Notes under the pieces: model-generated
Seen by the model: the letters and a program-made list of their open reading frames with translations, nothing else
Database searches by the model: none
Told to the model about the DNA's origin: nothing
Part shown: positions 1-64,000 of the stretch, piece by piece
Position numbering within the stretch: position 1 is the first letter of the stretch
How the letters are laid out: each line of letters begins with the position of its first letter
DNA from: an uncultured Flavobacteriaceae bacterium
GTDB lineage: Bacteria > Bacteroidota > Bacteroidia > Flavobacteriales > Flavobacteriaceae
Length of the DNA stretch: 64,000 nt
Reading direction: 5' to 3'
Assembly (NCBI GenBank): GCA_943788095.1
Contig: CALSOZ010000001.1
Coordinates: 62,001 to 126,000, forward strand
Position numbers and translations under genes: made by a program

Positions 1-2
1 GT

Positions 3-632
3 ATTGATCGTGCTGGACTGGTTGGCGAAGATGGTGCGACACATCATGGGGTGTTTGATTTGGCGTACTTACGCTGTATCCCCAACCTCATCATCGTGGC
101 ACCTCGAAATGAGATAGAATTACGCAACATCATGTACACCGCTCAAAAAGGCTTGCAGCATCCAATTGCGATTCGATACCCAAGAGGTAGAGGCGTAACG
201 CCCAATTGGAAGTCAGAGTTTAAAGCTATCGAAATTGGAACCGGCGTACAATTAAATCAAGGCGATAATTTGGCTATTTTAAGTGTAGGAGCGATTTCTA
301 GTACGGTTTCAAAAGCCATCGATGGGCTCAATTGTGCGCACTATGATATGCGTTTTGTAAAACCGTTAGATGAACCATTGTTGCACACTGTTTTTAAAAA
401 TCATTCAACCCTCATAACTCTAGAAGACGGCGTGGTGAGTGGTGGTTTTGGAAGTGCTATTTTAGAATTTGCAGCCACTCACAACTATAAAAATGATGTG
501 ATTTTGAAAGGGATCCCAGATGCATTTACAGAGCATGGATCGGTCAATACACTTTATGAAACACTGGAACTTGACCCTTTTCATCTGAAGCAATTCATCT
601 CCGATTTAATCCAAAAAAAAGGGACTCCCTAA
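3..632 (+). CDS. dxs: 1-deoxy-D-xylulose-5-phosphate synthase, C-terminal part
   Basis: This is the last 209 residues of DXS, which joins pyruvate and glyceraldehyde 3-phosphate with TPP in the first step of the MEP isoprenoid pathway. The reading frame is open to the left edge, so the N-terminal TPP-binding part lies outside the window. The visible part starts in the pyrimidine-binding domain (DRAGLVGEDGATHHG followed by FDLAYL, typical of DXS). It then runs through the transketolase C-terminal domain, with LITLEDGVVSGGFGSAI and the terminal IPDAFTEHGS motif. Identification is firm; only the start is missing. Confidence 0.95.
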   Translation: MDRAGLVGEDGATHHGVFDLAYLRCIPNLIIVAPRNEIELRNIMYTAQKGLQHPIAIRYPRGRGVTPNWKSEFKAIEIGTGVQLNQGDNLAILSVGAISSTVSKAIDGLNCAHYDMRFVKPLDEPLLHTVFKNHSTLITLEDGVVSGGFGSAILEFAATHNYKNDVILKGIPDAFTEHGSVNTLYETLELDPFHLKQFISDLIQKKGTP

Positions 633-665
633 ACGAACTCACTTTAATATTTCACGCAGCACGTT

Positions 666-1133
666 TTACATCGGAGTCTCTAAAGTTTTCTTCTCACGAA
701 GTTTTATTTTAACGTATTTCAAAGCATTTTTCACCTTGTAAACGATTACCGCTTCTTGACCTACCAATTTGAAAGGAATGTCCTTGGTCTCCTCTTTTTG
801 ATCGGATTGGTTTCTTAATCCTCCATCACTTTCAAGTAGATTATGATTCGTCTTATTTTTAATAAATCCTTGGTATAAACGCGGTTTCTGATATTTTAGG
901 GCGCTGTATTTCTCTTTAAAATAGATTCCTTGTAGTTCAATTTGCTTTGAATTTAAATCCAGATTCTCGTCTAGAACTACATAAACAGAATACCCTGAAC
1001 CACCGCCTCTAATAGGGGAATTCCATAGGCTGTAATACGATTCTGTGGTGTTTATAAAAGTGTTTGATTCTAAGTTGAACTTACTCGCACAACCCAGAAT
1101 CATAATAAAACAAAAAGCTCTGAGAACCACCAT
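666..1133 (-). CDS. small putative lipoprotein
   Basis: A 155-residue protein with a short hydrophobic N-terminus ending in a lipobox-like MILGC (Cys15), which suggests an exported lipoprotein. The mature part is polar, with a basic C-terminal end (many Lys). I recognise no domain. It begins only 12 bp after the large T9SS-exported gene on the same strand and is probably co-transcribed with it, so it may act at the cell surface or in the periplasm. Function unknown. Confidence 0.65.
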   Translation of the reverse strand: MVVLRAFCFIMILGCASKFNLESNTFINTTESYYSLWNSPIRGGGSGYSVYVVLDENLDLNSKQIELQGIYFKEKYSALKYQKPRLYQGFIKNKTNHNLLESDGGLRNQSDQKEETKDIPFKLVGQEAVIVYKVKNALKYVKIKLREKKTLETPM

Positions 1134-1145
1134 CTTTACAATTAA

Positions 1146-3860
1146 TTAGTTTTTAATGAATTTAAGCGTTTGATTTATGTTTCCAACATTTAAGTTCATA
1201 AAATAGATTCCCGAATTTAATGAACGTACATCTACTTTCTGGTTTTTGAGCGTTCCTTTTAAAATTATTTTCCCTGTCAGGTTATAAATTTCATAACTAA
1301 CCGTCGCGCTAAAATCTAGTGTTGTACTTCTAAAGTTTAACTCCTCTTGTGTTGGGTTTGGATATAAAAATACGTCCGTTGATTTACGAAAGTCATTTGT
1401 TGCCAAAGTGCCTTGAACGGTAGTTTCGAACATCCCATTTCCATGGGTTCCAATCAATAGTTTATTATCTGAGGGTCTATAAGCGAGGCTACTGACCACG
1501 GCCAATCCAATGGTATTCGCACCTTCTATATCCCAATCATCATTCACAGGATCTGAATTACTATAAAGTCCTCTAGCAGTACCTACAAAGTATCTAATTT
1601 CACGCCCTACTACGGTAATTGCTGCAGATCGAATGGAGTGTGCGGATAAATTTTGCTCAACCAATGTCCAAGTCGGATTATCCGAAGTAGCATTGGTGGT
1701 TAGAAAAATATTATTAATTCCATAGTTTGCATACACCGCCAACACAATGTCTGGATTGGTTGGGTGAATCGCTAAACCACTCACAATAGTAAAATTCGAT
1801 GTAGTCGCAGTCGGAGGCGTGATGTTTACGGCTGTACTTAAGTCGGGGGAATTAATCGGGGTGTTTAACCTGAAAATACCTCCGCGATCCCCACCAATTA
1901 ACAAATAACTAATCGCAGGGTTGTATATGCCCCTTGTTGTTGCAAAAGTTCTCAAGTTTTCTCCTGTGCTTAAAGTCTTAGCATTGGACCAGGATAACTT
2001 TGAAACGGTTGTGGCACTATTGGTTTTATAGAGCGTGTCATTTCCTGCATAATATAGGTAATCGTTGTTGTCGGGATCTAAATAAAAATAGGTTATAAAT
2101 TGACTGTCAGAGTCCTCTGGAGTAATAATTCTCCATTGACTATTTGCAAAAGAAAAGATATGGCCTCTCTGATTCCCTGCGTAAAGCTGTCTCCCAGTAG
2201 CGGCGTCTGATTTTCCTATGCCAACTGCAACGCCATCCCCACCAACTAAACTATTCATTGTCGTGTTGTCACTTAATCCTGCATCGATTCCTTCAATTGT
2301 GGTTCCGTTATCCTGAGCGCCCCCTAAAACCACATCACTTCCTGATGTTGGATCTAAAGCTACATGATAAAACTGGTAGGTTACGTAATTATTATTTAAA
2401 CTTACCCATGGTATAATAGCAGCCGAAATGTTAACCGTTTTATGAATCCCTCCATCGGATCCGCTGTACATCACATTGCGGTTGTAGGGGTCAAACTCTA
2501 ACGCGTGTATATCAGGGTGATGATCGACCCCTCCAACGTTATAATCATTATAATTTCTATTAGTTGCATACCCTCCGATTCTTGCAAAGGTTGCATCGTT
2601 TACGATATCTTCGATTTTATAGACATTGGTCCCCCCAATGACTACGAAATTTTCATTGTCTGGCTTTACCGATACAACTAAATCATAGCCCCCTTGAACG
2701 GCAAAAGGATCATTCCCCACTAAATCTCCTCCAGCTTCATCTGGAAGTTTGGACGAGTAATTGGTCCATGTATCTGTACTTAAATCATATTTCCATAAAT
2801 CAGCTTCAATAGCAGCATCATTTCCATTGACATAAAGCGCATAAATAACATTGGTGTTTGACGGTGCTTCTGCTAATACTATTCTTCCTGTTGATTCCCA
2901 TCCAATTGGTGTCCCGTTTTTTGCAATATGCGTCCAAGGACCACTGCCTGTTGGTGACGTCCATACACCAGAATCTTCTAAACTCGCAAAAACTCTACCG
3001 TTAGAGGCAATAACAACATCGGTCCAGCCCCCACCGATAATATCAAATTCTTTTGTAAAACTAGTACCATCATATCTATAAATATTCTGATTTTGTGCAT
3101 TTGTGGCCACAAATAAATGACCATTTGTTGGATTTACTTCTAAGGCACTGATATAGTCAAAATCGCTATCATAACTTTCAAATTCTGAATCCGTATCCGC
3201 CATATGTGTCCATGTAAGTCCACTATCATTAGATTGCCAAACACCCCGCCCACGGAAAGCAGAGCCTAACCGCGCAGAGTTGCCAGACCACTCTCCAGTG
3301 GCATAATACCACTTGTTTTGATGTCCAACCCTTGGGTCTTGCGCCAAGGCAGTGACATTGTGTATTTCATCATTAGGGGATACTTTAGACCAACTAATGC
3401 CTCCGTTGGTGGTTCTAAATAAACCGCTAGTAACGCCACCAGACAATATGGTATTGCTGGTAACATCCAATATATCAACTGCCAAAGCTCTTGTGCGCCC
3501 TCCAAAGTTCGAAGGGCCTCTTGAAACGTAGGTATTAGAAGCGGCTCTTCTAAAAGCAGTAGTCCTTAAATTGGATTCTTGCTTAATTAAAAGTGTATTG
3601 TCTAGTTCACGTTGTTTTTCTTCCATTGGAATGGTCCCCGTAAGCGGGTTTTTTTGCATGTTAAATTCGTGCAACAAACGCTGTTGAGCAAAAAGCTGTC
3701 TTGTATTTTTAGGTTGATTTTCAGAACTTAAAGCTGTGAGATGTTTGGGGTTAAGTTCGATCGTTGAATATTCTGCTTTGGCGAAATCATTCTGTTTAAA
3801 AACACAAAAGATGGACGTAAATAAAAATAAGAGTATTAGGGCTGCATAATGCTTTTGCAT
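1146..3860 (-). CDS. T9SS type A sorting domain protein with BNR/sortilin-like beta-propeller
   Basis: A secreted protein of about 904 residues. After the signal sequence (AALILLFLFTSIF) come many BNR/VPS10-type repeats, for example SGLFRTTNGGISW, GVWQSNDSGLTW and GNGMFET. These are as in the sialidase/sortilin beta-propellers that bind glycans or proteins. The last 70 residues (FLYPNPTQEELNF...GIYFMNLN...KFIKN) are a type A sorting domain, recognised by the type IX secretion system and removed on export or anchoring. I chose the second methionine (MQKHYAAL) because a perfect -7 box would leave almost no leader for the earlier ATG at 3884. No catalytic residues are recognisable; a binding or adhesion role is inference. 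Confidence 0.85.
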   Translation of the reverse strand: MQKHYAALILLFLFTSIFCVFKQNDFAKAEYSTIELNPKHLTALSSENQPKNTRQLFAQQRLLHEFNMQKNPLTGTIPMEEKQRELDNTLLIKQESNLRTTAFRRAASNTYVSRGPSNFGGRTRALAVDILDVTSNTILSGGVTSGLFRTTNGGISWSKVSPNDEIHNVTALAQDPRVGHQNKWYYATGEWSGNSARLGSAFRGRGVWQSNDSGLTWTHMADTDSEFESYDSDFDYISALEVNPTNGHLFVATNAQNQNIYRYDGTSFTKEFDIIGGGWTDVVIASNGRVFASLEDSGVWTSPTGSGPWTHIAKNGTPIGWESTGRIVLAEAPSNTNVIYALYVNGNDAAIEADLWKYDLSTDTWTNYSSKLPDEAGGDLVGNDPFAVQGGYDLVVSVKPDNENFVVIGGTNVYKIEDIVNDATFARIGGYATNRNYNDYNVGGVDHHPDIHALEFDPYNRNVMYSGSDGGIHKTVNISAAIIPWVSLNNNYVTYQFYHVALDPTSGSDVVLGGAQDNGTTIEGIDAGLSDNTTMNSLVGGDGVAVGIGKSDAATGRQLYAGNQRGHIFSFANSQWRIITPEDSDSQFITYFYLDPDNNDYLYYAGNDTLYKTNSATTVSKLSWSNAKTLSTGENLRTFATTRGIYNPAISYLLIGGDRGGIFRLNTPINSPDLSTAVNITPPTATTSNFTIVSGLAIHPTNPDIVLAVYANYGINNIFLTTNATSDNPTWTLVEQNLSAHSIRSAAITVVGREIRYFVGTARGLYSNSDPVNDDWDIEGANTIGLAVVSSLAYRPSDNKLLIGTHGNGMFETTVQGTLATNDFRKSTDVFLYPNPTQEELNFRSTTLDFSATVSYEIYNLTGKIILKGTLKNQKVDVRSLNSGIYFMNLNVGNINQTLKFIKN

Positions 3861-3896
3861 AAGAATGGGGGTTGTTAAAAGCAAAATTGGTCATAT

Positions 3897-3904
3897 CAAA
3901 TTTA
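3897..3904 (-). promoter_or_regulatory. -7 box (TAAATTTG) of the T9SS protein gene
   Basis: Read on the minus strand, this is a perfect match to the Bacteroidota -7 consensus TAnnTTTG. It lies 36 bp before the preferred ATG. Transcription would start near 3890, which supports the shorter protein start. No clear -33 TTTG was seen. Confidence 0.5.
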
Positions 3905-3924
3905 CAAAAAAAAATTAATTACGG

Positions 3925-5265
3925 TCAAAATAAGAACCCTTTAATTTTTTTATAGGTTTGTACGGCTTTTGTGTCGGAAAATAGAGATGCAAAATAGCAG
4001 ACATTCATCAATCGTGTGTAGAGGTTTTTATGGAGAAAATCAACCTCATTTGGAAGTAGCTTTAATAAGAGTTTATCATAACTCGTGGGTACGTTTTCAT
4101 AGTTGTTATTTACCGCTAAAATAAATCGATCCAAGAGTTGATTTAAAATTTCAAATCCTGAGATTTCTTTATCGATGACTTCCTCTGAATTGTATATTTT
4201 CTCGACACTCAGTTTAATAATATCATCAATTTGAGCTTGGTATTTGCTTTTATCGAGGATAGAGACATGGAATTCCCCTTCAAGAATTTCTTTTTCATGC
4301 GCCATAAATATGTTAACTGCATCCTCAATCAACGTACTAATTGCCAAAGCTCTTAAATAACTCACCCGTTCTTTTGTGGATGGAAGCGCATGGTATTTTT
4401 CGGAATTGATGGTGTGTCTGACTAAGTTTATTAAATACTCAAGTGCGTAATCCTCTTCAATGAGTCCGAGGTTAATACCATCCTCAAAATCAATAATCGT
4501 ATAACAAATATCATCGGCTGCTTCCACTAAAAACGCTAATGGATGCCTTGAATATTGCGCATTATCAGGGCTGAGTTTGTGTAACCCCAATTCGTCAGCG
4601 ACGTCTAAAAAGTTTGTTTTTTCTGTTTGAAAAAAGCCGTATTTCTTAGATGCAATGTGTGGTGTTGGTTTTACTGGTAGGGATTCTTTTGGGTATTTTG
4701 TAAAAGCGCCCAAAGTGGCATAACTCAATCGTAACCCTCCTTGCGTTCCTTGTTTGTCTTGTGTGAGGACTTTAAATCCATTGGCATTACCTTCAAAATC
4801 ACATAAATCTTGAAATTCTTTTGGACTTAATTGGTCTTTAAATTTTTGACCAGGGCCATTTTTAAAATAGTGGCCAATGGCTTTTTCGCCAGAATGTCCA
4901 AATGGAGGATTCCCAATATCATGTGCCAGCGCTGCGGCCGCAACGATAGCTCCAAAATCATTGGGTTTATAGCCGTGAATTTCTTTTAGATAGGGATGTT
5001 TTTCTAGAATTTTTACGCCTGCTTTCCTTCCTAAAGAACGGGCCACTACACTTACTTCGAGGCTGTGTGTGAGCCGTGTGTGCACAAAGTCTGTGGATGA
5101 CAATGGGATGACCTGAGTTTTGTCTTGAAGACTTCTAAATTCAGGGGAAAAAATAATACGATCATAATCAACATCAAACCCTAGGCGTGTTTCGTCTTGT
5201 TCATTTCTAAGGCGTTTATTGGTGTCTCCTTGGCGTTTTAAAGAAAGTAGTTGTTCCCAATTCAT
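3925..5265 (-). CDS. dgt: deoxyguanosinetriphosphate triphosphohydrolase (dNTPase)
   Basis: A 446-residue HD-superfamily enzyme that hydrolyses dNTPs to deoxynucleosides and tripolyphosphate. Visible family features are the N-terminal RLGFDVDYDRIIFSPEFRSLQDKTQV segment (split here as RLGFDVDYDRII and FRSLQDKTQV), the TRLTHSLEVS helix with a metal-binding His, the AHDIGNPPFGHSGE motif carrying the HD pair, and HPLAFLVEAADDICYTIID. The length is normal for the Bacteroidota form. It is divergent from the beta-helix gene; the 170-bp gap holds the regulatory repeats described separately. Confidence 0.93.
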   Translation of the reverse strand: MNWEQLLSLKRQGDTNKRLRNEQDETRLGFDVDYDRIIFSPEFRSLQDKTQVIPLSSTDFVHTRLTHSLEVSVVARSLGRKAGVKILEKHPYLKEIHGYKPNDFGAIVAAAALAHDIGNPPFGHSGEKAIGHYFKNGPGQKFKDQLSPKEFQDLCDFEGNANGFKVLTQDKQGTQGGLRLSYATLGAFTKYPKESLPVKPTPHIASKKYGFFQTEKTNFLDVADELGLHKLSPDNAQYSRHPLAFLVEAADDICYTIIDFEDGINLGLIEEDYALEYLINLVRHTINSEKYHALPSTKERVSYLRALAISTLIEDAVNIFMAHEKEILEGEFHVSILDKSKYQAQIDDIIKLSVEKIYNSEEVIDKEISGFEILNQLLDRFILAVNNNYENVPTSYDKLLLKLLPNEVDFLHKNLYTRLMNVCYFASLFSDTKAVQTYKKIKGFLF

Positions 5266-5344
5266 GTTATCTGGTATGAACCTGCAAGATAGTCATTTCA
5301 ATGTTAATTAAACGTTTCTAAAATTCAGTACATGGAACCACACC

Positions 5345-5411
5345 CTAACATTTTGTTAATGGTTTTGTAAACGTGATTTAACTTCGATAGGTACCTTAAG
5401 CTGTTAATTTG
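5345..5411 (+). promoter_or_regulatory. candidate Pho-box array and -7 box upstream of the beta-helix gene
   Basis: Four repeats follow each other every 11 bp: CTAACATT (5345), TTAATGGT (5356), GTAAACGT (5367) and TTAACTTC (5378). About 18 bp after the last one lies TTAATTTG (5404-5411), one mismatch from TAnnTTTG. Direct repeats with an 11-bp period just upstream of the core promoter are the known arrangement of PhoB and PhoP (Bacillus, TTAACA-like) sites. The two inner repeats are degenerate, so the match rests mostly on the spacing and on the better repeats further downstream in this block. Confidence 0.45.
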
Positions 5412-5437
5412 CAGTAACAATAATTAACTAAAAGAAA

Positions 5438-6688
5438 ATGAAAAAAACAATTTTTACTTTATCAGCAATTGCAGCACTTGCCTTTACTGGGTGTATGCAA
5501 GATGAAGCACCGCCAATTCTTGAAGATCCAGGAAACTCTGGTACTGTTGGGAACAATACTGTCTCTGTTTCTGGGATGATTTCAGAAAGTACGACTTGGA
5601 CAAATGACAATATTTATGTGCTTAATCAAAAAGTAGTGGTGCCAAGCGGAGTTGTACTTACAATACAAGCTGGAACTATAATTAAGGGAACTGAAGGCAC
5701 TGGTTCCTTAGCCTCTGCACTTATTATTGCTCAAGGTGGAAAATTAAATGCTGTAGGTACAGCAACAGAACCTATAATTTTCACGTCCATAAACGATAAT
5801 ATTGAGGTTGGACAAACAGCTGGAACTAATTTAGACGAAACTAATTCTGGACTTTGGGGAGGGTTAATCGTTTTAGGTTATGCTCCATCTTCGTTTTCTG
5901 GCGATGTAGATGTCGTTCAAATTGAAGGGATTCCTGCGGATGATACTTTTGGTCTTTATGGTGGTGAAGATGCTACTGATAATTCTGGAGTATATCAATA
6001 TATATCAATCCGTCATGGAGGCGCACTAATTGGAGAAGGAAATGAAATCAATGGCTTAACACTTGGTGGTGTTGGGTCTGGTACCATAATCGAAAATATC
6101 GAAGTGGTCGCAAACGTTGATGATGGTATTGAGTTTTTCGGAGGTACGGTAAATGCTACCAACCTATTGGTTTGGGCTCAAGGAGATGATGCCATCGATA
6201 TTGACCAAGGGTATTCTGGAATTATTGATAATGCCATTGTTATTTTAGGGGCTAACTCCGATCATGCATTTGAAATTGATGGTCCTGAAGGAACCGCAAC
6301 AGGTTCATTTACATTAAGAAACTCAACTATCGTTGGAAACTCTGTCACTGAAAATGGCGAATATGCAGATTACAGATCTAAGGCTATGGGAAGAACAGAA
6401 AACATATATGGTTACGGATTCAAAAGTTCTTCAGATGTGGAATTGGACAACGATGGGGTTGCCACAAACTATAATGATGGATTATTAACTTTTGGAGCAT
6501 GGGAAATTGTATTGCCTACTGGTGTTTCTGAGGTTACGGACATCTTTGTAAACAAAGCTGAGACGGTTGAGGTCAGTGGATTTGGTTCTACAACTACCGC
6601 TGTATCTGAAGGAGAAAATACTGTAGGCGCTACAACATCTCTTCTAAGCTGGACTTATGCAAATGCTAAAGCAGAATTAGGATTCTAA
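5438..6688 (+). CDS. right-handed beta-helix lipoprotein paired with a TonB receptor
   Basis: A 416-residue lipoprotein: signal peptide with lipobox FTGC (Cys19), a short acidic linker, then repeats typical of a right-handed parallel beta-helix (VVVPSGVVLTIQAGTIIKG, LIIAQGGKLNAVGT, GTIIENIEVVANVDDGIEFFGG). The Asp-rich DDGIEF and DDAIDID turns could bind ions. It lies directly before a TonB-dependent receptor gene, suggesting a surface lipoprotein that works with that receptor. Its position next to a phosphate porin and transporter, with similar upstream repeats, suggests a phosphate-limitation role; the substrate is not visible in the sequence. Confidence 0.8.
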   Translation: MKKTIFTLSAIAALAFTGCMQDEAPPILEDPGNSGTVGNNTVSVSGMISESTTWTNDNIYVLNQKVVVPSGVVLTIQAGTIIKGTEGTGSLASALIIAQGGKLNAVGTATEPIIFTSINDNIEVGQTAGTNLDETNSGLWGGLIVLGYAPSSFSGDVDVVQIEGIPADDTFGLYGGEDATDNSGVYQYISIRHGGALIGEGNEINGLTLGGVGSGTIIENIEVVANVDDGIEFFGGTVNATNLLVWAQGDDAIDIDQGYSGIIDNAIVILGANSDHAFEIDGPEGTATGSFTLRNSTIVGNSVTENGEYADYRSKAMGRTENIYGYGFKSSSDVELDNDGVATNYNDGLLTFGAWEIVLPTGVSEVTDIFVNKAETVEVSGFGSTTTAVSEGENTVGATTSLLSWTYANAKAELGF

Positions 6689-6710
6689 AAATAAGAATTA
6701 GTCAACTCAT

Positions 6711-6740
6711 CAATTGCTTGTGTTCATTCGCGAGCAATTG
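6711..6740 (+). other. stem-loop between beta-helix gene and TonB receptor gene
   Basis: CAATTGCTTGTG and CGCGAGCAATTG pair as a 12-bp stem (two G-U pairs) around a six-base loop, followed by a T-rich stretch. It sits 22 bp after the beta-helix stop and 21 bp before the receptor ATG. It could be a leaky terminator or an RNA-stabilising hairpin that gives more lipoprotein than receptor. The pairing is seen; the role is inference. Confidence 0.55.
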
Positions 6741-6761
6741 TTTGTTGTTTAAACACATACT

Positions 6762-9596
6762 ATGAAATTATACAAATTAACATCATTTTTACTAACAACT
6801 TTTCTTGCACTTCAACTCACAGCTCAATCTGGTAAAATTGTTGGTACCATTACAGACGGCGAATATAATGAACCTATGGCTTTTGCCAATGTACTGATTA
6901 AAAACACGACAACTGGAACCACTTCAGATTTTGATGGCAAGTATCAACTTGAGATTTCTGAAGGAAATTATACTATTGTGTTTTCTTATATCGGCTATCA
7001 ATCTGTTGAAATCTCGGATGTAAACGTTGAGGCAAACTCAGAAGTCCTTGTAGATGTAACACTTAATACAAACTCATTAGAAACTGTCATTATTACAACT
7101 ACGGTGAGAAAAAATACAGAATCTGCGGTATTAGATTTACAAAAAAAATCAATTACTTTATTGGATGGGCTTTCAGCTCAAGGGATTAAAAGTAGTGGCG
7201 CGGGTAATATAGCCAGTGCTGTTAAAAGTGTTCCTGGGGTATCCATTCAGGGTGGCAAATATGTGTATGTTAGAGGGTTGGGAGATCGTTATACTAAATC
7301 CATATTAAATGGTGTGGACATCCCTGGCTTAGACCCCGACAGAAACACAATTCAAATGGATGTATTCCCTACTAATATTTTGGAAAATGTTATTGTAATA
7401 AAATCTGCTGCCGCCGAATATCCTGCAGATTTTACAGGGGGCGTTATTGATATTGTTACCAAAGATTATCCAAGTAAAGAATCCTATACGTTTTCAATAG
7501 GAACATCCTATAATCCTAATATGCATTTAAACTCAAATTACTTGAGCTACAGTGGCAGTAAAACCGATTGGCTTGGTTTTGATGATGGTATGAGAAAAAG
7601 ACCGATAAACAGGTATCAACCCATTCCTGGTACATTTGCAAATTCGTCTGTTTTGACAGCGCTTACGGGAGCGTTCAATAAAGAATTAACCGCAAAAAGA
7701 TCAGAAAGTGGAGTGAATTATGACTTTGGATTTACAGCGGGAAATCAATATGAAGTTGGAGAAAACAAACTAGGGTATCAATTGTCTTTTTCTTACAAAA
7801 ATAAAACAGAATTCTACGACAACAGAGAGGACGGAACCTATATGAGGGATCAAAATAATGCGTCTAACAACGACCTATTGGCAACGCGAACGACTTTGGG
7901 AGAAGTTGGGGTGAATTCCGTATTGTTAAATGTGCTTACTGGACTCGTATACAAACGTGAAAATTCAAAATACAAATTAAACTTCCTTCATATACAAAAT
8001 GGTGAAAGTACCGCTGGAAAATACGAACAGCAACTTGCACAAGCAGGGGGTGGAAGTGGTTTTGAACCGATTTCAAAAGATGCACTCCTTTATACCGAAA
8101 GATCAATTTCAAATATTTTATTAGCAGGAACACATTCCTTTAGAGACAGTGGGTGGCAAATGGAGTGGAAACTATCACCATCTCTTTCTAGAGTGTACGA
8201 TAAAGATCACCGAATTACACCCTTACAATTGACTCAGGAAGGGAACGCTTTTATCAGTCCAAGCGCCTCAAGCTACCCTATAAGAATCTGGAGAACTCTC
8301 GAAGAGATTAACCTTGTTGGAAAACTTGATGTCAATAAAAAATATACGCTTTTTGACAACCCTGCAAAAGTTAAATTTGGTGGAGGATATACCTATAAAT
8401 TCAGAAATTTTAAAATTGATGATTATACGTTTACGATCACAAATCCAGTAACGGGGCTCTCTGTAGAAAATGGAGATGCAGATACCATATTGGCTGAAAA
8501 TAATATATGGACTCCACAAACAGGATCAGGAACACACTTAGTTACAGGCGATCTTTTTGAAAAAGCCAATGCCTACGAAGGGGAGCAACGAATCACGGCA
8601 ATGTATGCGTCAAATGAATTTAGTTTAACAGAAAAACTAAAAACAGTATTGGGCATACGTACAGAGTTATTTCAAACCTTTTATACAGGGCAAAACCAGG
8701 CAGCTACAGAAGTGTACAAAAATTCTAAAATAATAGATAAGTTTGATGTATTCCCATCTGCTAATATCATTTATAGCCTTACAGATGAACAAAACTTAAG
8801 GGCATCTTATTCAAGAACAACGGCACGTCCTTCATTTAAGGAAGCTTCAAAAAGTCAAATTTTTGATGCCATTACAAACCGTCTTTTTATTGGAAATATT
8901 GATTTGACGCCATCCTATATTAATAATTTTGATGTCCGTTTTGAAAAATTTGGAGAGGGGAGTGAAATGTTTGCTTTTAGTGGGTTTTACAAAGACTTCA
9001 CAGATCCCATAGAATTAACTTTTTACGAGTCAGCACCAGATCAAATAACGCCTAAAAACTTAGGTTCTGCAAAGGTTTATGGAATTGAGTTTGAATTTAG
9101 AAAATCATTAGGGTTTATTTTGGAAAGCTTAGATAAACTTAAGTTTAACATCAACGCCTCCTATATTAATTCAGAACTAACGATGAATATAGACGAGTAT
9201 AATAGACGTGTATTGGCGGCAAGAGATGGAGAGTCCATAGAAGATACAAGAGATTTACAAGGCCAATCGCCATTTCTTATCAATACAGGGCTAAACTACA
9301 ATAACTCGGACACAGGATTGCAAACGGGATTATTTTTTAATGTACAAGGCAAAACATTGGAAGTGGTAGGAACTGGAATTGTTCCAGATGTCTATACAAA
9401 ACCGTTTAGCAGCCTCAATTTTACACTTAACAAAAGTTTTGGCCAAGACAAAAAATCAACTATTGATGTAAAGGTCTCTAATATTCTTAACAGTAAAAGA
9501 GAGAGTGTTTATGAATCCTACAAAACTGCATCAAAAACGTTTTCTAGCTTCCAACCTGGTACAGAAGTGTCCATAGGGTATTCTTATAAATTTTAA
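6762..9596 (+). CDS. TonB-dependent outer-membrane receptor with carboxypeptidase-like N-domain
   Basis: A 944-residue receptor: signal peptide ending near LTAQS, a CarbopepD_reg-like domain (about residues 24-110, GTITDGEYNEPMAFANVLIK), the plug domain (about 120-240, SVPGVSIQGGKYVYVRGLGD and FPTNILENVIVIKSAA), then a long beta-barrel ending in aromatic F (SIGYSYKF), as required for outer-membrane insertion. It is co-directional with the beta-helix lipoprotein and separated from it by a stem-loop. Such pairs import or capture large or scarce substrates using TonB energy. Phosphate-related cargo is suggested only by the neighbourhood. Confidence 0.93.
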   Translation: MKLYKLTSFLLTTFLALQLTAQSGKIVGTITDGEYNEPMAFANVLIKNTTTGTTSDFDGKYQLEISEGNYTIVFSYIGYQSVEISDVNVEANSEVLVDVTLNTNSLETVIITTTVRKNTESAVLDLQKKSITLLDGLSAQGIKSSGAGNIASAVKSVPGVSIQGGKYVYVRGLGDRYTKSILNGVDIPGLDPDRNTIQMDVFPTNILENVIVIKSAAAEYPADFTGGVIDIVTKDYPSKESYTFSIGTSYNPNMHLNSNYLSYSGSKTDWLGFDDGMRKRPINRYQPIPGTFANSSVLTALTGAFNKELTAKRSESGVNYDFGFTAGNQYEVGENKLGYQLSFSYKNKTEFYDNREDGTYMRDQNNASNNDLLATRTTLGEVGVNSVLLNVLTGLVYKRENSKYKLNFLHIQNGESTAGKYEQQLAQAGGGSGFEPISKDALLYTERSISNILLAGTHSFRDSGWQMEWKLSPSLSRVYDKDHRITPLQLTQEGNAFISPSASSYPIRIWRTLEEINLVGKLDVNKKYTLFDNPAKVKFGGGYTYKFRNFKIDDYTFTITNPVTGLSVENGDADTILAENNIWTPQTGSGTHLVTGDLFEKANAYEGEQRITAMYASNEFSLTEKLKTVLGIRTELFQTFYTGQNQAATEVYKNSKIIDKFDVFPSANIIYSLTDEQNLRASYSRTTARPSFKEASKSQIFDAITNRLFIGNIDLTPSYINNFDVRFEKFGEGSEMFAFSGFYKDFTDPIELTFYESAPDQITPKNLGSAKVYGIEFEFRKSLGFILESLDKLKFNINASYINSELTMNIDEYNRRVLAARDGESIEDTRDLQGQSPFLINTGLNYNNSDTGLQTGLFFNVQGKTLEVVGTGIVPDVYTKPFSSLNFTLNKSFGQDKKSTIDVKVSNILNSKRESVYESYKTASKTFSSFQPGTEVSIGYSYKF

Positions 9597-9623
9597 TTGA
9601 ATTAGTCACTTGATTAGAAAACA

Positions 9624-9650
9624 AAAAAAGCACCCTTTCGGGTGCTTTTT
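9624..9650. terminator. bidirectional intrinsic terminator
   Basis: AAAAAAGCACCC and GGGTGCTTTTT form a strong hairpin with A and T tracts on the two sides. It separates the converging TonB receptor gene and MORN-repeat gene and can stop transcription from both. Confidence 0.85.
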
Positions 9651-9671
9651 ATATTCTATGTATTGGGTTCG

Positions 9672-10031
9672 TTAGTTCATGCTTATTGCAAGTTGCGACT
9701 TACGATCCCATTCACTAACATTCATAATTTTTGAATTTACAAAATCGACCTCTTTTAAAGAGTTTTCAGTCCAAAAAAACCATTTCCCTGTTTTGATTCC
9801 ATTACTGTAATTTCCTTGAGACAATTTATTTCCTTTAAAATCATAACTCGTCCAAAGGCCTTCTAAGGCTCCATTTTTATTGAAAGCTCCTTCTTGTTGA
9901 ACAGAACCATTATCATAATAATAAGTCGCAACAGTGAGTGGACCTTTTGTTTCTAATTTTGGTTGGTTTATGTTTTGAGCTGCTACGGTTGTTCCAATAA
10001 AAACTAGCGCAATTAGTATGTATTTTCTCAT
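9672..10031 (-). CDS. secreted MORN-variant repeat protein (YwqK-like)
   Basis: A 119-residue exported protein: signal peptide (MRKYILIALVFIGTTVAAQ) followed by three MORN-variant/YwqK-type repeats (YYDNGSVQQEGAFNKNG, SYDFKGNKLSQGNYSNGIKTGKW and the partial FFWTENSLKEVDF). Databases often label such proteins as toxin-antitoxin YwqK antitoxins, but nothing here suggests a toxin. The repeats form beta-hairpins of unknown role. It sits between the TonB receptor and the porin, facing away from the porin, so it may or may not belong to the phosphate block. Confidence 0.75.
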   Translation of the reverse strand: MRKYILIALVFIGTTVAAQNINQPKLETKGPLTVATYYYDNGSVQQEGAFNKNGALEGLWTSYDFKGNKLSQGNYSNGIKTGKWFFWTENSLKEVDFVNSKIMNVSEWDRKSQLAISMN

Positions 10032-10054
10032 ATCAATAATATTTACAATGTAAA

Positions 10055-10106
10055 GCTACAAAAAATTTACATTAAAAATACAATTAGTTTACATTAAATT
10101 AACATT
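10055..10106 (+). promoter_or_regulatory. candidate Pho-box array, five 11-bp-phased repeats
   Basis: Repeats start at 10055 (GCTACAAA), 10066 (TTTACATT), 10077 (AATACAAT), 10088 (TTTACATT) and 10099 (TTAACATT), exactly 11 bp apart; the second and fourth share TTTACATTAAA in full. This phasing is that of PhoB/PhoP direct repeats. It lies between the MORN gene start and the candidate small RNA, so it could act on either. Direct binding is inferred. Confidence 0.5.
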
Positions 10107-10167
10107 GAGAATTAGATTTAAAATGGTAAAATACGGTCAGGGTACAATTTGGAGGAATGTATTAGGT

Positions 10168-10222
10168 TTAATGATTACTTAACATTCTGCTTACGCTATA
10201 GACATGTTTAATTATAATCTTT
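10168..10222 (+). promoter_or_regulatory. candidate Pho-box array and promoter of the small RNA candidate
   Basis: TTAATGAT (10168), TTAACATT (10179) and CTTACGCT (10190) follow with an 11-bp period. Seventeen bases later comes TAATCTTTG (10215-10223), a -7-like element with one extra base between TA and TTTG. The order repeats-spacer-core promoter resembles the arrangement upstream of the beta-helix gene. No ORF follows before the terminator at about 10300. Confidence 0.42.
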
Positions 10223-10227
10223 GTAAT

Positions 10228-10327
10228 GTCTTAGACACATAATTAGTATCATTATTATGTATTAGTTTTTGTCGACTACAAAAATGATGATTTCTGATGA
10301 GCTGCCCTTGGCCAGGCAGCTTTTTTT
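10228..10327 (+). ncRNA. candidate small RNA ending at an intrinsic terminator
   Basis: A segment of about 100 nt lies between a promoter-like element and a strong terminator (AGCTGCC/GGCAGCT stem at 10300-10321, then seven T). It contains no convincing ORF. Its bases 10260-10274 are the exact reverse complement of 10386-10400, which is the leader of the porin mRNA ending 10 nt before the porin ATG. The RNA could therefore pair with that leader in trans or, in a read-through transcript, in cis. The start is estimated, not seen. It could instead be only an untranslated leader or a chance hairpin. Confidence 0.4.
10300..10327 (+). terminator. intrinsic terminator upstream of the porin gene
   Basis: AGCTGCC and GGCAGCT pair around an eight-base loop and are followed by TTTTTTT. 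It points along the plus strand although no plus-strand protein gene precedes it since the TonB receptor, whose own terminator is about 650 bp upstream. That is the reason to propose a small RNA here. Confidence 0.75.
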
Positions 10328-10347
10328 CATTCAATCTTAATCTTAAG

Positions 10348-10366
10348 GAAACATTAAGATAACATT
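10348..10366 (+). promoter_or_regulatory. candidate Pho box upstream of the porin gene
   Basis: GAAACATT (10348) and ATAACATT (10359) are spaced 11 bp apart. They precede a TTATTTG element at 10375-10381 that may be the -7 region of the porin promoter. The spacing to this element is shorter than in the two other arrays, so which promoter is used is unclear. Confidence 0.45.
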
Positions 10367-10410
10367 AGTTTGTGTTATTTGTACCCGACAAAAACTAATA
10401 ATACATTCTA

Positions 10411-11616
10411 ATGAAATTAAGAATTTTATCTATTGCAATAACTTTATTTGCAACCACCCTCGTTCAATCTCAAGAAATCAGTGATACTTCATTTGGAAAA
10501 GGGTTGATCAATTTTGTAGCAAAAGACAGCTCATTTAGTGTCAAATTTGCACCACGCTTCCAAGTGCGTTCTATGTCTTCATGGGACCATGACGGGAACC
10601 AGTACGGAAGTGCAGAACACAACTTCATCGTTCGTCGGTCTCGTTTAAAGTTTGACGGTTTTGCATACAGTCCAAAATTAAAATACAAGCTAGAGCTAGG
10701 GTTATCTAACAGAGACATTTCTGGTGCAAATCAATTCAATAGAAATACGCCTCGATATATTTTAGATGCCGTAATTATGTGGGAATTTTCGAAAAACTGG
10801 GAACTTTGGGCAGGTCAAACAAAACTACCAGGAAACGTGGAACGTGTTGTATCTTCTGCTAATTTACAGTTAATTGATCGTTCTTTACTAAACAGCCGAT
10901 TTAATATTGACCGAGATTTAGGAATCCAAATTCGTCACAAATCAAATTTAGGTGGTGACTTTCTAATGCGTGAAAAATTTGCCATATCACAAGGAGAAGG
11001 TCGAAATGTAACTGAAGGAAATGAAGGAGGATTACAATATACAGCCCGAGTAGAGTTTTTACCTTTTGGAGCCTTTAAATCCAAAGGTGATTACAGTCAG
11101 TCTGATCTTAAAAGAGAGAACACTTCAAAGCTAATGGTTGGGTTTACATACAATTTTAATGAAAATGCCGTTCGTGAGCGAGGCTTTGCAGGGGACTACA
11201 TGATTAGAACCGATGGAACTATTTTTGAAACCAACCAAACGACCACTTTTTTAGATGCAATGTTTAAACACAATGGGTTTTCATTTATGGGTGAATATGC
11301 CAAACGAACAGCAGTCCATGTAATAGCTACAGAAACTGATGGGGTAACTCCAACTGGTGATATTGTACTGACAGGAAAGGCTTTGAATTTACAGGCTGGA
11401 TACTTATTTAAAAGCAATTTCGAAATTGCTGGGCGTTTTACGACACTAGAGTACGAATCAATTACAGAAACACTTCCTTCTAAACAGTACACATTAGGAT
11501 TAAATAGATTTCTTGTAGGTCATAAACTAAAAGTTCAAAGTGATCTCAGCTATACCACTTTAGATGGTAAAAATGATAACATTACTTTCAGATTAGGGTT
11601 TGATATTCACTTTTAA
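10411..11616 (+). CDS. phosphate-selective porin O/P family outer-membrane protein
   Basis: A 401-residue barrel protein with a signal peptide (MKLRILSIAITLFATTLVQS) and the OprO/OprP family pattern. That pattern is an early FAPRFQVRSMSSWD strand, HNFIVRRSRLKFDGFAYSPKLKYKLELG, then WELWAGQTKLPGNVERVVSSANLQLIDRS (here split: WELWAGQTKLPGNVERV and LQLIDRSLLN), and a final amphipathic strand ending in F (LGFDIHF). OprP-type porins pass phosphate or polyphosphate through Arg/Lys-lined channels. The gene is followed after 69 bp by a phosphate permease, which supports the phosphate role. It lies downstream of 11-bp-phased repeats. Confidence 0.9.
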   Translation: MKLRILSIAITLFATTLVQSQEISDTSFGKGLINFVAKDSSFSVKFAPRFQVRSMSSWDHDGNQYGSAEHNFIVRRSRLKFDGFAYSPKLKYKLELGLSNRDISGANQFNRNTPRYILDAVIMWEFSKNWELWAGQTKLPGNVERVVSSANLQLIDRSLLNSRFNIDRDLGIQIRHKSNLGGDFLMREKFAISQGEGRNVTEGNEGGLQYTARVEFLPFGAFKSKGDYSQSDLKRENTSKLMVGFTYNFNENAVRERGFAGDYMIRTDGTIFETNQTTTFLDAMFKHNGFSFMGEYAKRTAVHVIATETDGVTPTGDIVLTGKALNLQAGYLFKSNFEIAGRFTTLEYESITETLPSKQYTLGLNRFLVGHKLKVQSDLSYTTLDGKNDNITFRLGFDIHF

Positions 11617-11618
11617 TC

Positions 11619-11637
11619 ATAACATTCGCTTAACATT
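11619..11637 (+). promoter_or_regulatory. candidate Pho box before the PiT gene
   Basis: ATAACATT (11619) and TTAACATT (11630) lie exactly 11 bp apart, right after the porin stop codon. This is the best-conserved pair in the block and suggests that the phosphate transporter has its own Pho-responsive promoter as well as read-through from the porin gene. Confidence 0.5.
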
Positions 11638-11685
11638 AAATTGAAAAACAAATTAGACATTTAACCAATAAACAAACAGGAAATT

Positions 11686-13959
11686 ATGGATAACATTTAT
11701 TTGTATATGATTATTGCCATTACCATATTAGCGGTGGCAGATATTATTGTAGGAGTGAGTAATGATGCAATTAACTTTTTAAATTCGGCGATTGGTTCCA
11801 AAGCCATCTCGCTTAAAACCATAATGATTGTGGCCAGTTTGGGAATTTTTGTTGGGGCAGTATTCTCTAGTGGAATGATGGAAGTCGCAAGAAAGGGGAT
11901 TTTTGTGCCTGGAGAGTTTTACTTTGATGAAATTATGTGCATTTTTATGGCGGTCATGATTACCGACATCTTGTTACTTGATTTCTTTAACACTTTAGGT
12001 TTACCAACTTCAACGACGGTTTCAATTGTGTTTAATTTACTTGGTGCAGCAGTTGTAATGGCCTTAATAAAAATCAGTGTTTCTGATACTGAAACAATTT
12101 CAGATTTAAGTAAATATATAAATACTGAAAAAGCCATTACCATCATAGGCGGTATCTTATTATCTGTATTTATTGCCTTCAGTGTTGGGGCTTTCGTTCA
12201 ATGGATCTCCAGACTAATTTTTACGTTTCAAATCGAAAATAAAATAAAAAACTTTGGACTATTTTTTGGTGCTATTGCACTCACAGCAATTACCTATTTT
12301 ATATTCCTGAAAGGCTTAAAAGGAACCCCCTACTACAAAGAGCTGAAACAAACCTTAGAAGGTAATGAAACTTATATCATTTTGGCAAGTTTTCTTTTTT
12401 GGTTATTCGTTTCATTTGTATTTGAAAAGATTACAAAGAAAACCATTCTATTAGTCGTTATTGCAGTTGGAACCTTTGGTTTAGCTCTGGCATTTTCTGG
12501 AAATGACTTGGTCAATTTTATTGGTGTTCCGATGGCGGCTTACCACTCCTATGAAGCATGGTCTGTCTCTGGTGTTGATGCTAGTCTATTTTCTATGGAA
12601 GTCTTAGACAAAAAAGTACCTGCAGAACCATTGTTATTATTTATCTCAGGAGGCATTATGGTTGTAACTCTTTGGTTTTCAAAGAAAGCTAAAACCGTAG
12701 CCGAAACTGAGATTAGCTTATCACGTCAAGGAGATACACGCGAAAAATTTGAGCCAAATGCCATTTCAAGAGGAGTTGTAAAAGGGGCCTCAAAATTGTC
12801 TGATTATTTGAGTGTTATTTTACCTAAATCTGTTCAAGGAAAAATTAATAAAAGTTTTGAAAAACCTAAGAGTGTATCAAAAACAGAAAGCATAAATGCC
12901 CCCGCTTTTGATATGATTCGTGCTTCTGTTAATTTAATGATTGCTGGCGTATTAATTGCTGTCGCAACCTCTCTAAAGCTACCGCTATCCACCACTTATG
13001 TCACATTTATGGTGGCTATGGGAACTTCGTTTGCCGATCGTGCTTGGGGATCAGAAAGTGCTGTTTACCGTGTCGCTGGTGTGTTAAATGTGATAGCGGG
13101 ATGGTTTGGAACTGCTATTGGTGCGTTTATAGCTTCTGGAACAGTAGTGTTTTTAGTGAATTGGAACCCAGCAGTAATGATTCCTATTTTCTTATTGATT
13201 ACGATCTTTTTAATTTACAGAAACTATAAATCTCATAAAGAAAATACCGAAAAACTAAGTGATGAAGATAGTTTAAAAGAAACAGGGAGCAAATCTGTTC
13301 AGGGCGTGATTTATGAAAGTGCTACAAATATTGCTACGGTAATTAAAAGAGGTAATCGGATCTATAGCAACGCCGTAAACGGCTTATCACAGCAAGATTT
13401 AAGTTTGCTTAAGAAAAATAAAAAACAGGTCTCTAAGTTATCTGATGAAGTTGATAGTTTACGAGATAATATTTTTTACTTTATCAAAAACTTAGAAGAG
13501 ACGAGTCTAAGAGCGAGTAGCTTTTATATTAATATTTTAGGATTCTTACAGGACATGACACAATCATTAGAGTATATTTCTAAAGTTAGTCACAAACATG
13601 TTCAAAATAATCATAAGAAATTAAAATTCAATCAAATTAAAGAATTGAATCAAATAAGTGACGTTATCGAACAACTCTTTTCTGAAGCTCACGATGCTTT
13701 CAAAACACAATCTTTTGAAAAAATTGAATCTGTTTTAAAGAGTAAATCTGAGATTTATAGTATTCTAAAATCTAATATCGAACTCCAAGTAAAACGTACG
13801 CGAACCGAGGAGTCAAGTCCTAAAAACACAACACTCTATTTTACTTTGTTATTAGAAACAAAGGATCTCATGAACGCAGCAATGAACTTGTTAGAAGAAT
13901 ATCATACTCAGCATGACAGCAGTATTGAACCCGCTAAAATTGTGGATGACAAACAGTAA
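11686..13959 (+). CDS. PiT-family inorganic phosphate transporter with PhoU-like C-terminal region
   Basis: A 757-residue inner-membrane symporter. The two inverted PiT signatures are present: GVSNDAINFLNSAIGSKA near residue 25 and LPLSTTYVTFMVAMGTSFADRAWG near residue 430 (split as LPLSTTYVTFMVAMG and TSFADRAWG). About ten hydrophobic segments surround them. After the last membrane helix (about residue 510) comes a soluble, coiled-coil-rich tail of about 240 residues (LRDNIFYFIKNLEETSLRA, LLLETKDLMNAAMNLLEEY). Its helical pattern resembles PhoU proteins, which in other bacteria are separate subunits next to pit genes. The fusion suggests built-in regulation of phosphate uptake. Confidence 0.92.
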   Translation: MDNIYLYMIIAITILAVADIIVGVSNDAINFLNSAIGSKAISLKTIMIVASLGIFVGAVFSSGMMEVARKGIFVPGEFYFDEIMCIFMAVMITDILLLDFFNTLGLPTSTTVSIVFNLLGAAVVMALIKISVSDTETISDLSKYINTEKAITIIGGILLSVFIAFSVGAFVQWISRLIFTFQIENKIKNFGLFFGAIALTAITYFIFLKGLKGTPYYKELKQTLEGNETYIILASFLFWLFVSFVFEKITKKTILLVVIAVGTFGLALAFSGNDLVNFIGVPMAAYHSYEAWSVSGVDASLFSMEVLDKKVPAEPLLLFISGGIMVVTLWFSKKAKTVAETEISLSRQGDTREKFEPNAISRGVVKGASKLSDYLSVILPKSVQGKINKSFEKPKSVSKTESINAPAFDMIRASVNLMIAGVLIAVATSLKLPLSTTYVTFMVAMGTSFADRAWGSESAVYRVAGVLNVIAGWFGTAIGAFIASGTVVFLVNWNPAVMIPIFLLITIFLIYRNYKSHKENTEKLSDEDSLKETGSKSVQGVIYESATNIATVIKRGNRIYSNAVNGLSQQDLSLLKKNKKQVSKLSDEVDSLRDNIFYFIKNLEETSLRASSFYINILGFLQDMTQSLEYISKVSHKHVQNNHKKLKFNQIKELNQISDVIEQLFSEAHDAFKTQSFEKIESVLKSKSEIYSILKSNIELQVKRTRTEESSPKNTTLYFTLLLETKDLMNAAMNLLEEYHTQHDSSIEPAKIVDDKQ

Positions 13960-13981
13960 TCATCTGATCTTAAATTGTCAT

Positions 13982-14015
13982 AAAAAAAGCACCTAATATG
14001 TTAGGTGCTTTTTTT
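13982..14015. terminator. bidirectional intrinsic terminator
   Basis: AAAAAAAGCACCTAA and TTAGGTGCTTTTTTT form a long hairpin with A and T tracts on both sides. It lies between the converging PiT and nrdA genes and serves both. Confidence 0.88.
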
Positions 14016-14032
14016 ATATAAGGGGTTTGTTA

Positions 14033-16516
14033 TTAAGACCCACACATCAAGCAATCGTCTCCTTCAGCTTCTTTTGCTTGTTCTATCAACGCTTTCATTT
14101 CTTCGGCAGACATCGGCTCAACATCAACTGAGGGTGTGTCTTTAGAAAATTTTTCAGCCGTTTTAGCCGCTTTTTCCTGCTTTTTTTCTATCACAGTTGC
14201 CTTTACTTCAGCAACTTCAACAGCTTTTGGCTGAGGTGCTACAGTTTTTTTGTTGTCTAAAGTAAATTTAATGGCATCCACAGCACTTTTCGTTCTTAAA
14301 TAGTACATTCCCGTTTTTAATCCACTTTTCCAAGCGTAGAAATGCATAGATGTTAACTTTGCCATTGTAGCGCCTTCCATAAATAAATTTAAAGATTGGG
14401 ATTGATCGATAAAATAACCACGCTGACGCGACATGTCAATAATATCTTTCATGCTTAATTCCCAAACGGTTTTATACAACTCTTTGATGTCTTGAGGTAT
14501 CACATCCACGTGTTGGATGGATCCATTAGCGCGCATGATGTCTTGCTTTAAACCTTCGTTCCATAGGCCTAGTTCCACTAAATCTTCCAATAGGTGCTTG
14601 TTGACCACAATGAATTCTCCAGACAGTACACGACGGGTATAGATATTTGAAGTGTATGGCTCAAAACATTCGTTATTACCAAGAATTTGCGACGTACTTG
14701 CAGTTGGCATTGGCGCGACTAAAAGTGAGTTACGGACGCCATTTTCGAGGACTTGCTCGCGCAGTTTGCCCCAATCCCAAAGACCGCTTAGATCTTCGTC
14801 TTTCAGTCCCCATAGGTTGTGTTGGAATTTTCCTTCGCTGATAGGAGAGCCTTCATATGTTTGATAAGGACCATCCTCTGACGCTTCTTCCATTGAAGCG
14901 GTCACTGCTGCGTAATAAATAGTTTCAAAAATATCTTGATTCAATTTTTTGGCATCGTCACTTGTGAAAGGCATTCTCAATTTTATAAAGGTATCTGCCA
15001 AGCCTTGAACACCAATTCCGATAGGACGGTGTCTCATATTAGAATTTTCAGCTTCTACTACTGGATAGTAATTTCGATCGATGACTTTATTTAGGTTTCG
15101 GGTCACACGTTTGGTAATCTTATATAATTCTTGGTGATCAAATTTACCCTCTTTAATAAACATTGGCAAAGCAATCGATGCTAGGTTACAAACAGCAACT
15201 TCATCTGGCGATGTGAATTCTAAAATTTCAGTACAAAGATTTGAGGAACGAATAGTTCCTAAGTTTTTCTGATTTGACTTGCGATTTGCAGCATCTTTAT
15301 AGAGCATGTAGGGAGTTCCGGTCTCAATTTGAGATTCAGTGATTTTTTCCCAAAGCTCTCTTGCTTTGATGGTTTTACGACCTTTACCTTGTTCTTCATA
15401 GCCCAAGTAGAGTGTTTCAAATTCTTCACTATGAACGTCGGCTAGTCCTGGGCACTCATTCGGACACATGAGGGTCCAAGTCGAATCTTCTTGAACACGT
15501 TCCATAAATAAATCTGGAATCCACATAGCATAGAATAAATCTCTTGCACGCATTTCTTCTTTACCATGATTTTTCTTTAAATCGAGAAAATCAAAAATGT
15601 CAGCGTGCCACGGTTCTAAATAAATCGCAAAACTTCCTTTTCGTTTTCCGCCTCCTTGATCTACGTAACGAGCCGTGTCATTAAATACACGTAGCATTGG
15701 TACAATACCATTACTTGTTCCGTTGGTTCCTGCGATATAACTTCCCGTTGCTCTAATGTTATGCATTGCTAACCCAATACCCCCTGCAGATTGTGAGATT
15801 TTGGCGGTTTGTTTCAACGTATCATAAATCCCATCGATACTGTCGTCTTTTGCAGTCAATAAAAAGCAGGATGACATTTGTGGTTTTGGTGTGCCGGCGT
15901 TGAATAAGGTAGGCGTTGCATGCGTGAAATACTTTTTAGACATGAGCTCATAAGTCTCTATAGCCGAATCTAGATCGTTTAAATGAATTCCGATAGAGAC
16001 GCGCATCAACATGTGTTGAGGGCGCTCTGCAATGATGCCATTTAATTTCAAAAGGTAGGAACGTTCCAAAGTTTTGAATCCAAAATAATCGTAGCCAAAA
16101 TCGCGATTGTAAATAATCGTAGAATCGAGTTTGTCTTTGTTTTCTTTGATGACGTTGTAAACTTCATCAGACAGTAAGGGCGCATCCTTTCCTGTTCGTG
16201 GGTTTACATAGGTGTATAAATCGTGCATGACTTCGCTAAAAGTCTTTTTGGTGTTTTTGTGTAAGTTTGAGACTGAAATCCGAGCTGCAAGTCGAGCATA
16301 ATCTGGGTGCGCAGTGGTCATTGTTGCTGCAACTTCTGCCGCTAGATTATCTAATTCGCTAGTTGTCACCCCGTCATAAAGCCCTTCAATAACGCGCATG
16401 GCCACTTTTAAGGGGTCGACTAATTCATTTAAACCATAGCAGAGTTTCCGAACTCTCGCTGTGATTTTGTCGAACATGATTTCTTCTTTTCTGCCGTCTC
16501 TTTTTAGTACAAACAT
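14033..16516 (-). CDS. nrdA: ribonucleoside-diphosphate reductase, alpha (large) subunit, class Ia
   Basis: An 827-residue catalytic subunit that reduces NDPs to dNDPs. An ATP-cone (about residues 1-95) gives allosteric control. Catalytic residues are visible: Cys217 in PQMSSCFLL and Cys443 in VCNLASIAL as the redox pair, and Asn426, Cys428 and Glu430 in SNLCTEI. The Tyr-Tyr pair of TGMYYLRT passes the radical, and the terminal CLMCGS carries the shuttling cysteines. A Lys/Ala/Glu-rich linker of about 70 residues precedes that tail, longer than in E. coli NrdA. The gene lies 181 bp after nrdB. Confidence 0.97.
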
Positions 16517-16579
16517 TTTTTTCTTTATTGTGCTTTTTTGATGCGCCTCAAAAAAGCGGTTAGTTAGTTAGCCTAGTGA

Positions 16580-16599
16580 TATTTGAGTGACCTCAAATA
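16580..16599 (-). other. stem-loop in the nrdB-nrdA gap
   Basis: TATTTGAG and CTCAAATA pair perfectly around a four-base loop. It sits between nrdB and nrdA and may modulate the amount of nrdA mRNA relative to nrdB. A T tract is present on the plus-strand side only, so it is not a convincing terminator for the nrd transcript. Confidence 0.4.
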
Positions 16600-16697
16600 C
16601 TTAGTTTTTTTGTCTTGTTTCCTTATGGGAAAACAAAAAGTTGGTTTATGAAAAACGAGCTTTAAAAATCGTTTTAAGTTCTTATTCTAGTGTTGGT

Positions 16698-17678
16698 CTA
16701 GAATTCAGAATCGAAACTGTATTTATTGGCGCCCTCTTCTTCTTTGTTTAAGACACCCGCCTTTTGATATTCTCCCACTCTTTTTTCAAAGAAATTAGTC
16801 TTTCCTTGAAGTGAAATCATATCCATAAAATCAAATGGGTTTGATGTATTGTATTCTTTTTCGCAATCCAGCTCTTGTAATAAGCGATCGGTTACAAATT
16901 CTAAATACTGAGACATCAATTTTGAATTCATACCAATCAAGCTGGCTGGTAGGGATTCTGTGATAAATTCTCTTTCTATTTTTAATGCATCTAGCAATAT
17001 TTCTCTGATGCGATCTTTGGGCACTTTATTAATAAGGTGTTTATTGTGTAAGTGGACTGCAAAGTCAGCATGTACTCCTTCATCTCTTGAAATTAATTCA
17101 TTTGAAAAGGTCAATCCTGGCATTAAACCACGCTTTTTTAACCAGAAAATAGAACAAAATGCGCCTGAAAAGAAAATGCCTTCAACGGCTGCAAATGCGA
17201 TCAATCGCTCTGCAAAACTTGGAGATTCTATCCATTTAAGTGCCCAGTCGGCTTTTTTCTTGATGGCTGGGAAGTTGTCTATTGCATTGAATAACTTGTC
17301 TTTTTCAACTTCATCTTTCACATACGTATCAATCAAAAGCGAATACGTTTCACTGTGAATGTTTTCCATCATGATTTGGAATCCGTAGAAAAACTTTGCT
17401 TCGCTGTACTGAACTTCGTTGACAAAGTTTTCAGCTAAATTTTCGTTAACGATTCCATCACTTGCTGCAAAAAACGCTAGAATATGCTTGATGAAATAAC
17501 GTTCATCGTCATTTAGTTTTGTAGCCCAATCTGTTAAATCTTGATGCAAATCAATTTCTTCTGCCGTCCAAAAACTCGCTTCTGATTTTTTATACCATTC
17601 CCATATATCATGGTGTTGGATTGGAAAAATTACGAATCGGTCTTTGTTTTCTTGTAAAATTGGTTCTACTTGCGACAT
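16698..17678 (-). CDS. nrdB: ribonucleoside-diphosphate reductase, beta (small) subunit
   Basis: A 326-residue R2 subunit that carries the diiron cofactor and tyrosyl radical for the large subunit. Ligand motifs are visible: [13 protein letters not shown] (first Asp), [11 protein letters not shown] (Glu), [13 protein letters not shown] (Glu, His and the nearby Tyr), [10 protein letters not shown] (Glu) and [11 protein letters not shown] (Glu, His). The C-terminal end (KYSFDSEF) is the peptide that docks on the large subunit. Gene order nrdB-nrdA on one strand is usual for Flavobacteria. Confidence 0.97.
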
Positions 17679-17999
17679 CTAAATGAAAAATTAAATTTTG
17701 AATTAAAAAATACACGTTTTAGTGGTTAACAAAGATTTAAAATTGTAGCCGTAAATGAAAGTCATTTTTATAAACATTGGGTGTAAGTTTTTAACAACGA
17801 GTAGCTTTTTTCCTACAAAATAATTTCAGCAATTTACACCTAATAGACTGAATTAAAATGAATTAAGAACCCTCTCTCTCTTACAGTAGATTTAATCATT
17901 AAGACTAACTAAAAACATGATTTCTAAAAAAATGAGAATTATTTAAAAAAGTGACTTCGTTTTTTCGGTCTCTATCTTAAGGTCGGCGTTATTTATATT
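17679..17999 (-). other. 321-bp intergenic region upstream of nrdB
   Basis: No ORF or RNA gene is visible. It must contain the nrdB promoter; TTAAATCTTTG, read on the minus strand about 50 bp upstream of the start, is only a near match to TAnnTTTG. GGTGTAA (17780-17786) and TTACACC (17834-17840) form a 7-bp inverted repeat of unknown role. I searched for an NrdR-type box (ACACTATATATAGTGT-like) and did not find one. Confidence 0.4.
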
Positions 18000-18566
18000 T
18001 TACTTGTGTTTTAAGGCAACTTGTTCTAATTCGGCATACCAATCGGCTCCAAATTTGCGAATGAGGGCTTCTTTTACAAATTTATAGACAGGGACTTGGA
18101 GTTCTTTCCCTAACGAACAAGCATCATCACAGATTTCCCAATGGTCATAATTCACCGCAGAAAACTCTGTATAGTCTTTGACACGAACAGGGTATAAGTG
18201 ACACGACACTGGTTTTTTCCAATGGACTTCCCCTTGATTGTACGCTTCTTCAATTGCACACAAGGCGGTTTGCTTTTCATCAAAAATAACATAGGCACAA
18301 TCGGCACCATTAATTAAAGGCGTTTCAAGCGCACCATCTTCGGTAACAACATGGGTGCCTTGCGCTTCGATCGCATCGATACTTATTTTTCTGAGATAAG
18401 GTTTTATAATCGGGTAGATCTCTTTTAAAATGGTCGCTTCGCTTGGTTCTAACGGCGCTCCCGCATCGCCGTCTACACAACATGCGCCCTTACAAGCGCT
18501 CAGATTACAGATAAAATCTTTCTCGATAATGTCCTCGGACACGATGGTTTTTCCTATTTGAAACAT
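18000..18566 (-). CDS. DUF3109 family cysteine-rich protein
   Basis: A 188-residue protein of the DUF3109 family, recognised by the N-terminal KDFICNLSACKGACCVDGD and the later PVSCHLYPVR and EICDDACSLG. The spaced cysteines (CxxxxCKGACC, CAIEEA, CHLYPVR, C..AC) resemble those of zinc- or Fe-S-binding YkgJ-like proteins. The biochemical role is unknown. It stands alone, with a promoter facing away from the MarC gene. Confidence 0.88.
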   Translation of the reverse strand: MFQIGKTIVSEDIIEKDFICNLSACKGACCVDGDAGAPLEPSEATILKEIYPIIKPYLRKISIDAIEAQGTHVVTEDGALETPLINGADCAYVIFDEKQTALCAIEEAYNQGEVHWKKPVSCHLYPVRVKDYTEFSAVNYDHWEICDDACSLGKELQVPVYKFVKEALIRKFGADWYAELEQVALKHK

Positions 18567-18624
18567 GTGGCAAATATACTGTTAATTGTGAACATTTTAA
18601 AAGCAAATAATCGCTCATAATTAA

Positions 18625-18655
18625 TTTGTGGATATCAATTTTTTCTTCACCTTTG
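18625..18655 (+). promoter_or_regulatory. Bacteroidota-type promoter of the MarC gene
   Basis: TTTG at 18625-18628 is separated by 19 bp from CACCTTTG at 18648-18655, one mismatch from TAnnTTTG. Element sequence and spacing fit the Bacteroidota primary sigma-factor consensus, and the ATG follows 20 bp later. Confidence 0.65.
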
Positions 18656-18675
18656 TACAAATATAATTTGTAATC

Positions 18676-19254
18676 ATGGCTTTCGATTTTAAAGAAATTT
18701 TAACGGCATTTATGGTCCTTTTTGCGGTAATTGACGTCGTAGGAAACATTCCAATTATTATTGACTTACGTAAAAAAGCAGGACACATTCAAAGTGAAAA
18801 GGCTTCTGTTATAGCGGGAATCATTATGATTCTATTTCTGTTTTTAGGAGACAGTATCCTAAAGCTTGTTGGGATTGATGTGCATTCGTTTGCCGTAGCG
18901 GGTGCGTTTATTCTGTTTTTCATAGCCCTGGAAATGATCCTCGGAATCACCTTATACAAACAAGAAGAAGGCACAAACATGAATGCCTCTGTATTTCCAC
19001 TGGCATTTCCATTAATTGCTGGGCCTGGAAGTCTAACGACCCTCCTCTCGTTAAAATCTGAATTTCACACAGAAAATATTATTATTGCTGTGATTGTCAA
19101 TGTGGTAGTCATTTTTATAGTCCTTAAAACCTCCTCACGTATCGAGCGTATTATTGGTCAAAATGGAATTGATATTGTTCGAAAAGTATTTGGAGTTGTA
19201 CTCCTGGCAATCGCTGTGAAATTATTCACCTCTAATATTAAATTTTTACTTTAA
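18676..19254 (+). CDS. MarC family (UPF0056) integral membrane protein
   Basis: A 192-residue inner-membrane protein with six hydrophobic segments. Family motifs are LFAVIDVVGNIPIII near the start, GAFILFFIALEMILG in the middle and FPLAFPLIAGPGSLTTLL after the third segment. MarC proteins were once linked to multiple antibiotic resistance, but that was withdrawn; the transported substrate is unknown. The following small membrane gene starts 2 bp after its stop, so the two are probably translated together. Confidence 0.92.
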   Translation: MAFDFKEILTAFMVLFAVIDVVGNIPIIIDLRKKAGHIQSEKASVIAGIIMILFLFLGDSILKLVGIDVHSFAVAGAFILFFIALEMILGITLYKQEEGTNMNASVFPLAFPLIAGPGSLTTLLSLKSEFHTENIIIAVIVNVVVIFIVLKTSSRIERIIGQNGIDIVRKVFGVVLLAIAVKLFTSNIKFLL

Positions 19255-19256
19255 AT

Positions 19257-19460
19257 ATGCGGTTCTTAACTTATTTATTATCGGTTTTAGCTCTCGGAAT
19301 TATCGTGTTTAATTGCACTAAAATTAATTTTGATACACCCTTTGAAAACGATAGCTATACGGCTATCATTACCGCCATCGCAGCTGGCTGTGCCCTTCTA
19401 ATTTTGACCATCCTTAGAGTGGTTAAAAAAATCGATCGGACGGTAAAAGAAAAATCTTAG
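19257..19460 (+). CDS. small two-helix membrane protein
   Basis: A 67-residue protein with two hydrophobic segments (about residues 3-20 and 34-55) and a basic C-terminal tail. It begins 2 bp after the MarC-family gene and overlaps the stop of the converging S41 protease gene by 4 bp. No domain is recognised. A partner of the MarC protein is possible from position only. Confidence 0.65.
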   Translation: MRFLTYLLSVLALGIIVFNCTKINFDTPFENDSYTAIITAIAAGCALLILTILRVVKKIDRTVKEKS

Positions 19461-21058
19461 TTTGAAATTAACGCTCCTTCTAAGTCCATCACTTTCATTA
19501 GCATTGGATCGATAGGATTCAACACTTTTGCCGCAGTATTATCTCCAAAAAGTTGTTTTGAAAATGCTGCTTTCAAGAGCGTTTTAATAGTGCTTTTATA
19601 CACCTTTAATGCGTCCGTGTCTAGCTTTGATGCTTCGATGAAATACGTTACAAATTCTTGATAAACTAAATCTGAAATTTCAAATGTACTCAAAAACTGA
19701 GATTCATAAACCGATGCATAGGATGAACGTTGTTTGTCTAAGTGTTCAAAAACAAAGAAATCCATAAGGCCTGCGACCTTTAAAAACATGACAAGTTCAT
19801 TGTCAAAATCGACGTCTTGGGGCACATAAATATCTGGAATAATCCCACCGCCGCCATAAACAACTTTTCCTTTTGGAGTTGTAAACTTAAGACTGTCTGC
19901 GGACGCGTCTGAATGTAGTGTGTCTTCGGCAGTATTGTCTAAGCGCTGATAGTAGGAGTCGTAATATGCTTCGGAGCCATTAGCATAGGTACGCTGTATC
20001 GAACGCCCCGTTGGCGTGTAATATCGGGAAGTGGTCAATCGGATGGCGCTACCATCGCCTAAATCCATTTCTCGCTGCACTAATCCTTTTCCAAAGGAAC
20101 GGCGTCCAATAATGGTTCCAATATCATTATCCTGGAGTGCGCCTGCAACAATTTCACTAGCTGATGCAGAATTTTCATTGATCAAAACATACACTTGTGC
20201 TTGTTCGAAACGACCCTTTTGTGTCGCATAGCTTTCATCGATCAAATTGGATTTGTTTTTAGTAAACAGAATGCGTTTTCCATCTTCTAGAAATTCATCG
20301 GCGATTTTTTCGGCGATTCGTAAAAACCCACCAGGATTATCGCGGAGGTCTAAAACTAAATTTTTAGCACCCGCTGCTATTAAATCCTCGATTCCTTTTT
20401 CAAATTCTAAATAGGTGCTTTCCGCAAAACGATTAATTTTGATATATCCGAGCGTTGGGCTCATCATATAAAATGCCTCGACACTTTTGATTGGGACTTC
20501 TGCGCGGGTGATTTCGAAATCTAATAAACTATCGATGCCTGCGCGCTTAATTTGTAATCGAACTTTTGAGTTTTTTTTTCCTCTTAATTTTTGAACTACT
20601 TTGTCTTGACTCATTGACGCTCCATGAATCGTGTCGTTGTCTGCCATTAAAATGCGATCGCCTGCCAGAATCCCAGCACGAAAACTCGGCCCACCCTCAA
20701 TTGGACGAATGACGGCAATGGTGTCTTTATAACTATAGAAACTGACGCCAATTCCAATAAAATCGCCTTTCATGTTTTCTGTGACCGACTCTAAATCTTG
20801 TTTTGGTATATAGGTAGAATGCGGGTCAAGGTTTTGTAAAACCTCATCAATAAAGGTTTCGACGATGCTATCGGTATCAACAGGATCTACGTACTCATAT
20901 TCTAAATAATCGATGAGACGATTTAATTTTTGTTTCCTTATATTGTTCATGCTTACAAATGGGTTGGAGGCATTGTTACTTACTTTGTCTCCGATATAGA
21001 TTCCAAGCGCCAGCACGACCGCAATAAAAAATGGAAGATTTTTTGGGTTTAATGACAT
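19457..21058 (-). CDS. S41 family C-terminal processing peptidase
   Basis: A 533-residue periplasmic serine protease anchored by an N-terminal hydrophobic segment (LPFFIAVVLALGIYIG). Domain order is an N-terminal helical region, a PDZ domain (about 90-170, GDFIGIGVSFYSYKDTIAVI and GDRILMADND), then the S41 core with the serine in ENSASASEIVAGALQD and the lysine in GRRSFGKGLVQ. A C-terminal region of about 150 residues follows. CtpA-like enzymes trim or degrade periplasmic proteins from their C-termini. It is followed upstream by the dCMP deaminase gene with 4 bp between. Confidence 0.93.
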   Translation of the reverse strand: MSLNPKNLPFFIAVVLALGIYIGDKVSNNASNPFVSMNNIRKQKLNRLIDYLEYEYVDPVDTDSIVETFIDEVLQNLDPHSTYIPKQDLESVTENMKGDFIGIGVSFYSYKDTIAVIRPIEGGPSFRAGILAGDRILMADNDTIHGASMSQDKVVQKLRGKKNSKVRLQIKRAGIDSLLDFEITRAEVPIKSVEAFYMMSPTLGYIKINRFAESTYLEFEKGIEDLIAAGAKNLVLDLRDNPGGFLRIAEKIADEFLEDGKRILFTKNKSNLIDESYATQKGRFEQAQVYVLINENSASASEIVAGALQDNDIGTIIGRRSFGKGLVQREMDLGDGSAIRLTTSRYYTPTGRSIQRTYANGSEAYYDSYYQRLDNTAEDTLHSDASADSLKFTTPKGKVVYGGGGIIPDIYVPQDVDFDNELVMFLKVAGLMDFFVFEHLDKQRSSYASVYESQFLSTFEISDLVYQEFVTYFIEASKLDTDALKVYKSTIKTLLKAAFSKQLFGDNTAAKVLNPIDPMLMKVMDLEGALISN

Positions 21059-21062
21059 CGCA

Positions 21063-21485
21063 TTATAAGGTTAGTAATTCGACTTGGATGCCTGCTTTTT
21101 CTAAAAATTCAACCCCAGAAAGGTCTTTGTAGGCTTCGCTATAAACCACTCTGATGATTCCAGCTTGATGGATGAGTTTACTACAACTTTGACAGGGCGA
21201 CAGCGTAATATATAAGGTGGATCCTGCACACGATTGAGTGGAAGATGCGACTTTTAATATGGCATTGGCCTCTGCATGCAATACATACCATTTGGTGTAC
21301 CCTTCTTCGTCTTCACAAAAGTTTTCAAAACCGGTTGGGGTTCCATTATAACCATCTGAAATAATCATGCGATCTTTGACTATAATCGCCCCAACTTGTT
21401 TGCGTTTGCAGTATGATAATTTTCCCCATTCAGAAGCCATTTTTAGATACGCTTTATCATATTTAAGTTGCTTTTGAGTGGACAT
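21063..21485 (-). CDS. deoxycytidylate (dCMP) deaminase
   Basis: A 140-residue zinc enzyme of the CDA fold that converts dCMP to dUMP for thymidylate synthesis. The active site is clear: HAEANAIL (His ligand and catalytic Glu) and SPCQSCSKLI (two Cys ligands). It resembles ComEB/dCMP deaminases more than tRNA adenosine deaminases because of the DGYNGTPTGFENFCE segment. It lies in an apparent operon with the S41 protease. Confidence 0.93.
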   Translation of the reverse strand: MSTQKQLKYDKAYLKMASEWGKLSYCKRKQVGAIIVKDRMIISDGYNGTPTGFENFCEDEEGYTKWYVLHAEANAILKVASSTQSCAGSTLYITLSPCQSCSKLIHQAGIIRVVYSEAYKDLSGVEFLEKAGIQVELLTL

Positions 21486-21543
21486 AAATGGGCTGTGTTT
21501 AATTTTTTTTAATGACTATAGAGTCTTGCTTGTGAATTAATAT

Positions 21544-22134
21544 TTAAGAAAATAGAGGGCTGTTGAATATCAGAGGAAGCATTAGACCAATAACGATGGA
21601 AGAAATGACCATGACCCAATCTCTCAATGAAAATCTGAAAATAGTTTGCCCTAAGAATCCGAAAAACAAAATACAAAAAACAATAACAAATTGTCCAACT
21701 TCAATTCCTATCGCAAATTCTAAAACTGACAAAAGTGTGCTTTCACTCGAACTGACCAACGATTCAAATGCATTGGCAAACCCTAAACCGTGAATGAATC
21801 CGAAAAACAACACCAAACTAAATATAATTATTGAGTTGCCATATTTGGAAGCTTTTCCTGATGTAAACACATTGTAAATCGCCATAATAATGATTGTAAA
21901 AGGAATCAACCACTCGGTCACATTTGCCTTTAAATTTATAATATCATAGACGCCTAACAACAAACTAAGGGTGTGCCCAAGGGTGAACGAAGACACTAAT
22001 AACAAAAGTCGTTTCCAATCTCTAAAAAAATAAGGAACGGTAAGTACGACTAAAAACAAAATATGATCATAGCTTTTGAAGCTGATAATATGATAAAGTC
22101 CTAATTCTAAAAATTTCAAAAAGCTGTCCAGCAT
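21544..22134 (-). CDS. HupE/UreJ-like membrane protein
   Basis: A 196-residue integral membrane protein with about six hydrophobic segments. HupE/UreJ_2 family features are YDHILFLVVL near the N-terminus, TLGHTLSLLLGVY and FGFIHGLGFANAFE with conserved histidines. Relatives transport nickel or cobalt, or are of unknown function; no hydrogenase or urease gene is visible nearby, so the substrate remains open. It lies 58 bp upstream of the dCMP deaminase gene on the same strand. Confidence 0.88.
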   Translation of the reverse strand: MLDSFLKFLELGLYHIISFKSYDHILFLVVLTVPYFFRDWKRLLLLVSSFTLGHTLSLLLGVYDIINLKANVTEWLIPFTIIIMAIYNVFTSGKASKYGNSIIIFSLVLFFGFIHGLGFANAFESLVSSSESTLLSVLEFAIGIEVGQFVIVFCILFFGFLGQTIFRFSLRDWVMVISSIVIGLMLPLIFNSPLFS

Positions 22135-22202
22135 AGGTTGGTTGTTATATTGATTTCAAAGTTAATAAAATTAATTAGTAATATCGGCAGGGTGGATGAA
22201 AG

Positions 22203-24239
22203 TTAAGGCATTTCAAAAATTTCAAGGCCACAATCCAAAAAGGCTTTATAATCTGTTTCGTCTGGCGTGTAGCCAATTGGGTTGTTTAAAATGGTTTTAG
22301 CATCGGGACTCAATAAGACATAGTAGGGCTGTGAGTTCGACTGGAAAAATTGGGTTTGAAAATGAGCCCATTTATGTCCATAATTTTCTAATACTCGAGC
22401 GCCACCGCCAAGGCGTTTCACAGTTAACTTTTGATTTTCTGGTAATTCTTTTTTGTCATCAACATAAAGAGAAATCAAGACATATTTGTTTTCAAAATAG
22501 GGTTTGATGGATGCTTTGGGCCAGATATGTTCTTCCATTTTGCGGCAATTAACACAAGCATACCCTGTAAAATCGAGTAAAATTGGTTTGTTTACTTTTT
22601 TAGCATATGCCACTCCTTCTTTTAAATCTTTGAAACATTCAAAATTATTTGGACAGTCATTTGGATATAAAAAACTATAACCCACGGGTGGTGCCAATCC
22701 ACTTAGCAGCGTTAAAGGTGTGAATGTTTGTGTTTCTTTATTGACTCTAAAACCCGATCCTAAATAGACAACGAATGCCAAAACAAGCACTCCAGAACTG
22801 ATTCTTAAAAAAGATAACTTTTTTAAAGGAGAATCGTGTGGGAATTTTATTTTTCCAAACACATAGAGAGTCAGACCGGCAAACACAAGAATCCAGATGC
22901 CTAAAAAGACTTCAATTTTAAGAAGTCCCCAATGTTTGACTAAATCGGCATTTGATAAAAATTTAAAGGCTAAGGCCAGTTCCAAAAAGCCTAAAACAAC
23001 TTTCGTAGTGTTGAGCCATCCCCCTGATTTTGGAAGGGCTTTTAGCATGTTTGGAAACATGGCAAATAATGCAAAGGGCAAGCCAAGTGCCACTCCAAAA
23101 CCTGCCATTCCAGCGGTCAGTTGCCAGGCGCCACCATCTGCCGAAAGGGAGCCCGCTAGCAAGGAGCCAAGAATTGGGCCTGTACATGAAAAGGACACAA
23201 TGGACAAGGTCAACGCCATAAAAAAGACGCCTAATATTCCGCCAATGCCTTCGCCTTTGCTCGTGGAATTTGTCCACGTGGAAGGCAAAGTAAGTTCGTA
23301 ATAGCCAAAGAAAGAAAAGGCAAAAAATATAAAGATGACAAAGAAAATAACATTCAACCAAACATTGGTTGAGATTTCATTTAAAATATCGGGATTCACC
23401 GAGTCTAACAGATGAAAAGGGATGCTTAATATCACGTACACCAATACGATGAAAAACCCATATGAAATGGCTTTAAACACGCCGCCTTTTTCATTGGCAT
23501 TGCCCCCTTTTTTGGTGAAAAAACTCACCGTTAAAGGGATCATTGGAAACACACAAGGTGTTAAAAGCGCTAATAATCCACCCAGAAATCCTAAACCGAA
23601 AATTTTCCATAGGGACTTTCTGGAAGCTTTGATGTCTTGTGATAACGAGGTCAATTGTGTGCTGCATTTTGCTAATGCTTTTGAAATGGATTCTGGTGCC
23701 ATCCCATATAATATTTGGTTGGCATTCTCTGAGAGATCCGCTTCAGACAAGGGCGTCCCGCCTACAATCGAAAATCCTGTTTCGGCCATGTATTCAAACG
23801 TGAAAGGATTGTCAGGTTTATAGGTGCATTTTGTGTCGTCACAGGTCATGAAATCAATATTTCCACGGATGCTAAACGCCGATGATTTTACCCGCACACG
23901 CTGTTTAAAAACTGCTTTGTCATAAAACTTAGAAACCACCATGTCAAACACGGGATCGTGTTGAGTGACTTTGTTTTCATCTGATTCGGTTACATTTCCG
24001 ATGAGCTCAAAATTAGGGTCTGATTCAAATGAAAAAATTGTTGGCAAAGGACCGCCCTCTTCCACAAATTGTGAATAAAGTGCCCAATGGGTGTCCATTT
24101 TAGCAACAAAAACAAGGGTGTACTCTGTATCGGAAATTTTTTCTGAGCCAAACTCCCATTTAACAGGATTTAATATTTGAGATAATCCTGCAAAACTGCA
24201 TAAAAACAATAAAAGAGTGATGCATTTTTTCATAATCAT
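22203..24239 (-). CDS. dsbD: thiol:disulfide interchange protein DsbD-like
   Basis: A 678-residue protein that carries electrons across the inner membrane to periplasmic thiols. Order: signal peptide, N-terminal DsbD-alpha-like domain (residues 25-160, containing FMTCDDTKC), about eight membrane helices of the DsbD/CcdA core with LTPCVFPMIPLTV and SCTGPILG cysteines, and a C-terminal thioredoxin-like domain with the CVNC motif (DFTGYACVNCRKMEEHIW). A second start six bases downstream (MKKCITLL) is equally plausible. Common in Bacteroidota, where it serves thiol repair or cytochrome maturation. Confidence 0.94.
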   Translation of the reverse strand: MIMKKCITLLLFLCSFAGLSQILNPVKWEFGSEKISDTEYTLVFVAKMDTHWALYSQFVEEGGPLPTIFSFESDPNFELIGNVTESDENKVTQHDPVFDMVVSKFYDKAVFKQRVRVKSSAFSIRGNIDFMTCDDTKCTYKPDNPFTFEYMAETGFSIVGGTPLSEADLSENANQILYGMAPESISKALAKCSTQLTSLSQDIKASRKSLWKIFGLGFLGGLLALLTPCVFPMIPLTVSFFTKKGGNANEKGGVFKAISYGFFIVLVYVILSIPFHLLDSVNPDILNEISTNVWLNVIFFVIFIFFAFSFFGYYELTLPSTWTNSTSKGEGIGGILGVFFMALTLSIVSFSCTGPILGSLLAGSLSADGGAWQLTAGMAGFGVALGLPFALFAMFPNMLKALPKSGGWLNTTKVVLGFLELALAFKFLSNADLVKHWGLLKIEVFLGIWILVFAGLTLYVFGKIKFPHDSPLKKLSFLRISSGVLVLAFVVYLGSGFRVNKETQTFTPLTLLSGLAPPVGYSFLYPNDCPNNFECFKDLKEGVAYAKKVNKPILLDFTGYACVNCRKMEEHIWPKASIKPYFENKYVLISLYVDDKKELPENQKLTVKRLGGGARVLENYGHKWAHFQTQFFQSNSQPYYVLLSPDAKTILNNPIGYTPDETDYKAFLDCGLEIFEMP

Positions 24240-24326
24240 AGTAGAGATTAGAAGTGCAATTTAATCAAAAATTTAATCTGCAGTCCAATAAGTAAAATAT
24301 AATATTTGAAATTCCTTCAAGAGTTC

Positions 24327-24356
24327 AAAAAAGCCCAACCAAAAATGGTTAGGCTT
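24327..24356 (-). terminator. intrinsic terminator after the MFS remnant
   Basis: Read on the minus strand, AAGCCTAACCA and TGGTTGGGCTT form a stem with one G-U pair, followed by TTTT. It lies just after the MFS-fragment stop codon, so it belonged to that gene. Confidence 0.75.
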
Positions 24357-24401
24357 ATAGTTGTAAATAGGAGCTTTCCTTGTAAAATAAGATATTGTAA
24401 A

Positions 24402-24623
24402 TTAGGAATGTCCCTTTTCTTTCTTATAGGTCATTAATACTAAAATCAAACATAAAATTGATGATACCGCACAGACGCCATACATGGCCATCCAGCCAAA
24501 AGACGCCGTTATGTATGCGAGCCCTACTCCAGATAAAGTAGCTCCTACATATCCGAACAAACCTGTCATTCCACATGCTGCAGAAATGGCCTTTTCTATA
24601 CTAAGGAAAACTCTGGGTGACAA
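24402..24623 (-). pseudogene. C-terminal remnant of an MFS transporter
   Basis: The frame encodes about 73 residues that look like the last two membrane helices of a sugar-phosphate/GlpT-like MFS permease: KAISAACGMTGLFGYVGA, then a helix, FGWMAMYGVCA, a last hydrophobic helix and a basic tail (YKKEKGHS). A full MFS protein has about 400-450 residues and 12 helices, and the upstream DNA does not continue the alignment. The only start codon is TTG. A deletion has removed most of the gene, while its terminator remains. Confidence 0.75.
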
Positions 24624-24784
24624 GGTAAATGGTCTCTTATTTTTACTTTTTAGAGTAAAAACAAAAGGGGGATTTTAGGTGCTTTTACTTTGAATTGTAG
24701 AGTACTGAAAACTCTAGCCATACTAGATATGGATTAAATTAGATTCTTTTAAGTCAATATTGATTTCACAACTTAAACGAAAAG

Positions 24785-24809
24785 AGCCCTGCTAAAATAG
24801 CAGGGCTCT
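24785..24809 (-). terminator. intrinsic terminator of the NTF2-like protein gene
   Basis: GAGCCCTGCT and AGCAGGGCTC form a perfect 10-bp stem with a five-base loop, followed on the minus strand by TTTTCG. It lies 28 bp after the stop codon. Confidence 0.88.
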
Positions 24810-24836
24810 CTAAAGATTCATAAAACTAAAAATCAC

Positions 24837-25745
24837 TTATTCTTTTGTGAGGGCTTTTGCATATTGAGTCACTCTAGAGATTTTTCCATCCATGTTAAAA
24901 AAGAACCATTCTACGAGTTCTTTTTCCCAGACAGTCCCATCTTTAGAAACTCTTTTTTCTCTTGAAAACACAGTCACTCCAGATTCTGGATCTGTATTTT
25001 GAATTTTCACAGGGACTATTGAATAAGCCTTCCAGGAAACTTCTGATAAATCCTCAAAAACTTGAGCCCAAACTTCTTTTGTCATGACTGTTTTGGTTCC
25101 TTCTGCATCTAAAAGAACCGCATTGTCTGCAAACGCTTCGCTACAGGCTGCTCCATCCATATTGTTGTAATCAACGAGTAACTTTTCGATCGCTTCAACC
25201 TCGCCTCTGTTTGAGAATACTAAAGGTCTTCCAGACCACTCTGAGGTGCCATCTCCAATAAATTTTCCACCGTAATTGAGTCCGAAATTACTATCTTTTT
25301 CTCTGTAAACCCATTGTCCAAACGAGGAAACTTTGTTTTCCTTATTTGTGGTGAAAATTTCCATTAGGTTTAAGTTTTCTATTGAACCATCTTTAAAATT
25401 TCTATTTTCTACAGACCAAGTTAAAACCATGGTATCCTCAGAACCTTCCATTTTTACTGGAATAATCAAATATGGATCCATTGTAATGGTTTCCATAGAG
25501 CCTAAAAACTTTGTTGACCAGTCCAACGCTTTTTCAGAAAATTCTTCTGTGTAGTTAGTCATCATAGCAGTCGCGTCTTTGGCGCTGTAGTCTTTAGCAA
25601 TTTTTAAAACGGTTGCCACGGATTCGTCACTTCCAATTGTGAATGATTTTCCTTTGTTTTCACCTTCTCCTAAAAAGACGCCTCCAGATTGAGCGCTCAA
25701 AAATAAGCTTGAACAAAAGGTAAGTGTGTAAAGTAAATTTTTCAT
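24837..25745 (-). CDS. secreted protein with two NTF2/SnoaL-like domains
   Basis: A 302-residue exported protein with a signal peptide ending near LFLSAQS. Two regions of about 125 residues each (roughly 40-165 and 180-300) share the NTF2/SnoaL-like pattern: an N-terminal helix pair (KIAKDYSAKDATAMMTNYTEE; KLLVDYNNMDGAACSEAFAD) followed by strands ending in a conserved G-K-I/V-S motif (ENKVSSFGQW; DGKISRVTQY). Such cone-shaped domains bind small hydrophobic molecules or serve as enzymes. Function unknown. The HxlR regulator lies just upstream, with a perfect inverted repeat in between. Confidence 0.72.
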   Translation of the reverse strand: MKNLLYTLTFCSSLFLSAQSGGVFLGEGENKGKSFTIGSDESVATVLKIAKDYSAKDATAMMTNYTEEFSEKALDWSTKFLGSMETITMDPYLIIPVKMEGSEDTMVLTWSVENRNFKDGSIENLNLMEIFTTNKENKVSSFGQWVYREKDSNFGLNYGGKFIGDGTSEWSGRPLVFSNRGEVEAIEKLLVDYNNMDGAACSEAFADNAVLLDAEGTKTVMTKEVWAQVFEDLSEVSWKAYSIVPVKIQNTDPESGVTVFSREKRVSKDGTVWEKELVEWFFFNMDGKISRVTQYAKALTKE

Positions 25746-25748
25746 GTT

Positions 25749-25795
25749 GATTTTATTAAATTGGTTATACTTGTGAATTGCAATTTAATAAAATC
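25749..25795 (-). promoter_or_regulatory. 15-bp perfect inverted repeat, candidate HxlR operator
   Basis: GATTTTATTAAATTG (25749-25763) and CAATTTAATAAAATC (25781-25795) are exact reverse complements separated by 17 bp, so the half-site centres are 32 bp (about three helical turns) apart. It fills the gap between the HxlR gene end and the start of the secreted NTF2-like gene. A terminator is less likely, since the stem is AT-rich and lacks a T tract. Confidence 0.55.
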
Positions 25796-25803
25796 GTACG
25801 AAT

Positions 25804-26244
25804 CTACAAATCAATATGTGCTAAAACTTTGTCTCTATTTTTAATGTAAGTAGATTGGGTCTTATGGATAAACAGTTCAGAAGTTTGTGATCTCATCTCC
25901 TTAAGGATTTGATTTGAAACAGACCCAAAATCTTTATCTAAATTTCGACTGCTCCAATTTATAAATTCATAAATGATTGGATACATATCAATTCCCTTGT
26001 TTGTGAGGTAGTATATTTTTGTTTTATGATCGTGAGGTAGTTTAACGACTTTAATCAAATCATTATTAATTAAAAGATCTAGGCGGTTGCTCAGGATATT
26101 TGAAGCAATTTTTTCAGAAGACTTCATAAATTCTGTAAATGTTTTTTTACCTAAAAACAAGTCTCTAATAATAACTAGCGACCACTTGTCACCAACGATG
26201 TCGAGCACGCTTACTAAAGGGCATTTGGATCTATTTATTTTCAT
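25804..26244 (-). CDS. HxlR-family winged-helix transcriptional regulator
   Basis: A 146-residue regulator. The family pattern is complete: N-terminal CPLVSVLDIVGDKWSLVIIRDL with the cysteine that senses thiol stress in several relatives, then FTEFMKSSEKIASNILSNRLDLL (recognition helix; split as FTEFMKSS and ASNILSNRLDLL), and the wing KTKIYYLTNKGIDMYPII. A C-terminal extension of about 35 residues (after the usual end at NWSSRN) is longer than average. Perfect inverted repeats on both sides suggest that it controls itself and the secreted protein next to it. Confidence 0.9.
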   Translation of the reverse strand: MKINRSKCPLVSVLDIVGDKWSLVIIRDLFLGKKTFTEFMKSSEKIASNILSNRLDLLINNDLIKVVKLPHDHKTKIYYLTNKGIDMYPIIYEFINWSSRNLDKDFGSVSNQILKEMRSQTSELFIHKTQSTYIKNRDKVLAHIDL

Positions 26245-26269
26245 AAATTATTAATTTAAAATAATTTAT
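26243..26269 (-). promoter_or_regulatory. inverted repeat at the HxlR gene start, candidate autoregulatory site
   Basis: ATAAATTATT and AATAATTTAT are exact reverse complements 7 bp apart and begin at the start codon of the regulator gene. The position fits repression of its own synthesis. AT-richness makes chance symmetry easier, so confidence is limited. Confidence 0.42.
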
Positions 26270-26317
26270 AAACTTACACATTTTACTAAATTAAGTTCCA
26301 TAATTTAACAGATATTT

Positions 26318-26395
<78 letters not shown>

Positions 26396-26507
26396 AATAA
26401 ATAGTGGCTCAATTTATTGTTATTTTTTCAATCAAAAAAATGATCGATCTTTTATTACGATTAAAAAGAAGTATGTCCCTTTTAATTTTTTGCTTAATTT
26501 TACAACC

Positions 26508-27362
26508 ATGAAAAAGATTACTATACTTATCCACTGTAAGGATCAATCGGGGATTATAGCAGCGGTCACCAACTTTATTGCTTCTAAAAACGGAAACATT
26601 GTGTATATCGACCAACATGTGGATCAGGAACAAGAAGTGTTTTTTATGCGTTTGGAGGGAGAGTTTGAAATAGCTTCCTATAATAATTCAGACTTTAAGG
26701 CCTTGTTTCAGCAAGAAATTGCGCTTAGGTTTAATATGAACTGGGAGCTTTATACCGCAGTTTATCGCCCCAAAATGGCTTTGTTTGTGTCTAAATACGA
26801 CCATTGTTTATATGATATTTTAGGACGCTACAAGTCGGGAGAATTAGCATTAGAGATTCCGATGATTGTGAGCAATCATTTAGATTTAAAACCAATTGCA
26901 GATAGTTTTGACATCCCGTTTTTCCATGTACCTGTCACCAAGGATACAAAATCAGAAGCCGAAGCCAAACACCTCAAACTTTTGTCAGAACACAACATTG
27001 ACTTTATTGTATTGGCGCGTTACATGCAAATAATCCCAGAAGGACTCATTAAAACATATTCGCATAAAATCATCAATATTCATCATTCTTTTCTTCCAGC
27101 ATTTGTCGGCGCAAAGCCCTACCATTCTGCCTACAAGAGAGGGGTTAAAATTATTGGCGCCACTTCACACTATGTAACGAAAGAACTCGATGCAGGCCCA
27201 ATTATCGAGCAAGATGTGACGCGAGTCTCTCACACCCATTCTATTTCTGATTTGGTCTCAAAAGGACGCGATTTGGAAAAAATAGTGTTATCAACAGCTA
27301 TCAAGTTACATCTCGATCGTAAAGTGATGGTCTTTAATAATAAAACCATTATTTTTTCATAA
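26508..27362 (+). CDS. purU: formyltetrahydrofolate deformylase
   Basis: A 284-residue enzyme that splits 10-formyl-THF into formate and THF, balancing one-carbon pools and feeding formate to PurT. An N-terminal ACT domain (ITILIHCKDQSGIIAAVTNF) is followed by the formyltransferase fold with IVSNHLDLKPIADSF, the catalytic Asn/His region IINIHHSFLPAFVGAKPYH and the Asp in ELDAGPIIEQDV. I chose the ATG giving MKKITILIH because the family starts there; the frame extends six codons further up to a TTG. Confidence 0.94.
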   Translation: MKKITILIHCKDQSGIIAAVTNFIASKNGNIVYIDQHVDQEQEVFFMRLEGEFEIASYNNSDFKALFQQEIALRFNMNWELYTAVYRPKMALFVSKYDHCLYDILGRYKSGELALEIPMIVSNHLDLKPIADSFDIPFFHVPVTKDTKSEAEAKHLKLLSEHNIDFIVLARYMQIIPEGLIKTYSHKIINIHHSFLPAFVGAKPYHSAYKRGVKIIGATSHYVTKELDAGPIIEQDVTRVSHTHSISDLVSKGRDLEKIVLSTAIKLHLDRKVMVFNNKTIIFS

Positions 27363-27389
27363 AACTAATTAACTAAAAATTTGAATCTC

Positions 27390-27575
27390 ATGGAACAAAC
27401 TAACCAACCCACAATACAAGTTACTTCGTCTGGAAAAGTCGTTGTCACCAATGCTAAAGATGTCGTTTTATTGGACGGCGAAGGAAATCCAATCCCAAAA
27501 CGCAACCGATTTGCGTTATGTAACTGCGGCAAAACACTTGATGGCCCTTTTTGTGACGGTGCACATAAAGAATAA
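27390..27575 (+). CDS. CDGSH iron-sulfur domain protein
   Basis: A 61-residue protein made of little more than one CDGSH motif, CNCGKTLDGPFCDGAH, whose three Cys and one His bind a redox-active [2Fe-2S] cluster. The N-terminal part (IQVTSSGKVVVTNAKDVVLL) fits the short cytosolic bacterial members. The ATG start is preferred over a TTG three codons earlier. It lies 27 bp after purU and may share its transcript; the physiological partner is unknown. Confidence 0.92.
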   Translation: MEQTNQPTIQVTSSGKVVVTNAKDVVLLDGEGNPIPKRNRFALCNCGKTLDGPFCDGAHKE

Positions 27576-27592
27576 TCCTTTTTGTTTAAACT

Positions 27593-27620
27593 AAAAAAAA
27601 CCTCTATTTGGAGGCTTTCT
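27593..27620. terminator. bidirectional terminator hairpin
   Basis: A-tract, CCTC, a short loop, GAGG and a T-rich stretch. Read on the minus strand it ends in eight T, so it can also close the broken small gene located to its right; on the plus strand it ends the purU-CDGSH transcript. Confidence 0.6.
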
Positions 27621-27642
27621 TATTTTTTCTGATCTAATAAAA

Positions 27643-27783
27643 TTACTCTCCTTCTGCCAAGACGCGTTCGATTACCCAAAACAACTGAGTCTTTCCGTCT
27701 TCAAAAAGAGCATCATGAACCTGAGGTTTCTAATTTGTTGCAACGTTAAGAATATGAATCGTAAGGTTTTTCATTGTACTCAT
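27643..27783 (-). pseudogene. small gene interrupted by an in-frame amber codon
   Basis: From an ATG the minus strand encodes MSTMKNLTIHILNVATN, then TAG (27730-27732), then in the same frame KPQVHDALFEDGKTQLFWV and IERVLAEGE up to a TAA. Both halves look protein-like (46 sense codons in total) and a terminator follows. The simplest reading is a small intact gene inactivated by one nonsense change. I do not recognise the family. Recoding of the TAG is possible but nothing here supports it. Confidence 0.5.
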
Positions 27784-28139
27784 ATTTTTAAGCTAGTTTA
27801 TAAAATTTAATAAAAAAAGATAAACTATTTTATTTATTCAATCTTTTGTGTTTAATTTGTTTTTCTAAGCTTTTAACATAGGAGCTTTTTGCTGAACAAA
27901 TTGAAACATGTTTATAAGTTCGGTCTTTTGGAAATTTGGAAGTCATATTCAAAAGAAGCTTACGGAGTAAGTCACCGAAATTTAAAGCTAACTTCCGTAT
28001 TGAAAAGCATATCTACGCAGGATAAATTGTGTTTTGTCTCCAAAACACAATATCAAATTATGATTTGATTTTAAGTTATTAATTCTTTTTAGGAAAGCAT
28101 TCATGCTCTCATTTACTAATAACTTTTATCCTAATTATA
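27784..28139 (+). promoter_or_regulatory. structured leader region upstream of the polyamine operon
   Basis: No ORF is convincing here, but the last 200 bp are rich in stems. GGAAGT/ACTTCC (27938/27991) encloses AGCTT/AAGCT and CGG/CCG. ATTGTGTTTTG/CAAAACACAAT (28026-28051) is a perfect 11-bp stem with a TCTC loop. ATCAAAT/ATTTGAT (28052-28069) follows at once. TTAGGA/TCCTAA (28089-28134) encloses AGCAT/ATGCT and ends five bases before the arginine decarboxylase ATG. The last element could control ribosome access. No known riboswitch consensus was recognised; TTAATTTG at 27852 is a weak -7 candidate. Confidence 0.45.
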
Positions 28140-29594
28140 ATGAACACAAAATATATTGATTTAATCAATCAAACTTTTGATTTCCCTCAAGAAGAATTTG
28201 TTCTTGACAAAGACCACTTACGATTTCATGATATTGACTTAAATAAATTGGTTGAAACTTATGGAACCCCTTTAAAATTCACATACTTACCTAAAATTTC
28301 TGATAATATAAATAAATCAAAAGCGTGGTTTGAGAAGGCCATTAAGAATCATAATTATAATGGGAACTATAATTATTGTTATTGTACAAAAAGCTCGCAT
28401 TTTAAGCATGTTTTAAATGAAGCTTTAAAGAATGACATCCATATTGAAACCTCTTCGGCTTTTGACATAGATATTATTGAATCTTTAAAAGAAGAAGGAA
28501 AAATAAACGACAATACATTTGTTATAAGTAATGGTTTTAAGCGAGCACAATATGTAACTAATATTGCAAGACTAATAAATAGTGGTCATCAAAATTGTAT
28601 TCCAATTATTGATAATTATGAAGAGATTAATTTACTCTCAAATGAAATAGAAGGTAATTTTAATGTGGGGATTCGTATTGCTTCAGAAGAGGAGCCTAAA
28701 TTTGAATTTTACACCTCTCGATTAGGAATAGGTTATAAAAACATCCTCCCTTTTTATAACAAGCAGCTTAAAGACAATCCGAAAGTACAGCTTAAAATGC
28801 TTCATTTCTTTATTAACACAGGTATTAGAGATAATGCTTACTATTGGAATGAACTTTTAAAATGTCTTAAAGTTTATACAAGTTTGAAAAAAATATGTCC
28901 AACGCTTGATAGTTTAAATATTGGTGGGGGATTCCCTATTAAAAACTCATTGGCATTTGATTTTGATTATGAATACATTATTGATGAAATCATCAATCAA
29001 ATTAAATTGACTTGTGAAGAAGAAGGTATCGATGTGCCTAATATTTTTACAGAGTTTGGCAGTTTTACAGTAGGAGAAAGTGGTGGAGCAATTTATGAAG
29101 TGCTTTATCAAAAGCAACAAAATGATCGGGAAAAATGGAATATGATAAATTCTTCATTTATAACGACACTTCCAGATACTTGGGCAATTAACAAACGTTT
29201 TATCATGTTACCAATAAATCGTTGGAATGATTCTTATGAGCGTGTCTTACTTGGAGGATTAACTTGTGATAGTGATGATTACTATAATAGCGAACAACAC
29301 ATGAACGCTATCTACTTGCCAAAATATAATAAAGATAAGCCCTTATACATTGGCTTTTTTAATACTGGTGCTTATCAAGAATCTATAGGAGGTTATGGAG
29401 GTTTACAACATTGTTTAATTCCTGCTCCCAAGCACATTTTAATCGATAAAGATGCACGTGGAAATGTCACAACAAAATTATTTAAAGAACAACAAAAAAG
29501 TGAAGAGTTGCTTGAAATTTTAGGCTATGATAAAAAGCCTGAAACATACACAATTCAAAATACAGATACAGAATTACTATTAGCAGATATCTAA
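28140..29594 (+). CDS. speA: arginine decarboxylase (PLP, fold III)
   Basis: A 484-residue PLP enzyme of the alanine-racemase-fold decarboxylases; it makes agmatine from arginine. The PLP lysine is Lys84 in YCYCTKSSHFKH. Other family features are the glycine-rich phosphate-binding segment LNIGGGFPIK, FTEFGSFTVGESGG and the late GGLTCDSDD motif carrying the catalytic cysteine. It is shorter than the E. coli enzyme (about 650), as usual for the Bacteroidota type. Substrate assignment rests on the agmatinase gene that starts 1 bp after its stop. Confidence 0.9.
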   Translation: MNTKYIDLINQTFDFPQEEFVLDKDHLRFHDIDLNKLVETYGTPLKFTYLPKISDNINKSKAWFEKAIKNHNYNGNYNYCYCTKSSHFKHVLNEALKNDIHIETSSAFDIDIIESLKEEGKINDNTFVISNGFKRAQYVTNIARLINSGHQNCIPIIDNYEEINLLSNEIEGNFNVGIRIASEEEPKFEFYTSRLGIGYKNILPFYNKQLKDNPKVQLKMLHFFINTGIRDNAYYWNELLKCLKVYTSLKKICPTLDSLNIGGGFPIKNSLAFDFDYEYIIDEIINQIKLTCEEEGIDVPNIFTEFGSFTVGESGGAIYEVLYQKQQNDREKWNMINSSFITTLPDTWAINKRFIMLPINRWNDSYERVLLGGLTCDSDDYYNSEQHMNAIYLPKYNKDKPLYIGFFNTGAYQESIGGYGGLQHCLIPAPKHILIDKDARGNVTTKLFKEQQKSEELLEILGYDKKPETYTIQNTDTELLLADI

Positions 29595-29595
29595 A

Positions 29596-30531
29596 ATGGA
29601 AACTAAAACTTACGCTGGAATATCAGAAGAATTTGCGAAATTAGTACACGCAAAAATTGTATTAATCCCTGTCCCATATGATGGAACGAGTACATGGCAA
29701 AAAGGAGCAGATAAAGGACCAAATGCCTTTTTAAATGCTTCTGAAAACATGGAACTTTACGACATTGAAACCGATTCAGAAGTTTATAGACAAGGTATTT
29801 ATTTAACTGAACCCATAACAGTAAATGCTACACCAGAAGCGATGGCTGATGCAGTACATCAGGAAACTAAAAGCTATATAAAAAAGAACAAATTTGTAAC
29901 TGTTTTTGGGGGTGAACATTCTATATCTATTGGAACCATTAGAGCATTTAATGAAATGTTTCCAAACTTAACAGTATTGCATATAGATGCACATGCCGAT
30001 TTACGAAAAAGTTATGATGGTAGTACTTGCAATCATGCTTGTGCAGTTTATGAAGCCAGTCAACACACCAACTTAATTCAAGTAGGTATTCGTTCTATGG
30101 ACATAAAAGAGAAATCTGTTATGAATTTAGACAAAACCTATTTTGCTCACGAAATGGCAATAGATGATTCTTGGATGGATTCAGCCATTGATCAAATGAC
30201 AGACAATGTGTTTATAACCTTTGATTTAGATGCTTTTGACCCTTCCATTTTACCAAGTACTGGCACTCCAGAACCTGGTGGTTTGTTCTGGTACGAAACC
30301 TTAGATTTTTTAAAGCAGGTATTTAACGAAAAAAATGTTGTTGGTTTTGATATTGTTGAATTGTGTCCCAATGAAGTTGATAAATCTTCAGATTTTTTAG
30401 CTGCCAAATTGTATTACAAAATGTTAAGTTATAAGTTTCAACATGAAACTATTGAAGATGATTATGACAATGCTTATGATGAAAAACCACTAAATAATAT
30501 ATCAAAATTCAAAGACGAAGATGACTACTAA
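29596..30531 (+). CDS. speB: agmatinase (ureohydrolase family)
   Basis: A 311-residue dimanganese enzyme that hydrolyses agmatine to putrescine and urea. All metal-ligand motifs are present: GGEHS (His108), DAHAD (Asp131, His133, Asp135) and FDLDAFDPS (Asp210, Asp212), followed by GTPEPGGL. The gene overlaps the next one by 11 bp, so translation is probably coupled. Together with arginine decarboxylase it gives the agmatine route to putrescine. Confidence 0.94.
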   Translation: METKTYAGISEEFAKLVHAKIVLIPVPYDGTSTWQKGADKGPNAFLNASENMELYDIETDSEVYRQGIYLTEPITVNATPEAMADAVHQETKSYIKKNKFVTVFGGEHSISIGTIRAFNEMFPNLTVLHIDAHADLRKSYDGSTCNHACAVYEASQHTNLIQVGIRSMDIKEKSVMNLDKTYFAHEMAIDDSWMDSAIDQMTDNVFITFDLDAFDPSILPSTGTPEPGGLFWYETLDFLKQVFNEKNVVGFDIVELCPNEVDKSSDFLAAKLYYKMLSYKFQHETIEDDYDNAYDEKPLNNISKFKDEDDY

Positions 30532-31495
30532 AGGCGCAATTACCAACTTTATAGAAGAATACTTTTTACACTTTAATGCTGCTACAGTTGTTGATGCTGC
30601 AAAAGCTTATGAAACACAATTAAATCAAGGTTCAAAAATGTTAGTGTCTTTGGCAGGAGCCATGAGCACAGCAGAAATAGGAAAGATTTTTGCTGAAATA
30701 ATACGACAAGATAAAGTGCAAATCATTTCTTGTACAGGAGCAAATTTAGAAGAGGATATTATGAACCTAGTTGCACATTCCCATTATAAACGAATTCCTA
30801 ATTATCGGGATTTAACTCCTAAACAAGAATGGGATTTGTTAGAACAAGGACTCAATCGTGTAACCGACACGTGCATTCCAGAAGAAGAAGCATTTAGAAG
30901 ATTGCAACAGCATATTTATAAATTATGGAAGGAAGCAGATGATAATGGAGAGCGCTATTTACCACATGAGTATATGTATAAACTATTATTATCTGGAGTC
31001 TTAGAAGAATATTATGAAATAGATTTAAAAGATTCTTGGATGTATGCAGCTGCAGAAAAAAACTTGCCAATTGTATGCCCAGGATGGGAAGACAGCACTA
31101 TGGGCAATATTTTTGCATGTTATGTGCTGAAAGGAGAACTTAAAGCAAGTACTATGAAATCTGGAATTGAGTATATGACCTTTCTAGCAGATTGGTATAC
31201 TGATAATTCAGAAAACGGGATAGGTTTCTTTCAAATAGGAGGGGGTATTGCAGGAGATTTTCCAATATGTGTCGTACCAATGCTGTATCAAGATATGGAA
31301 CGTACTGATACACCGTTTTGGAGTTATTTCTGTCAAATAAGTGATTCAACAACAAGTTATGGTTCCTACTCTGGAGCGGTTCCTAATGAAAAAATAACTT
31401 GGGGAAAATTAGATATTGATACACCAAAATTTATAATAGAGAGTGATGCTACAATTGTTGCTCCATTAATCTTTGCCTATTTATTAGGCATGTAA
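30521..31495 (+). CDS. deoxyhypusine synthase-like protein, probable polyamine synthase
   Basis: A 324-residue member of the deoxyhypusine synthase fold. The NAD-binding start (LVSLAGAMSTAEIGKIFAEI), the SCTGANLEEDI motif, PIVCPGWEDSTMG, and the catalytic lysine in NEKITWGKLD (Lys296) are all retained. Bacteria lack eIF5A, so the protein substrate is absent; relatives instead make homospermidine or spermidine-type amines from putrescine. Its place after agmatinase, with overlapping reading frames, supports action on putrescine. The exact product cannot be read from the sequence. Confidence 0.88.
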   Translation: MTTKGAITNFIEEYFLHFNAATVVDAAKAYETQLNQGSKMLVSLAGAMSTAEIGKIFAEIIRQDKVQIISCTGANLEEDIMNLVAHSHYKRIPNYRDLTPKQEWDLLEQGLNRVTDTCIPEEEAFRRLQQHIYKLWKEADDNGERYLPHEYMYKLLLSGVLEEYYEIDLKDSWMYAAAEKNLPIVCPGWEDSTMGNIFACYVLKGELKASTMKSGIEYMTFLADWYTDNSENGIGFFQIGGGIAGDFPICVVPMLYQDMERTDTPFWSYFCQISDSTTSYGSYSGAVPNEKITWGKLDIDTPKFIIESDATIVAPLIFAYLLGM

Positions 31496-31505
31496 CACTA
31501 AAAAA

Positions 31506-31799
31506 ATGATACGCAAAATTGTAGATTATCAAAAGTTAAATGAAGACATTTTAAACCTATTAGTGGATAAATTTCCTGACGGATATTCTGATAAGGATAT
31601 AATTGCGTTTAGAAATGCCCAAAATGAATACATAGAAGCTGTTGAAGTCAGAACCGAAGATACAGTCTATTTGGTAAAAATTGGGAAACGATTGGTTCAA
31701 GCTATGGAACAGCATGAAGAAGTAGAAGAGGAAGAAGAAGAAGATTCTACTATTGAAAGTATAGATGTTGATGCTTTAAATGAAGAAGATTTAGAATAG
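31506..31799 (+). CDS. small protein with acidic tail, end of polyamine operon
   Basis: A 97-residue soluble protein. The first 70 residues are mixed helix/strand (LLVDKFPDGYSDKDIIAFRN, ETVYLVKIGKRLVQAM with D/E variations) and the last 27 are almost all acidic (runs of Glu, then SIDVDALNEEDLE). It begins 10 bp after the deoxyhypusine synthase-like gene and is the last gene before the integrated element. The acidic tail could bind polyamines or a basic partner; that is speculation. No family is recognised. Confidence 0.72.
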   Translation: MIRKIVDYQKLNEDILNLLVDKFPDGYSDKDIIAFRNAQNEYIEAVEVRTEDTVYLVKIGKRLVQAMEQHEEVEEEEEEDSTIESIDVDALNEEDLE

Positions 31800-31921
31800 A
31801 ATATTTAGAACCAATTTGGGCAGCTTAATATCGAACCTTTATTTCAATACTATTGTGGACTTGTTTTATAATCACTGGGAGGTCTTCTCTTAATATTTTG
31901 AAATGGCTTAGAGGCCCCACA

Positions 31922-32019
31922 AAAAAAAGCCCTTACATTGCTGTAAAGGCTTTATAACTGGCTCCTCCTCTTAGGCTCGAACTAAGGACCCTCTGATTAA
32001 CAGTCAGATGCTCTAACCA
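31922..32019. repeat. left 98-bp attachment-site repeat (tRNA-Asn 3' fragment plus terminator)
   Basis: This stretch matches 39557-39654 over 98 bp with one mismatch (G at 31960, A at 39595). It carries the last 58 bases of a tRNA-Asn gene, read on the minus strand, and the hairpin terminator behind it. The 5' part of the tRNA is absent here. It is the original chromosomal 3' half displaced by insertion of the element. Confidence 0.9.
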
Positions 32020-32062
32020 CACAAATACTTGATTTTCAAACACTCAAGAACAGATAATATTA

Positions 32063-32083
32063 ATGTCTGTCAAAAGTCTGTCA
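32063..32083 (+). repeat. left-end paired GTCTGTCA motif
   Basis: Two copies of GTCTGTCA start 11 bp apart. The 21-bp block differs at one base from the block near the right end of the element, and both are preceded by AAGAACAGA. Same-orientation copies at both ends suggest arm-type binding sites of the recombinase. The block overlaps the first possible ATG of the recombinase gene. Confidence 0.65.
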
Positions 32084-32086
32084 AAA

Positions 32087-33117
32087 ATGAGTGTAAAATA
32101 TCCAAAAGTAAAGTCTGATAATAAGCAACGTGTTTACATCGTTTTCTATATCAATGGTAAGCGTTACAGGTTGTTTAATGGTCGTAAAATCAATTCTAAT
32201 CTCTATCCAAATTCGCATCCTGTTGGCAAACGTTTTGAGGTAGCTCAATTGTTAGCTGCTGAGGTGTTTAAATTTATAACAAGTGGCTTAAGTCTTCAAG
32301 AGCCCTTAAAGGTTATTAATAAGTCAGATTTAGAGTGTTTTAAGTTAGCATTAGACGCTAAGCTGCAAGGAGAATATTCAGACAAATACAAGTCAATGCT
32401 GAGGTTTGTATATGATAGTTTCACATCTAAACTTTCTAATGAAAACATCGCTTCTAACGACGTTAAATCTTATCTAAATCACTATGCTTTAGGAGTGTCG
32501 TATAACACCATTAAAAGACACCTAAGTGTGCTTATAAATGAAGCAAGGAACATAGGAATGAACAGCAATCCTATGGAGGGCATTAAAGCAAAGAAAACAA
32601 AGGCTAAGCTACATAAACCTTACAATGATATTAGGCTCATACTTGACGAGATAAAGTTGTTTAATAATAACTTGTATCTGTGTTGTATAATGACCTACGG
32701 ATGTCTTTTAAGACCTCATCGTGAAATAAGGGAACTTAAGTGGTCTGATTTTAGTGATGACTTGGGCTATATTCATTTATCTGGTAATAGAAATAAGTCT
32801 GGCAAGAACAGAATAGTTCCAGTTCCAACATATGTTAGAGATATTCTTGTTAAAGGACAACCTCATCACAATATATTCACAGACACTGTAAGACCTTTAA
32901 ATGAAGACTATTTTAAGACGCTTTGGAGTCGTTTTAAAAGAGTTTCTAAACTGCTTGAACAAAACCAAACATTGTACTCTTTTAGGCACTCAGGAGCTAT
33001 AGAAATCTTTAAAAGAACAGGTTCTATAACCAAGCTATGGGACATTCATCTATAAATGTTAGTCTAACCTATCTAAGAGGTTTAGAAATAGCTGAATTAA
33101 AGGAAGAAGATATGCCA
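32087..33117 (+). pseudogene. tyrosine recombinase/integrase, frameshifted before the catalytic Tyr
   Basis: A site-specific integrase with an N-terminal arm-binding part, a SAM-like core-binding domain (YSDKYKSMLRFVYDSF) and a catalytic domain with Arg in CLLRPHREIRELKW, Lys in NKSGKNRIVPV and SLYSFRHSG-like YSFRHSG. The frame ends at SITKLWDIHL because 10 bases (CAGAAAGCTA) are missing after 33037. Without the loss it would read LQKAMGHSSINVSLTYLRG, giving the second His and the nucleophile Tyr. I prefer the second ATG as start, since the first lies in the repeat. The deletion lies between AGCTA repeats, as in replication slippage. Confidence 0.85.
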
Positions 33118-33122
33118 AACAT

Positions 33123-33146
33123 AAAAACCCCTGCTAAATGCAAGGG
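33123..33146 (-). terminator. terminator of the DUF1566 protein gene
   Basis: Read on the minus strand, CCCTTGC and GCAGGGG pair (one G-U) around a five-base loop and are followed by TTTTT. It ends the minus-strand surface-protein gene. Confidence 0.7.
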
Positions 33147-33173
33147 CTTGTAATCTATTAAATTAATAAATAA

Positions 33174-33932
33174 TTAAAAAGCCCGAACAGCACGCACATA
33201 GTACGTGGTGCTCTTACTGGGGTCGAACTGAACACCATTTAAGAAATACTGCCTCCACGCGTTATCGAAACCGTACTCCGTAGAACTCCAGTAGTAACTA
33301 CTAAATGCAGTAAACCCAGAGACACCCTCTAAAGTTGTTTTATTAACATACATTTGGTTTAACTCTTTTGCACTTGGTAAAAACCATTGTGCACCTAAAG
33401 ACCTTGCCGCAAAAGCAGCGGGAGCAGTAGGGCAATCTTGAAGTATATCATTAGTGTTATTAAAACCATCTCCTATTTCAGCACCAAGACCAATAGGAAC
33501 ACCTCCATTATGAGGGACATTTGAAACGTTTGGTAAATCTGTACTTAAACAACCCCATTCTACCGAAGTTGCTACATCTGAAAATGCCGCAACCAAGCCG
33601 TGTTGACCCGTGCTATCTAACCAAAAGACAACACCGCCATTAACAACATCACCAATACTATAAGTTTTGGAAGTAGCAGCTACTTCAGCCCAACTACTAC
33701 CATTGTAATAATAAAAACCTGATGTACCGTTTGTTTGATAAATCATTAAACCTGTAGCAGGTGCTGAAATATCATCACGCTGCGTCTCTGTGAGTCTTGG
33801 TACAAGTAACCCCCCTGTGGTAGAAGTAATATCCAATGCCGAAGAGGTGTGTGGAGTTGCTATATTAATACCTACTTGGGCGTAGCTAAGTGCTGTAAAA
33901 AGCATCAAAACTAGTACTGTTATTTTTTTCAT
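33174..33932 (-). CDS. secreted protein with tail-fibre-like N-domain and DUF1566 domain
   Basis: A 252-residue exported protein. Signal peptide (MKKITVLVLMLFTALSYAQ), then a segment typical of Bacteroidota surface and tail-fibre-like proteins (VGINIATPHTSSALDI, GGLLVPRLTETQRDDI, GLMIYQTNGTSGFYYYNGSSW). A DUF1566/FISUMP-type C-lectin-like domain follows, with GGVVFWLD, WFLPSAKELNQMY, YYWSSTEYG and the terminal YYVRAVRAF. Such domains display binding surfaces. The gene is flanked by two copies of the recombinase tail, so it arrived as a cassette within the element. Confidence 0.82.
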   Translation of the reverse strand: MKKITVLVLMLFTALSYAQVGINIATPHTSSALDITSTTGGLLVPRLTETQRDDISAPATGLMIYQTNGTSGFYYYNGSSWAEVAATSKTYSIGDVVNGGVVFWLDSTGQHGLVAAFSDVATSVEWGCLSTDLPNVSNVPHNGGVPIGLGAEIGDGFNNTNDILQDCPTAPAAFAARSLGAQWFLPSAKELNQMYVNKTTLEGVSGFTAFSSYYWSSTEYGFDNAWRQYFLNGVQFDPSKSTTYYVRAVRAF

Positions 33933-33965
33933 CTTAGTATTTTAAAAGTGTAATTGGTTTCAATT

Positions 33966-33973
33966 CAAATATA
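33966..33973 (-). promoter_or_regulatory. -7 box of the DUF1566 protein gene (TATATTTG)
   Basis: Perfect TAnnTTTG on the minus strand, followed by GAA..AAACCAATT. The same box-plus-leader pattern precedes two lipoprotein genes of the element (39327 and 36785), which suggests a shared promoter cassette. Confidence 0.6.
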
Positions 33974-34020
33974 ATGACTTTTGTATGGCAATCAACATAA
34001 TGCGATACGTTTTTAAAACT

Positions 34021-34139
34021 CAGGCTCTATAACCAAGCTACAGAAAGCTATGGGACATTCGTCTATAAATGTTAGTCTAACCTATTTACGTGGTTTAGAA
34101 ATAGCTGAATTGAAAGAAGAAGATATGCCATTAATATAG
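34021..34139 (+). pseudogene. second recombinase tail, in-frame remnant
   Basis: This encodes GSITKLQKAMGHSSINVSL and TYLRGLEIAELKEEDMPLI followed by a stop: the end of a tyrosine recombinase including the second His (MGHSS) and the nucleophile Tyr (SLTYLRG). It has no start and no catalytic-domain front. Compared with the tail at 33019-33117 it has 10 extra bases and several synonymous changes (TTA CGT against CTA AGA; TTG AAA against TTA AAG), so it comes from a related but distinct recombinase, not from a fresh duplication. Confidence 0.8.
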
Positions 34140-34664
34140 GGCTTAAGCACTACGATTTTATAAACATTTTGTAAATAACTTTTAAATACAAAACCTCAAT
34201 AAATCACTATCTTACATTGTTCTTATTTAGATTTTTAATCATAAAAATGCAAAATGCTTTTATGTTACTTATATATTAATATAGAACACTATAATTCCAT
34301 ATTGGTCGGTATAGCATTTGAACTGCCGAGTACTTTAAGCACCTAATAAAAGTTGGACGCTTATTGGTTCAGGTAAATTAAATCTGCGTAAGAACTGCAA
34401 CTGTTAAACCTTTTTATGTTTCGTTGTACGCCAACAGTTATACAGCTTACCCAGTCAATTAGCTAACAAGATATTAGCACTATCACTTAAACATAAAGGA
34501 ACAGGGGGCGTATCAAGTCTTTTTTATATTTATTTATAAGTTTTATAAGAATATTATTTAGATATTTTATAGTTGTTTACGTGCGGTGGTTTGTAACCAC
34601 CTTTGTTAAAACACAAAAGAACTTATATCTCTTTATATATTATAACACTAAATAACGTATTTTA
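34140..34664. other. 525-bp non-coding stretch inside the element
   Basis: No ORF is supported. Visible structures are a 7-bp perfect hairpin GGTGGTT-TGT-AACCACC (34585-34601) followed by a CACCTTTG promoter-like element, and a distant AACTGTT/AACAGTT pair (about 34397 and 34432). It contains the upstream region of the phage-like small gene. It may also hold a transfer or replication origin of the element, but nothing proves this. Confidence 0.4.
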
Positions 34665-35009
34665 ATGGGCTTTAATTCAGAGACAGCAAGCGAAGCAGGA
34701 AAGATAAGCAAAAGAGGTAAATCATTAAGTATAGACCTTCGTAGCGACCTTAAAACGCTAATAACACACATACTAAATGACATAGATTATAATAGTCTAT
34801 CAAATACACAGAAACTAAAATTATTAGACATCGCTTTAAAGCATACTTTACCTAAGTTATCTATAGAGAAACATATAAGTGAAGAACCTCCAAGAGAGTT
34901 TCAAATCAATATAATTGGAGACAACGGAGAGGTGCTTGAAACACATAATAATGTATTAGACGAGAACTTTAATTTTAGTAATATGGCAGGTGGAAATAGC
35001 TCTAAATAG
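34665..35009 (+). CDS. phage-type small protein, possibly terminase-small-subunit-like
   Basis: A 114-residue protein. Its start (FNSETASEAGKISKRGKS) and middle (LSNTQKLKLLDIALKHTLPKLSIEKH) resemble small proteins of Flavobacteria phages and islands that begin with a Gly/Lys/Ser-rich segment and are often placed before the large terminase. No large terminase ORF follows here. The function is unproven; the resemblance is from memory of the family pattern. It is the only plus-strand gene among the element's right-hand cargo. Confidence 0.6.
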   Translation: MGFNSETASEAGKISKRGKSLSIDLRSDLKTLITHILNDIDYNSLSNTQKLKLLDIALKHTLPKLSIEKHISEEPPREFQINIIGDNGEVLETHNNVLDENFNFSNMAGGNSSK

Positions 35010-35142
35010 ACCAAACAGAACCGTTCAAATACACACTTAAAACACTTAAAAACAGACAATGGATATTATTTAGTATAAGCTACTGACTTGCCTTTGCCCA
35101 TTAGTAGATTGGTTAGTCTTTAGTTAGTATTACAGTTAGGAG

Positions 35143-35352
35143 TTAATCTTTTATATACACTCCATTTACATAGTTTTTTTTAGCTTTTACCGCTCCACTT
35201 TCATAATATTCGAAATACTCTCCTTGTCTTTTTCCATCTACATAGTTTGCTTTAGATTCTACCGCTCCACTTTCATAATAATTCATAACCAAACCTTGCC
35301 CAAAAGAGCTAAAAGAAATAAGTAAAGTGGAGAGTAAGAATAGATTTTTCAT
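35143..35352 (-). CDS. short secreted MORN-variant repeat protein
   Basis: A 69-residue protein: signal peptide (MKNLFLLSTLLISFSSFGQ) plus two nearly identical YwqK/MORN-variant repeats (NYYESGAVESKANYVDGK and EYYESGAVKAKKNYVNGV). Complete relatives have many more repeats, so this may be a minimal or truncated version. The DNA coding for its signal peptide is partly similar to that of the neighbouring lipoproteins (GGAGAGTAAGAATAG in the plus-strand view). It is the last gene of the minus-strand array. Confidence 0.72.
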   Translation of the reverse strand: MKNLFLLSTLLISFSSFGQGLVMNYYESGAVESKANYVDGKRQGEYFEYYESGAVKAKKNYVNGVYIKD

Positions 35353-35384
35353 TAGCTGTTATTAATTGAGTGGAATTATTCTTT

Positions 35385-36167
35385 TCATTCAATGTAATTA
35401 ATTTCATAGTTAACATATCTTGAAGCAGTATTATTATTATTATCAAAACTTTCGACATAAATTACAGTTGGATAACCATCACCGTCCAACTGATAATTAA
35501 AATTTTTATACCCATATGAGGTTGTAGTCTTTGATACCAAATTTTGACTTTGATTACCAAAAACACCAGTCATACCAAATGCTGTTCCCCAGTAATTATG
35601 CCAACTAATCCGAAAGAATGGAATTGGGTTTATATGATCATAATATTCATATGTGGTAGTTCTAATTTCAGAACAATTAGTGTTAGAATATGTGTTTTCC
35701 TCAACCAGATTATTGTCAATCCAGACCAAAGTTCCTCCACATTCATCTGGGTTATAAATTGGCGCATCTCCAGTTGCTGATATTAAGTAACCATTTACAA
35801 ATGTTAAATTTGTATCATCATATAGTCCATCATCGTTAATAGGAATATCAGCAGAACTACCATTTGCTGAAAGAGAAATTATATTTTCACTATAGTCTAT
35901 TTGATAATTCATAATATCATAATTATCATCTTCATTGGTAACCGAACAGTTTGTTTCATAATATTGTGTTTGAAATGAAGTTATTCTATTTTGATTGTCG
36001 TAAAACAACCAAAGATTGTATGTATTCTCACAACTTGGAGATATCACCGTTATACTTTCTATTAACTTTTGTGCGCTTGTATTATTTGAATTATTGTCAC
36101 TAGAATCACTTTCATCACTACTACAAGCGAAAATTAGAAAGGCGGAGAGTAAGAGTAGTTTTTTCAT
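35385..36167 (-). CDS. element-encoded lipoprotein, array member 5
   Basis: A 260-residue lipoprotein: MKKLLLLSAFLIFACSSDE with lipobox Cys15, a Ser/Asp/Asn-rich linker, then a beta-rich domain with YDNQNRITSFQTQYYE and repeated strand-turn patterns (NLWLFYDNQNR, TTYEYYDHINP, FNYQLDGDGYPTVIYVE). The pattern resembles DUF4595-like lipoproteins of Bacteroidota and Rhs-type strand repeats, but I cannot assign a family. Its leader contains AAACCAACTAAATG, close to the leader motif of other array members. Confidence 0.7.
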   Translation of the reverse strand: MKKLLLLSAFLIFACSSDESDSSDNNSNNTSAQKLIESITVISPSCENTYNLWLFYDNQNRITSFQTQYYETNCSVTNEDDNYDIMNYQIDYSENIISLSANGSSADIPINDDGLYDDTNLTFVNGYLISATGDAPIYNPDECGGTLVWIDNNLVEENTYSNTNCSEIRTTTYEYYDHINPIPFFRISWHNYWGTAFGMTGVFGNQSQNLVSKTTTSYGYKNFNYQLDGDGYPTVIYVESFDNNNNTASRYVNYEINYIE

Positions 36168-36211
36168 TTAGTTGGTTTTTAATAAACTTTTTAGTTGATG
36201 AAGTTATACCA

Positions 36212-36763
36212 TCAGAAACTTTTAATGATGAGAGATGCTGAGCCATTATTAAACCACACTTCAATATAATTGGAATTTACAGAACAATTATACCAGCGAT
36301 AATAATTAATTTGAATGTTATTTTGATTATAATCTGTTCTAAAATTATCACCCTGGTCGTCCAAAAGACTACTTATCGACTCATATGAATCACCAACAGA
36401 AATGGAAGAATAATTAGATTGATTTACATTATTTGTACAAGAATTATTAGGGAAGTATTTAACTTTAAGTTGTAAAATTTCATCATTTTGAAACCAACAT
36501 TCAATCCGATTATTCCCCCCGTCACAATATTCCCAACTGTAGAATTTCATAACATTATCTAAACCTAAGTTATCAGTCCTAAAATTATTACCATCAACTT
36601 CCATTAAGTTAGCGACTTGAGAATAATTCATATTAAAGTTGATTTGGTTAAATTTTAAATTTGCATTGTCAAGGTCACAATTTGAATTATTACTATCGGT
36701 TGAAGATTCATCACTTGAACAAGCAAAGATTAATAAAGCGGAGAGTAAGAGTAGTTTTCTCAT
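36212..36763 (-). CDS. lipoprotein with two tandem BamE/BLIP-like repeats, array member 4
   Basis: A 183-residue lipoprotein (MRKLLLLSALLIFACSSDE, Cys15). The mature part holds two repeats of about 70 residues with the same plan: FNMNYSQVANLMEVDGNNFRTD then FYSWEYC, IECWFQNDEILQLKVKYF; and VGDSYESISSLLDDQGDNFRTD then YYRWYNC, IEVWFNNGSASLIIKSF (segments abridged). The opening helix pair plus Y-x-W strand fits the BamE/SmpA and beta-lactamase-inhibitor-protein (BLIP) fold, and two copies in tandem is the BLIP layout. The frame extends 18 codons upstream, but the shared signal peptide and a -7 box at 36785 fix this start. Confidence 0.75.
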   Translation of the reverse strand: MRKLLLLSALLIFACSSDESSTDSNNSNCDLDNANLKFNQINFNMNYSQVANLMEVDGNNFRTDNLGLDNVMKFYSWEYCDGGNNRIECWFQNDEILQLKVKYFPNNSCTNNVNQSNYSSISVGDSYESISSLLDDQGDNFRTDYNQNNIQINYYRWYNCSVNSNYIEVWFNNGSASLIIKSF

Positions 36764-36784
36764 AACTAAATTGGTTTTATACTT

Positions 36785-36792
36785 CAAATATA
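36785..36792 (-). promoter_or_regulatory. -7 box of the BLIP-like lipoprotein gene (TATATTTG)
   Basis: Perfect TAnnTTTG on the minus strand, followed by GAAGTATAAAACCAATTT, nearly the same leader as upstream of array member 1. It rules out the longer upstream start of the downstream gene. Confidence 0.65.
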
Positions 36793-36802
36793 ACAAAATT
36801 AA

Positions 36803-36934
36803 ATAGACAACATTCAATGCAGATATGTTGCCTTTAAATTAACCGAAAACAGCGTTAAAACCATTATCAGTATAGAACGAATAGATAAACCACAGGAAAC
36901 TACTGAATTACCAATAACTAAGGTTAGTAAATAA
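36803..36934 (+). pseudogene. possible orphan C-terminal coding fragment
   Basis: In the gap between two minus-strand lipoprotein genes, the plus strand encodes RYVAFKLTENSVKTIISIER and IDKPQETTELPITKVSK before a TAA, preceded by an in-frame stop and without a start codon. The composition looks like a real protein end (basic and polar, ending in Lys). It may be debris of an element gene. It could also be chance, as 43 codons is short. Confidence 0.25.
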
Positions 36935-36985
36935 AGACGGGACTGCACAGGGCGGCTCCTTGTAAGAAATCTCTATCTACAATAA

Positions 36986-37690
36986 TTAATCACAATCTAC
37001 ACGCTCAAACCAAGAATCAGTTATAGGTAAAAAATACCATTCTTCATTACAATAATCTCCTTCATTCTCTATTATAATTTCATCTTGCCCATAAAATCCA
37101 CCTGACACTGTTAATATTCTTTGTCCATTAATAGTTTCTATAAACCAATCGTATTCAGCTGTAGCATCTGAAATAGACCAATCAAATTGATTATTAAAAT
37201 CTATTGGTATTCGGTACATATTTCCTTGGTTTGAATATTCCCCTGTACCTGAGTTAACGATGAAAGCTAAACTTCCAAATGGTATTTCCAACCATTTACC
37301 AGCAAAAATAAAATCGTTTTCTTCTGTAGAAAAACTAACCTCATTGCTATAAAACTCGCCTAATGTATTCGTTAAAAAAGACCTTACATAATAAGTAGTG
37401 TTAGGAGTTAAGCCCTCAATAGTAGTCGTGATGTTAGTCCCATTTACATTAACTTGTGTATCCTCTAACGTGGGTTGTATTTCTGTAGAATAAACAAACC
37501 CTTGTTCAGTGTTATTAGGCACGTCACAGTTCTCTGATACGATACTTATAACACCATTTAAAGTAGCAGAAGTTTCTGTTATATCAGTTACTTCATTAGT
37601 TTCTAAAGTAGGCTCGTAAACACACGGGTTTCCTTCGTCATCTGAACAAGCGAAGATGAATAAAGCGGAGAGTAAGAGTAGTTTTTTCAT
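36986..37690 (-). CDS. lipoprotein with fibronectin-III-like domain, array member 3
   Basis: A 234-residue lipoprotein (MKKLLLLSALFIFACSDDE, Cys15). Residues 28-123 are a fibronectin-III-like domain typical of Bacteroidota surface proteins (VTDITETSATLNGVIS, GFVYSTEIQPTLED, IEGLTPNTTYYVRSFLTNTLG). The C-terminal 105 residues (FAGKWLEIPFGSLAFIVN, WYFLPITDSWFERVDCD) are unrecognised and contain a Cys pair near the end. Its ATG overlaps the stop of the preceding gene by one base (TAATG), so translation is coupled. Confidence 0.75.
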   Translation of the reverse strand: MKKLLLLSALFIFACSDDEGNPCVYEPTLETNEVTDITETSATLNGVISIVSENCDVPNNTEQGFVYSTEIQPTLEDTQVNVNGTNITTTIEGLTPNTTYYVRSFLTNTLGEFYSNEVSFSTEENDFIFAGKWLEIPFGSLAFIVNSGTGEYSNQGNMYRIPIDFNNQFDWSISDATAEYDWFIETINGQRILTVSGGFYGQDEIIIENEGDYCNEEWYFLPITDSWFERVDCD

Positions 37691-38418
37691 TAGTCTAAAT
37701 ATGTTATTTCAACATTTATATTTTCTCGGTCAAACCAATTACTTGATGTAATGAAAGTAGGATAATTAAAATCATTATAAGTATAAGTTGCTATCTGCTC
37801 GTTGCCGTTGTAAGAGTGTGATAAAAGATTATTAGCGTATCCAAAGGGTAAAGGATAATTAAATAACGGGCTAAAATACCAATGTAAACCCTCAATGTTT
37901 TTAAATGGATAATTTTTGTTGTCATAAATCATTGAGCCATTTAAATTTATGTTACCATTCAAATCAAGTTCAAAAGTAATTGTACTGCCATCTGAATTGG
38001 GAGTTGATTGTGATGATTGAGTTACAGTACCATTCTCGTTGTATGTAAATGTAGATATGTGGTCATAACCGCCATAATAAAAGTTAGTAGAAATTAGTTT
38101 TCCCGTATCATCGTAATCAAAAGTTCTATAATTCCCATTTGGACTACTTGTTTCAACGATTTTACCATTATCGTCATACAAAAAATTAACTTCAATATTG
38201 CCTGATAAATTATCTGTTATATTTAATATCCTATTGGTGTTATTATAATAGTTGTACGAAGCATCGATTTGAAGTTCCTCGCCCTCAAATAAAACAGAAG
38301 TAACAATTCTACTTACTAATTTGTTATTATCATTGTTATTGTTATCATTTGTATCTGAACCATCATCGTCTGAACAAGCGAAAATGAATAAAGCGGTAAG
38401 TATTAAAATTCTTTTCAT
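37690..38418 (-). CDS. element-encoded lipoprotein, array member 2
   Basis: A 242-residue lipoprotein (MKRILILTALFIFACSDDD, Cys15) with an Asp/Asn-rich linker. The mature part is a series of strand-turn-strand units with Rhs/YD-like character (FLYDDNGKIVETSSPNG, FDYDDTGKLISTNFYYGG, FTYNENGTVTQSS), as in DUF4595-like lipoproteins. The start codon abuts the stop of array member 1 (TAAATG), so the three genes form one operon. Confidence 0.72.
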   Translation of the reverse strand: MKRILILTALFIFACSDDDGSDTNDNNNNDNNKLVSRIVTSVLFEGEELQIDASYNYYNNTNRILNITDNLSGNIEVNFLYDDNGKIVETSSPNGNYRTFDYDDTGKLISTNFYYGGYDHISTFTYNENGTVTQSSQSTPNSDGSTITFELDLNGNINLNGSMIYDNKNYPFKNIEGLHWYFSPLFNYPLPFGYANNLLSHSYNGNEQIATYTYNDFNYPTFITSSNWFDRENINVEITYLD

Positions 38419-39306
38419 TTAGTTTGTGTATTCAAATTCTAAAGTCCAGATGTTTTCTACAGGGTCAGAATAAGTGTCGTCCCAGCTATTATAGGATATA
38501 TCTGTTCGTGTAATCGTTAAAAAGCGAACATATCCGTCATCATTTAATATGTAGTCATACTCATATTTATTGCTACTGGTTAAACCATTTTGATTGTAAT
38601 ATTGCACAAATGCTTGTGATGGAAGATTTTTACTACTGCGTCCACAATGTAAAAACAATATATGATAACCATCATTAAGTGAATATTCTCCTCCTACAAA
38701 TAATTCTGACTTGTTTAGTTGGTCACTATATTGAAATGTTATGGTAGAGCTATCGTGATATTGGCTTTGGTGGTCTCTTTCAATTGAAATTAAATTATCA
38801 TTATCCCAACTTAAAGTTGAAATAACATCATAATCATCTGGATACTCATTTAGTGTAGTTTTTGTTAAATACCCATTAGTATATTCAAAATCCCATCCTA
38901 ACCAGCCATCACTTTGTCTTTGAGGGACTGAAGTTATATTGCCATCACTATCTAGAGGACATTCTAGAGCAATAGTTCCGACTTGATTGATAATTAAATA
39001 GTTTTCGGTGTACTCATAATTAATTTCATACCACCTATCATAATCTGCATACCCCCAATCATTTTCATAGCAATTAAATTCATATGTTCTAGCAAGAGCA
39101 GAACTTAATTTATTATTAGCGTATGTAAACTTTATACTGTCGCCCTTCACCCAACTAGAACAGGTTTGAATGTCGTGAATTCCCATTTGTGAGATACGTT
39201 TTTCTAAAGACGGATTTGTGGAGTTATTATCATTTGTGTCCGAACTATCGTCATCGCTGCAAGAAAATAGTGCAAAAGCTAAAAATAAATAAAATAATTT
39301 CTTCAT
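38419..39306 (-). CDS. element-encoded lipoprotein, array member 1
   Basis: A 295-residue lipoprotein (MKKLFYLFLAFALFSCSDDD, Cys16) with a low-complexity linker. The mature part again shows short beta units (FTYANNKLSSALARTYEF, FEYTNGYLTKTTLNEYP, STLSWDNDNLISIERD) and is a distant relative in plan of array member 2, though without clear sequence identity. It is first in the operon, behind a perfect -7 box. The target or partner is unknown. Confidence 0.72.
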   Translation of the reverse strand: MKKLFYLFLAFALFSCSDDDSSDTNDNNSTNPSLEKRISQMGIHDIQTCSSWVKGDSIKFTYANNKLSSALARTYEFNCYENDWGYADYDRWYEINYEYTENYLIINQVGTIALECPLDSDGNITSVPQRQSDGWLGWDFEYTNGYLTKTTLNEYPDDYDVISTLSWDNDNLISIERDHQSQYHDSSTITFQYSDQLNKSELFVGGEYSLNDGYHILFLHCGRSSKNLPSQAFVQYYNQNGLTSSNKYEYDYILNDDGYVRFLTITRTDISYNSWDDTYSDPVENIWTLEFEYTN

Positions 39307-39326
39307 AATTAAATTGGTTTATACCT

Positions 39327-39334
39327 CAAAGATA
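39327..39334 (-). promoter_or_regulatory. -7 box of the lipoprotein operon (TATCTTTG)
   Basis: Perfect TAnnTTTG on the minus strand followed by GAGGTATAAACCAATTT and the start codon 20 bp downstream. It drives array members 1 to 3. Confidence 0.65.
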
Positions 39335-39437
39335 ACAAAAAACATTTCATAGAATTAGTCCAAGTTAAGTACATATTAGCTCAGTAGCTTTGGAACAAAG
39401 CGTGTTGAGAAAACGGCTAAAAGCGAAAAGAACAGAA

Positions 39438-39458
39438 ATGTCTGTCAAATGTCTGTCA
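39438..39458 (+). repeat. right-end paired GTCTGTCA motif
   Basis: Two copies of GTCTGTCA in a 21-bp block that differs at one base from the block at the left end, in the same orientation, also preceded by AAGAACAGA. It lies 98 bp inside the right attachment repeat. It is probably a recombinase arm site. Confidence 0.65.
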
Positions 39459-39556
39459 GTTTTTAGTAAATTTGTCCTGTTCTTTGAGATGTTTAAAAAT
39501 TAAGTAATAGATGGCTTTTAGTAGCTTTTCGAGACTGGTTAGAGAGTGAGAGCCAT

Positions 39557-39654
39557 AAAAAAAGCCCTTACATTGCTGTAAAGGCTTTATAACTAGCTCC
39601 TCCTCTTAGGCTCGAACTAAGGACCCTCTGATTAACAGTCAGATGCTCTAACCA
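39557..39654. repeat. right 98-bp attachment-site repeat
   Basis: Partner of the left repeat, with one mismatch. It supplies the 3' 58 bases of the functional tRNA-Asn and its terminator hairpin (AAAGCC..TTACA/TGTAA..GGCTTT, 39557-39585). These bases came from the element and replaced the chromosomal ones. Confidence 0.9.
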
Positions 39655-39670
39655 ACTGAGCTAAGGAGGA
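39597..39670 (-). tRNA. tRNA-Asn (anticodon GTT), integration target
   Basis: On the minus strand: acceptor TCCTCCT/AGGAGGA, D-arm AGCTCAGTTGGTTAGAGC, anticodon arm TCTGA-CTGTTAA-TCAGA with anticodon GTT, and T-arm ending TTCGAGCCTAAG. Discriminator base G, no encoded CCA. The first 16 bases are outside the repeat and are the original chromosome; the rest is restored by the element. A hairpin terminator follows. Confidence 0.96.
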
Positions 39671-39739
39671 GTGTTTTCGCTGTTGCGAGCGCAAATATAT
39701 AGTATTTTTTATTCTATACAAATAGAAATTTAAAAATAT

Positions 39740-41080
39740 TTAATCAAAAACGGCTTTAAAAATATCGTTCCCATTGGCAAACAACACCAGTGCAATCAAA
39801 ATAAAGAATCCTGCCGTTTGTGCATACTCCATAAACTTGTCGCTTGGTTTGCGTCCTGAGACCATTTCGTAGATTAAAAACATCACATGTCCACCGTCTA
39901 AAGCAGGAATTGGCAATAGGTTCAATACCCCTAGCATAATCGATAAAAAGGCGGTAATACCCCAAAATGCTTCCCAACTCCAAGTGTCTGGAAAAATATC
40001 AAAGATGGCTTTAAATCCGCCAACGCCTTTGTAAGCACCTGTACTGGGTGAGAAAATAAGTTTTAACTGCCCCCAATATGACGACATCTGTGAGGTAAAA
40101 CGATCCAAACCAACCCCCACACTCTCGCTAAAGGTATAAGAATTTTCTACAATTTTATAGTAACCCAGATCTTGTATATCAGAATAATTACCCCCTCTAT
40201 AAATACCTAATTTTCCATCCGCATCAAGACGAAGTAGTTTGTTAATTGTTTTTCCATCTCTTAAAACAGTTGCATTGACCATTTGTCCTTTATAGGCTGG
40301 TGCCAATGCCTCAAATTCATCATAATACTTAATGGGTGTATTCGCTAAACTTGTGATGACATCACCCGCTTGTAAATCCTGGTCTTTGTTTAAAGAAGTT
40401 TCTTCTACACTACCCACCATAAATGGCTGTCTCAATTCAAAAAAGGAGCGGCTTTTACTACTACTCAATTGACCTAAAAAGTTTTCTGGGAACGTTGCGG
40501 TCATTGGAACGCCATCGCGTTCAAAACTAACGACTTGCGCTTCTATGAGGTGTTTTCTCAAATCCGAATACTTAATAATTTCATGCTCATTAATCGCTGT
40601 GATATTATCGCCTGTTTGTAACCCATATTCTATCAACAAAGGGTTTGTAATCAAATACCCATCTTTGATGCTCCTAGCATCAATATCCGAATCGCCATAC
40701 GAAAACGCCATAAAAATATAAATTACTGCTGCCAATATAAAATTCACCGTCACACCCCCCAACATGATGATCAAACGTTGCCAAGACGGCTTCGAACGAA
40801 ATTCCCAAGGTTGTGGCTCTTGTGCCATTTGCTCTTTGTCCATGCTCTCGTCGATCATTCCCGAGATTTTGACATAGCCACCCAAAGGCAACCAACCGAT
40901 CCCGTAAACGGTATCGCCAATTTTCTTTTTAAACAAAGAATATTTGACATCGAAAAATAAATAGAACTTTTCGACGCGGGTTTTAAATAATTTGGCCGGA
41001 ATAAAATGGCCTAATTCGTGCAGCACAATCAATAACGAAAGACTCAATAAAAACTGTGATATTTTGATAACAAATTCCAT
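39740..41080 (-). CDS. rseP: site-2 intramembrane zinc metalloprotease RseP
   Basis: A 446-residue inner-membrane protease that cleaves anti-sigma factors and signal-peptide remnants. The zinc motif HELGH is in the first helix (LIVLHELGHFIPAK), one or two PDZ domains lie in the periplasmic loop (about 130-320, GLQTGDNITAINEHEI and DLQAGDVITSLANTPI), and the last helices hold NLLPIPALDGGH with the third metal ligand Asp. Length and order fit RseP/EcfE. It is divergent from the SCO gene. Confidence 0.94.
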   Translation of the reverse strand: MEFVIKISQFLLSLSLLIVLHELGHFIPAKLFKTRVEKFYLFFDVKYSLFKKKIGDTVYGIGWLPLGGYVKISGMIDESMDKEQMAQEPQPWEFRSKPSWQRLIIMLGGVTVNFILAAVIYIFMAFSYGDSDIDARSIKDGYLITNPLLIEYGLQTGDNITAINEHEIIKYSDLRKHLIEAQVVSFERDGVPMTATFPENFLGQLSSSKSRSFFELRQPFMVGSVEETSLNKDQDLQAGDVITSLANTPIKYYDEFEALAPAYKGQMVNATVLRDGKTINKLLRLDADGKLGIYRGGNYSDIQDLGYYKIVENSYTFSESVGVGLDRFTSQMSSYWGQLKLIFSPSTGAYKGVGGFKAIFDIFPDTWSWEAFWGITAFLSIMLGVLNLLPIPALDGGHVMFLIYEMVSGRKPSDKFMEYAQTAGFFILIALVLFANGNDIFKAVFD

Positions 41081-41194
41081 GTCGTATGTGTAGGATTAAG
41101 TGAACAAATGTAAAGTTTTCAGTTTAGAAACAAAAACTTTATTCACATGCTTCATTTTTAGATAAATATATTCCAGATTCCCTGTTCTGTGTCG

Positions 41195-41202
41195 TACTTT
41201 TG
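41195..41202 (+). promoter_or_regulatory. -7 box of the SCO gene (TACTTTTG)
   Basis: Perfect TAnnTTTG, 20 bp before the chosen ATG. A TTG codon nine bases upstream of that ATG is in frame but would leave a very short leader. Confidence 0.5.
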
Positions 41203-41222
41203 TAAACCATAACTTGAACCTT

Positions 41223-41897
41223 ATGATTTCCTTTTTTAAAAAATATAAACTCTTCATTACCACGCTCTTTGTGCTGTCTTGCATTATTATTACATTGTTT
41301 TATAACATTCTGAATCCTGTAAAAGTATTGCCTATTTATCAACCGGCGCAGGTGAATTATGAATTGGTAGACAGTACCATTCAGCATCAAAAAAAATACC
41401 ATCGTATTGCCGATTTTAGCTTAATCAATCAAAATGGAGACACGATTACACAAGAATTTTACAAGAATAAAATCTATATAGCCGATTTTTTCTTTACGAC
41501 TTGCCAGACCATCTGCCCCATTATGACCGATCATATGTACGACATTCAAAAGCAAACCATTAGCGATCCTGAAGTGTTGCTACTATCACATTCCGTAACC
41601 CCTGAAATTGATTCAGTTGCACAGCTCAAACGCTACGCCAAAAAAAAGTTGGTCAATGCCTCAAAATGGAATTTGGTCACTGGCGATAAAAAACAAATTT
41701 ATGAGTTGGCACGCAAATCCTATCTGGCAGTCAAAGATGCAGGCGATGGCGGCCCTTACGACATGATTCATACCGAAAACTTTATGTTGATTGATAAAAA
41801 GCGTCAAATTCGGGGGTTTTACGACGGAACCGACTCTGAAGAAATTGACCGCCTTCTTGAAGATATAAAAATTTTGAAAGCATCGTATAAAAACTAA
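41223..41897 (+). CDS. SCO1/SenC family copper chaperone
   Basis: A 224-residue protein anchored by an N-terminal helix (LFITTLFVLSCIIITLFY), with a thioredoxin-fold domain outside the membrane. Copper-binding residues are the CxxxC of TTCQTICPIM and the conserved His in MIHTENFML. SCO proteins deliver copper to the CuA centre of cytochrome oxidase or maintain thiols. It is followed by feoA, but 43 bp and a separate promoter lie between. Confidence 0.92.
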   Translation: MISFFKKYKLFITTLFVLSCIIITLFYNILNPVKVLPIYQPAQVNYELVDSTIQHQKKYHRIADFSLINQNGDTITQEFYKNKIYIADFFFTTCQTICPIMTDHMYDIQKQTISDPEVLLLSHSVTPEIDSVAQLKRYAKKKLVNASKWNLVTGDKKQIYELARKSYLAVKDAGDGGPYDMIHTENFMLIDKKRQIRGFYDGTDSEEIDRLLEDIKILKASYKN

Positions 41898-41906
41898 TCT
41901 TTTCAG

Positions 41907-41914
41907 TACTTTTG
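41907..41914 (+). promoter_or_regulatory. -7 box of the feo operon (TACTTTTG)
   Basis: Perfect TAnnTTTG 26 bp before the feoA ATG. I found no clear Fur box in this short gap. Confidence 0.5.
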
Positions 41915-41940
41915 TTTCTTTAAAATGAATCTAAATAAGC

Positions 41941-42174
41941 ATGCGCTTGACCATAGCAGATCTTAAAAAAGGTGAAAAAGGTATCATCACTGATAGCTCT
42001 TCCGAAGACATTCCTCTAAAATTATTAGAAATGGGATGCCTTCCTGGAAATGAAGTTCATTTGCTTCAACTAGCGCCCTTTTCGGACCCTATGTATCTCA
42101 ATGTAAATGACAGTTTTTTAGCCATTAGAAAAGAAACCGCTTCCTTGATTGTAATCGAAAAAATAGATGAGTAA
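41941..42174 (+). CDS. feoA: ferrous iron transport protein A
   Basis: A 77-residue SH3-like protein with FeoA-type strands (LTIADLKKGEKGIITD, KLLEMGCLPGNEVHLLQ, DSFLAIRKETASLIVIE). It associates with and modulates the FeoB permease. Its 3' end overlaps feoB by 8 bp, which indicates translational coupling. Confidence 0.92.
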   Translation: MRLTIADLKKGEKGIITDSSSEDIPLKLLEMGCLPGNEVHLLQLAPFSDPMYLNVNDSFLAIRKETASLIVIEKIDE

Positions 42175-44266
42175 ACAGCTAAACGTTGCGCTAATTGGAA
42201 ACCCAAATACCGGAAAAACATCGGTATTTAATGCGTTGACAGGGCTGAATCAAAAGGTAGGGAACTATCCAGGGATTACTGTCGATAAAAAACAAGGCAT
42301 TTGTAAATTATCACGGGGCGTGAAAGCCCATATATTGGACCTTCCAGGGACTTACAGCCTTAACGCTTCTTCTTTGGATGAAAATGTGGTCATCGAATTA
42401 TTGCTCAATAAAAATGATAAAGATTATCCCGATGTGGCCATAATTGTCAGTGATGTTGAAAACCTAAAACGAAACTTACTCTTATTCACTCAAATTAAAG
42501 ACCTGAAAATCCCTACTATTTTGGTGATTAATATGAGTGATTTAATGACCCGTAAAGGCATCTCCTTAGATATTGAACTGTTAGAAGCCAAACTTCACAC
42601 CAAAATTGCTCTTGTCAGTACCCGAAAAAATCGAGGGATTGATGAACTTAAACAGCTGATTGAAAACTACAAAACCATTTCCACACAAGCTTGTTTAGAC
42701 ACCACTACAATTGACGAAGCTTATTTTCAAAGTTTACAAAAAGCCTTTCCAAACCAGGATGTTTACAAATTATGGTTGGTAATTACTCAAGATGCGAATT
42801 TTGGAAAAATCAACCGGCAAGAGTTAGATGTTTCAAAATTTAAAACAAAATCCAATCAAGAATTAAAGCGATTACAGCAAAAAGAAGCCATTAAACGCTA
42901 TCAATTTATAAACACTATTTTAAAGGAAGGTCAAACCATTGACCGCTCAAAAGCAACCGACTTACGAAGTAAACTAGACCGTTTACTCATTCATAAAGTA
43001 TGGGGATACGTTATCTTTTTTGTGATATTATTGACCATTTTTCAGGCTATTTACGACTGGGCAACAGTTCCAATGGACCTCATCGACACCACCTTTGCGA
43101 GCTTGGCCGAGTGGGTCAAAAACACCTTTCCTGGAGGCGGGATGGTGACCGATTTGGTCGCCGAAGGTATTGTATCGGGAATAGGCGGGATCGTCATATT
43201 TATTCCACAAATTGCCTTTTTGTTTTTATTTATTTCGATTTTAGAAGAAAGTGGTTATATGAGTCGCGTCGTCTTTTTAATGGACCGGGTCATGCGCCGC
43301 TTTGGATTGAGTGGAAAAAGTTTAGTCCCGCTAATTTCTGGAACGGCTTGTGCCATTCCCGCCGTGATGGCCACCCGAAATATTGAAAACTGGAAAGAAC
43401 GTCTTATTACTATATTAGTCGTTCCATTTACCACCTGTTCGGCACGTTTACCCGTGTACCTCATTATCATCGCCTTGGTGATTCCCGAAGGCTCCATCAT
43501 TGGATTAAACTATCAAGCGCTGGTTTTAATGGCATTGTACTTGCTTGGCTTTGGAATGGCGATCTTATCCGCTTATATTCTCGATAGAATTTTAAAAACA
43601 AAACACAAGACCTTTTTTGTGGTCGAAATGCCCAACTATAAATTGCCTTTACTAAAAAATGTCATTATTACGGTCATTGAAAAAACAAAAACGTTTGTGT
43701 TTGAAGCCGGAAAAATTATTTTAGCTATCTCCATTATTCTATGGGTATTGGCGTCTTATGGACCAGGGGATAAATTTAACAATGCCGAGTCCTATGTGGA
43801 AACATCCGCTACACAAAGCACTTTTGAACGGGATGATCAAATTGCAGCGTTTAAATTAGAACATTCGTATATAGGCATCGTTGGAAAAACAATTGAACCC
43901 CTCATCAAACCTTTAGGATATGATTGGAAAGTAGGGATTGGATTGGTCGCGTCATTTGCTGCACGAGAAGTGTTTGTCGGAACTTTGGCAACGATTTACA
44001 GTGTTGGAAGCGCTAATGAAGGTGAAAATATAGATACCATTAAAACCAAAATGGCCAATGAAACCTATGCCGATGGCACCAAAGTATTCACGCTTGCTTC
44101 GGGGATCTCCTTACTGCTTTTTTATGCCTTTGCGATGCAATGTATGAGTACGCTAGCGATTGTGAAACGCGAAACTAAAAGCTGGAAATGGCCGATTCTT
44201 CAGCTCATTGGAATGACGGCCATCGCGTATATTTGTGCGTTAATTGCCTTTCAATTTTTAAAATAA
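42167..44266 (+). CDS. feoB: ferrous iron transport GTPase-permease
   Basis: A 699-residue Fe(II) transporter. The N-terminal G domain shows GNPNTGKTSVFN (P-loop), DLPGTYS (G3) and NMSD (G4). A helical spacer follows, and the membrane part has the FeoB core with GSG-like SGTACAIPAVMATR and CSARLPVYLIII gate motifs (split as TTCSARLPVY). It is slightly shorter than E. coli FeoB (773), the difference being in the C-terminal tail. Confidence 0.96.
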   Translation: MSKQLNVALIGNPNTGKTSVFNALTGLNQKVGNYPGITVDKKQGICKLSRGVKAHILDLPGTYSLNASSLDENVVIELLLNKNDKDYPDVAIIVSDVENLKRNLLLFTQIKDLKIPTILVINMSDLMTRKGISLDIELLEAKLHTKIALVSTRKNRGIDELKQLIENYKTISTQACLDTTTIDEAYFQSLQKAFPNQDVYKLWLVITQDANFGKINRQELDVSKFKTKSNQELKRLQQKEAIKRYQFINTILKEGQTIDRSKATDLRSKLDRLLIHKVWGYVIFFVILLTIFQAIYDWATVPMDLIDTTFASLAEWVKNTFPGGGMVTDLVAEGIVSGIGGIVIFIPQIAFLFLFISILEESGYMSRVVFLMDRVMRRFGLSGKSLVPLISGTACAIPAVMATRNIENWKERLITILVVPFTTCSARLPVYLIIIALVIPEGSIIGLNYQALVLMALYLLGFGMAILSAYILDRILKTKHKTFFVVEMPNYKLPLLKNVIITVIEKTKTFVFEAGKIILAISIILWVLASYGPGDKFNNAESYVETSATQSTFERDDQIAAFKLEHSYIGIVGKTIEPLIKPLGYDWKVGIGLVASFAAREVFVGTLATIYSVGSANEGENIDTIKTKMANETYADGTKVFTLASGISLLLFYAFAMQCMSTLAIVKRETKSWKWPILQLIGMTAIAYICALIAFQFLK

Positions 44267-44272
44267 TAAAGA

Positions 44273-44407
44273 ATGAATGATCTCTTTCAAACCGTCATAA
44301 TCGTTTTTGTTTTGGTTCTAGCGCTTGTTTTTTTGTTTAGAAAACAACTTTGGAAGTCAAAAAAGACCGACGATTCTTGTGGAAATGGTTCTTGTGGGTG
44401 TGATTAG
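44273..44407 (+). CDS. FeoB-associated Cys-rich membrane peptide
   Basis: A 44-residue peptide starting 6 bp after feoB: a hydrophobic helix (VIIVFVLVLALVFLF), a basic stretch (RKQLWKSKK) and a Cys-rich end (SCGNGSCGCD). This is the pattern of the FeoB-associated Cys-rich membrane protein family that takes the place of FeoC in many bacteria. Its stop overlaps the end of the converging ZIP gene by 4 bp. The three cysteines could bind or pass on iron. Confidence 0.82.
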   Translation: MNDLFQTVIIVFVLVLALVFLFRKQLWKSKKTDDSCGNGSCGCD

Positions 44408-45225
44408 CCTAAAGCAACGTCGAGTGTCATCATTACAATAAACCCACCAATAAATCCAAGCGTGGCCACATCGGTATATTTATCACGTTGGGTTTCTGGA
44501 ATCACTTCTTCTACCACTACAAAAATCATTGCACCGGCAGCAAAGGCTAAAGCATATGGTAAAATGGGAATGAAAAATGTCACTGCCACAGCACCTACAA
44601 CTGCTGCAATAGGCTCTACAATAGCTGATAACTGTCCATACCAAAAACTTTTAAACTTGCTCACACCTTGACGCCTTAATGGCATAGAAACAGCCAGTCC
44701 TTCGGGGAAATTTTGGATTCCAATTCCGAGTGCCAATGCTACTGCACCCCCAATAGTCGCTTCAGGAATTCCTGCGGCAACACCGCCAAAGATAACGCCA
44801 ACGGCTAACCCTTCTGGAATGTTATGAAGTGTGATCGCCAACACCAATAAAGTCGTCCGATGCCAAGGCGATTTCACACCTTCTTTTTCGCTTTCTTTAA
44901 AGTTAATATGTAAATGAGGTAATACTTTGTCGAGGCCAAATAGAAATAACGCTCCAAAACCAAAACCAACCGCTGCTGGAATCACTTTAACAAAACCTTC
45001 GCCTGGACTCATCTCAATACTTGGCGCTAATAAACTCCAAAAACTAGCCGCAACCATGACACCTCCAGTAAAACCGAGCATTCCATCTAGAAGTCCTCGA
45101 TTCATGCCTTTGAAGAAAAAAACTAGAGACGCTCCTAGGGCCGTCACAATCCACGTAAATAATGAGGCATACAACGCTGCTAAAATGGGGTCTATACTGC
45201 TAAAGTAGGAAATGATCTGATCCAT
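44404..45225 (-). CDS. ZIP family divalent metal transporter
   Basis: A 273-residue membrane protein with eight helices of the ZIP/GufA type. Metal-binding motifs are HNIPEGLAVGVIFGG in helix 4 and QNFPEGLAVSMPLRR in helix 5. Substrates of this group are usually zinc but can be iron or manganese. It converges on the feo operon, which may hint at a shared role in metal supply, but the two are on opposite strands. Confidence 0.93.
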   Translation of the reverse strand: MDQIISYFSSIDPILAALYASLFTWIVTALGASLVFFFKGMNRGLLDGMLGFTGGVMVAASFWSLLAPSIEMSPGEGFVKVIPAAVGFGFGALFLFGLDKVLPHLHINFKESEKEGVKSPWHRTTLLVLAITLHNIPEGLAVGVIFGGVAAGIPEATIGGAVALALGIGIQNFPEGLAVSMPLRRQGVSKFKSFWYGQLSAIVEPIAAVVGAVAVTFFIPILPYALAFAAGAMIFVVVEEVIPETQRDKYTDVATLGFIGGFIVMMTLDVALG

Positions 45226-45251
45226 GGTTTTTCAAAATTTTGTGCAAGATA

Positions 45252-45977
45252 CTAATTCCCTTTCTCTTTTTGAAGTTGTTCATACGCTTCCTGAACTTTT
45301 CTAAATTTTTCTTGCGCCCCTTTTTGATGTTCTTTCCCTAAATGTAAGACTTTATCGGGGTGGTATTTTTTGGCCATTTTCCTGTACGCTGCTTTGATTT
45401 CAGACATTGTGGCGTTGGTATTTAGCTCTAAAATTTTATAGGCAGTATCCGAATTCTTATAAAACATGGCTTTGATGCTCTCAAAATCTCTAAGATTAAT
45501 CCCTAAATAAGAAGCGATTCGAGAAATTGCATCCACCTCAGAATCGGCCACATGGTTATCCGCTTTAGCAATGCCAAATAAAAAGTGAATCAGTTGAAGT
45601 CGCGAGGCATGATCCATCATTTGACGGATTTGCAAACAAACCTGGCGTGTTGAAATATTGGTTTGTTTGGATATTTCTTTAAATAAATTAAAGGCATGGT
45701 TGGCACGCTCTTTTCCATACATTTGGACAAATTGTGCCCGTACAAAATCCAATTCGCGTTGGTCTTGTTTGCCATCGGCTTTGATCACAATGGACGCTAA
45801 AACCAATAAACTGACCTCAAAATCCCCTGAACGGGTTTGAGTTTTGTCGGCACGCTTTAGTGACCCTACTTTAGAAGAGGAGTCTAGCAAACTTCCCAAA
45901 GCCAATCCTATAATAGCGCCTATAGGCCCTCCAAAAGACCATCCGATTGAGGCCCCTATCCATTTTGAAAATCCCAT
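45252..45977 (-). CDS. TerB-like and DnaJ domain protein
   Basis: A 241-residue protein of DjlA-like plan: a Gly-rich N-terminal hydrophobic patch (GASIGWSFGGPIGAIIGLALG) that may associate with the membrane, a TerB-like helical domain (about 50-160, LLVLASIVIKADGKQDQREL and FGIAKADNHVADSEVD) and a C-terminal J domain (about 172-236) with the HPD motif in KKYHPDKVLH. The J domain would stimulate an Hsp70 partner. Stands 26 bp from the ZIP gene, same strand. Confidence 0.9.
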   Translation of the reverse strand: MGFSKWIGASIGWSFGGPIGAIIGLALGSLLDSSSKVGSLKRADKTQTRSGDFEVSLLVLASIVIKADGKQDQRELDFVRAQFVQMYGKERANHAFNLFKEISKQTNISTRQVCLQIRQMMDHASRLQLIHFLFGIAKADNHVADSEVDAISRIASYLGINLRDFESIKAMFYKNSDTAYKILELNTNATMSEIKAAYRKMAKKYHPDKVLHLGKEHQKGAQEKFRKVQEAYEQLQKEKGN

Positions 45978-46121
45978 AAATGTGTATAAAAATTAAATTA
46001 AAAATCAAACCTACAAAAAAAGAATAGTATCCGTTGACAACCGCTGATATTTCTGAACAAATTTATAGATGATTTAACAGTTGACAATCCTAAAAATGAA
46101 TATAATTGACCGACAAATGTG

Positions 46122-46129
46122 TATCTTTG
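46122..46129 (+). promoter_or_regulatory. -7 box of the bacilliredoxin gene (TATCTTTG)
   Basis: Perfect TAnnTTTG 25 bp before the ATG. It overlaps an upstream in-frame GTG, which shows that the protein starts at the ATG and not at that GTG. Confidence 0.6.
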
Positions 46130-46154
46130 TGCTTTAATTAAAAAAATAAAACAC

Positions 46155-46565
46155 ATGTATCCAGCAGAATTAGTAAAACCCATGCGTGAACATTTGACGC
46201 AAGTAGGTTTTGAAGAATTACATACCGCCGAAGCTGTGGACACTGCTTTAGCAAACTCTGGCACGACTTTAGTCGTAGTCAACTCAGTTTGTGGTTGTGC
46301 AGCTGCCAATGCGCGTCCCGGCGCTATTATGAGTTTAGAAAATGACAAACGTCCAACGCAAACCGTCACGGTGTTTGCAGGGGTTGATAAAGACGCCGTT
46401 GCAAAGGCCAGAGACCATATGGTTCCGTTTCCTCCAAGCTCGCCTTGTATGGCTTTGTTTAAAGACGGAGAATTAGTACATATGCTCGAACGTCATCATA
46501 TCGAAGGTCGCCCAGCCGAATTGATCGCTGAAAACTTAATGAATGCGTACAACGAACACTGTTAG
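46155..46565 (+). CDS. BrxA/BrxB (YphP/YqiW) family bacilliredoxin
   Basis: A 136-residue thioredoxin-fold protein. The CGC active site is in NSVCGCAAANARPG. The family removes bacillithiol from mixed disulfides; in Bacteroidota the low-molecular-weight thiol and partner are less clear. The frame extends 12 codons upstream of the chosen ATG, but the family start (MYPAELVKPMREHL) and the promoter position agree with the ATG. Confidence 0.92.
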   Translation: MYPAELVKPMREHLTQVGFEELHTAEAVDTALANSGTTLVVVNSVCGCAAANARPGAIMSLENDKRPTQTVTVFAGVDKDAVAKARDHMVPFPPSSPCMALFKDGELVHMLERHHIEGRPAELIAENLMNAYNEHC

Positions 46566-46586
46566 CCCCATTCACTGTTTTATATA

Positions 46587-46612
46587 AAACCAGGCAATTG
46601 CCTGGTTTTTTT
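46587..46612. terminator. intrinsic terminator between converging genes
   Basis: AAAACCAGGCA and TGCCTGGTTTT surround a minimal loop and T8 follows on the plus strand. It separates the bacilliredoxin gene from the converging radA. Confidence 0.85.
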
Positions 46613-46621
46613 TGGTTTCCA

Positions 46622-47983
46622 CTAGCCTATGATTTCAACTAAATCTTCAATTTTGGTCAATAATTGCACTTTGATGGTGGTGTTTTTGAGTCCAATTTTA
46701 TTGTGTTTAGAAACAAATATAATTTCGAAGCCTAGTTTTTCTGCTTCCAAAATACGCTGATCTACACGTTGAACCGGTCGAATTTCACCCGATAAACCAA
46801 CTTCTCCAGCAAAACAAAAGTTTTTAGCCAAAGCCTCGTCGTCATTGGAAGATAAGATCGCTGCAACCACGGCTAGGTCAATAGCCGGATCATCCACATT
46901 GATGCCGCCGGTAATATTTAAAAACACATCCTTTGCACCGAGCCTGAAACCAGCCCGTTTTTCCAAAACAGCCAAGAGCATATTGAGGCGTTTGGCATTA
47001 AACCCTGTGGCACTCCGTTGGGGTGTTCCATAAACCGCTGTACTAACCAAGGCTTGAACTTCGATAAGTAAAGGGCGTACGCCTTCGAGAGTCACCGCAA
47101 TGGCATTGCCAGACAACGCCTCGTCCTTTTTGGAAATTAAGATTTCTGAAGGATTTGTCACTTCGCGTAAGCCTGTTCCAAGCATTTCATAAATACCCAA
47201 CTCATGGGTCGATCCAAAACGATTTTTATGGGCTCTTAAAATCCTAAATACATGATTTCTGTCGCCTTCAAACTGAAGCACGGTATCCACCATATGTTCT
47301 AATATTTTAGGCCCTGCAATGGATCCATCTTTAGTGATGTGTCCGATTAAAATGACGGGCGTCGCGGTTTCTTTGGCAAATTTAATGAGCTCGCTTGTAC
47401 ATTCTTTGATTTGTGACACGCTTCCAGCGGAGGCTTCAAGGTAATCACTTTGTAAGGTTTGAATGGAATCAATGATCACCACATCGGGTTGAAGGGCTTC
47501 AATTTGTTTAAATATAAGCTGTGTTTTTGTTTCGGTAAGAATGTAGCAGGTGTCGTTTAAAGGTTGAATCCGTTCTGCTCTAAGTTTAATTTGTTTTTGA
47601 CTTTCTTCGCCCGAAACATACAAGGTTTTGTACGGTAATTTCAAAGAGACCTGAAGCATGAGGGTGCTTTTCCCGATCCCAGGTTCGCCACCTAAAAGTG
47701 TTAGAGACCCTGGAACAATACCGCCCCCCAAAACTCTATTCAACTCGCCATCGGCGGTGTCCATTCGGATGGTTTTGGTGGTGTCAATTTCAGAAATTCT
47801 CAAGGGTTTAGAAACACGTTTAGTGGTGTTTTGAGTTCCTGTTTTCCAGTCTTTTTTATCTGGTTTCTGAACTAATTCTTCTGTAATCGTATTCCAAGAT
47901 TTACAGGATGAACATTGTCCTTGCCATTTGGCAGATTGAGCTCCACAGCTCTGACAAAAAAAGGTAGTTTTTACTTTGGCCAT
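46622..47983 (-). CDS. radA: DNA repair protein RadA (Sms)
   Basis: A 453-residue DnaB-like/RecA-like helicase that helps branch migration. N-terminal zinc finger (CQSCG..KWQGQCSSC), Walker A GGEPGIGKST, the RadA-specific KNRFGS motif (HKNRFGSTHELG) and a C-terminal Lon-type domain (GGINVDDPAIDLAVVAAILS). Its start overlaps the stop of the upstream esterase-like gene by one base, so the two are translated together. Confidence 0.96.
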   Translation of the reverse strand: MAKVKTTFFCQSCGAQSAKWQGQCSSCKSWNTITEELVQKPDKKDWKTGTQNTTKRVSKPLRISEIDTTKTIRMDTADGELNRVLGGGIVPGSLTLLGGEPGIGKSTLMLQVSLKLPYKTLYVSGEESQKQIKLRAERIQPLNDTCYILTETKTQLIFKQIEALQPDVVIIDSIQTLQSDYLEASAGSVSQIKECTSELIKFAKETATPVILIGHITKDGSIAGPKILEHMVDTVLQFEGDRNHVFRILRAHKNRFGSTHELGIYEMLGTGLREVTNPSEILISKKDEALSGNAIAVTLEGVRPLLIEVQALVSTAVYGTPQRSATGFNAKRLNMLLAVLEKRAGFRLGAKDVFLNITGGINVDDPAIDLAVVAAILSSNDDEALAKNFCFAGEVGLSGEIRPVQRVDQRILEAEKLGFEIIFVSKHNKIGLKNTTIKVQLLTKIEDLVEIIG

Positions 47984-49128
47984 TAGTATCCGAATTCTTT
48001 TTTAATTTGATCTGCTCTTTTGAGCATGTCATCTTTACGGTAACCCTCTACTTCTTCGAGAGAGAAGGCTGACCGGTAAATGTTCATTGCTTTTTTTTGT
48101 TTTCCTATTTCTTCATAATGCCGTGCGAGGTAAAAGCTTGCTATGGTCGTATCGGGATGATGTTCGCTTGCAATTTTCCCTAATTCCTTAAAATATTCGA
48201 ATTTTTTTGTTTTTTCAATGGCTGTAGCGATGACTCTAAAATCATTAATACTGATTTGTTTTTCAATTCCATATAAAGTTTCGATCAAATCATATTTCTC
48301 AATTAAATACTCCAAAGGCGATGTCTGTAAAGTTAAAATATCATTCTTATACTCCTTCTTGCTTATGGGGTGAAATGCAAAAAAAATACTTTCTAATGCT
48401 TTTGGGATAGACTGAGCTGCCAGTGAATAATGATTGGCGGTTTCAAAATTGTCAAATGCATATTGAAGGTTTGTGTTTTCTAACGCAGATAGTTTGCTGT
48501 TTAGCATCATAATTTTGTTCTTATTTCGCTTGATATCTAACTCGGCAGTCGATAAATAATAAAAGGTGTTGGAATCATCTTCTTGTCCGAGCCTTCTTGT
48601 TAAATTCTCCTCCATCATAGGGGATATACTCGGACTCAATGCAATGAACGCATTGAAAACGGAGTTGGTATTAAACAAAAAGTAATTTATAAAATTTGCG
48701 GTTTCACCATGTCCAACAGCGACTCTAAAATTAAGACTCCGGTAATTCTCTGTCATAAAAGAAATAAGATCGTTCTCAATAAAATCATAAAACTGAGCTC
48801 CGGAATTAAATGGTAAATAGTCTGCTGATGAAATATAACAATCTTCAGACCTTGAATTTGCTTGATTCACCCCCACCACAATGGCTTCAGGCATATCTTG
48901 CCAGTAAGAACAATACTCAACATTTCCAGCCACAACCTCAAAAAGATAATCCCCATCAAAAACAATAATTAGGGGATAGTATTTTTCTGGATTGGATTCG
49001 TAATTACGGGGGAGTTGTATTTTTAATTCACGTGTGGTTCCTATGGCATTTGATTCAATCGATTTATAAAACGTCTGAGCAAAGGTTATATTCAAACATA
49101 GCAAAGTAGAAATTAAAAAAGGTTTCAT
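47983..49128 (-). CDS. exported esterase-like alpha/beta protein, nucleophile Ser replaced
   Basis: A 381-residue protein with signal peptide (MKPFLISTLLCLNITFAQ). Residues 25-270 follow the Fes/IroE-type esterase fold (RELKIQLPRNYESNPEKYYP, PLIIVFDGDYLFE, EAIVVGVNQ). The nucleophile elbow, usually GHSFGG, reads AVGHGETANF, so the serine is a glycine. A helical C-terminal part of about 100 residues (HYEEIGKQKKAMNIYRSAF) looks like TPR. The ATG is chosen for the signal peptide; the frame extends 56 codons upstream into the neighbouring gene. It may be a binding protein rather than an enzyme. Confidence 0.78.
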   Translation of the reverse strand: MKPFLISTLLCLNITFAQTFYKSIESNAIGTTRELKIQLPRNYESNPEKYYPLIIVFDGDYLFEVVAGNVEYCSYWQDMPEAIVVGVNQANSRSEDCYISSADYLPFNSGAQFYDFIENDLISFMTENYRSLNFRVAVGHGETANFINYFLFNTNSVFNAFIALSPSISPMMEENLTRRLGQEDDSNTFYYLSTAELDIKRNKNKIMMLNSKLSALENTNLQYAFDNFETANHYSLAAQSIPKALESIFFAFHPISKKEYKNDILTLQTSPLEYLIEKYDLIETLYGIEKQISINDFRVIATAIEKTKKFEYFKELGKIASEHHPDTTIASFYLARHYEEIGKQKKAMNIYRSAFSLEEVEGYRKDDMLKRADQIKKEFGY

Positions 49129-49187
49129 GATATATCGGTTAACTATTTGTGTTGCCAAGTTAAGAAAATAACCGAAACCGAAATATA

Positions 49188-50159
49188 CTATTCCGAAGTT
49201 TGTTTTGGATACAGTCGGTTGTAAATGGGTAAAAACAGTAGCGACAGTCCCCCCAAAAGGATGACCATTAGTGTTTGAGAAGTCCACATAATCCACCCAA
49301 ATGCAATGCTGGGATCTTCGGGGATATTAAAAATTGAAAATGCCGCAAAGATGGCTAGTGGATAAGACCCAATACCGCCATTGGTCGCTGCAATGCTAAA
49401 GCTTGCCGAAATGAAGCCTAATAAAATGGCCGAAAATGGAAGTTGACTCGTTTCAGTTAAAGAAAAGGAGGTTACATAAAACATCGACACATACATGATC
49501 CAAATAAAAAGAGTGTGGGCTAGAAAGGCCCATTTTTTCTTCATTTTTAAGATACTTGAAATCCCTTCAATAAGCCCTAAAAAAAGTATTTTTATTTGGA
49601 GGGCAAACGGATGGTTTGACTTTTTGAATAGCTGATATCCGATGACAAGAATTGCCAAAGCAGCTAGCCCCAAAAGAATCAATTGCATGGGGTCGATATT
49701 GGTAAATAAAAAATCGTATATAATATCAAACTCGAGAACTAGTGTTATACTGATAATACAGAGCATTACTCCTAAATCGGCCACGCGCTCTGCAATGATG
49801 GTTCCGAAGCCTTTCTCAAAAGGTACTCCTTCATAATTGGTCAAAATGGTGGCACGAGAGACTTCGCCCGCTCTTGGAATCGTGAAATTAATGAGGTAAG
49901 TTGTAAAAACCGCCATGATACTATTTGGGAGTCGTAAATTATAGCCCATTGGCTCAATCATAAATTTCCAACGATAGGCGCGTGATAAGTGACTGAGGAT
50001 GCCTAAAAAAACACCAAGGCCCACCCAAAAATAATCAGCGTTTTTAAAATAGCCTAACAATATGGGAATCGAAATTTTGGACAACGAATACCACACTAAG
50101 AACACCCCTAACATTAAAGGAAGACTGATTTTTAGAACGGATTTTAGGGTCTTACTCAA
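49188..50159 (-). CDS. UPF0104/LPG-synthase-TM family membrane protein
   Basis: A 323-residue integral membrane protein with about eight helices. Family features are SRAYRWKFMIEPMGYNL, FTTYLINFTIPRAGEVSRA and the late ATNGGIGSYPLAIF. Relatives are flippases or part of the MprF superfamily; the substrate here is unknown. It lies 6 bp after panD on the same strand. Confidence 0.9.
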   Translation of the reverse strand: MSKTLKSVLKISLPLMLGVFLVWYSLSKISIPILLGYFKNADYFWVGLGVFLGILSHLSRAYRWKFMIEPMGYNLRLPNSIMAVFTTYLINFTIPRAGEVSRATILTNYEGVPFEKGFGTIIAERVADLGVMLCIISITLVLEFDIIYDFLFTNIDPMQLILLGLAALAILVIGYQLFKKSNHPFALQIKILFLGLIEGISSILKMKKKWAFLAHTLFIWIMYVSMFYVTSFSLTETSQLPFSAILLGFISASFSIAATNGGIGSYPLAIFAAFSIFNIPEDPSIAFGWIMWTSQTLMVILLGGLSLLFLPIYNRLYPKQTSE

Positions 50160-50165
50160 AGGGGC

Positions 50166-50516
50166 TTAGTTTAATAAATTCGTGGCTTCATTTGGAAAGA
50201 CTAAAGCGGGCTTAAAGACTTTAGCGGACTCAATATCCATAAAAGCGTACGTGATTAATATCAACACATCGCCAATAGAAACTTTGTGTGCTGCAGCTCC
50301 ATTGAGCGTAATTTCACCAGATTTTCTTGGGCCTGGAATCACATAAGTGTCTAGACGTTCACCATTGTTATTATTGACCACTTGAATTTTTTCGCCTTGA
50401 ATGATATTAGCGGCATCCATGAGATCTTCATCTATCGTAATACTGCCTATATAATCAAGCTCTGCTCCGGTGACTTTAACACGATGAATTTTAGATTTTA
50501 CGACTTGTATTTGCAT
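50166..50516 (-). CDS. panD: aspartate 1-decarboxylase
   Basis: A 116-residue pyruvoyl enzyme that makes beta-alanine for pantothenate. The self-cleavage site Gly-Ser lies in DYIGSITID near residue 24, and [18 protein letters not shown] carries the conserved Tyr and Arg region. It sits between panC and the UPF0104 gene, 14 bp after panC, forming a pantothenate operon. Confidence 0.95.
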
Positions 50517-50530
50517 GTTGGTAAAGATAA

Positions 50531-51382
50531 TTAATTTAAAGCGATATTGTCAATTAATCGGACATCTCTTGCGAAAACGGCAATGAATGCACGGTATTTT
50601 TTTGTTTGATTTTTTTGTCGAATCGGTGCCATTGTTTCAATGTCAGAGATTTGAAAATATTCGAGTTTTAATAACTCATGGTTATGAAATTGAGTACGGA
50701 CCCATTCGGAAATCTCTTCTGGCGCATCGTTCAGAAACTGCTGTTTGACCGACTGAAGTGTTTTGTAGATTAAAGCGGCTGTTTCTAGTTCTAAAACAGA
50801 CAATTGACTGTTTCTAGAACTCATCGCCAAGCCATTAGCCTCGCGTTGAATTGGGCATCCTTTGATATGAACTGGCAGTTGAGTAATCTCTACCATTTTT
50901 TTGACGATTTGTAATTGCTGAAAATCTTTTTCACCAAAATAAGCAATATCTGGCTTTACAATTTCAAATAAGCGTTTTACGATGGTTCCAACCCCATCAA
51001 AATGACCTGGTCTAAATTGGCCCTCCATTTGGGATTCTAGGCCTCCAAAATCAAACGATTCGACGGATGTTTGAGCTCCGTAAATAGCTTCGACGGTTGG
51101 AGCATACACGACAATCTTCGTTTTTGAGAGGGTCTCTAGTAATAAAACATCCTGAGCCAAAGTTCGAGGATACTTATTTAAATCCTCTGGGTTATTAAAT
51201 TGAGTTGGATTTACAAAAATGCTAACCACTACAAGCTCGTTTTCTACCATCGCTGCTTCCACTAAGGAGAGATGTCCGTGATGTAGAGCGCCCATGGTTG
51301 GCACAAATCCTATTGAAGAATCTGAGCTTTTTTCGGTGTTAATAAAAGCATTTAGCTCTGTTTTAGATGTATAAACTCGCAT
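50531..51382 (-). CDS. panC: pantoate--beta-alanine ligase
   Basis: A 283-residue ATP-dependent ligase, the last step of pantothenate synthesis. HIGH-like motif in [24 protein letters not shown], and [13 protein letters not shown] with the KMSKS-like MSSRNSQLS later. First gene of the panC-panD-UPF0104 operon; divergent from the glycogen-synthase-like gene. Confidence 0.96.
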
Positions 51383-51443
51383 TTAGTATAAATTTAACAG
51401 CGTGCAAACTTAAGGTATTACTGTTAATCTGCATAAAATTTTG

Positions 51444-51451
51444 TATTTTTG
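51444..51451 (+). promoter_or_regulatory. -7 box of the glycogen-synthase-like gene (TATTTTTG)
   Basis: Perfect TAnnTTTG, 38 bp before the ATG that begins MKDKRILYVS. The frame extends 41 codons upstream across this box, so the ATG is the start. Confidence 0.6.
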
Positions 51452-51489
51452 CGTGTTTTTTGTTGACAAAACCAAAACTCACAGAACTT

Positions 51490-52299
51490 ATGAAAGATAA
51501 GAGAATATTATACGTGTCGTCCGAAGTTATGCCCTATTTACCTGAAACAGAGATTTCATCCATGTCGTTTGAAGCCCCTAGAATGGTTAATAAACAAGGC
51601 GGACAAATACGAATATTCATGCCGAAATATGGGAACATCAATGAACGAAGACATCAATTACATGAAGTGATTCGTCTTTCGGGAATCAATCTAGTCATTA
51701 ATGATTTAGACATGCCTTTGATTATCAAGGTCGCTTCCATTCCAAAAGAGCGAATTCAAGTCTATTTTATCGATAACGAAGAGTATTTCAAACGAAAAGC
51801 AACCTATACCGACGAAAATGGTCAATTATTTGACGATAACGATGAACGTGCGATCTTTTTTGCTAAAGGTGTTATCGAAACAGTCAAAAAATTAAACTGG
51901 GCACCAGATATTATTCATGTTCACGGATGGTTAGCGTCTTTATTGCCTTTGTACTTAAAACAATACTATAAAGACGAGCCTTTGTTTAAAGAAAGTCAAG
52001 TCGTAACCTCTATATACAGTCAAAGTTTTGATGAAACTCTTAACGCAGGAATGGTTGAAAAAATACAATTTGATGAAATTGAGGAAACTCATATTGATAA
52101 ATTAAAAACGCCCAATTATTCTAACTTAATGAAAGTTGCAGTCGATTTTTCTGACGGCATCATCAAAGGGTCTCAAGAACTTCCAAAAGATTTAGAAGAC
52201 TACATAGACCATTGCGAAAAACCGGTATTGGACTACCAATACCCTGAAGCTTTTACCGAAGCTTATACTGATTTTTATAATAATGAAATTTTAAATTAA
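51490..52299 (+). CDS. glycogen/starch synthase N-domain protein (GT5-like)
   Basis: A 269-residue protein equal to the N-terminal Rossmann domain of GT5 glycogen synthases (ILYVSSEVMPYLPETEISSM, PRMVNKQGGQIRIFMPKYG, PDIIHVHGWLASLLPLYL). The usual KTGGL loop is changed to ETEISS, and the C-terminal ADP-glucose-binding domain is missing although no frameshift is seen; the protein ends cleanly before the next gene. Flavobacteria commonly keep this short form next to panC, DUF4270 and glmS. It is unlikely to be a working glycogen synthase; its role is unknown. Confidence 0.85.
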   Translation: MKDKRILYVSSEVMPYLPETEISSMSFEAPRMVNKQGGQIRIFMPKYGNINERRHQLHEVIRLSGINLVINDLDMPLIIKVASIPKERIQVYFIDNEEYFKRKATYTDENGQLFDDNDERAIFFAKGVIETVKKLNWAPDIIHVHGWLASLLPLYLKQYYKDEPLFKESQVVTSIYSQSFDETLNAGMVEKIQFDEIEETHIDKLKTPNYSNLMKVAVDFSDGIIKGSQELPKDLEDYIDHCEKPVLDYQYPEAFTEAYTDFYNNEILN

Positions 52300-52312
52300 G
52301 CCCCGTTATCTT

Positions 52313-53959
52313 ATGAAACACATTCATTCTAAACTGTTAAAATCTACAAGTATCCTTTTCTTGATTTTAGCTTCACAGGCTTGTGATAAAGAATTTTCTG
52401 AAATTGGTACTGGAATTATAGGAACGCCTGGTTTTGAGATTAAAAGCGCCACATATCCTGTAAAAACATACAATAAAAAAATTACTGCTTTTGAATCTAA
52501 CAATCTTAGCAAAAATCTTTTAGGATATTATTACGACCCTGTTTATGGAGGCACTAAAGTAGACTTTATTGGGCAATTAACGCCTAGAACTTTTGCGCCT
52601 AACTTTGGTGAAAACCCTGTTTTAACTTCTGTAGTTCTTACCGTGCCTTATGCGAGTACTGCGACAACAGATGACACAACTGATGACACAACCTACGAAT
52701 TAGATTATCTTTATGGATCTGGAAAAGTAAAACTATCCATCTACAAGAGTAATTACTATTTAAGAGATTTTGACCCCAACAGTACGATCGATGCGAATCA
52801 AAAATATTATTCGGATGGCAGCTTGTCTGAAACTGAAGCTATTTCTGAAACAGCCTTGAGGGGACAGTTACTTTACCACGATGACGCCTATTTTCCAAGT
52901 GCTGAGTCTATAGACCTTGAGGAAATTAATGAAGAAACGGGCGATTCTGAAGTTACAAGCACCATTGCGCCTAGTTTACGACTTCATTTATACAGCGCAG
53001 ACCTTGAGAACTCAAACCCCCCATTAGGTTTTTGGGAGGCCTTGATTCTAAATAAACAAGACGACGACGTTTTAACTAATGCGAATAATTTCTATAATCA
53101 TTTTAGAGGTTTGTACTTCAAAATTGAACCTGAATCACTGGAGAATGGGCACATTCAACAATTAGATTTCACATCTGCAGCAGCAACGCTCTCACTCTAT
53201 TATTCGTATACTTCTGAAACAACCGTCGATGGCGAAGTGGAAACTGGGACTTCTCAGGGCACTTATGAAATGGGCTTTTCTGGGAAACGAGTTTCTATTT
53301 TTGAAAATACATTTAACGCAAATGTACTAGAAGAAATTGGGAATGATACTAATGAAGACGAACGTTTATACCTAAAAGGTGGTGAAGGATCTATTGCGAT
53401 TGTTGAATTATTTGCGGACCAAGAAGGAAGCTCTGAAGCCGATCAATTAAATGAATTTAGAACAAAAGAGGATGGAGAAATCACGCCTAAGCGGTTGATC
53501 AATGAAGCCTATTTAGAATTTTATGTCGATCAATCCGCTTCGAATGAGGACCATCCCAACAGAGTCTATATCTATGATATTGAAAACAACATCCCTATCA
53601 ATGATTATTTTTTAGATCAAACCGTTAATGAGACGTCCACAGATTCTAAGTACACCCATTTAGTGCCTTTGAGTACAGAGACTGACGAGAGTGGTGTGGA
53701 ACAAAAAAAATATAAAATCCGAATCACAGAGCATTTGAATAACATCATCGTAAGAGATTCAACAAATGTAAAACTTGGATTGGTGGTTTCTTCGAATGTT
53801 GGAGAAGCGAGTGGAAAAGGCGTCTTGGACGACAACTCCCTGACCATCCCTGTTGGTTCAATTTTATCCCCAAAAAGTATCATTCTTCATGGTAGCAACT
53901 CTACTGACGAAGCAAAAAGAGTGAAACTCAACATCTATTATACCGAACCAAATAACTAA
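52313..53959 (+). CDS. DUF4270 family lipoprotein
   Basis: A 548-residue lipoprotein: signal peptide with lipobox ILASQACDKEF, then a beta-rich DUF4270 region (EIGTGIIGTPGFEIKSATYP, VKTYNKKITAFESNNLSKNL with LLGYYYDPVYGGT). DUF4270 proteins occur in almost all Bacteroidota, usually next to glmS and the glycogen-synthase-like gene. Function unknown; an envelope role is likely. It is 5 bp before glmS. Confidence 0.9.
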   Translation: MKHIHSKLLKSTSILFLILASQACDKEFSEIGTGIIGTPGFEIKSATYPVKTYNKKITAFESNNLSKNLLGYYYDPVYGGTKVDFIGQLTPRTFAPNFGENPVLTSVVLTVPYASTATTDDTTDDTTYELDYLYGSGKVKLSIYKSNYYLRDFDPNSTIDANQKYYSDGSLSETEAISETALRGQLLYHDDAYFPSAESIDLEEINEETGDSEVTSTIAPSLRLHLYSADLENSNPPLGFWEALILNKQDDDVLTNANNFYNHFRGLYFKIEPESLENGHIQQLDFTSAAATLSLYYSYTSETTVDGEVETGTSQGTYEMGFSGKRVSIFENTFNANVLEEIGNDTNEDERLYLKGGEGSIAIVELFADQEGSSEADQLNEFRTKEDGEITPKRLINEAYLEFYVDQSASNEDHPNRVYIYDIENNIPINDYFLDQTVNETSTDSKYTHLVPLSTETDESGVEQKKYKIRITEHLNNIIVRDSTNVKLGLVVSSNVGEASGKGVLDDNSLTIPVGSILSPKSIILHGSNSTDEAKRVKLNIYYTEPNN

Positions 53960-53964
53960 ATCAT

Positions 53965-55812
53965 ATGTGTGGAATTGTAGGATACATTGGCCATAGAGAA
54001 GCCTATCCAGTAATACTTAAAGGACTTCAACGATTAGAATATAGAGGCTACGACAGTGCCGGTATTGCACTCTATGATGGAAATGAGATTAGACTTTCTA
54101 AAACCAAGGGGAAAGTTGCGGATCTAGAATCTAAAGTTTCTAACCTACCAAGTTTTTCAGGGAATTTAGGAATTGGACACACACGTTGGGCAACTCACGG
54201 AGTCCCAAACGATGAAAATTCGCACCCACATTTTTCAAATTCTGGTGATTTAGTAATTATCCACAATGGAATTATTGAAAATTACAGTGCACTCAAAAAA
54301 GAACTTATTAAAAGAGGGTACACGTTTTCTTCTGATACTGATACCGAAGTACTCATCAACCTTATTGAAGATATTCAAAAAAACAGCAACCTAAAACTTG
54401 GAAAAGCGGTACAGGTTGCACTCAACCAAGTTGTTGGTGCCTATGCAATTGCAGTTTTTGATGTCAAAAAACCAGATGAAATTGTCGTGGCTCGATTAGG
54501 AAGCCCCCTTGCTATTGGAATTGGAGAAGATGAATTTTTTATTGCTAGCGACGCCTCCCCTTTTATCGAATACACCAATAATGCAGTGTATTTAGAAGAT
54601 GAAGAAATGGCCGTCATCCGATTGCAAAAGCCCATAAAAATACGAAAAATAAAAGATGACTCATTAGTAAGCCCCTACGTTCAAGAACTAAAAATAAACC
54701 TTGAGCAAATTGAAAAAGGAGGCTATGATCATTTTATGCTTAAAGAAATTTTTGAACAACCCCATGCCATTAAAGACACCTACAGAGGGCGTTTATTAAT
54801 CGATGAAGGGATTATAAAAATGGCCGGTGTTGAAGACAACATGGGCAAGTTTTTAAATGCCAACCGAATTATCATAGTAGCCTGTGGAACCTCCTGGCAT
54901 GCCGGCTTAGTGGCTGAATACATTATTGAAGACTTAGTGCGCATCCCCGTTGAGGTTGAATATGCCTCCGAGTTTAGATACCGAAACCCTGTCATTAACG
55001 ATAAAGACATTTTGATTGCGATATCTCAATCTGGAGAAACAGCAGACACATTGGCCGCTATTAAACTTGCGAAAGAAAAAGGCGCGTTTGTTTTTGGGGT
55101 GTGTAATGTAGTTGGATCCACAATTTCTCGCGAAACCCATGCTGGTGCTTATACCCATGCAGGACCAGAAATTGGAGTGGCCTCCACCAAAGCATTTACC
55201 ACACAGATTACGGTTTTAACCTTAATTGCGTTGCGCTTGGCAAAAGCCAAAGGCACAATGTCAAGTTCTGACTTTAGAAGACACCTGGTTGAATTGGAAA
55301 CCATTCCTGAGAAAGTTGAAGAAGTCTTAAAATCAGATGCACTTTCAAAAGAAATTGCTTCCATATATAAAGATGCTAAAAACTTTTTATATTTAGGTCG
55401 AGGTTTTAATTTCCCTGTGGCACTAGAAGGCGCTCTAAAACTTAAAGAAATTTCTTACATCCATGCCGAAGGCTATCCTGCCGCAGAAATGAAGCACGGA
55501 CCCATTGCGCTTATAGACGAAAATATGCCAATTGCAGTCATTGCAACAAAATATGGGCATTATGAAAAAGTGGTGAGCAACATTCAAGAAATAAAATCGA
55601 GAAAAGGAAAAATCATCGCTGTGGTAACTAAAGGCGATGAACAAGTTAGAGGCCTTGCCGATCATGTGATTGAAGTACCTGAGACTTTAGAATTGCTCTC
55701 GCCACTTCTAACCACCATTCCGCTGCAATTGTTATCCTATCATATCGCCGTAATGTTAAACAGAAATGTCGATCAGCCACGTAATCTTGCGAAGTCTGTG
55801 ACAGTGGAGTAA
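53965..55812 (+). CDS. glmS: glutamine--fructose-6-phosphate aminotransferase (isomerizing)
   Basis: A 615-residue enzyme that makes glucosamine 6-phosphate, the entry to peptidoglycan and LPS amino sugars. The N-terminal Cys nucleophile follows Met (MCGIVGYIGHR). The glutaminase domain spans about 1-240, with the interface LGIGHTRWATHG. Two SIS domains follow (CGTSWHAG, SQSGETADTL, and EGYPAAEMKHGPIALI), and the end is PRNLAKSVTVE. It starts 5 bp after the DUF4270 gene, leaving no room for a glmS ribozyme. Confidence 0.97.
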   Translation: MCGIVGYIGHREAYPVILKGLQRLEYRGYDSAGIALYDGNEIRLSKTKGKVADLESKVSNLPSFSGNLGIGHTRWATHGVPNDENSHPHFSNSGDLVIIHNGIIENYSALKKELIKRGYTFSSDTDTEVLINLIEDIQKNSNLKLGKAVQVALNQVVGAYAIAVFDVKKPDEIVVARLGSPLAIGIGEDEFFIASDASPFIEYTNNAVYLEDEEMAVIRLQKPIKIRKIKDDSLVSPYVQELKINLEQIEKGGYDHFMLKEIFEQPHAIKDTYRGRLLIDEGIIKMAGVEDNMGKFLNANRIIIVACGTSWHAGLVAEYIIEDLVRIPVEVEYASEFRYRNPVINDKDILIAISQSGETADTLAAIKLAKEKGAFVFGVCNVVGSTISRETHAGAYTHAGPEIGVASTKAFTTQITVLTLIALRLAKAKGTMSSSDFRRHLVELETIPEKVEEVLKSDALSKEIASIYKDAKNFLYLGRGFNFPVALEGALKLKEISYIHAEGYPAAEMKHGPIALIDENMPIAVIATKYGHYEKVVSNIQEIKSRKGKIIAVVTKGDEQVRGLADHVIEVPETLELLSPLLTTIPLQLLSYHIAVMLNRNVDQPRNLAKSVTVE

Positions 55813-55945
55813 ACCCTGTTAAGCCAAGAATCAAACCCTTGTACTTCAGTGACTTATGTTCAAAAAAGAACGTTCAAAGACCTGATTTAATTTTGTGATT
55901 AATAATATTTGTATCAAATTTTAAGAATTGTTTAATATTTATACT

Positions 55946-55953
55946 TAAATTTG
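55946..55953 (+). promoter_or_regulatory. -7 box of the second TonB receptor gene (TAAATTTG)
   Basis: Perfect TAnnTTTG, 39 bp before the ATG, in the 180-bp gap after glmS. No other feature was seen in that gap. Confidence 0.5.
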
Positions 55954-55992
55954 ATATAACTATAACCATACGATTATTAAACAATTTAATTT

Positions 55993-58860
55993 ATGAAAAC
56001 AATTTTAAGAACTTTTGTCTTACTTTTCTGTGCCGCATCTTTTGCGCAAACCACAATAAAAGGAACTGTCAACGATGACGGAGGACTACCATTGCCAGGC
56101 GCTAACATCATTATAGTAGGGACTTCAACAGGGGTCGTCACAGACTTTGATGGAAACTTTACTTTAGAAGTTAGTCAAAACCCTCCTTTCTCTGTTCAAG
56201 TGAGTAGTGTAGGATTTCAATCTCAAACTAGTGAGATCACTTCTAACAACCAAACATTAAGCATAGCCCTTGAAGAAGGTAGTTTTTTAGATGAGGTTGT
56301 GGTTTCGGCTTCGAGAGTTCCTCAGCGAATTTTTGAATCACCTGTTACCGTCGAAAAATACAGTATTAAACAAATTGAACGGACGCCATCTTCAGATTAT
56401 TTTGAAGGACTACAAAATGTTAAAGGCGTTCAAATGAACCAAACTGGATTGGTTTTTAGCCAAGTTAACACCAGAGGTTTTGGAACTGCCTATAACGAAG
56501 GTTTTGTAACCCTAGTTGACGGAATGAACACGCAAGCACCCGTTTTTGGATTTGCCGTAGGTAATCTTATTGGTCTTAATGAACTTGACGTTCAAAGTGT
56601 TGAGTTACTTCCTGGAGCTGCATCTGCTCTTTATGGAATGGACGCTTACAAAGGGATTATGTCCATATCAAGTAAAAACCCATTTGATCACGAAGGAGTT
56701 AATGTCTATTTAAGATCTGGATCGACTCAGCAACAAGCTGGTGGAAACAATAGCTTTACAGATGTTGGAATACGCTTTGCTAAAAAACTATCAGATAAAT
56801 GGGCAGTAAAAGTATCCGTATCCGCTAAGGAAGGTACAGAATGGGCCGCTTCAGATACGCGTCACAAAAAAGAGTGTGCTAACTGTGGAGACGGGAGTAT
56901 TGTTGAAGGATATGACGTTAATGCACCGGATTATGATGCCGTTAATGAATACGGGCAGCAATTAATTTCCTCCTCAGATGTATGGCGTGCAGTTGCTGGA
57001 TCCTCACTAGCTATAGATCCAACCGGAACTACGGCTGGGATAATATTAGGTGCTGGTGCGGCTGTTCCAAATTATTGGGATGCGATTAGAACCACTGGTT
57101 ATATGGAAACGGACCTTTTTGGTAATGAAGCTAATAACATTAAAGGAAATGGTGGGATTTATTTTCGCCCTAATGACAATACAGAGATATCTTTAAGTTC
57201 ATTGTATGGTACTGGTGAGGCGCCGCTTCCTGCTGGAAACGCACGATATAATATTAAAGACTTTGTTGTTCAAATGCACAAACTTCAATTAAAGACTGGA
57301 GGACTTAATGCGCAATTTTATTATACGCATGAAGATGCAGGTAAAACAACACAAAGTACTGCTCTAGGAACTTCTGTTGCCTTGGCTCAGCCAGGTGGTA
57401 TTGAACAAGGCTGGGGCGCCACTTATTTAGGAAATTATCTTGGCGCATTAGCTGGAGGCGCTGCAAATGTTCCTATTCTACTAGGTCAAATCTTAGGGGA
57501 TGTAGCTACAGGAGGACAGAGTTTTAACACCCTTGTTGGGCCCGAAAACAGTGCAAACGCACATATCTTTGCTAGATCAGCTGCAGATGCTAATATGCTA
57601 ATACCAGGTTCTCCTGATTTTGACGCCGCAATTGGGAATGCAACAGACCAAGCAATTTTAACATTCAATCCGACTAATGGCGCGCTTGGTGCCCTAATTA
57701 AGGATGTTTCAGCAGCATATACTTTAGAAGCTAACTACGATTTTGAGGATAAAATCGATTTTGCAAATGTAATTGTTGGTGGTATATACAGAAGCTTTAA
57801 CCTTGACACTGATGGAACGCTTTACACAGATTACTCAAATCCTATCGAATACAGTGAATTTGGCGTTTATGCTCAAATGCAAAAAGATTTGTTTAACGAC
57901 TATGTTTCTTTAACTGCTTCTATGCGTTATGACAAAGTAGAGGTGATGGAAGATGCTAACATTACACCAAGAGTAGGGTTGTTATTTAAAATTGCTGAAA
58001 ATCAAAACATTCGAATCTCTGGTCAATTAGGATTCAGAAATCCTACGAACCAAGATAAGTTTATTGGATTATTTAATGGCCAAGAAACGTTATTAGGGTC
58101 AACAAAACAAAACATTGACAGATTCGATAACGGCGTTTTAACTGGGAATGATGTGTTTAATAGAGCATTAAACAAAAGTACTTGGGACAGCAATGGCGTC
58201 GTTACAGCAGAGAAATTAGATTATGTTGAAGCAGAAGAAGTGACTTCTTTTGACTTTGGTTACAGATATAATTCAAAAGACTTTACGTTAGATTTCAATG
58301 CTTATACGAGTGCTTACAGAAATTATATTGGAACAAATAGTGTTTATGTAACAACTGATGAGTCTGTAAGCCAAACAATTGCGATGCAAAGTGGTGATTT
58401 TCAACAATTTGGTGTAGATGCTAATTTAGATGTTCCATTTAATACCTACGGAATGAGTGTTGAGGCAATTAAGCGATTCAGTTCTAAATTAACTGTGAAC
58501 TTAATTTACGAATACAACAATATCGATTACTCACCAGAAGCGAATTCAAATTTTGAATTATCATGGAATACACCAAAGAATAGAGTCAAACTTGGACTTA
58601 CTTCTCAACTTACTGAAAACCTCTCGTTTGCAACGAATGCACGTTACAATTCAGAGTATTATTACGAGTCATCATTTATTGATACAACCATTAAGAGCAA
58701 TACGGTTCTTGATGCTAAGCTAACGTATGCCATTCCTAGTTTTGGAGGTATTAAGCTTGAATTAGGAGGAAATAATATTGGTGGAGATGAGTATGTTAGT
58801 ATTCCAGGATCTGGAAACATTGGATCTTTATACTATGCAGGAGTTAAAGTTGGATTTTAA
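55993..58860 (+). CDS. TonB-dependent receptor with carboxypeptidase-like N-domain
   Basis: A 955-residue outer-membrane receptor: signal peptide (VLLFCAASFAQ), CarbopepD_reg-like domain (about 20-105, IKGTVNDDGGLPLPGANIII with VTDFDGNFTLEV), plug domain (about 110-230, VVSASRVPQRIFESPVTVEK and LPGAASALYGMDAYKGIMSI) and a beta-barrel ending in GVKVGF. It has no SusD partner. The HKKECANCGDGS loop (residues near 295) with two Cys may be extracellular. Substrate unknown. Confidence 0.94.
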   Translation: MKTILRTFVLLFCAASFAQTTIKGTVNDDGGLPLPGANIIIVGTSTGVVTDFDGNFTLEVSQNPPFSVQVSSVGFQSQTSEITSNNQTLSIALEEGSFLDEVVVSASRVPQRIFESPVTVEKYSIKQIERTPSSDYFEGLQNVKGVQMNQTGLVFSQVNTRGFGTAYNEGFVTLVDGMNTQAPVFGFAVGNLIGLNELDVQSVELLPGAASALYGMDAYKGIMSISSKNPFDHEGVNVYLRSGSTQQQAGGNNSFTDVGIRFAKKLSDKWAVKVSVSAKEGTEWAASDTRHKKECANCGDGSIVEGYDVNAPDYDAVNEYGQQLISSSDVWRAVAGSSLAIDPTGTTAGIILGAGAAVPNYWDAIRTTGYMETDLFGNEANNIKGNGGIYFRPNDNTEISLSSLYGTGEAPLPAGNARYNIKDFVVQMHKLQLKTGGLNAQFYYTHEDAGKTTQSTALGTSVALAQPGGIEQGWGATYLGNYLGALAGGAANVPILLGQILGDVATGGQSFNTLVGPENSANAHIFARSAADANMLIPGSPDFDAAIGNATDQAILTFNPTNGALGALIKDVSAAYTLEANYDFEDKIDFANVIVGGIYRSFNLDTDGTLYTDYSNPIEYSEFGVYAQMQKDLFNDYVSLTASMRYDKVEVMEDANITPRVGLLFKIAENQNIRISGQLGFRNPTNQDKFIGLFNGQETLLGSTKQNIDRFDNGVLTGNDVFNRALNKSTWDSNGVVTAEKLDYVEAEEVTSFDFGYRYNSKDFTLDFNAYTSAYRNYIGTNSVYVTTDESVSQTIAMQSGDFQQFGVDANLDVPFNTYGMSVEAIKRFSSKLTVNLIYEYNNIDYSPEANSNFELSWNTPKNRVKLGLTSQLTENLSFATNARYNSEYYYESSFIDTTIKSNTVLDAKLTYAIPSFGGIKLELGGNNIGGDEYVSIPGSGNIGSLYYAGVKVGF

Positions 58861-58884
58861 AGTCTAATCTTCAAAAATTATATT

Positions 58885-58915
58885 AAAAAACCCAGAGCTT
58901 TGCTCTGGGTTTTTT
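58885..58915 (+). terminator. intrinsic terminator of the TonB receptor gene
   Basis: AAAAAACCCAGAGC and GCTCTGGGTTTTTT form a long stem with a three-base loop and T tract, 25 bp after the stop codon. Confidence 0.9.
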
Positions 58916-58927
58916 AATTTTATTCTA

Positions 58928-58935
58928 TATCTTTG
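58928..58935 (+). promoter_or_regulatory. -7 box of atpD (TATCTTTG)
   Basis: Perfect TAnnTTTG between the upstream terminator and the atpD start, giving an untranslated leader of about 55 nt. Confidence 0.65.
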
Positions 58936-58974
58936 CAGCGCGAAAACCACTGTTTTTCGCATCATTTTAGCTAA

Positions 58975-60504
<1,530 letters not shown>

Positions 60505-60515
60505 AAATTAAGACT

Positions 60516-60791
60516 ATGTATTTAGAAATTATAACTCCAGAAGCAACCGTATTTAAAGGCGACGTAGACAGTGTGTCTGTGCCTGGTGTGAATGGTGATT
60601 TTGAAATGCTAAACAATCACGCGGCAGTTGTGTCGATCCTTAAACAAGGATTTGTGAAAATCACAGGAGACATCACCCTTGATGGCACAAACAAAGAACT
60701 GTTTGAGCAAAAGGGCAAAAGCTATTTGTATGCGATTGATTCAGGTGCGATTGAAATGAACGCTAATAAAATTATTGTATTAGCAGACTAG
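60516..60791 (+). CDS. atpC: F1Fo ATP synthase subunit epsilon, short form
   Basis: A 91-residue epsilon subunit containing only the N-terminal beta-sandwich (MYLEIITPEATVFKGDVDSV, GDFEMLNNHAAVVSILKQG, YAIDSGAIEMNANKIIVLAD). The C-terminal helical hairpin that inhibits ATP hydrolysis in E. coli (139 residues) is absent. This short form is usual in the phylum. It lies 11 bp after atpD. Confidence 0.93.
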   Translation: MYLEIITPEATVFKGDVDSVSVPGVNGDFEMLNNHAAVVSILKQGFVKITGDITLDGTNKELFEQKGKSYLYAIDSGAIEMNANKIIVLAD

Positions 60792-60816
60792 TCCGTACTT
60801 AATTATATAAAAATTT

Positions 60817-60846
60817 AAAGCTCAAACTTAGGTTTGGGCTTTTTTA
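60817..60846 (+). terminator. intrinsic terminator after atpC
   Basis: AAGCTCAAAC and GTTTGGGCTT pair (one G-U) around TTAG and are followed by T6. It also overlaps the end of the converging enoyl-CoA hydratase gene. Confidence 0.82.
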
Positions 60847-61626
60847 TTTCCCCGTAAACCTAGAGTTTCGTTTTTCTAAAAAAGCAGTAGTTCCTTCTTC
60901 AAAATCTTCAGTTCCAAAACAGCTTCCGAATTCAGAAATTTCGACGTCATATCCGTTAACCCCATCTTTGTAGTTAGCATTAATGGCTTTGATAGCTGCC
61001 GCAATTGCTAAAGAAGAATTCGACTTTATTTTATCAGCTAAGGCATAACACTTTGGCAACAACTCTTCTTGAGGAACCACATAATTTACAAGTCCGTAAG
61101 TCAAAGCTGTTGCGGCATCAATCATACTCGCTGTCATGGTCAACTCCATAGCACGCCCCTTTCCTATAAGCTGTGCCAAGCGTTGCGTTCCACCATATCC
61201 TGGGATCAACCCTAAAGACACTTCTGGCAGCCCCATTCGAGCGTTTGAACTGGCTAATCTAAAGTGTGCACACATCGCTAATTCCAAACCACCACCAAGT
61301 GCAAAGCCATTGATGGCTGCAATAACAGGCGTTGAAAGGTTTTCTACAAAATCAAACAATAAATCATGACCTTCTTTGGACAACAAACGACCCGATTCTT
61401 CATCAAAATGAGCAAACTCACTAATATCGGCACCCGCTACAAACGCCTTTTCGCCACTTCCAGTGAGGAGAATCACTTTGGTATCAAAATCGGATTCAGC
61501 CATTTTTATTGCTGCATGCAGTTCAAAAATAGTCGCTTTGTTTAAAGCATTTAATTTTGTGGGTCTGTTAATTGTAATGGTCGTAATGCCATCGTTGAAA
61601 TCGCTAAGAATGTTGTTATATTGCAT
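60844..61626 (-). CDS. enoyl-CoA hydratase/isomerase family protein
   Basis: A 260-residue crotonase-fold enzyme, likely hydrating enoyl-CoAs in fatty-acid or amino-acid breakdown. Oxyanion-hole motifs FVAGADISEF and ALGGGLELAMCAHFRLA, catalytic Glu in GLPEVSLGLIPGYGGTQRL. The start MQYNNILSDF is chosen to match the family; the frame runs 29 codons further up inside the kinase gene. It overlaps the kinase stop by 11 bp, so the two share a transcript. Confidence 0.92.
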   Translation of the reverse strand: MQYNNILSDFNDGITTITINRPTKLNALNKATIFELHAAIKMAESDFDTKVILLTGSGEKAFVAGADISEFAHFDEESGRLLSKEGHDLLFDFVENLSTPVIAAINGFALGGGLELAMCAHFRLASSNARMGLPEVSLGLIPGYGGTQRLAQLIGKGRAMELTMTASMIDAATALTYGLVNYVVPQEELLPKCYALADKIKSNSSLAIAAAIKAINANYKDGVNGYDVEISEFGSCFGTEDFEEGTTAFLEKRNSRFTGK

Positions 61627-63082
61627 CTGTAGAGTGTTTAGGAAAGCGAACAGTAAACTGGGTTCCTTGGTCTTTAATTGAAGAAAACTTAATGCTTCCT
61701 TTATACGTTTCAATAATATTTTTGATCATTGGTAATCCTAGTCCCATCCCACTTGTTTTGGTGGTAAACTTTGGTTCAAATATTTTATCTTCAATCGTTT
61801 CATTGATTCCGCTTCCATTGTCTTTTACTTCAATAATAACCTCGGAATCATTCGAATGAAGGAACACACTAATCTGAGGTGCACGATCATCAGGAATCGA
61901 TTGGATGGCGTTTTTTATTAGGTTAGTGATGATTCTAATCAATTGAGCACGGTCAAATTTAGCGGTAATTTTGGCCTCATTAGATCTAAATTCAATATCA
62001 CTTTCAGGAAAAATATCTAATGCTAAATCGACCACTTCCACCACATTTAGAAATTCGAGTTTTTGAGCCGGCATTTTAGCAAAATTAGAAAAGGCCGATG
62101 CAATGGAGCTCATCGTATCAATTTGTTGGATTAAGGTTTTTGTGTATTCATCCACCTTTTTGTGAATCTCTGGATCTTGAGGGTCAAATTTATGTTGAAA
62201 ACTCTGGACACTCAAGCGCATTGGGGTTAATGGATTTTTGATTTCATGAGCAACTTGCTTAGCCATTTCTCGCCAGGCCTGTTCACGCTCATTGGTCGCT
62301 AGTTTTTTGGCGCTATCCTCCAACTCATCAATCATACTATTATAGGATTCTACCAATGCAGAAACCTCCAAGCTTGCCCCAACTAATTCAATTTTTTGAT
62401 TGCGTTTTTCTAAACGAGTCCCTTTCATTTTGTCTCGGATGGTTTGAAGTGATTTGGTGATATATTTTGATACAAAATAAGCAAATGCAATGGCCACTAA
62501 AATCATGATTATGTATGCATAACTCAATCGAATCAAGAATTCTTTAAGCTCGCCGTAATTTAAAGAATCATCATCAAAATAAGGGACATTAAGTATGCCT
62601 AATGGTTTGGCGCTTGTATCTGTAAACATGATATATGAAGAGCGATAGTTGCCGCCAAGTTGGTTTATTTTTTCTACAAAACGCTTGGAGACACTTCGAT
62701 TCATTTGATTTAAAACATCCGCAGACAAACAGGTTTCAATATCATTTGTATCGAAATTGGGCTTTGACATTTTAATCAGCCCTCCTTCTAAATCGTAGAG
62801 GTTAAAATTTACATTATGGATGTTGGCAATCTCATAAATTTTATCTTTAAAAATCATCGAGAGGTTTTCTGTCTTAACTTCCCATGTCGTTTCCATCAAA
62901 ACATAATTGATGCTCGAAATAAGTTGAGATTCCTTTCGCTCCAAACGCATTCGGTGATAATCCTGAGACTGCTCGCTATATTGATAGATCGTAACTCCTG
63001 CGATAAGCAAAGAAGCTAGCACAACCAGCATAATCATATAGAGAAAGATACGTGACCTTAAAGACAATTTGCGCTTTGCCAT
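61616..63082 (-). CDS. NtrY-like sensor histidine kinase
   Basis: A 488-residue membrane kinase: two membrane helices (about 11-31 and 187-205) enclosing a periplasmic sensor of about 155 residues, HAMP (about 205-260), HisKA with the phosphorylated His279 in MAKQVAHEIKNPLTPMRL, and HATPase with NLIKNAIQSIPDD, EVKDNGSGI and KTSGMGLGLPMIKNI. No response-regulator gene is adjacent, so the partner lies elsewhere. The signal is unknown. Confidence 0.93.
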   Translation of the reverse strand: MAKRKLSLRSRIFLYMIMLVVLASLLIAGVTIYQYSEQSQDYHRMRLERKESQLISSINYVLMETTWEVKTENLSMIFKDKIYEIANIHNVNFNLYDLEGGLIKMSKPNFDTNDIETCLSADVLNQMNRSVSKRFVEKINQLGGNYRSSYIMFTDTSAKPLGILNVPYFDDDSLNYGELKEFLIRLSYAYIIMILVAIAFAYFVSKYITKSLQTIRDKMKGTRLEKRNQKIELVGASLEVSALVESYNSMIDELEDSAKKLATNEREQAWREMAKQVAHEIKNPLTPMRLSVQSFQHKFDPQDPEIHKKVDEYTKTLIQQIDTMSSIASAFSNFAKMPAQKLEFLNVVEVVDLALDIFPESDIEFRSNEAKITAKFDRAQLIRIITNLIKNAIQSIPDDRAPQISVFLHSNDSEVIIEVKDNGSGINETIEDKIFEPKFTTKTSGMGLGLPMIKNIIETYKGSIKFSSIKDQGTQFTVRFPKHSTDAI

Positions 63083-63129
63083 AGAAATAGACTTTTGATA
63101 AATATAGAAAAAAAATCCTCGCGGTTTAA

Positions 63130-63666
63130 TTATTCCGAACGCGTTCGTTTGTGTAATTTGATCCCCAGCATAAGTAATACTGCCAATCCAACAAGTGCTA
63201 GCATTCCATAAGCCATGTTGAGGGTGCTTTTTAACAACACTAAAAACACCACCGCAAAAAGTAATAAAGTAGCGCCTTCATTCCAGATTCGCATAAAATT
63301 GGAGGTATACATAATTTGATCTTTTTGAAGTTGTTTAAAAATAAGGTGTGTTTTGATGTGATACATGATTAAAAGCATCACAAATCCTAATTTAGCGTGC
63401 ATCCAAGACTGTTCTAACCAGTAGGGTGCCAATGCTAATAACCAGATTCCAAATACTACAGCAAGAATTGCGGAGGGCCAAGTTATAATAAACCATAAGC
63501 GTTTGGCCATTAACTTTAATTGCGTGCCCAAAATTTCTTTTTCTGGAGTGGCTTTTTGAGAAGCTTCAATATGATATATGAAAATCCGAGGAATGTAAAA
63601 CAATCCTGCAAACCATGTGATTACAAAAATCAAATGAAGCGATTTAATGTAGTTATAAGAGTCCAT
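63130..63666 (-). CDS. hemJ: protoporphyrinogen IX oxidase HemJ (CopD-like membrane protein)
   Basis: A 178-residue inner-membrane protein with four helices. The family start YIKSLHLIFVITWFAGLFYIPRIFIYH has the conserved His, here shown as LHLIFVITWFAGLFY followed by RIFIYH. WMHAKLGFVMLLIMYH follows in helix 3. HemJ converts protoporphyrinogen IX to protoporphyrin IX in heme synthesis. It lies 2 bp after the MATE gene on the same strand. Confidence 0.88.
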   Translation of the reverse strand: MDSYNYIKSLHLIFVITWFAGLFYIPRIFIYHIEASQKATPEKEILGTQLKLMAKRLWFIITWPSAILAVVFGIWLLALAPYWLEQSWMHAKLGFVMLLIMYHIKTHLIFKQLQKDQIMYTSNFMRIWNEGATLLLFAVVFLVLLKSTLNMAYGMLALVGLAVLLMLGIKLHKRTRSE

Positions 63667-63668
63667 AA

Positions 63669-64000
63669 TTATGTTTTTGATATTAATTTTGTCGATACTT
63701 CTCTATATAAAACATACGCCGTTAGGACGGTAGAAAGAACATCCGATACCGGAAATGCCATCCATACCCCTAGTTCGCCATACCATAAAGGTAATATAAA
63801 GATAAGTGGAATAAAGAAAAAAGCTTGTCGATAGAGGGTTAACAAAAGAGCGGGTACCGCTTTTCCAACAGCTTGGAAATAGGCCGATCCAATCAATTGA
63901 ATCGCTATAATTGGCGTGGCCGCAAAGACCCAGCGCATCGCAGATGGGGTTTGCTCAATGACCCGAAGATCGGTGGTAAACATTCGGGTAATTAGTTTTG
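63669..64000 (-). CDS. MATE family efflux transporter, C-terminal part
   Basis: The frame is open to the right edge of the window, so about 110 C-terminal residues are seen and the N-terminal helices lie outside. ATPIIAIQLIGSAYFQAVGK, PALLLTLYRQAFFFIPLIFI and YGELGVWMAFPVSDVLSTVL are typical of helices 10-12 of MATE (MatE) antiporters, which export cationic drugs using Na+ or H+. The Met at 63983 is internal. Confidence 0.87.
   Translation of the reverse strand, partial: KLITRMFTTDLRVIEQTPSAMRWVFAATPIIAIQLIGSAYFQAVGKAVPALLLTLYRQAFFFIPLIFILPLWYGELGVWMAFPVSDVLSTVLTAYVLYREVSTKLISKT

Follow-up and report, generated by a model that had tools for sequence, protein, structure and literature searches.

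Proteobacterial PhoB and Bacillus PhoP boxes are direct repeats with an 11-bp period that lie upstream of phosphate genes and replace the upstream promoter element, and direct repeats are the usual binding sites of OmpR-family regulators. At the RNA level, the small RNAs MicF and MicC repress porins. The phosphate block described here, which lies in a 64-kb window (the whole stretch of DNA analyzed), shares with the PhoB and PhoP boxes the 11-bp direct repeats before phosphate genes in place of an upstream promoter element. It differs from them in its TTAACATT-like unit, in the Bacteroidota TAnnTTTG -7 element, and in the number of phased units, which can reach four or five. As with MicF and MicC, a short terminated RNA is predicted to pair near the start of a porin mRNA, whereas the candidate RNA of the window is encoded immediately 5' of its target, in the same orientation, with its own predicted Pho-type promoter.

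Two close systems come from Bacteroidota. PhoB of the Bacteroides fragilis PhoRB system bound the pst promoter in gel shifts with a 512-bp fragment, for which the part of the report drawn on here gives no binding sequence (PMC3547664). In F. johnsoniae, phoBR neighbours the genes of a lipoprotein and of a TonB receptor that are both strongly Pi-induced, and the window contains a similar pair, without orthology being implied; OprP was not induced there, and the main text of that report contains no DNA motif, Pho box, or small RNA (PMC8115612). No published Pho-box DNA motif for flavobacteria was found in the literature searched.

Based on the repeats, their targets, and the adjacent RNA candidate (Table 1), it is probable that the arrays are PhoB-type operators and that one of them, P2, drives a small RNA pairing with the porin leader. 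Under phosphate limitation, PhoB would occupy the 11-bp direct repeats head-to-tail at the would-be -33 position and recruit polymerase to the TAnnTTTG-type -7 element. The beta-helix/TonB operon would thereby be switched on together with the genes for the porin and PiT, joined in this lineage by that for dGTPase. The P2 array would drive an RNA of about 100 nt, stopped by an intrinsic terminator, that would base-pair to the 5' leader of the porin mRNA made from P1 and most likely limit porin translation, forming an incoherent feed-forward loop.

Table 1. Features of the phosphate block and the PhoB-type regulator gene (window positions unless another contig is named).
Feature	Position	Strand	Details
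dGTPase promoter box	5284..5318	-	units 5318-5308 and 5307-5297, then CTTGC 5288-5284 (offset 19); third-best window match, 22.4 bits
Degenerate 11-bp array, beta-helix promoter	5345..5412	+	units 5345, 5356, 5367, 5378, phased with TTTGC 5408
Predicted surface lipoprotein ("beta-helix" in the initial annotation)	5438..6688	+	ORF; no Pfam or NCBIfam match
TonB-dependent receptor	6762..9596	+	Pfam plug, barrel, and CarbopepD_reg_2 domains
Small MORN-like exported protein	9672..10031	-	weak MORN_2 match, under its cut-off
Four-unit array at MORN promoter	10066..10106	+	orientation opposite to MORN; top window match, 24.9 bits
P2, predicted small-RNA promoter	10168..10224	+	units 10168, 10179, 10190, 10201, phased with TTTGT 10220
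Candidate small RNA	10227..10328 (about)	+	about 100 nt; ends inferred
Small-RNA seed TATTAGTTTTTGTCG	10260..10274	+	complement of 10386-10400
Predicted small-RNA intrinsic terminator	10299..10328	+	10 of 11 pairs with changes on both sides
P1, predicted porin promoter	10337..10382	+	units 10337, 10348, 10359; TTTGT at 10378
Porin leader CGACAAAAACTAATA	10386..10400	+	predicted to pair with seed of candidate small RNA
Porin_O_P family porin	10411..11616	+	Pfam PF07396
PiT promoter units	11619..11664	+	11619 and 11630, phased with poor -7 element TTTAA 11660; second-best window match, 22.5 bits
PiT-type phosphate transporter	11686..13959	+	Pfam PHO4
PhoB-type response regulator gene	other contig, L097:9840-10529	minus	

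The phased repeats that the initial annotation had reported are real: TTTACATTAAA reads at 10066 and 10088, ATAACATT at 11619, and TTAACATT at 11630, units were also confirmed at 5345, 10168/10179, and 10348/10359, and a matrix from other genomes puts the top matches of the window there. The proposed array start at 10055 (GCTACAAAAAA) is a poor unit, and the true start of that array is 10066. The top seven matches of this operator matrix, trained on other genomes, all fall within arrays, with 10088, 11619, 5318(-), and 10348 ranked first, followed by 10337, 10077, and 10066. At a spacing of 11 bp, six window positions reached at least 13 bits, versus 0-2 at any of ten alternative spacings (8-10 and 12-18 bp), and 40 windows simulated with a Markov model averaged 0.65 such positions and never exceeded 2. 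By matrix alone the weaker arrays are unremarkable (9.6 bits at 10179, below 8 bits at 5345), and those at 5345 and 10168/10179 rest on their exact phase with TTTGC (5408) and TTTGT (10220) and on the relatives.

On held-out loci of relatives, 113 positions were found at the 11-bp spacing versus 3-22 at twelve other spacings, an about nine-fold specificity obtained, like the target counts below, from relatives that share ancestry and are not independent, with permutation controls that ignore ancestry. Matrix matches were intergenic in 274 cases and coding in 17, counts that take in the training loci. The beta-helix promoters of relatives carry units at -19, -30, and -41 relative to 55 TTTGC anchors, porin P1 has a unit at -30 in 95% and at -19 in 88% of 75 anchors, and PiT promoters have units at -30/-41 from the -7 element. 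The porin and beta-helix repeats are thereby placed 19/30/41 bp before the predicted Bacteroidota -7 element, like those of PhoB-activated promoters.

Sequence comparison among relatives ties the 11-bp spacing to the beta-helix/TonB pair, MORN, the porin, PiT, dGTPase, and some pstS genes. The box was present in all 32 MORN regions of relatives and, in independent loci, in 25/25 such regions. In 58 regions, 40-99 nt separated the best pair from the start codon. A second target test, run on 69 independent loci, found boxes at 13 of 14 porin genes. The scan upstream of pstS, phoX, and pit genes proposed in the initial annotation was positive in part for PiT (17/39 relatives, 20/33 in independent loci) and for pstS (5/16, versus 0/30 for recA; 1/14 for weak PstS-like proteins), and was mostly negative for PhoX (PF05787), with a box at one of 10 clear and none of 17 weak matches, three further weak ones being excluded because their upstream DNA was too short. 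Some clear PhoX genes seem to sit inside operons. In 20 genomes a composite pattern gave a raw count of 34 matches versus 24 for the reversed control; 30 of the 34 match loci were read, one more match lay within one of them, and three were left out, and the matches at start codons belonged to porin, pstS, and beta-helix genes.

The initial annotation missed the reverse orientation of 10066-10106 at the MORN promoter and the divergent dGTPase box 5318(-). The reversal suggests a different effect on MORN, perhaps repression. In independent loci, 21 of 35 dgt genes had an own-direction site, versus only one above 11 bits, a beta-helix neighbour, among 26 dgt genes from other chosen genomes, 14 of which exceeded 11 bits in the opposite direction; the own-direction dGTPase box is therefore specific to the clade of the window. 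The use of dGTPase as a negative control was dropped on account of these own-direction boxes.

The array at 10168, assigned earlier to the porin, precedes a terminator instead and should therefore drive the small RNA, whose region folds with a z of -2.98. The promoter and terminator expected of a base-pairing small RNA are present, on sequence criteria, as P2 and the intrinsic terminator. A covariance model of the RNA, R1, found it in 118 of 249 sampled genomes of the window's family (123 model matches, 89 loci read), with the porin just downstream in 75/89 loci read. A P2 box of at least 11 bits occurred at 57 and a P1 box at 74 of 77 relatives. No Rfam family matched 10227-10330 with the E-value limit relaxed to 1, and a class-wide R1 scan, whose strict filters may miss weak relatives, returned 4/395 genomes, all four in the window's own family. 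The RNA stems covary, although two slid controls matched the structure in both-side-changed cells (49 and 45 versus 48). Fifteen bases of the RNA are complementary to the porin mRNA leader, and across the duplex 1124/1264 cells were paired versus 1085 +/- 5.5 with permuted leaders, a control that ignores ancestry.

Simple counts were barely enriched: on the plus strand of the 64 kb, a consensus count favoured 11 bp only mildly, and a two-unit pattern with one mismatch showed no excess in the partial genome (6 matches versus 9 for the reversed control). Such counts would suit chance features of AT-rich promoters, an extremely improbable origin given the nine-fold held-out specificity, the target specificity, the absence of boxes at recA, and the -7 phase; chance or generic promoter sequence was ruled out by the held-out spacing tests together with recA, nrd, phoR, and receptor-gene controls. 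It is also quite unlikely that another OmpR-family regulator binds the arrays, with phosphate entering only through the transported substrate. Direct repeats are common to this family, an RprY-like regulator is its only other member found in the partial genome, and boxes are mostly absent at PhoX; against this, phoB-phoR adjoins the beta-helix/TonB pair in 13/58 relatives, boxes are present at pstS, and the similar F. johnsoniae pair is Pi-induced (PMC8115612). The lipoprotein adjoins the receptor in all 58 loci, and a phoB match occurred in 21 of the 69 independent loci. The name PhoB here means best model match plus synteny: the best two NCBIfam models for the protein are both PhoB (TIGR02154, 213.2 of 296.2 bits; NF053854, 208 of 270 bits), and it lies under both curated cut-offs. 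The region upstream of this phoB scored only 7.3 and 9.7 bits. Comparison favours the suggested flavobacterial Pho box in its 11-bp direct repeats, geometry, targets, phoB synteny, and recurrence at the pstS and porin genes of other genomes, with PhoX mostly dissenting. Placing the lipoprotein and receptor in the Pho regulon fits, and is not new in view of, the F. johnsoniae data, in which the uninduced OprP counts against the main reading (PMC8115612).

For the RNA, it is unlikely that it is a long P2 5' leader of the porin mRNA, with the terminator attenuating and the seed folding back on the downstream leader. The RNA does lie on the same strand directly 5' of the porin in most loci, and read-through would unite both pairing partners; yet P1 starts just before the paired leader, so a P1 mRNA would lack the upstream half, and the RNA is kept without a following porin in a few loci (L360, L423). 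Possible, though doubtful, is that the RNA covers the 5' end of the porin mRNA and in this way activates or protects the message rather than repressing its translation: the paired bases are placed at the very 5' end inferred for the mRNA and both transcripts are predicted under one signal, but the pairing stops 10 nt short of the start codon and should hinder ribosome entry. Returning to the PhoB-driven repressing RNA, there is about an even chance that the phosphate porin is under dual PhoB control in the window's family (118/249 sampled genomes), through its own promoter and an adjacent dedicated small RNA, with the reversed array turning MORN the opposite way. If so, the RNA would represent a new family and a hard-wired feed-forward loop would govern how phosphate enters at the outer membrane, raising the question of why porin and pairing RNA are made under one signal. 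The operator matrix is testable for the phosphate regulon of a large family, in which Pi-starvation genes would become predictable from sequence, and the widespread RNA outside Rfam has a specific predicted porin target. In 20 genomes, an exact 13-mer matched the small RNA, the porin leader, and five other places (G104, G248, G071, and two in G061).

The repeats from which the initial annotation had proposed a Flavobacteria Pho box are present in the window where it placed them. A simple count of consensus pairs mildly favoured a spacing of 11 bp in the window, and in the partial genome (G000; 1.74 Mb, 75% complete) a two-unit pattern was not more frequent than its reversed control. Taken by itself, the window is only suggestive of repeats beyond chance; at the level of sequence, the question is settled by the relatives.

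Features of the phosphate block of the window
Feature	Position	Strand	Remark
dGTPase gene		minus	
-7-type element of dGTPase	5288		CTTGC
-7-type element, phased	5408		
Beta-helix gene	5438-6688		predicted surface lipoprotein
TonB-dependent receptor gene	6762-9596		partner of beta-helix gene
MORN-like small protein gene	9672-10031	minus	
P2, putative small RNA promoter	array from 10168		
-7-type element, phased	10220		
Candidate small RNA	about 10227-10328		
Seed of small RNA	10260-10274		
Intrinsic terminator	10299-10328		
P1, porin promoter	units 10337-10359		
-7-type element, phased	10378		
Leader, inferred start of porin mRNA	10386-10400		
Porin_O_P porin gene	10411-11616		
-7-type element, phased	11660		poor, TTTAA
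PiT transporter gene	11686-13959		

A first set of 58 loci from other genomes, chosen by receptor match, was searched for T(T/A)(A/T)ACATT pairs in the 300 bp upstream of every gene. Pairs spaced by 11 bp occurred on the array strand in all 32 MORN regions versus 4-16 of them for the remaining spacings within 8-16 bp, in 18/21 porin and 17/39 PiT regions, and in 18 (forward) and 20 (reverse) of 57 beta-helix regions. The receptor-gene regions, serving as control, held them in 2 and 1 of 58, and none was found upstream of nrdA (0/19) or phoR (0/13). With a matrix trained on 47 sites from the even-numbered loci, the held-out odd-numbered loci gave 113 positions of at least 13 bits at spacing 11 versus 3-22 at twelve other spacings. 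Sites of at least 11 bits in all 58 loci, training loci included, numbered 274 in intergenic DNA (138 kb) versus 17 in coding DNA (998 kb). In the window, this matrix ranked 10088, 11619, 5318 (minus) and 10348 highest.

An independent set of 69 loci (80 among the matches listed, minus 11 overlapping earlier loci) was scored for regions holding a site of at least 13 bits. Such sites were found in 25/25 MORN, 13/14 porin and 20/33 PiT regions, in 21/35 dGTPase regions in the gene's own direction, and in 29 (forward) and 24 (reverse) of 66 beta-helix regions; there were none for the receptor (0/69), phoR (0/19), nrdA (0/12) or nrdB (0/9). Sphingobacterium and Parapedobacter loci (L224, L225, L243 and L270) also held beta-helix upstream sites of at least 13 bits; seven such loci presumably lie outside the family, judging by their genera, and four of the seven carried a beta-helix site. 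Because of these sites, the box may predate the family. Opposite-direction sites of at least 11 bits lay in 14/26 dgt upstream regions (L315-L340; compare 5284-5318, minus, in the window), and dGTPase genes were frequently divergent to box-bearing genes, with porin-region genes as neighbours in G032 and G201.

The sigma-A -7 element of Bacteroidota is given as TAnnTTTG in PMC9723704. With TTTGC as anchor, units lay at -19, -30 and -41 in 60, 38 and 38% of 55 beta-helix anchors (all-offset mean 6%) and in 71, 86 and 67% of 21 porin anchors (mean 10%). For PiT (25 anchors) the values were 80% at -41 and 56% at -30, for dGTPase only weak peaks appeared (29% at -30, 21% at -19), and no peak at these three offsets was seen for the receptor gene. 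All window arrays except that of MORN are exactly in phase with a -7-type element. Repeats stand at such a phase to the -7/-10 element in PhoB-activated promoters, whose layout the window arrays resemble. The MORN array is oriented opposite to its gene and, by eye, precedes the TATATTTG-like element of MORN itself; in each of the 58 aligned regions, its best pair was separated from the start codon by 40-99 nt (search span 140 nt). By analogy with PhoP boxes in reverse orientation, the reversed MORN array may be repressive. In many relatives, a CTGATTTTCAG-type palindrome with imperfect symmetry follows just past this array.

The partial genome encodes two OmpR-family regulators, one RprY-like and one best matched by NCBIfam PhoB models, albeit below their curated cut-offs. 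Orthologs of the latter adjoin the beta-helix/TonB pair in 13/58 loci, a match to it occurs in 21/69 further loci, and the matrix scan gave no strong site upstream of phoB in G000 (7.3 and 9.7 bits). Low Pi strongly raises a receptor and a lipoprotein adjoining phoBR in F. johnsoniae (values of 8.02 and 9.91 in the table), and OprP is listed with no rise (-1.3, P 0.245; PMC8115612). This pair is likened to that of the window by gene kinds, and its induction is consistent with the earlier placement of the beta-helix lipoprotein and TonB receptor in the Pho regulon, where the window pair would respond likewise. The label beta-helix comes from the initial annotation; the lipoprotein had no match in Pfam or NCBIfam. 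In B. fragilis, gel shifts are reported in which PhoB bound the pst promoter (PMC3547664).

Beyond the block, the proposed Pho box was seen at part of the pstS genes and hardly at PhoX: a box of at least 13 bits preceded 5/16 clear pstS genes, 1/14 weak PstS-like genes, 1/10 clear and 0/17 weak PhoX matches, and 0/30 recA genes. Several boxless pstS genes appeared by eye to lie directly 3' of another gene, some seemingly a porin. A two-unit-plus-TTTGC pattern had 34 matches in 20 whole genomes versus 24 for the reversed control, so that this count by itself says little. Among the matches read, nine lay outside other genes with a start codon at most 50 nt away, ahead of six porins (identified by similarity to the window porin), one pstS, one beta-helix gene and one carboxypeptidase-domain ORF near a porin.

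Since an intrinsic terminator separates the 10168 array from the porin, transcription driven by this array would be expected to yield an RNA of about 100 nt. Within the candidate small RNA (fold z -2.98) lies TATTAGTTTTTGTCG, which is perfectly complementary to CGACAAAAACTAATA at the inferred start of the porin mRNA; predicted folds leave the seed's 6-nt loop mostly unpaired. The duplex energy in the window was -32.8 kcal/mol versus -17.1 +/- 3.4 with the RNA shuffled. Of 32 gene starts tested, that of the porin was the best partner. The seed was present in 29/36 porin-upstream regions (window counted) and missing from the remaining seven; the leader complement of seed-bearing regions spanned 10-21 nt versus shuffle means of about 7-8.

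At E 0.01, a covariance model, R1, built from 27 sequences matched 118/249 genomes of the family, usually with a single match per genome; at least 18 of the 118 had contributed training rows. Among 89 match loci read, 77 had a porin match, 75 of them at 30-171 nt downstream and two elsewhere. These 77 carried a box of at least 11 bits at P1 in 74 and at P2 in 57 cases, and their leader complement reached at least 11 nt in 58 and exceeded all 40 shuffles in 61. In relatives, P1 units stood at -30 in 95% and -19 in 88% (75 anchors), and P2 units at -41, -52 and -30 in 82, 72 and 72% (68 anchors). Among the 12 loci without a porin match, the RNA preceded a porin that lay farther off and shared the leader in L344 (Pfam-checked) and L365, a distant Porin_O_P protein with a matching base change in its leader in L406, and PiT directly in L381 and L419; the remaining loci lay at contig ends, had decayed or offered no clear partner.

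Pairing was compared across 79 unique RNA/leader pairs, after removal of 27 cases (AAAAC core missing from the leader in 13, no porin in 12, distance too great in two). The duplex paired 1124/1264 cells versus 1085 +/- 5.5 with leaders permuted among genomes (maximum 1101 in 500), with T-A/A-T swaps at three positions. The stems of the RNA paired 81.3% of cells versus 77.3 +/- 0.7 shuffled and 31-54% slid, the structure being derived from the very sequences tested. Stem cells changed on both sides numbered 48 versus 25 shuffled, but two of the slid controls gave 49 and 45; shared ancestry remains in both kinds of control.

In the proposed mechanism, PhoB would activate P1, P2, the beta-helix operon and PiT, and the small RNA would limit porin translation by covering the leader to a point 10 nt short of the ATG; the existence of the transcript, binding by PhoB and the direction of RNA action are inferred. 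The small RNA had no match in Rfam, and searches of an open-access library turned up neither a Flavobacteriaceae Pho box nor a small RNA of such a kind. L360 and L423 retain the RNA with no porin behind it, the P2 box of L360 being strong (31.0 bits), which possibly reflects other targets or recent porin loss. Five extra exact copies of a porin-leader 13-mer lie off the RNA locus (G104, G248, G071 and G061) and could be chance or second targets.
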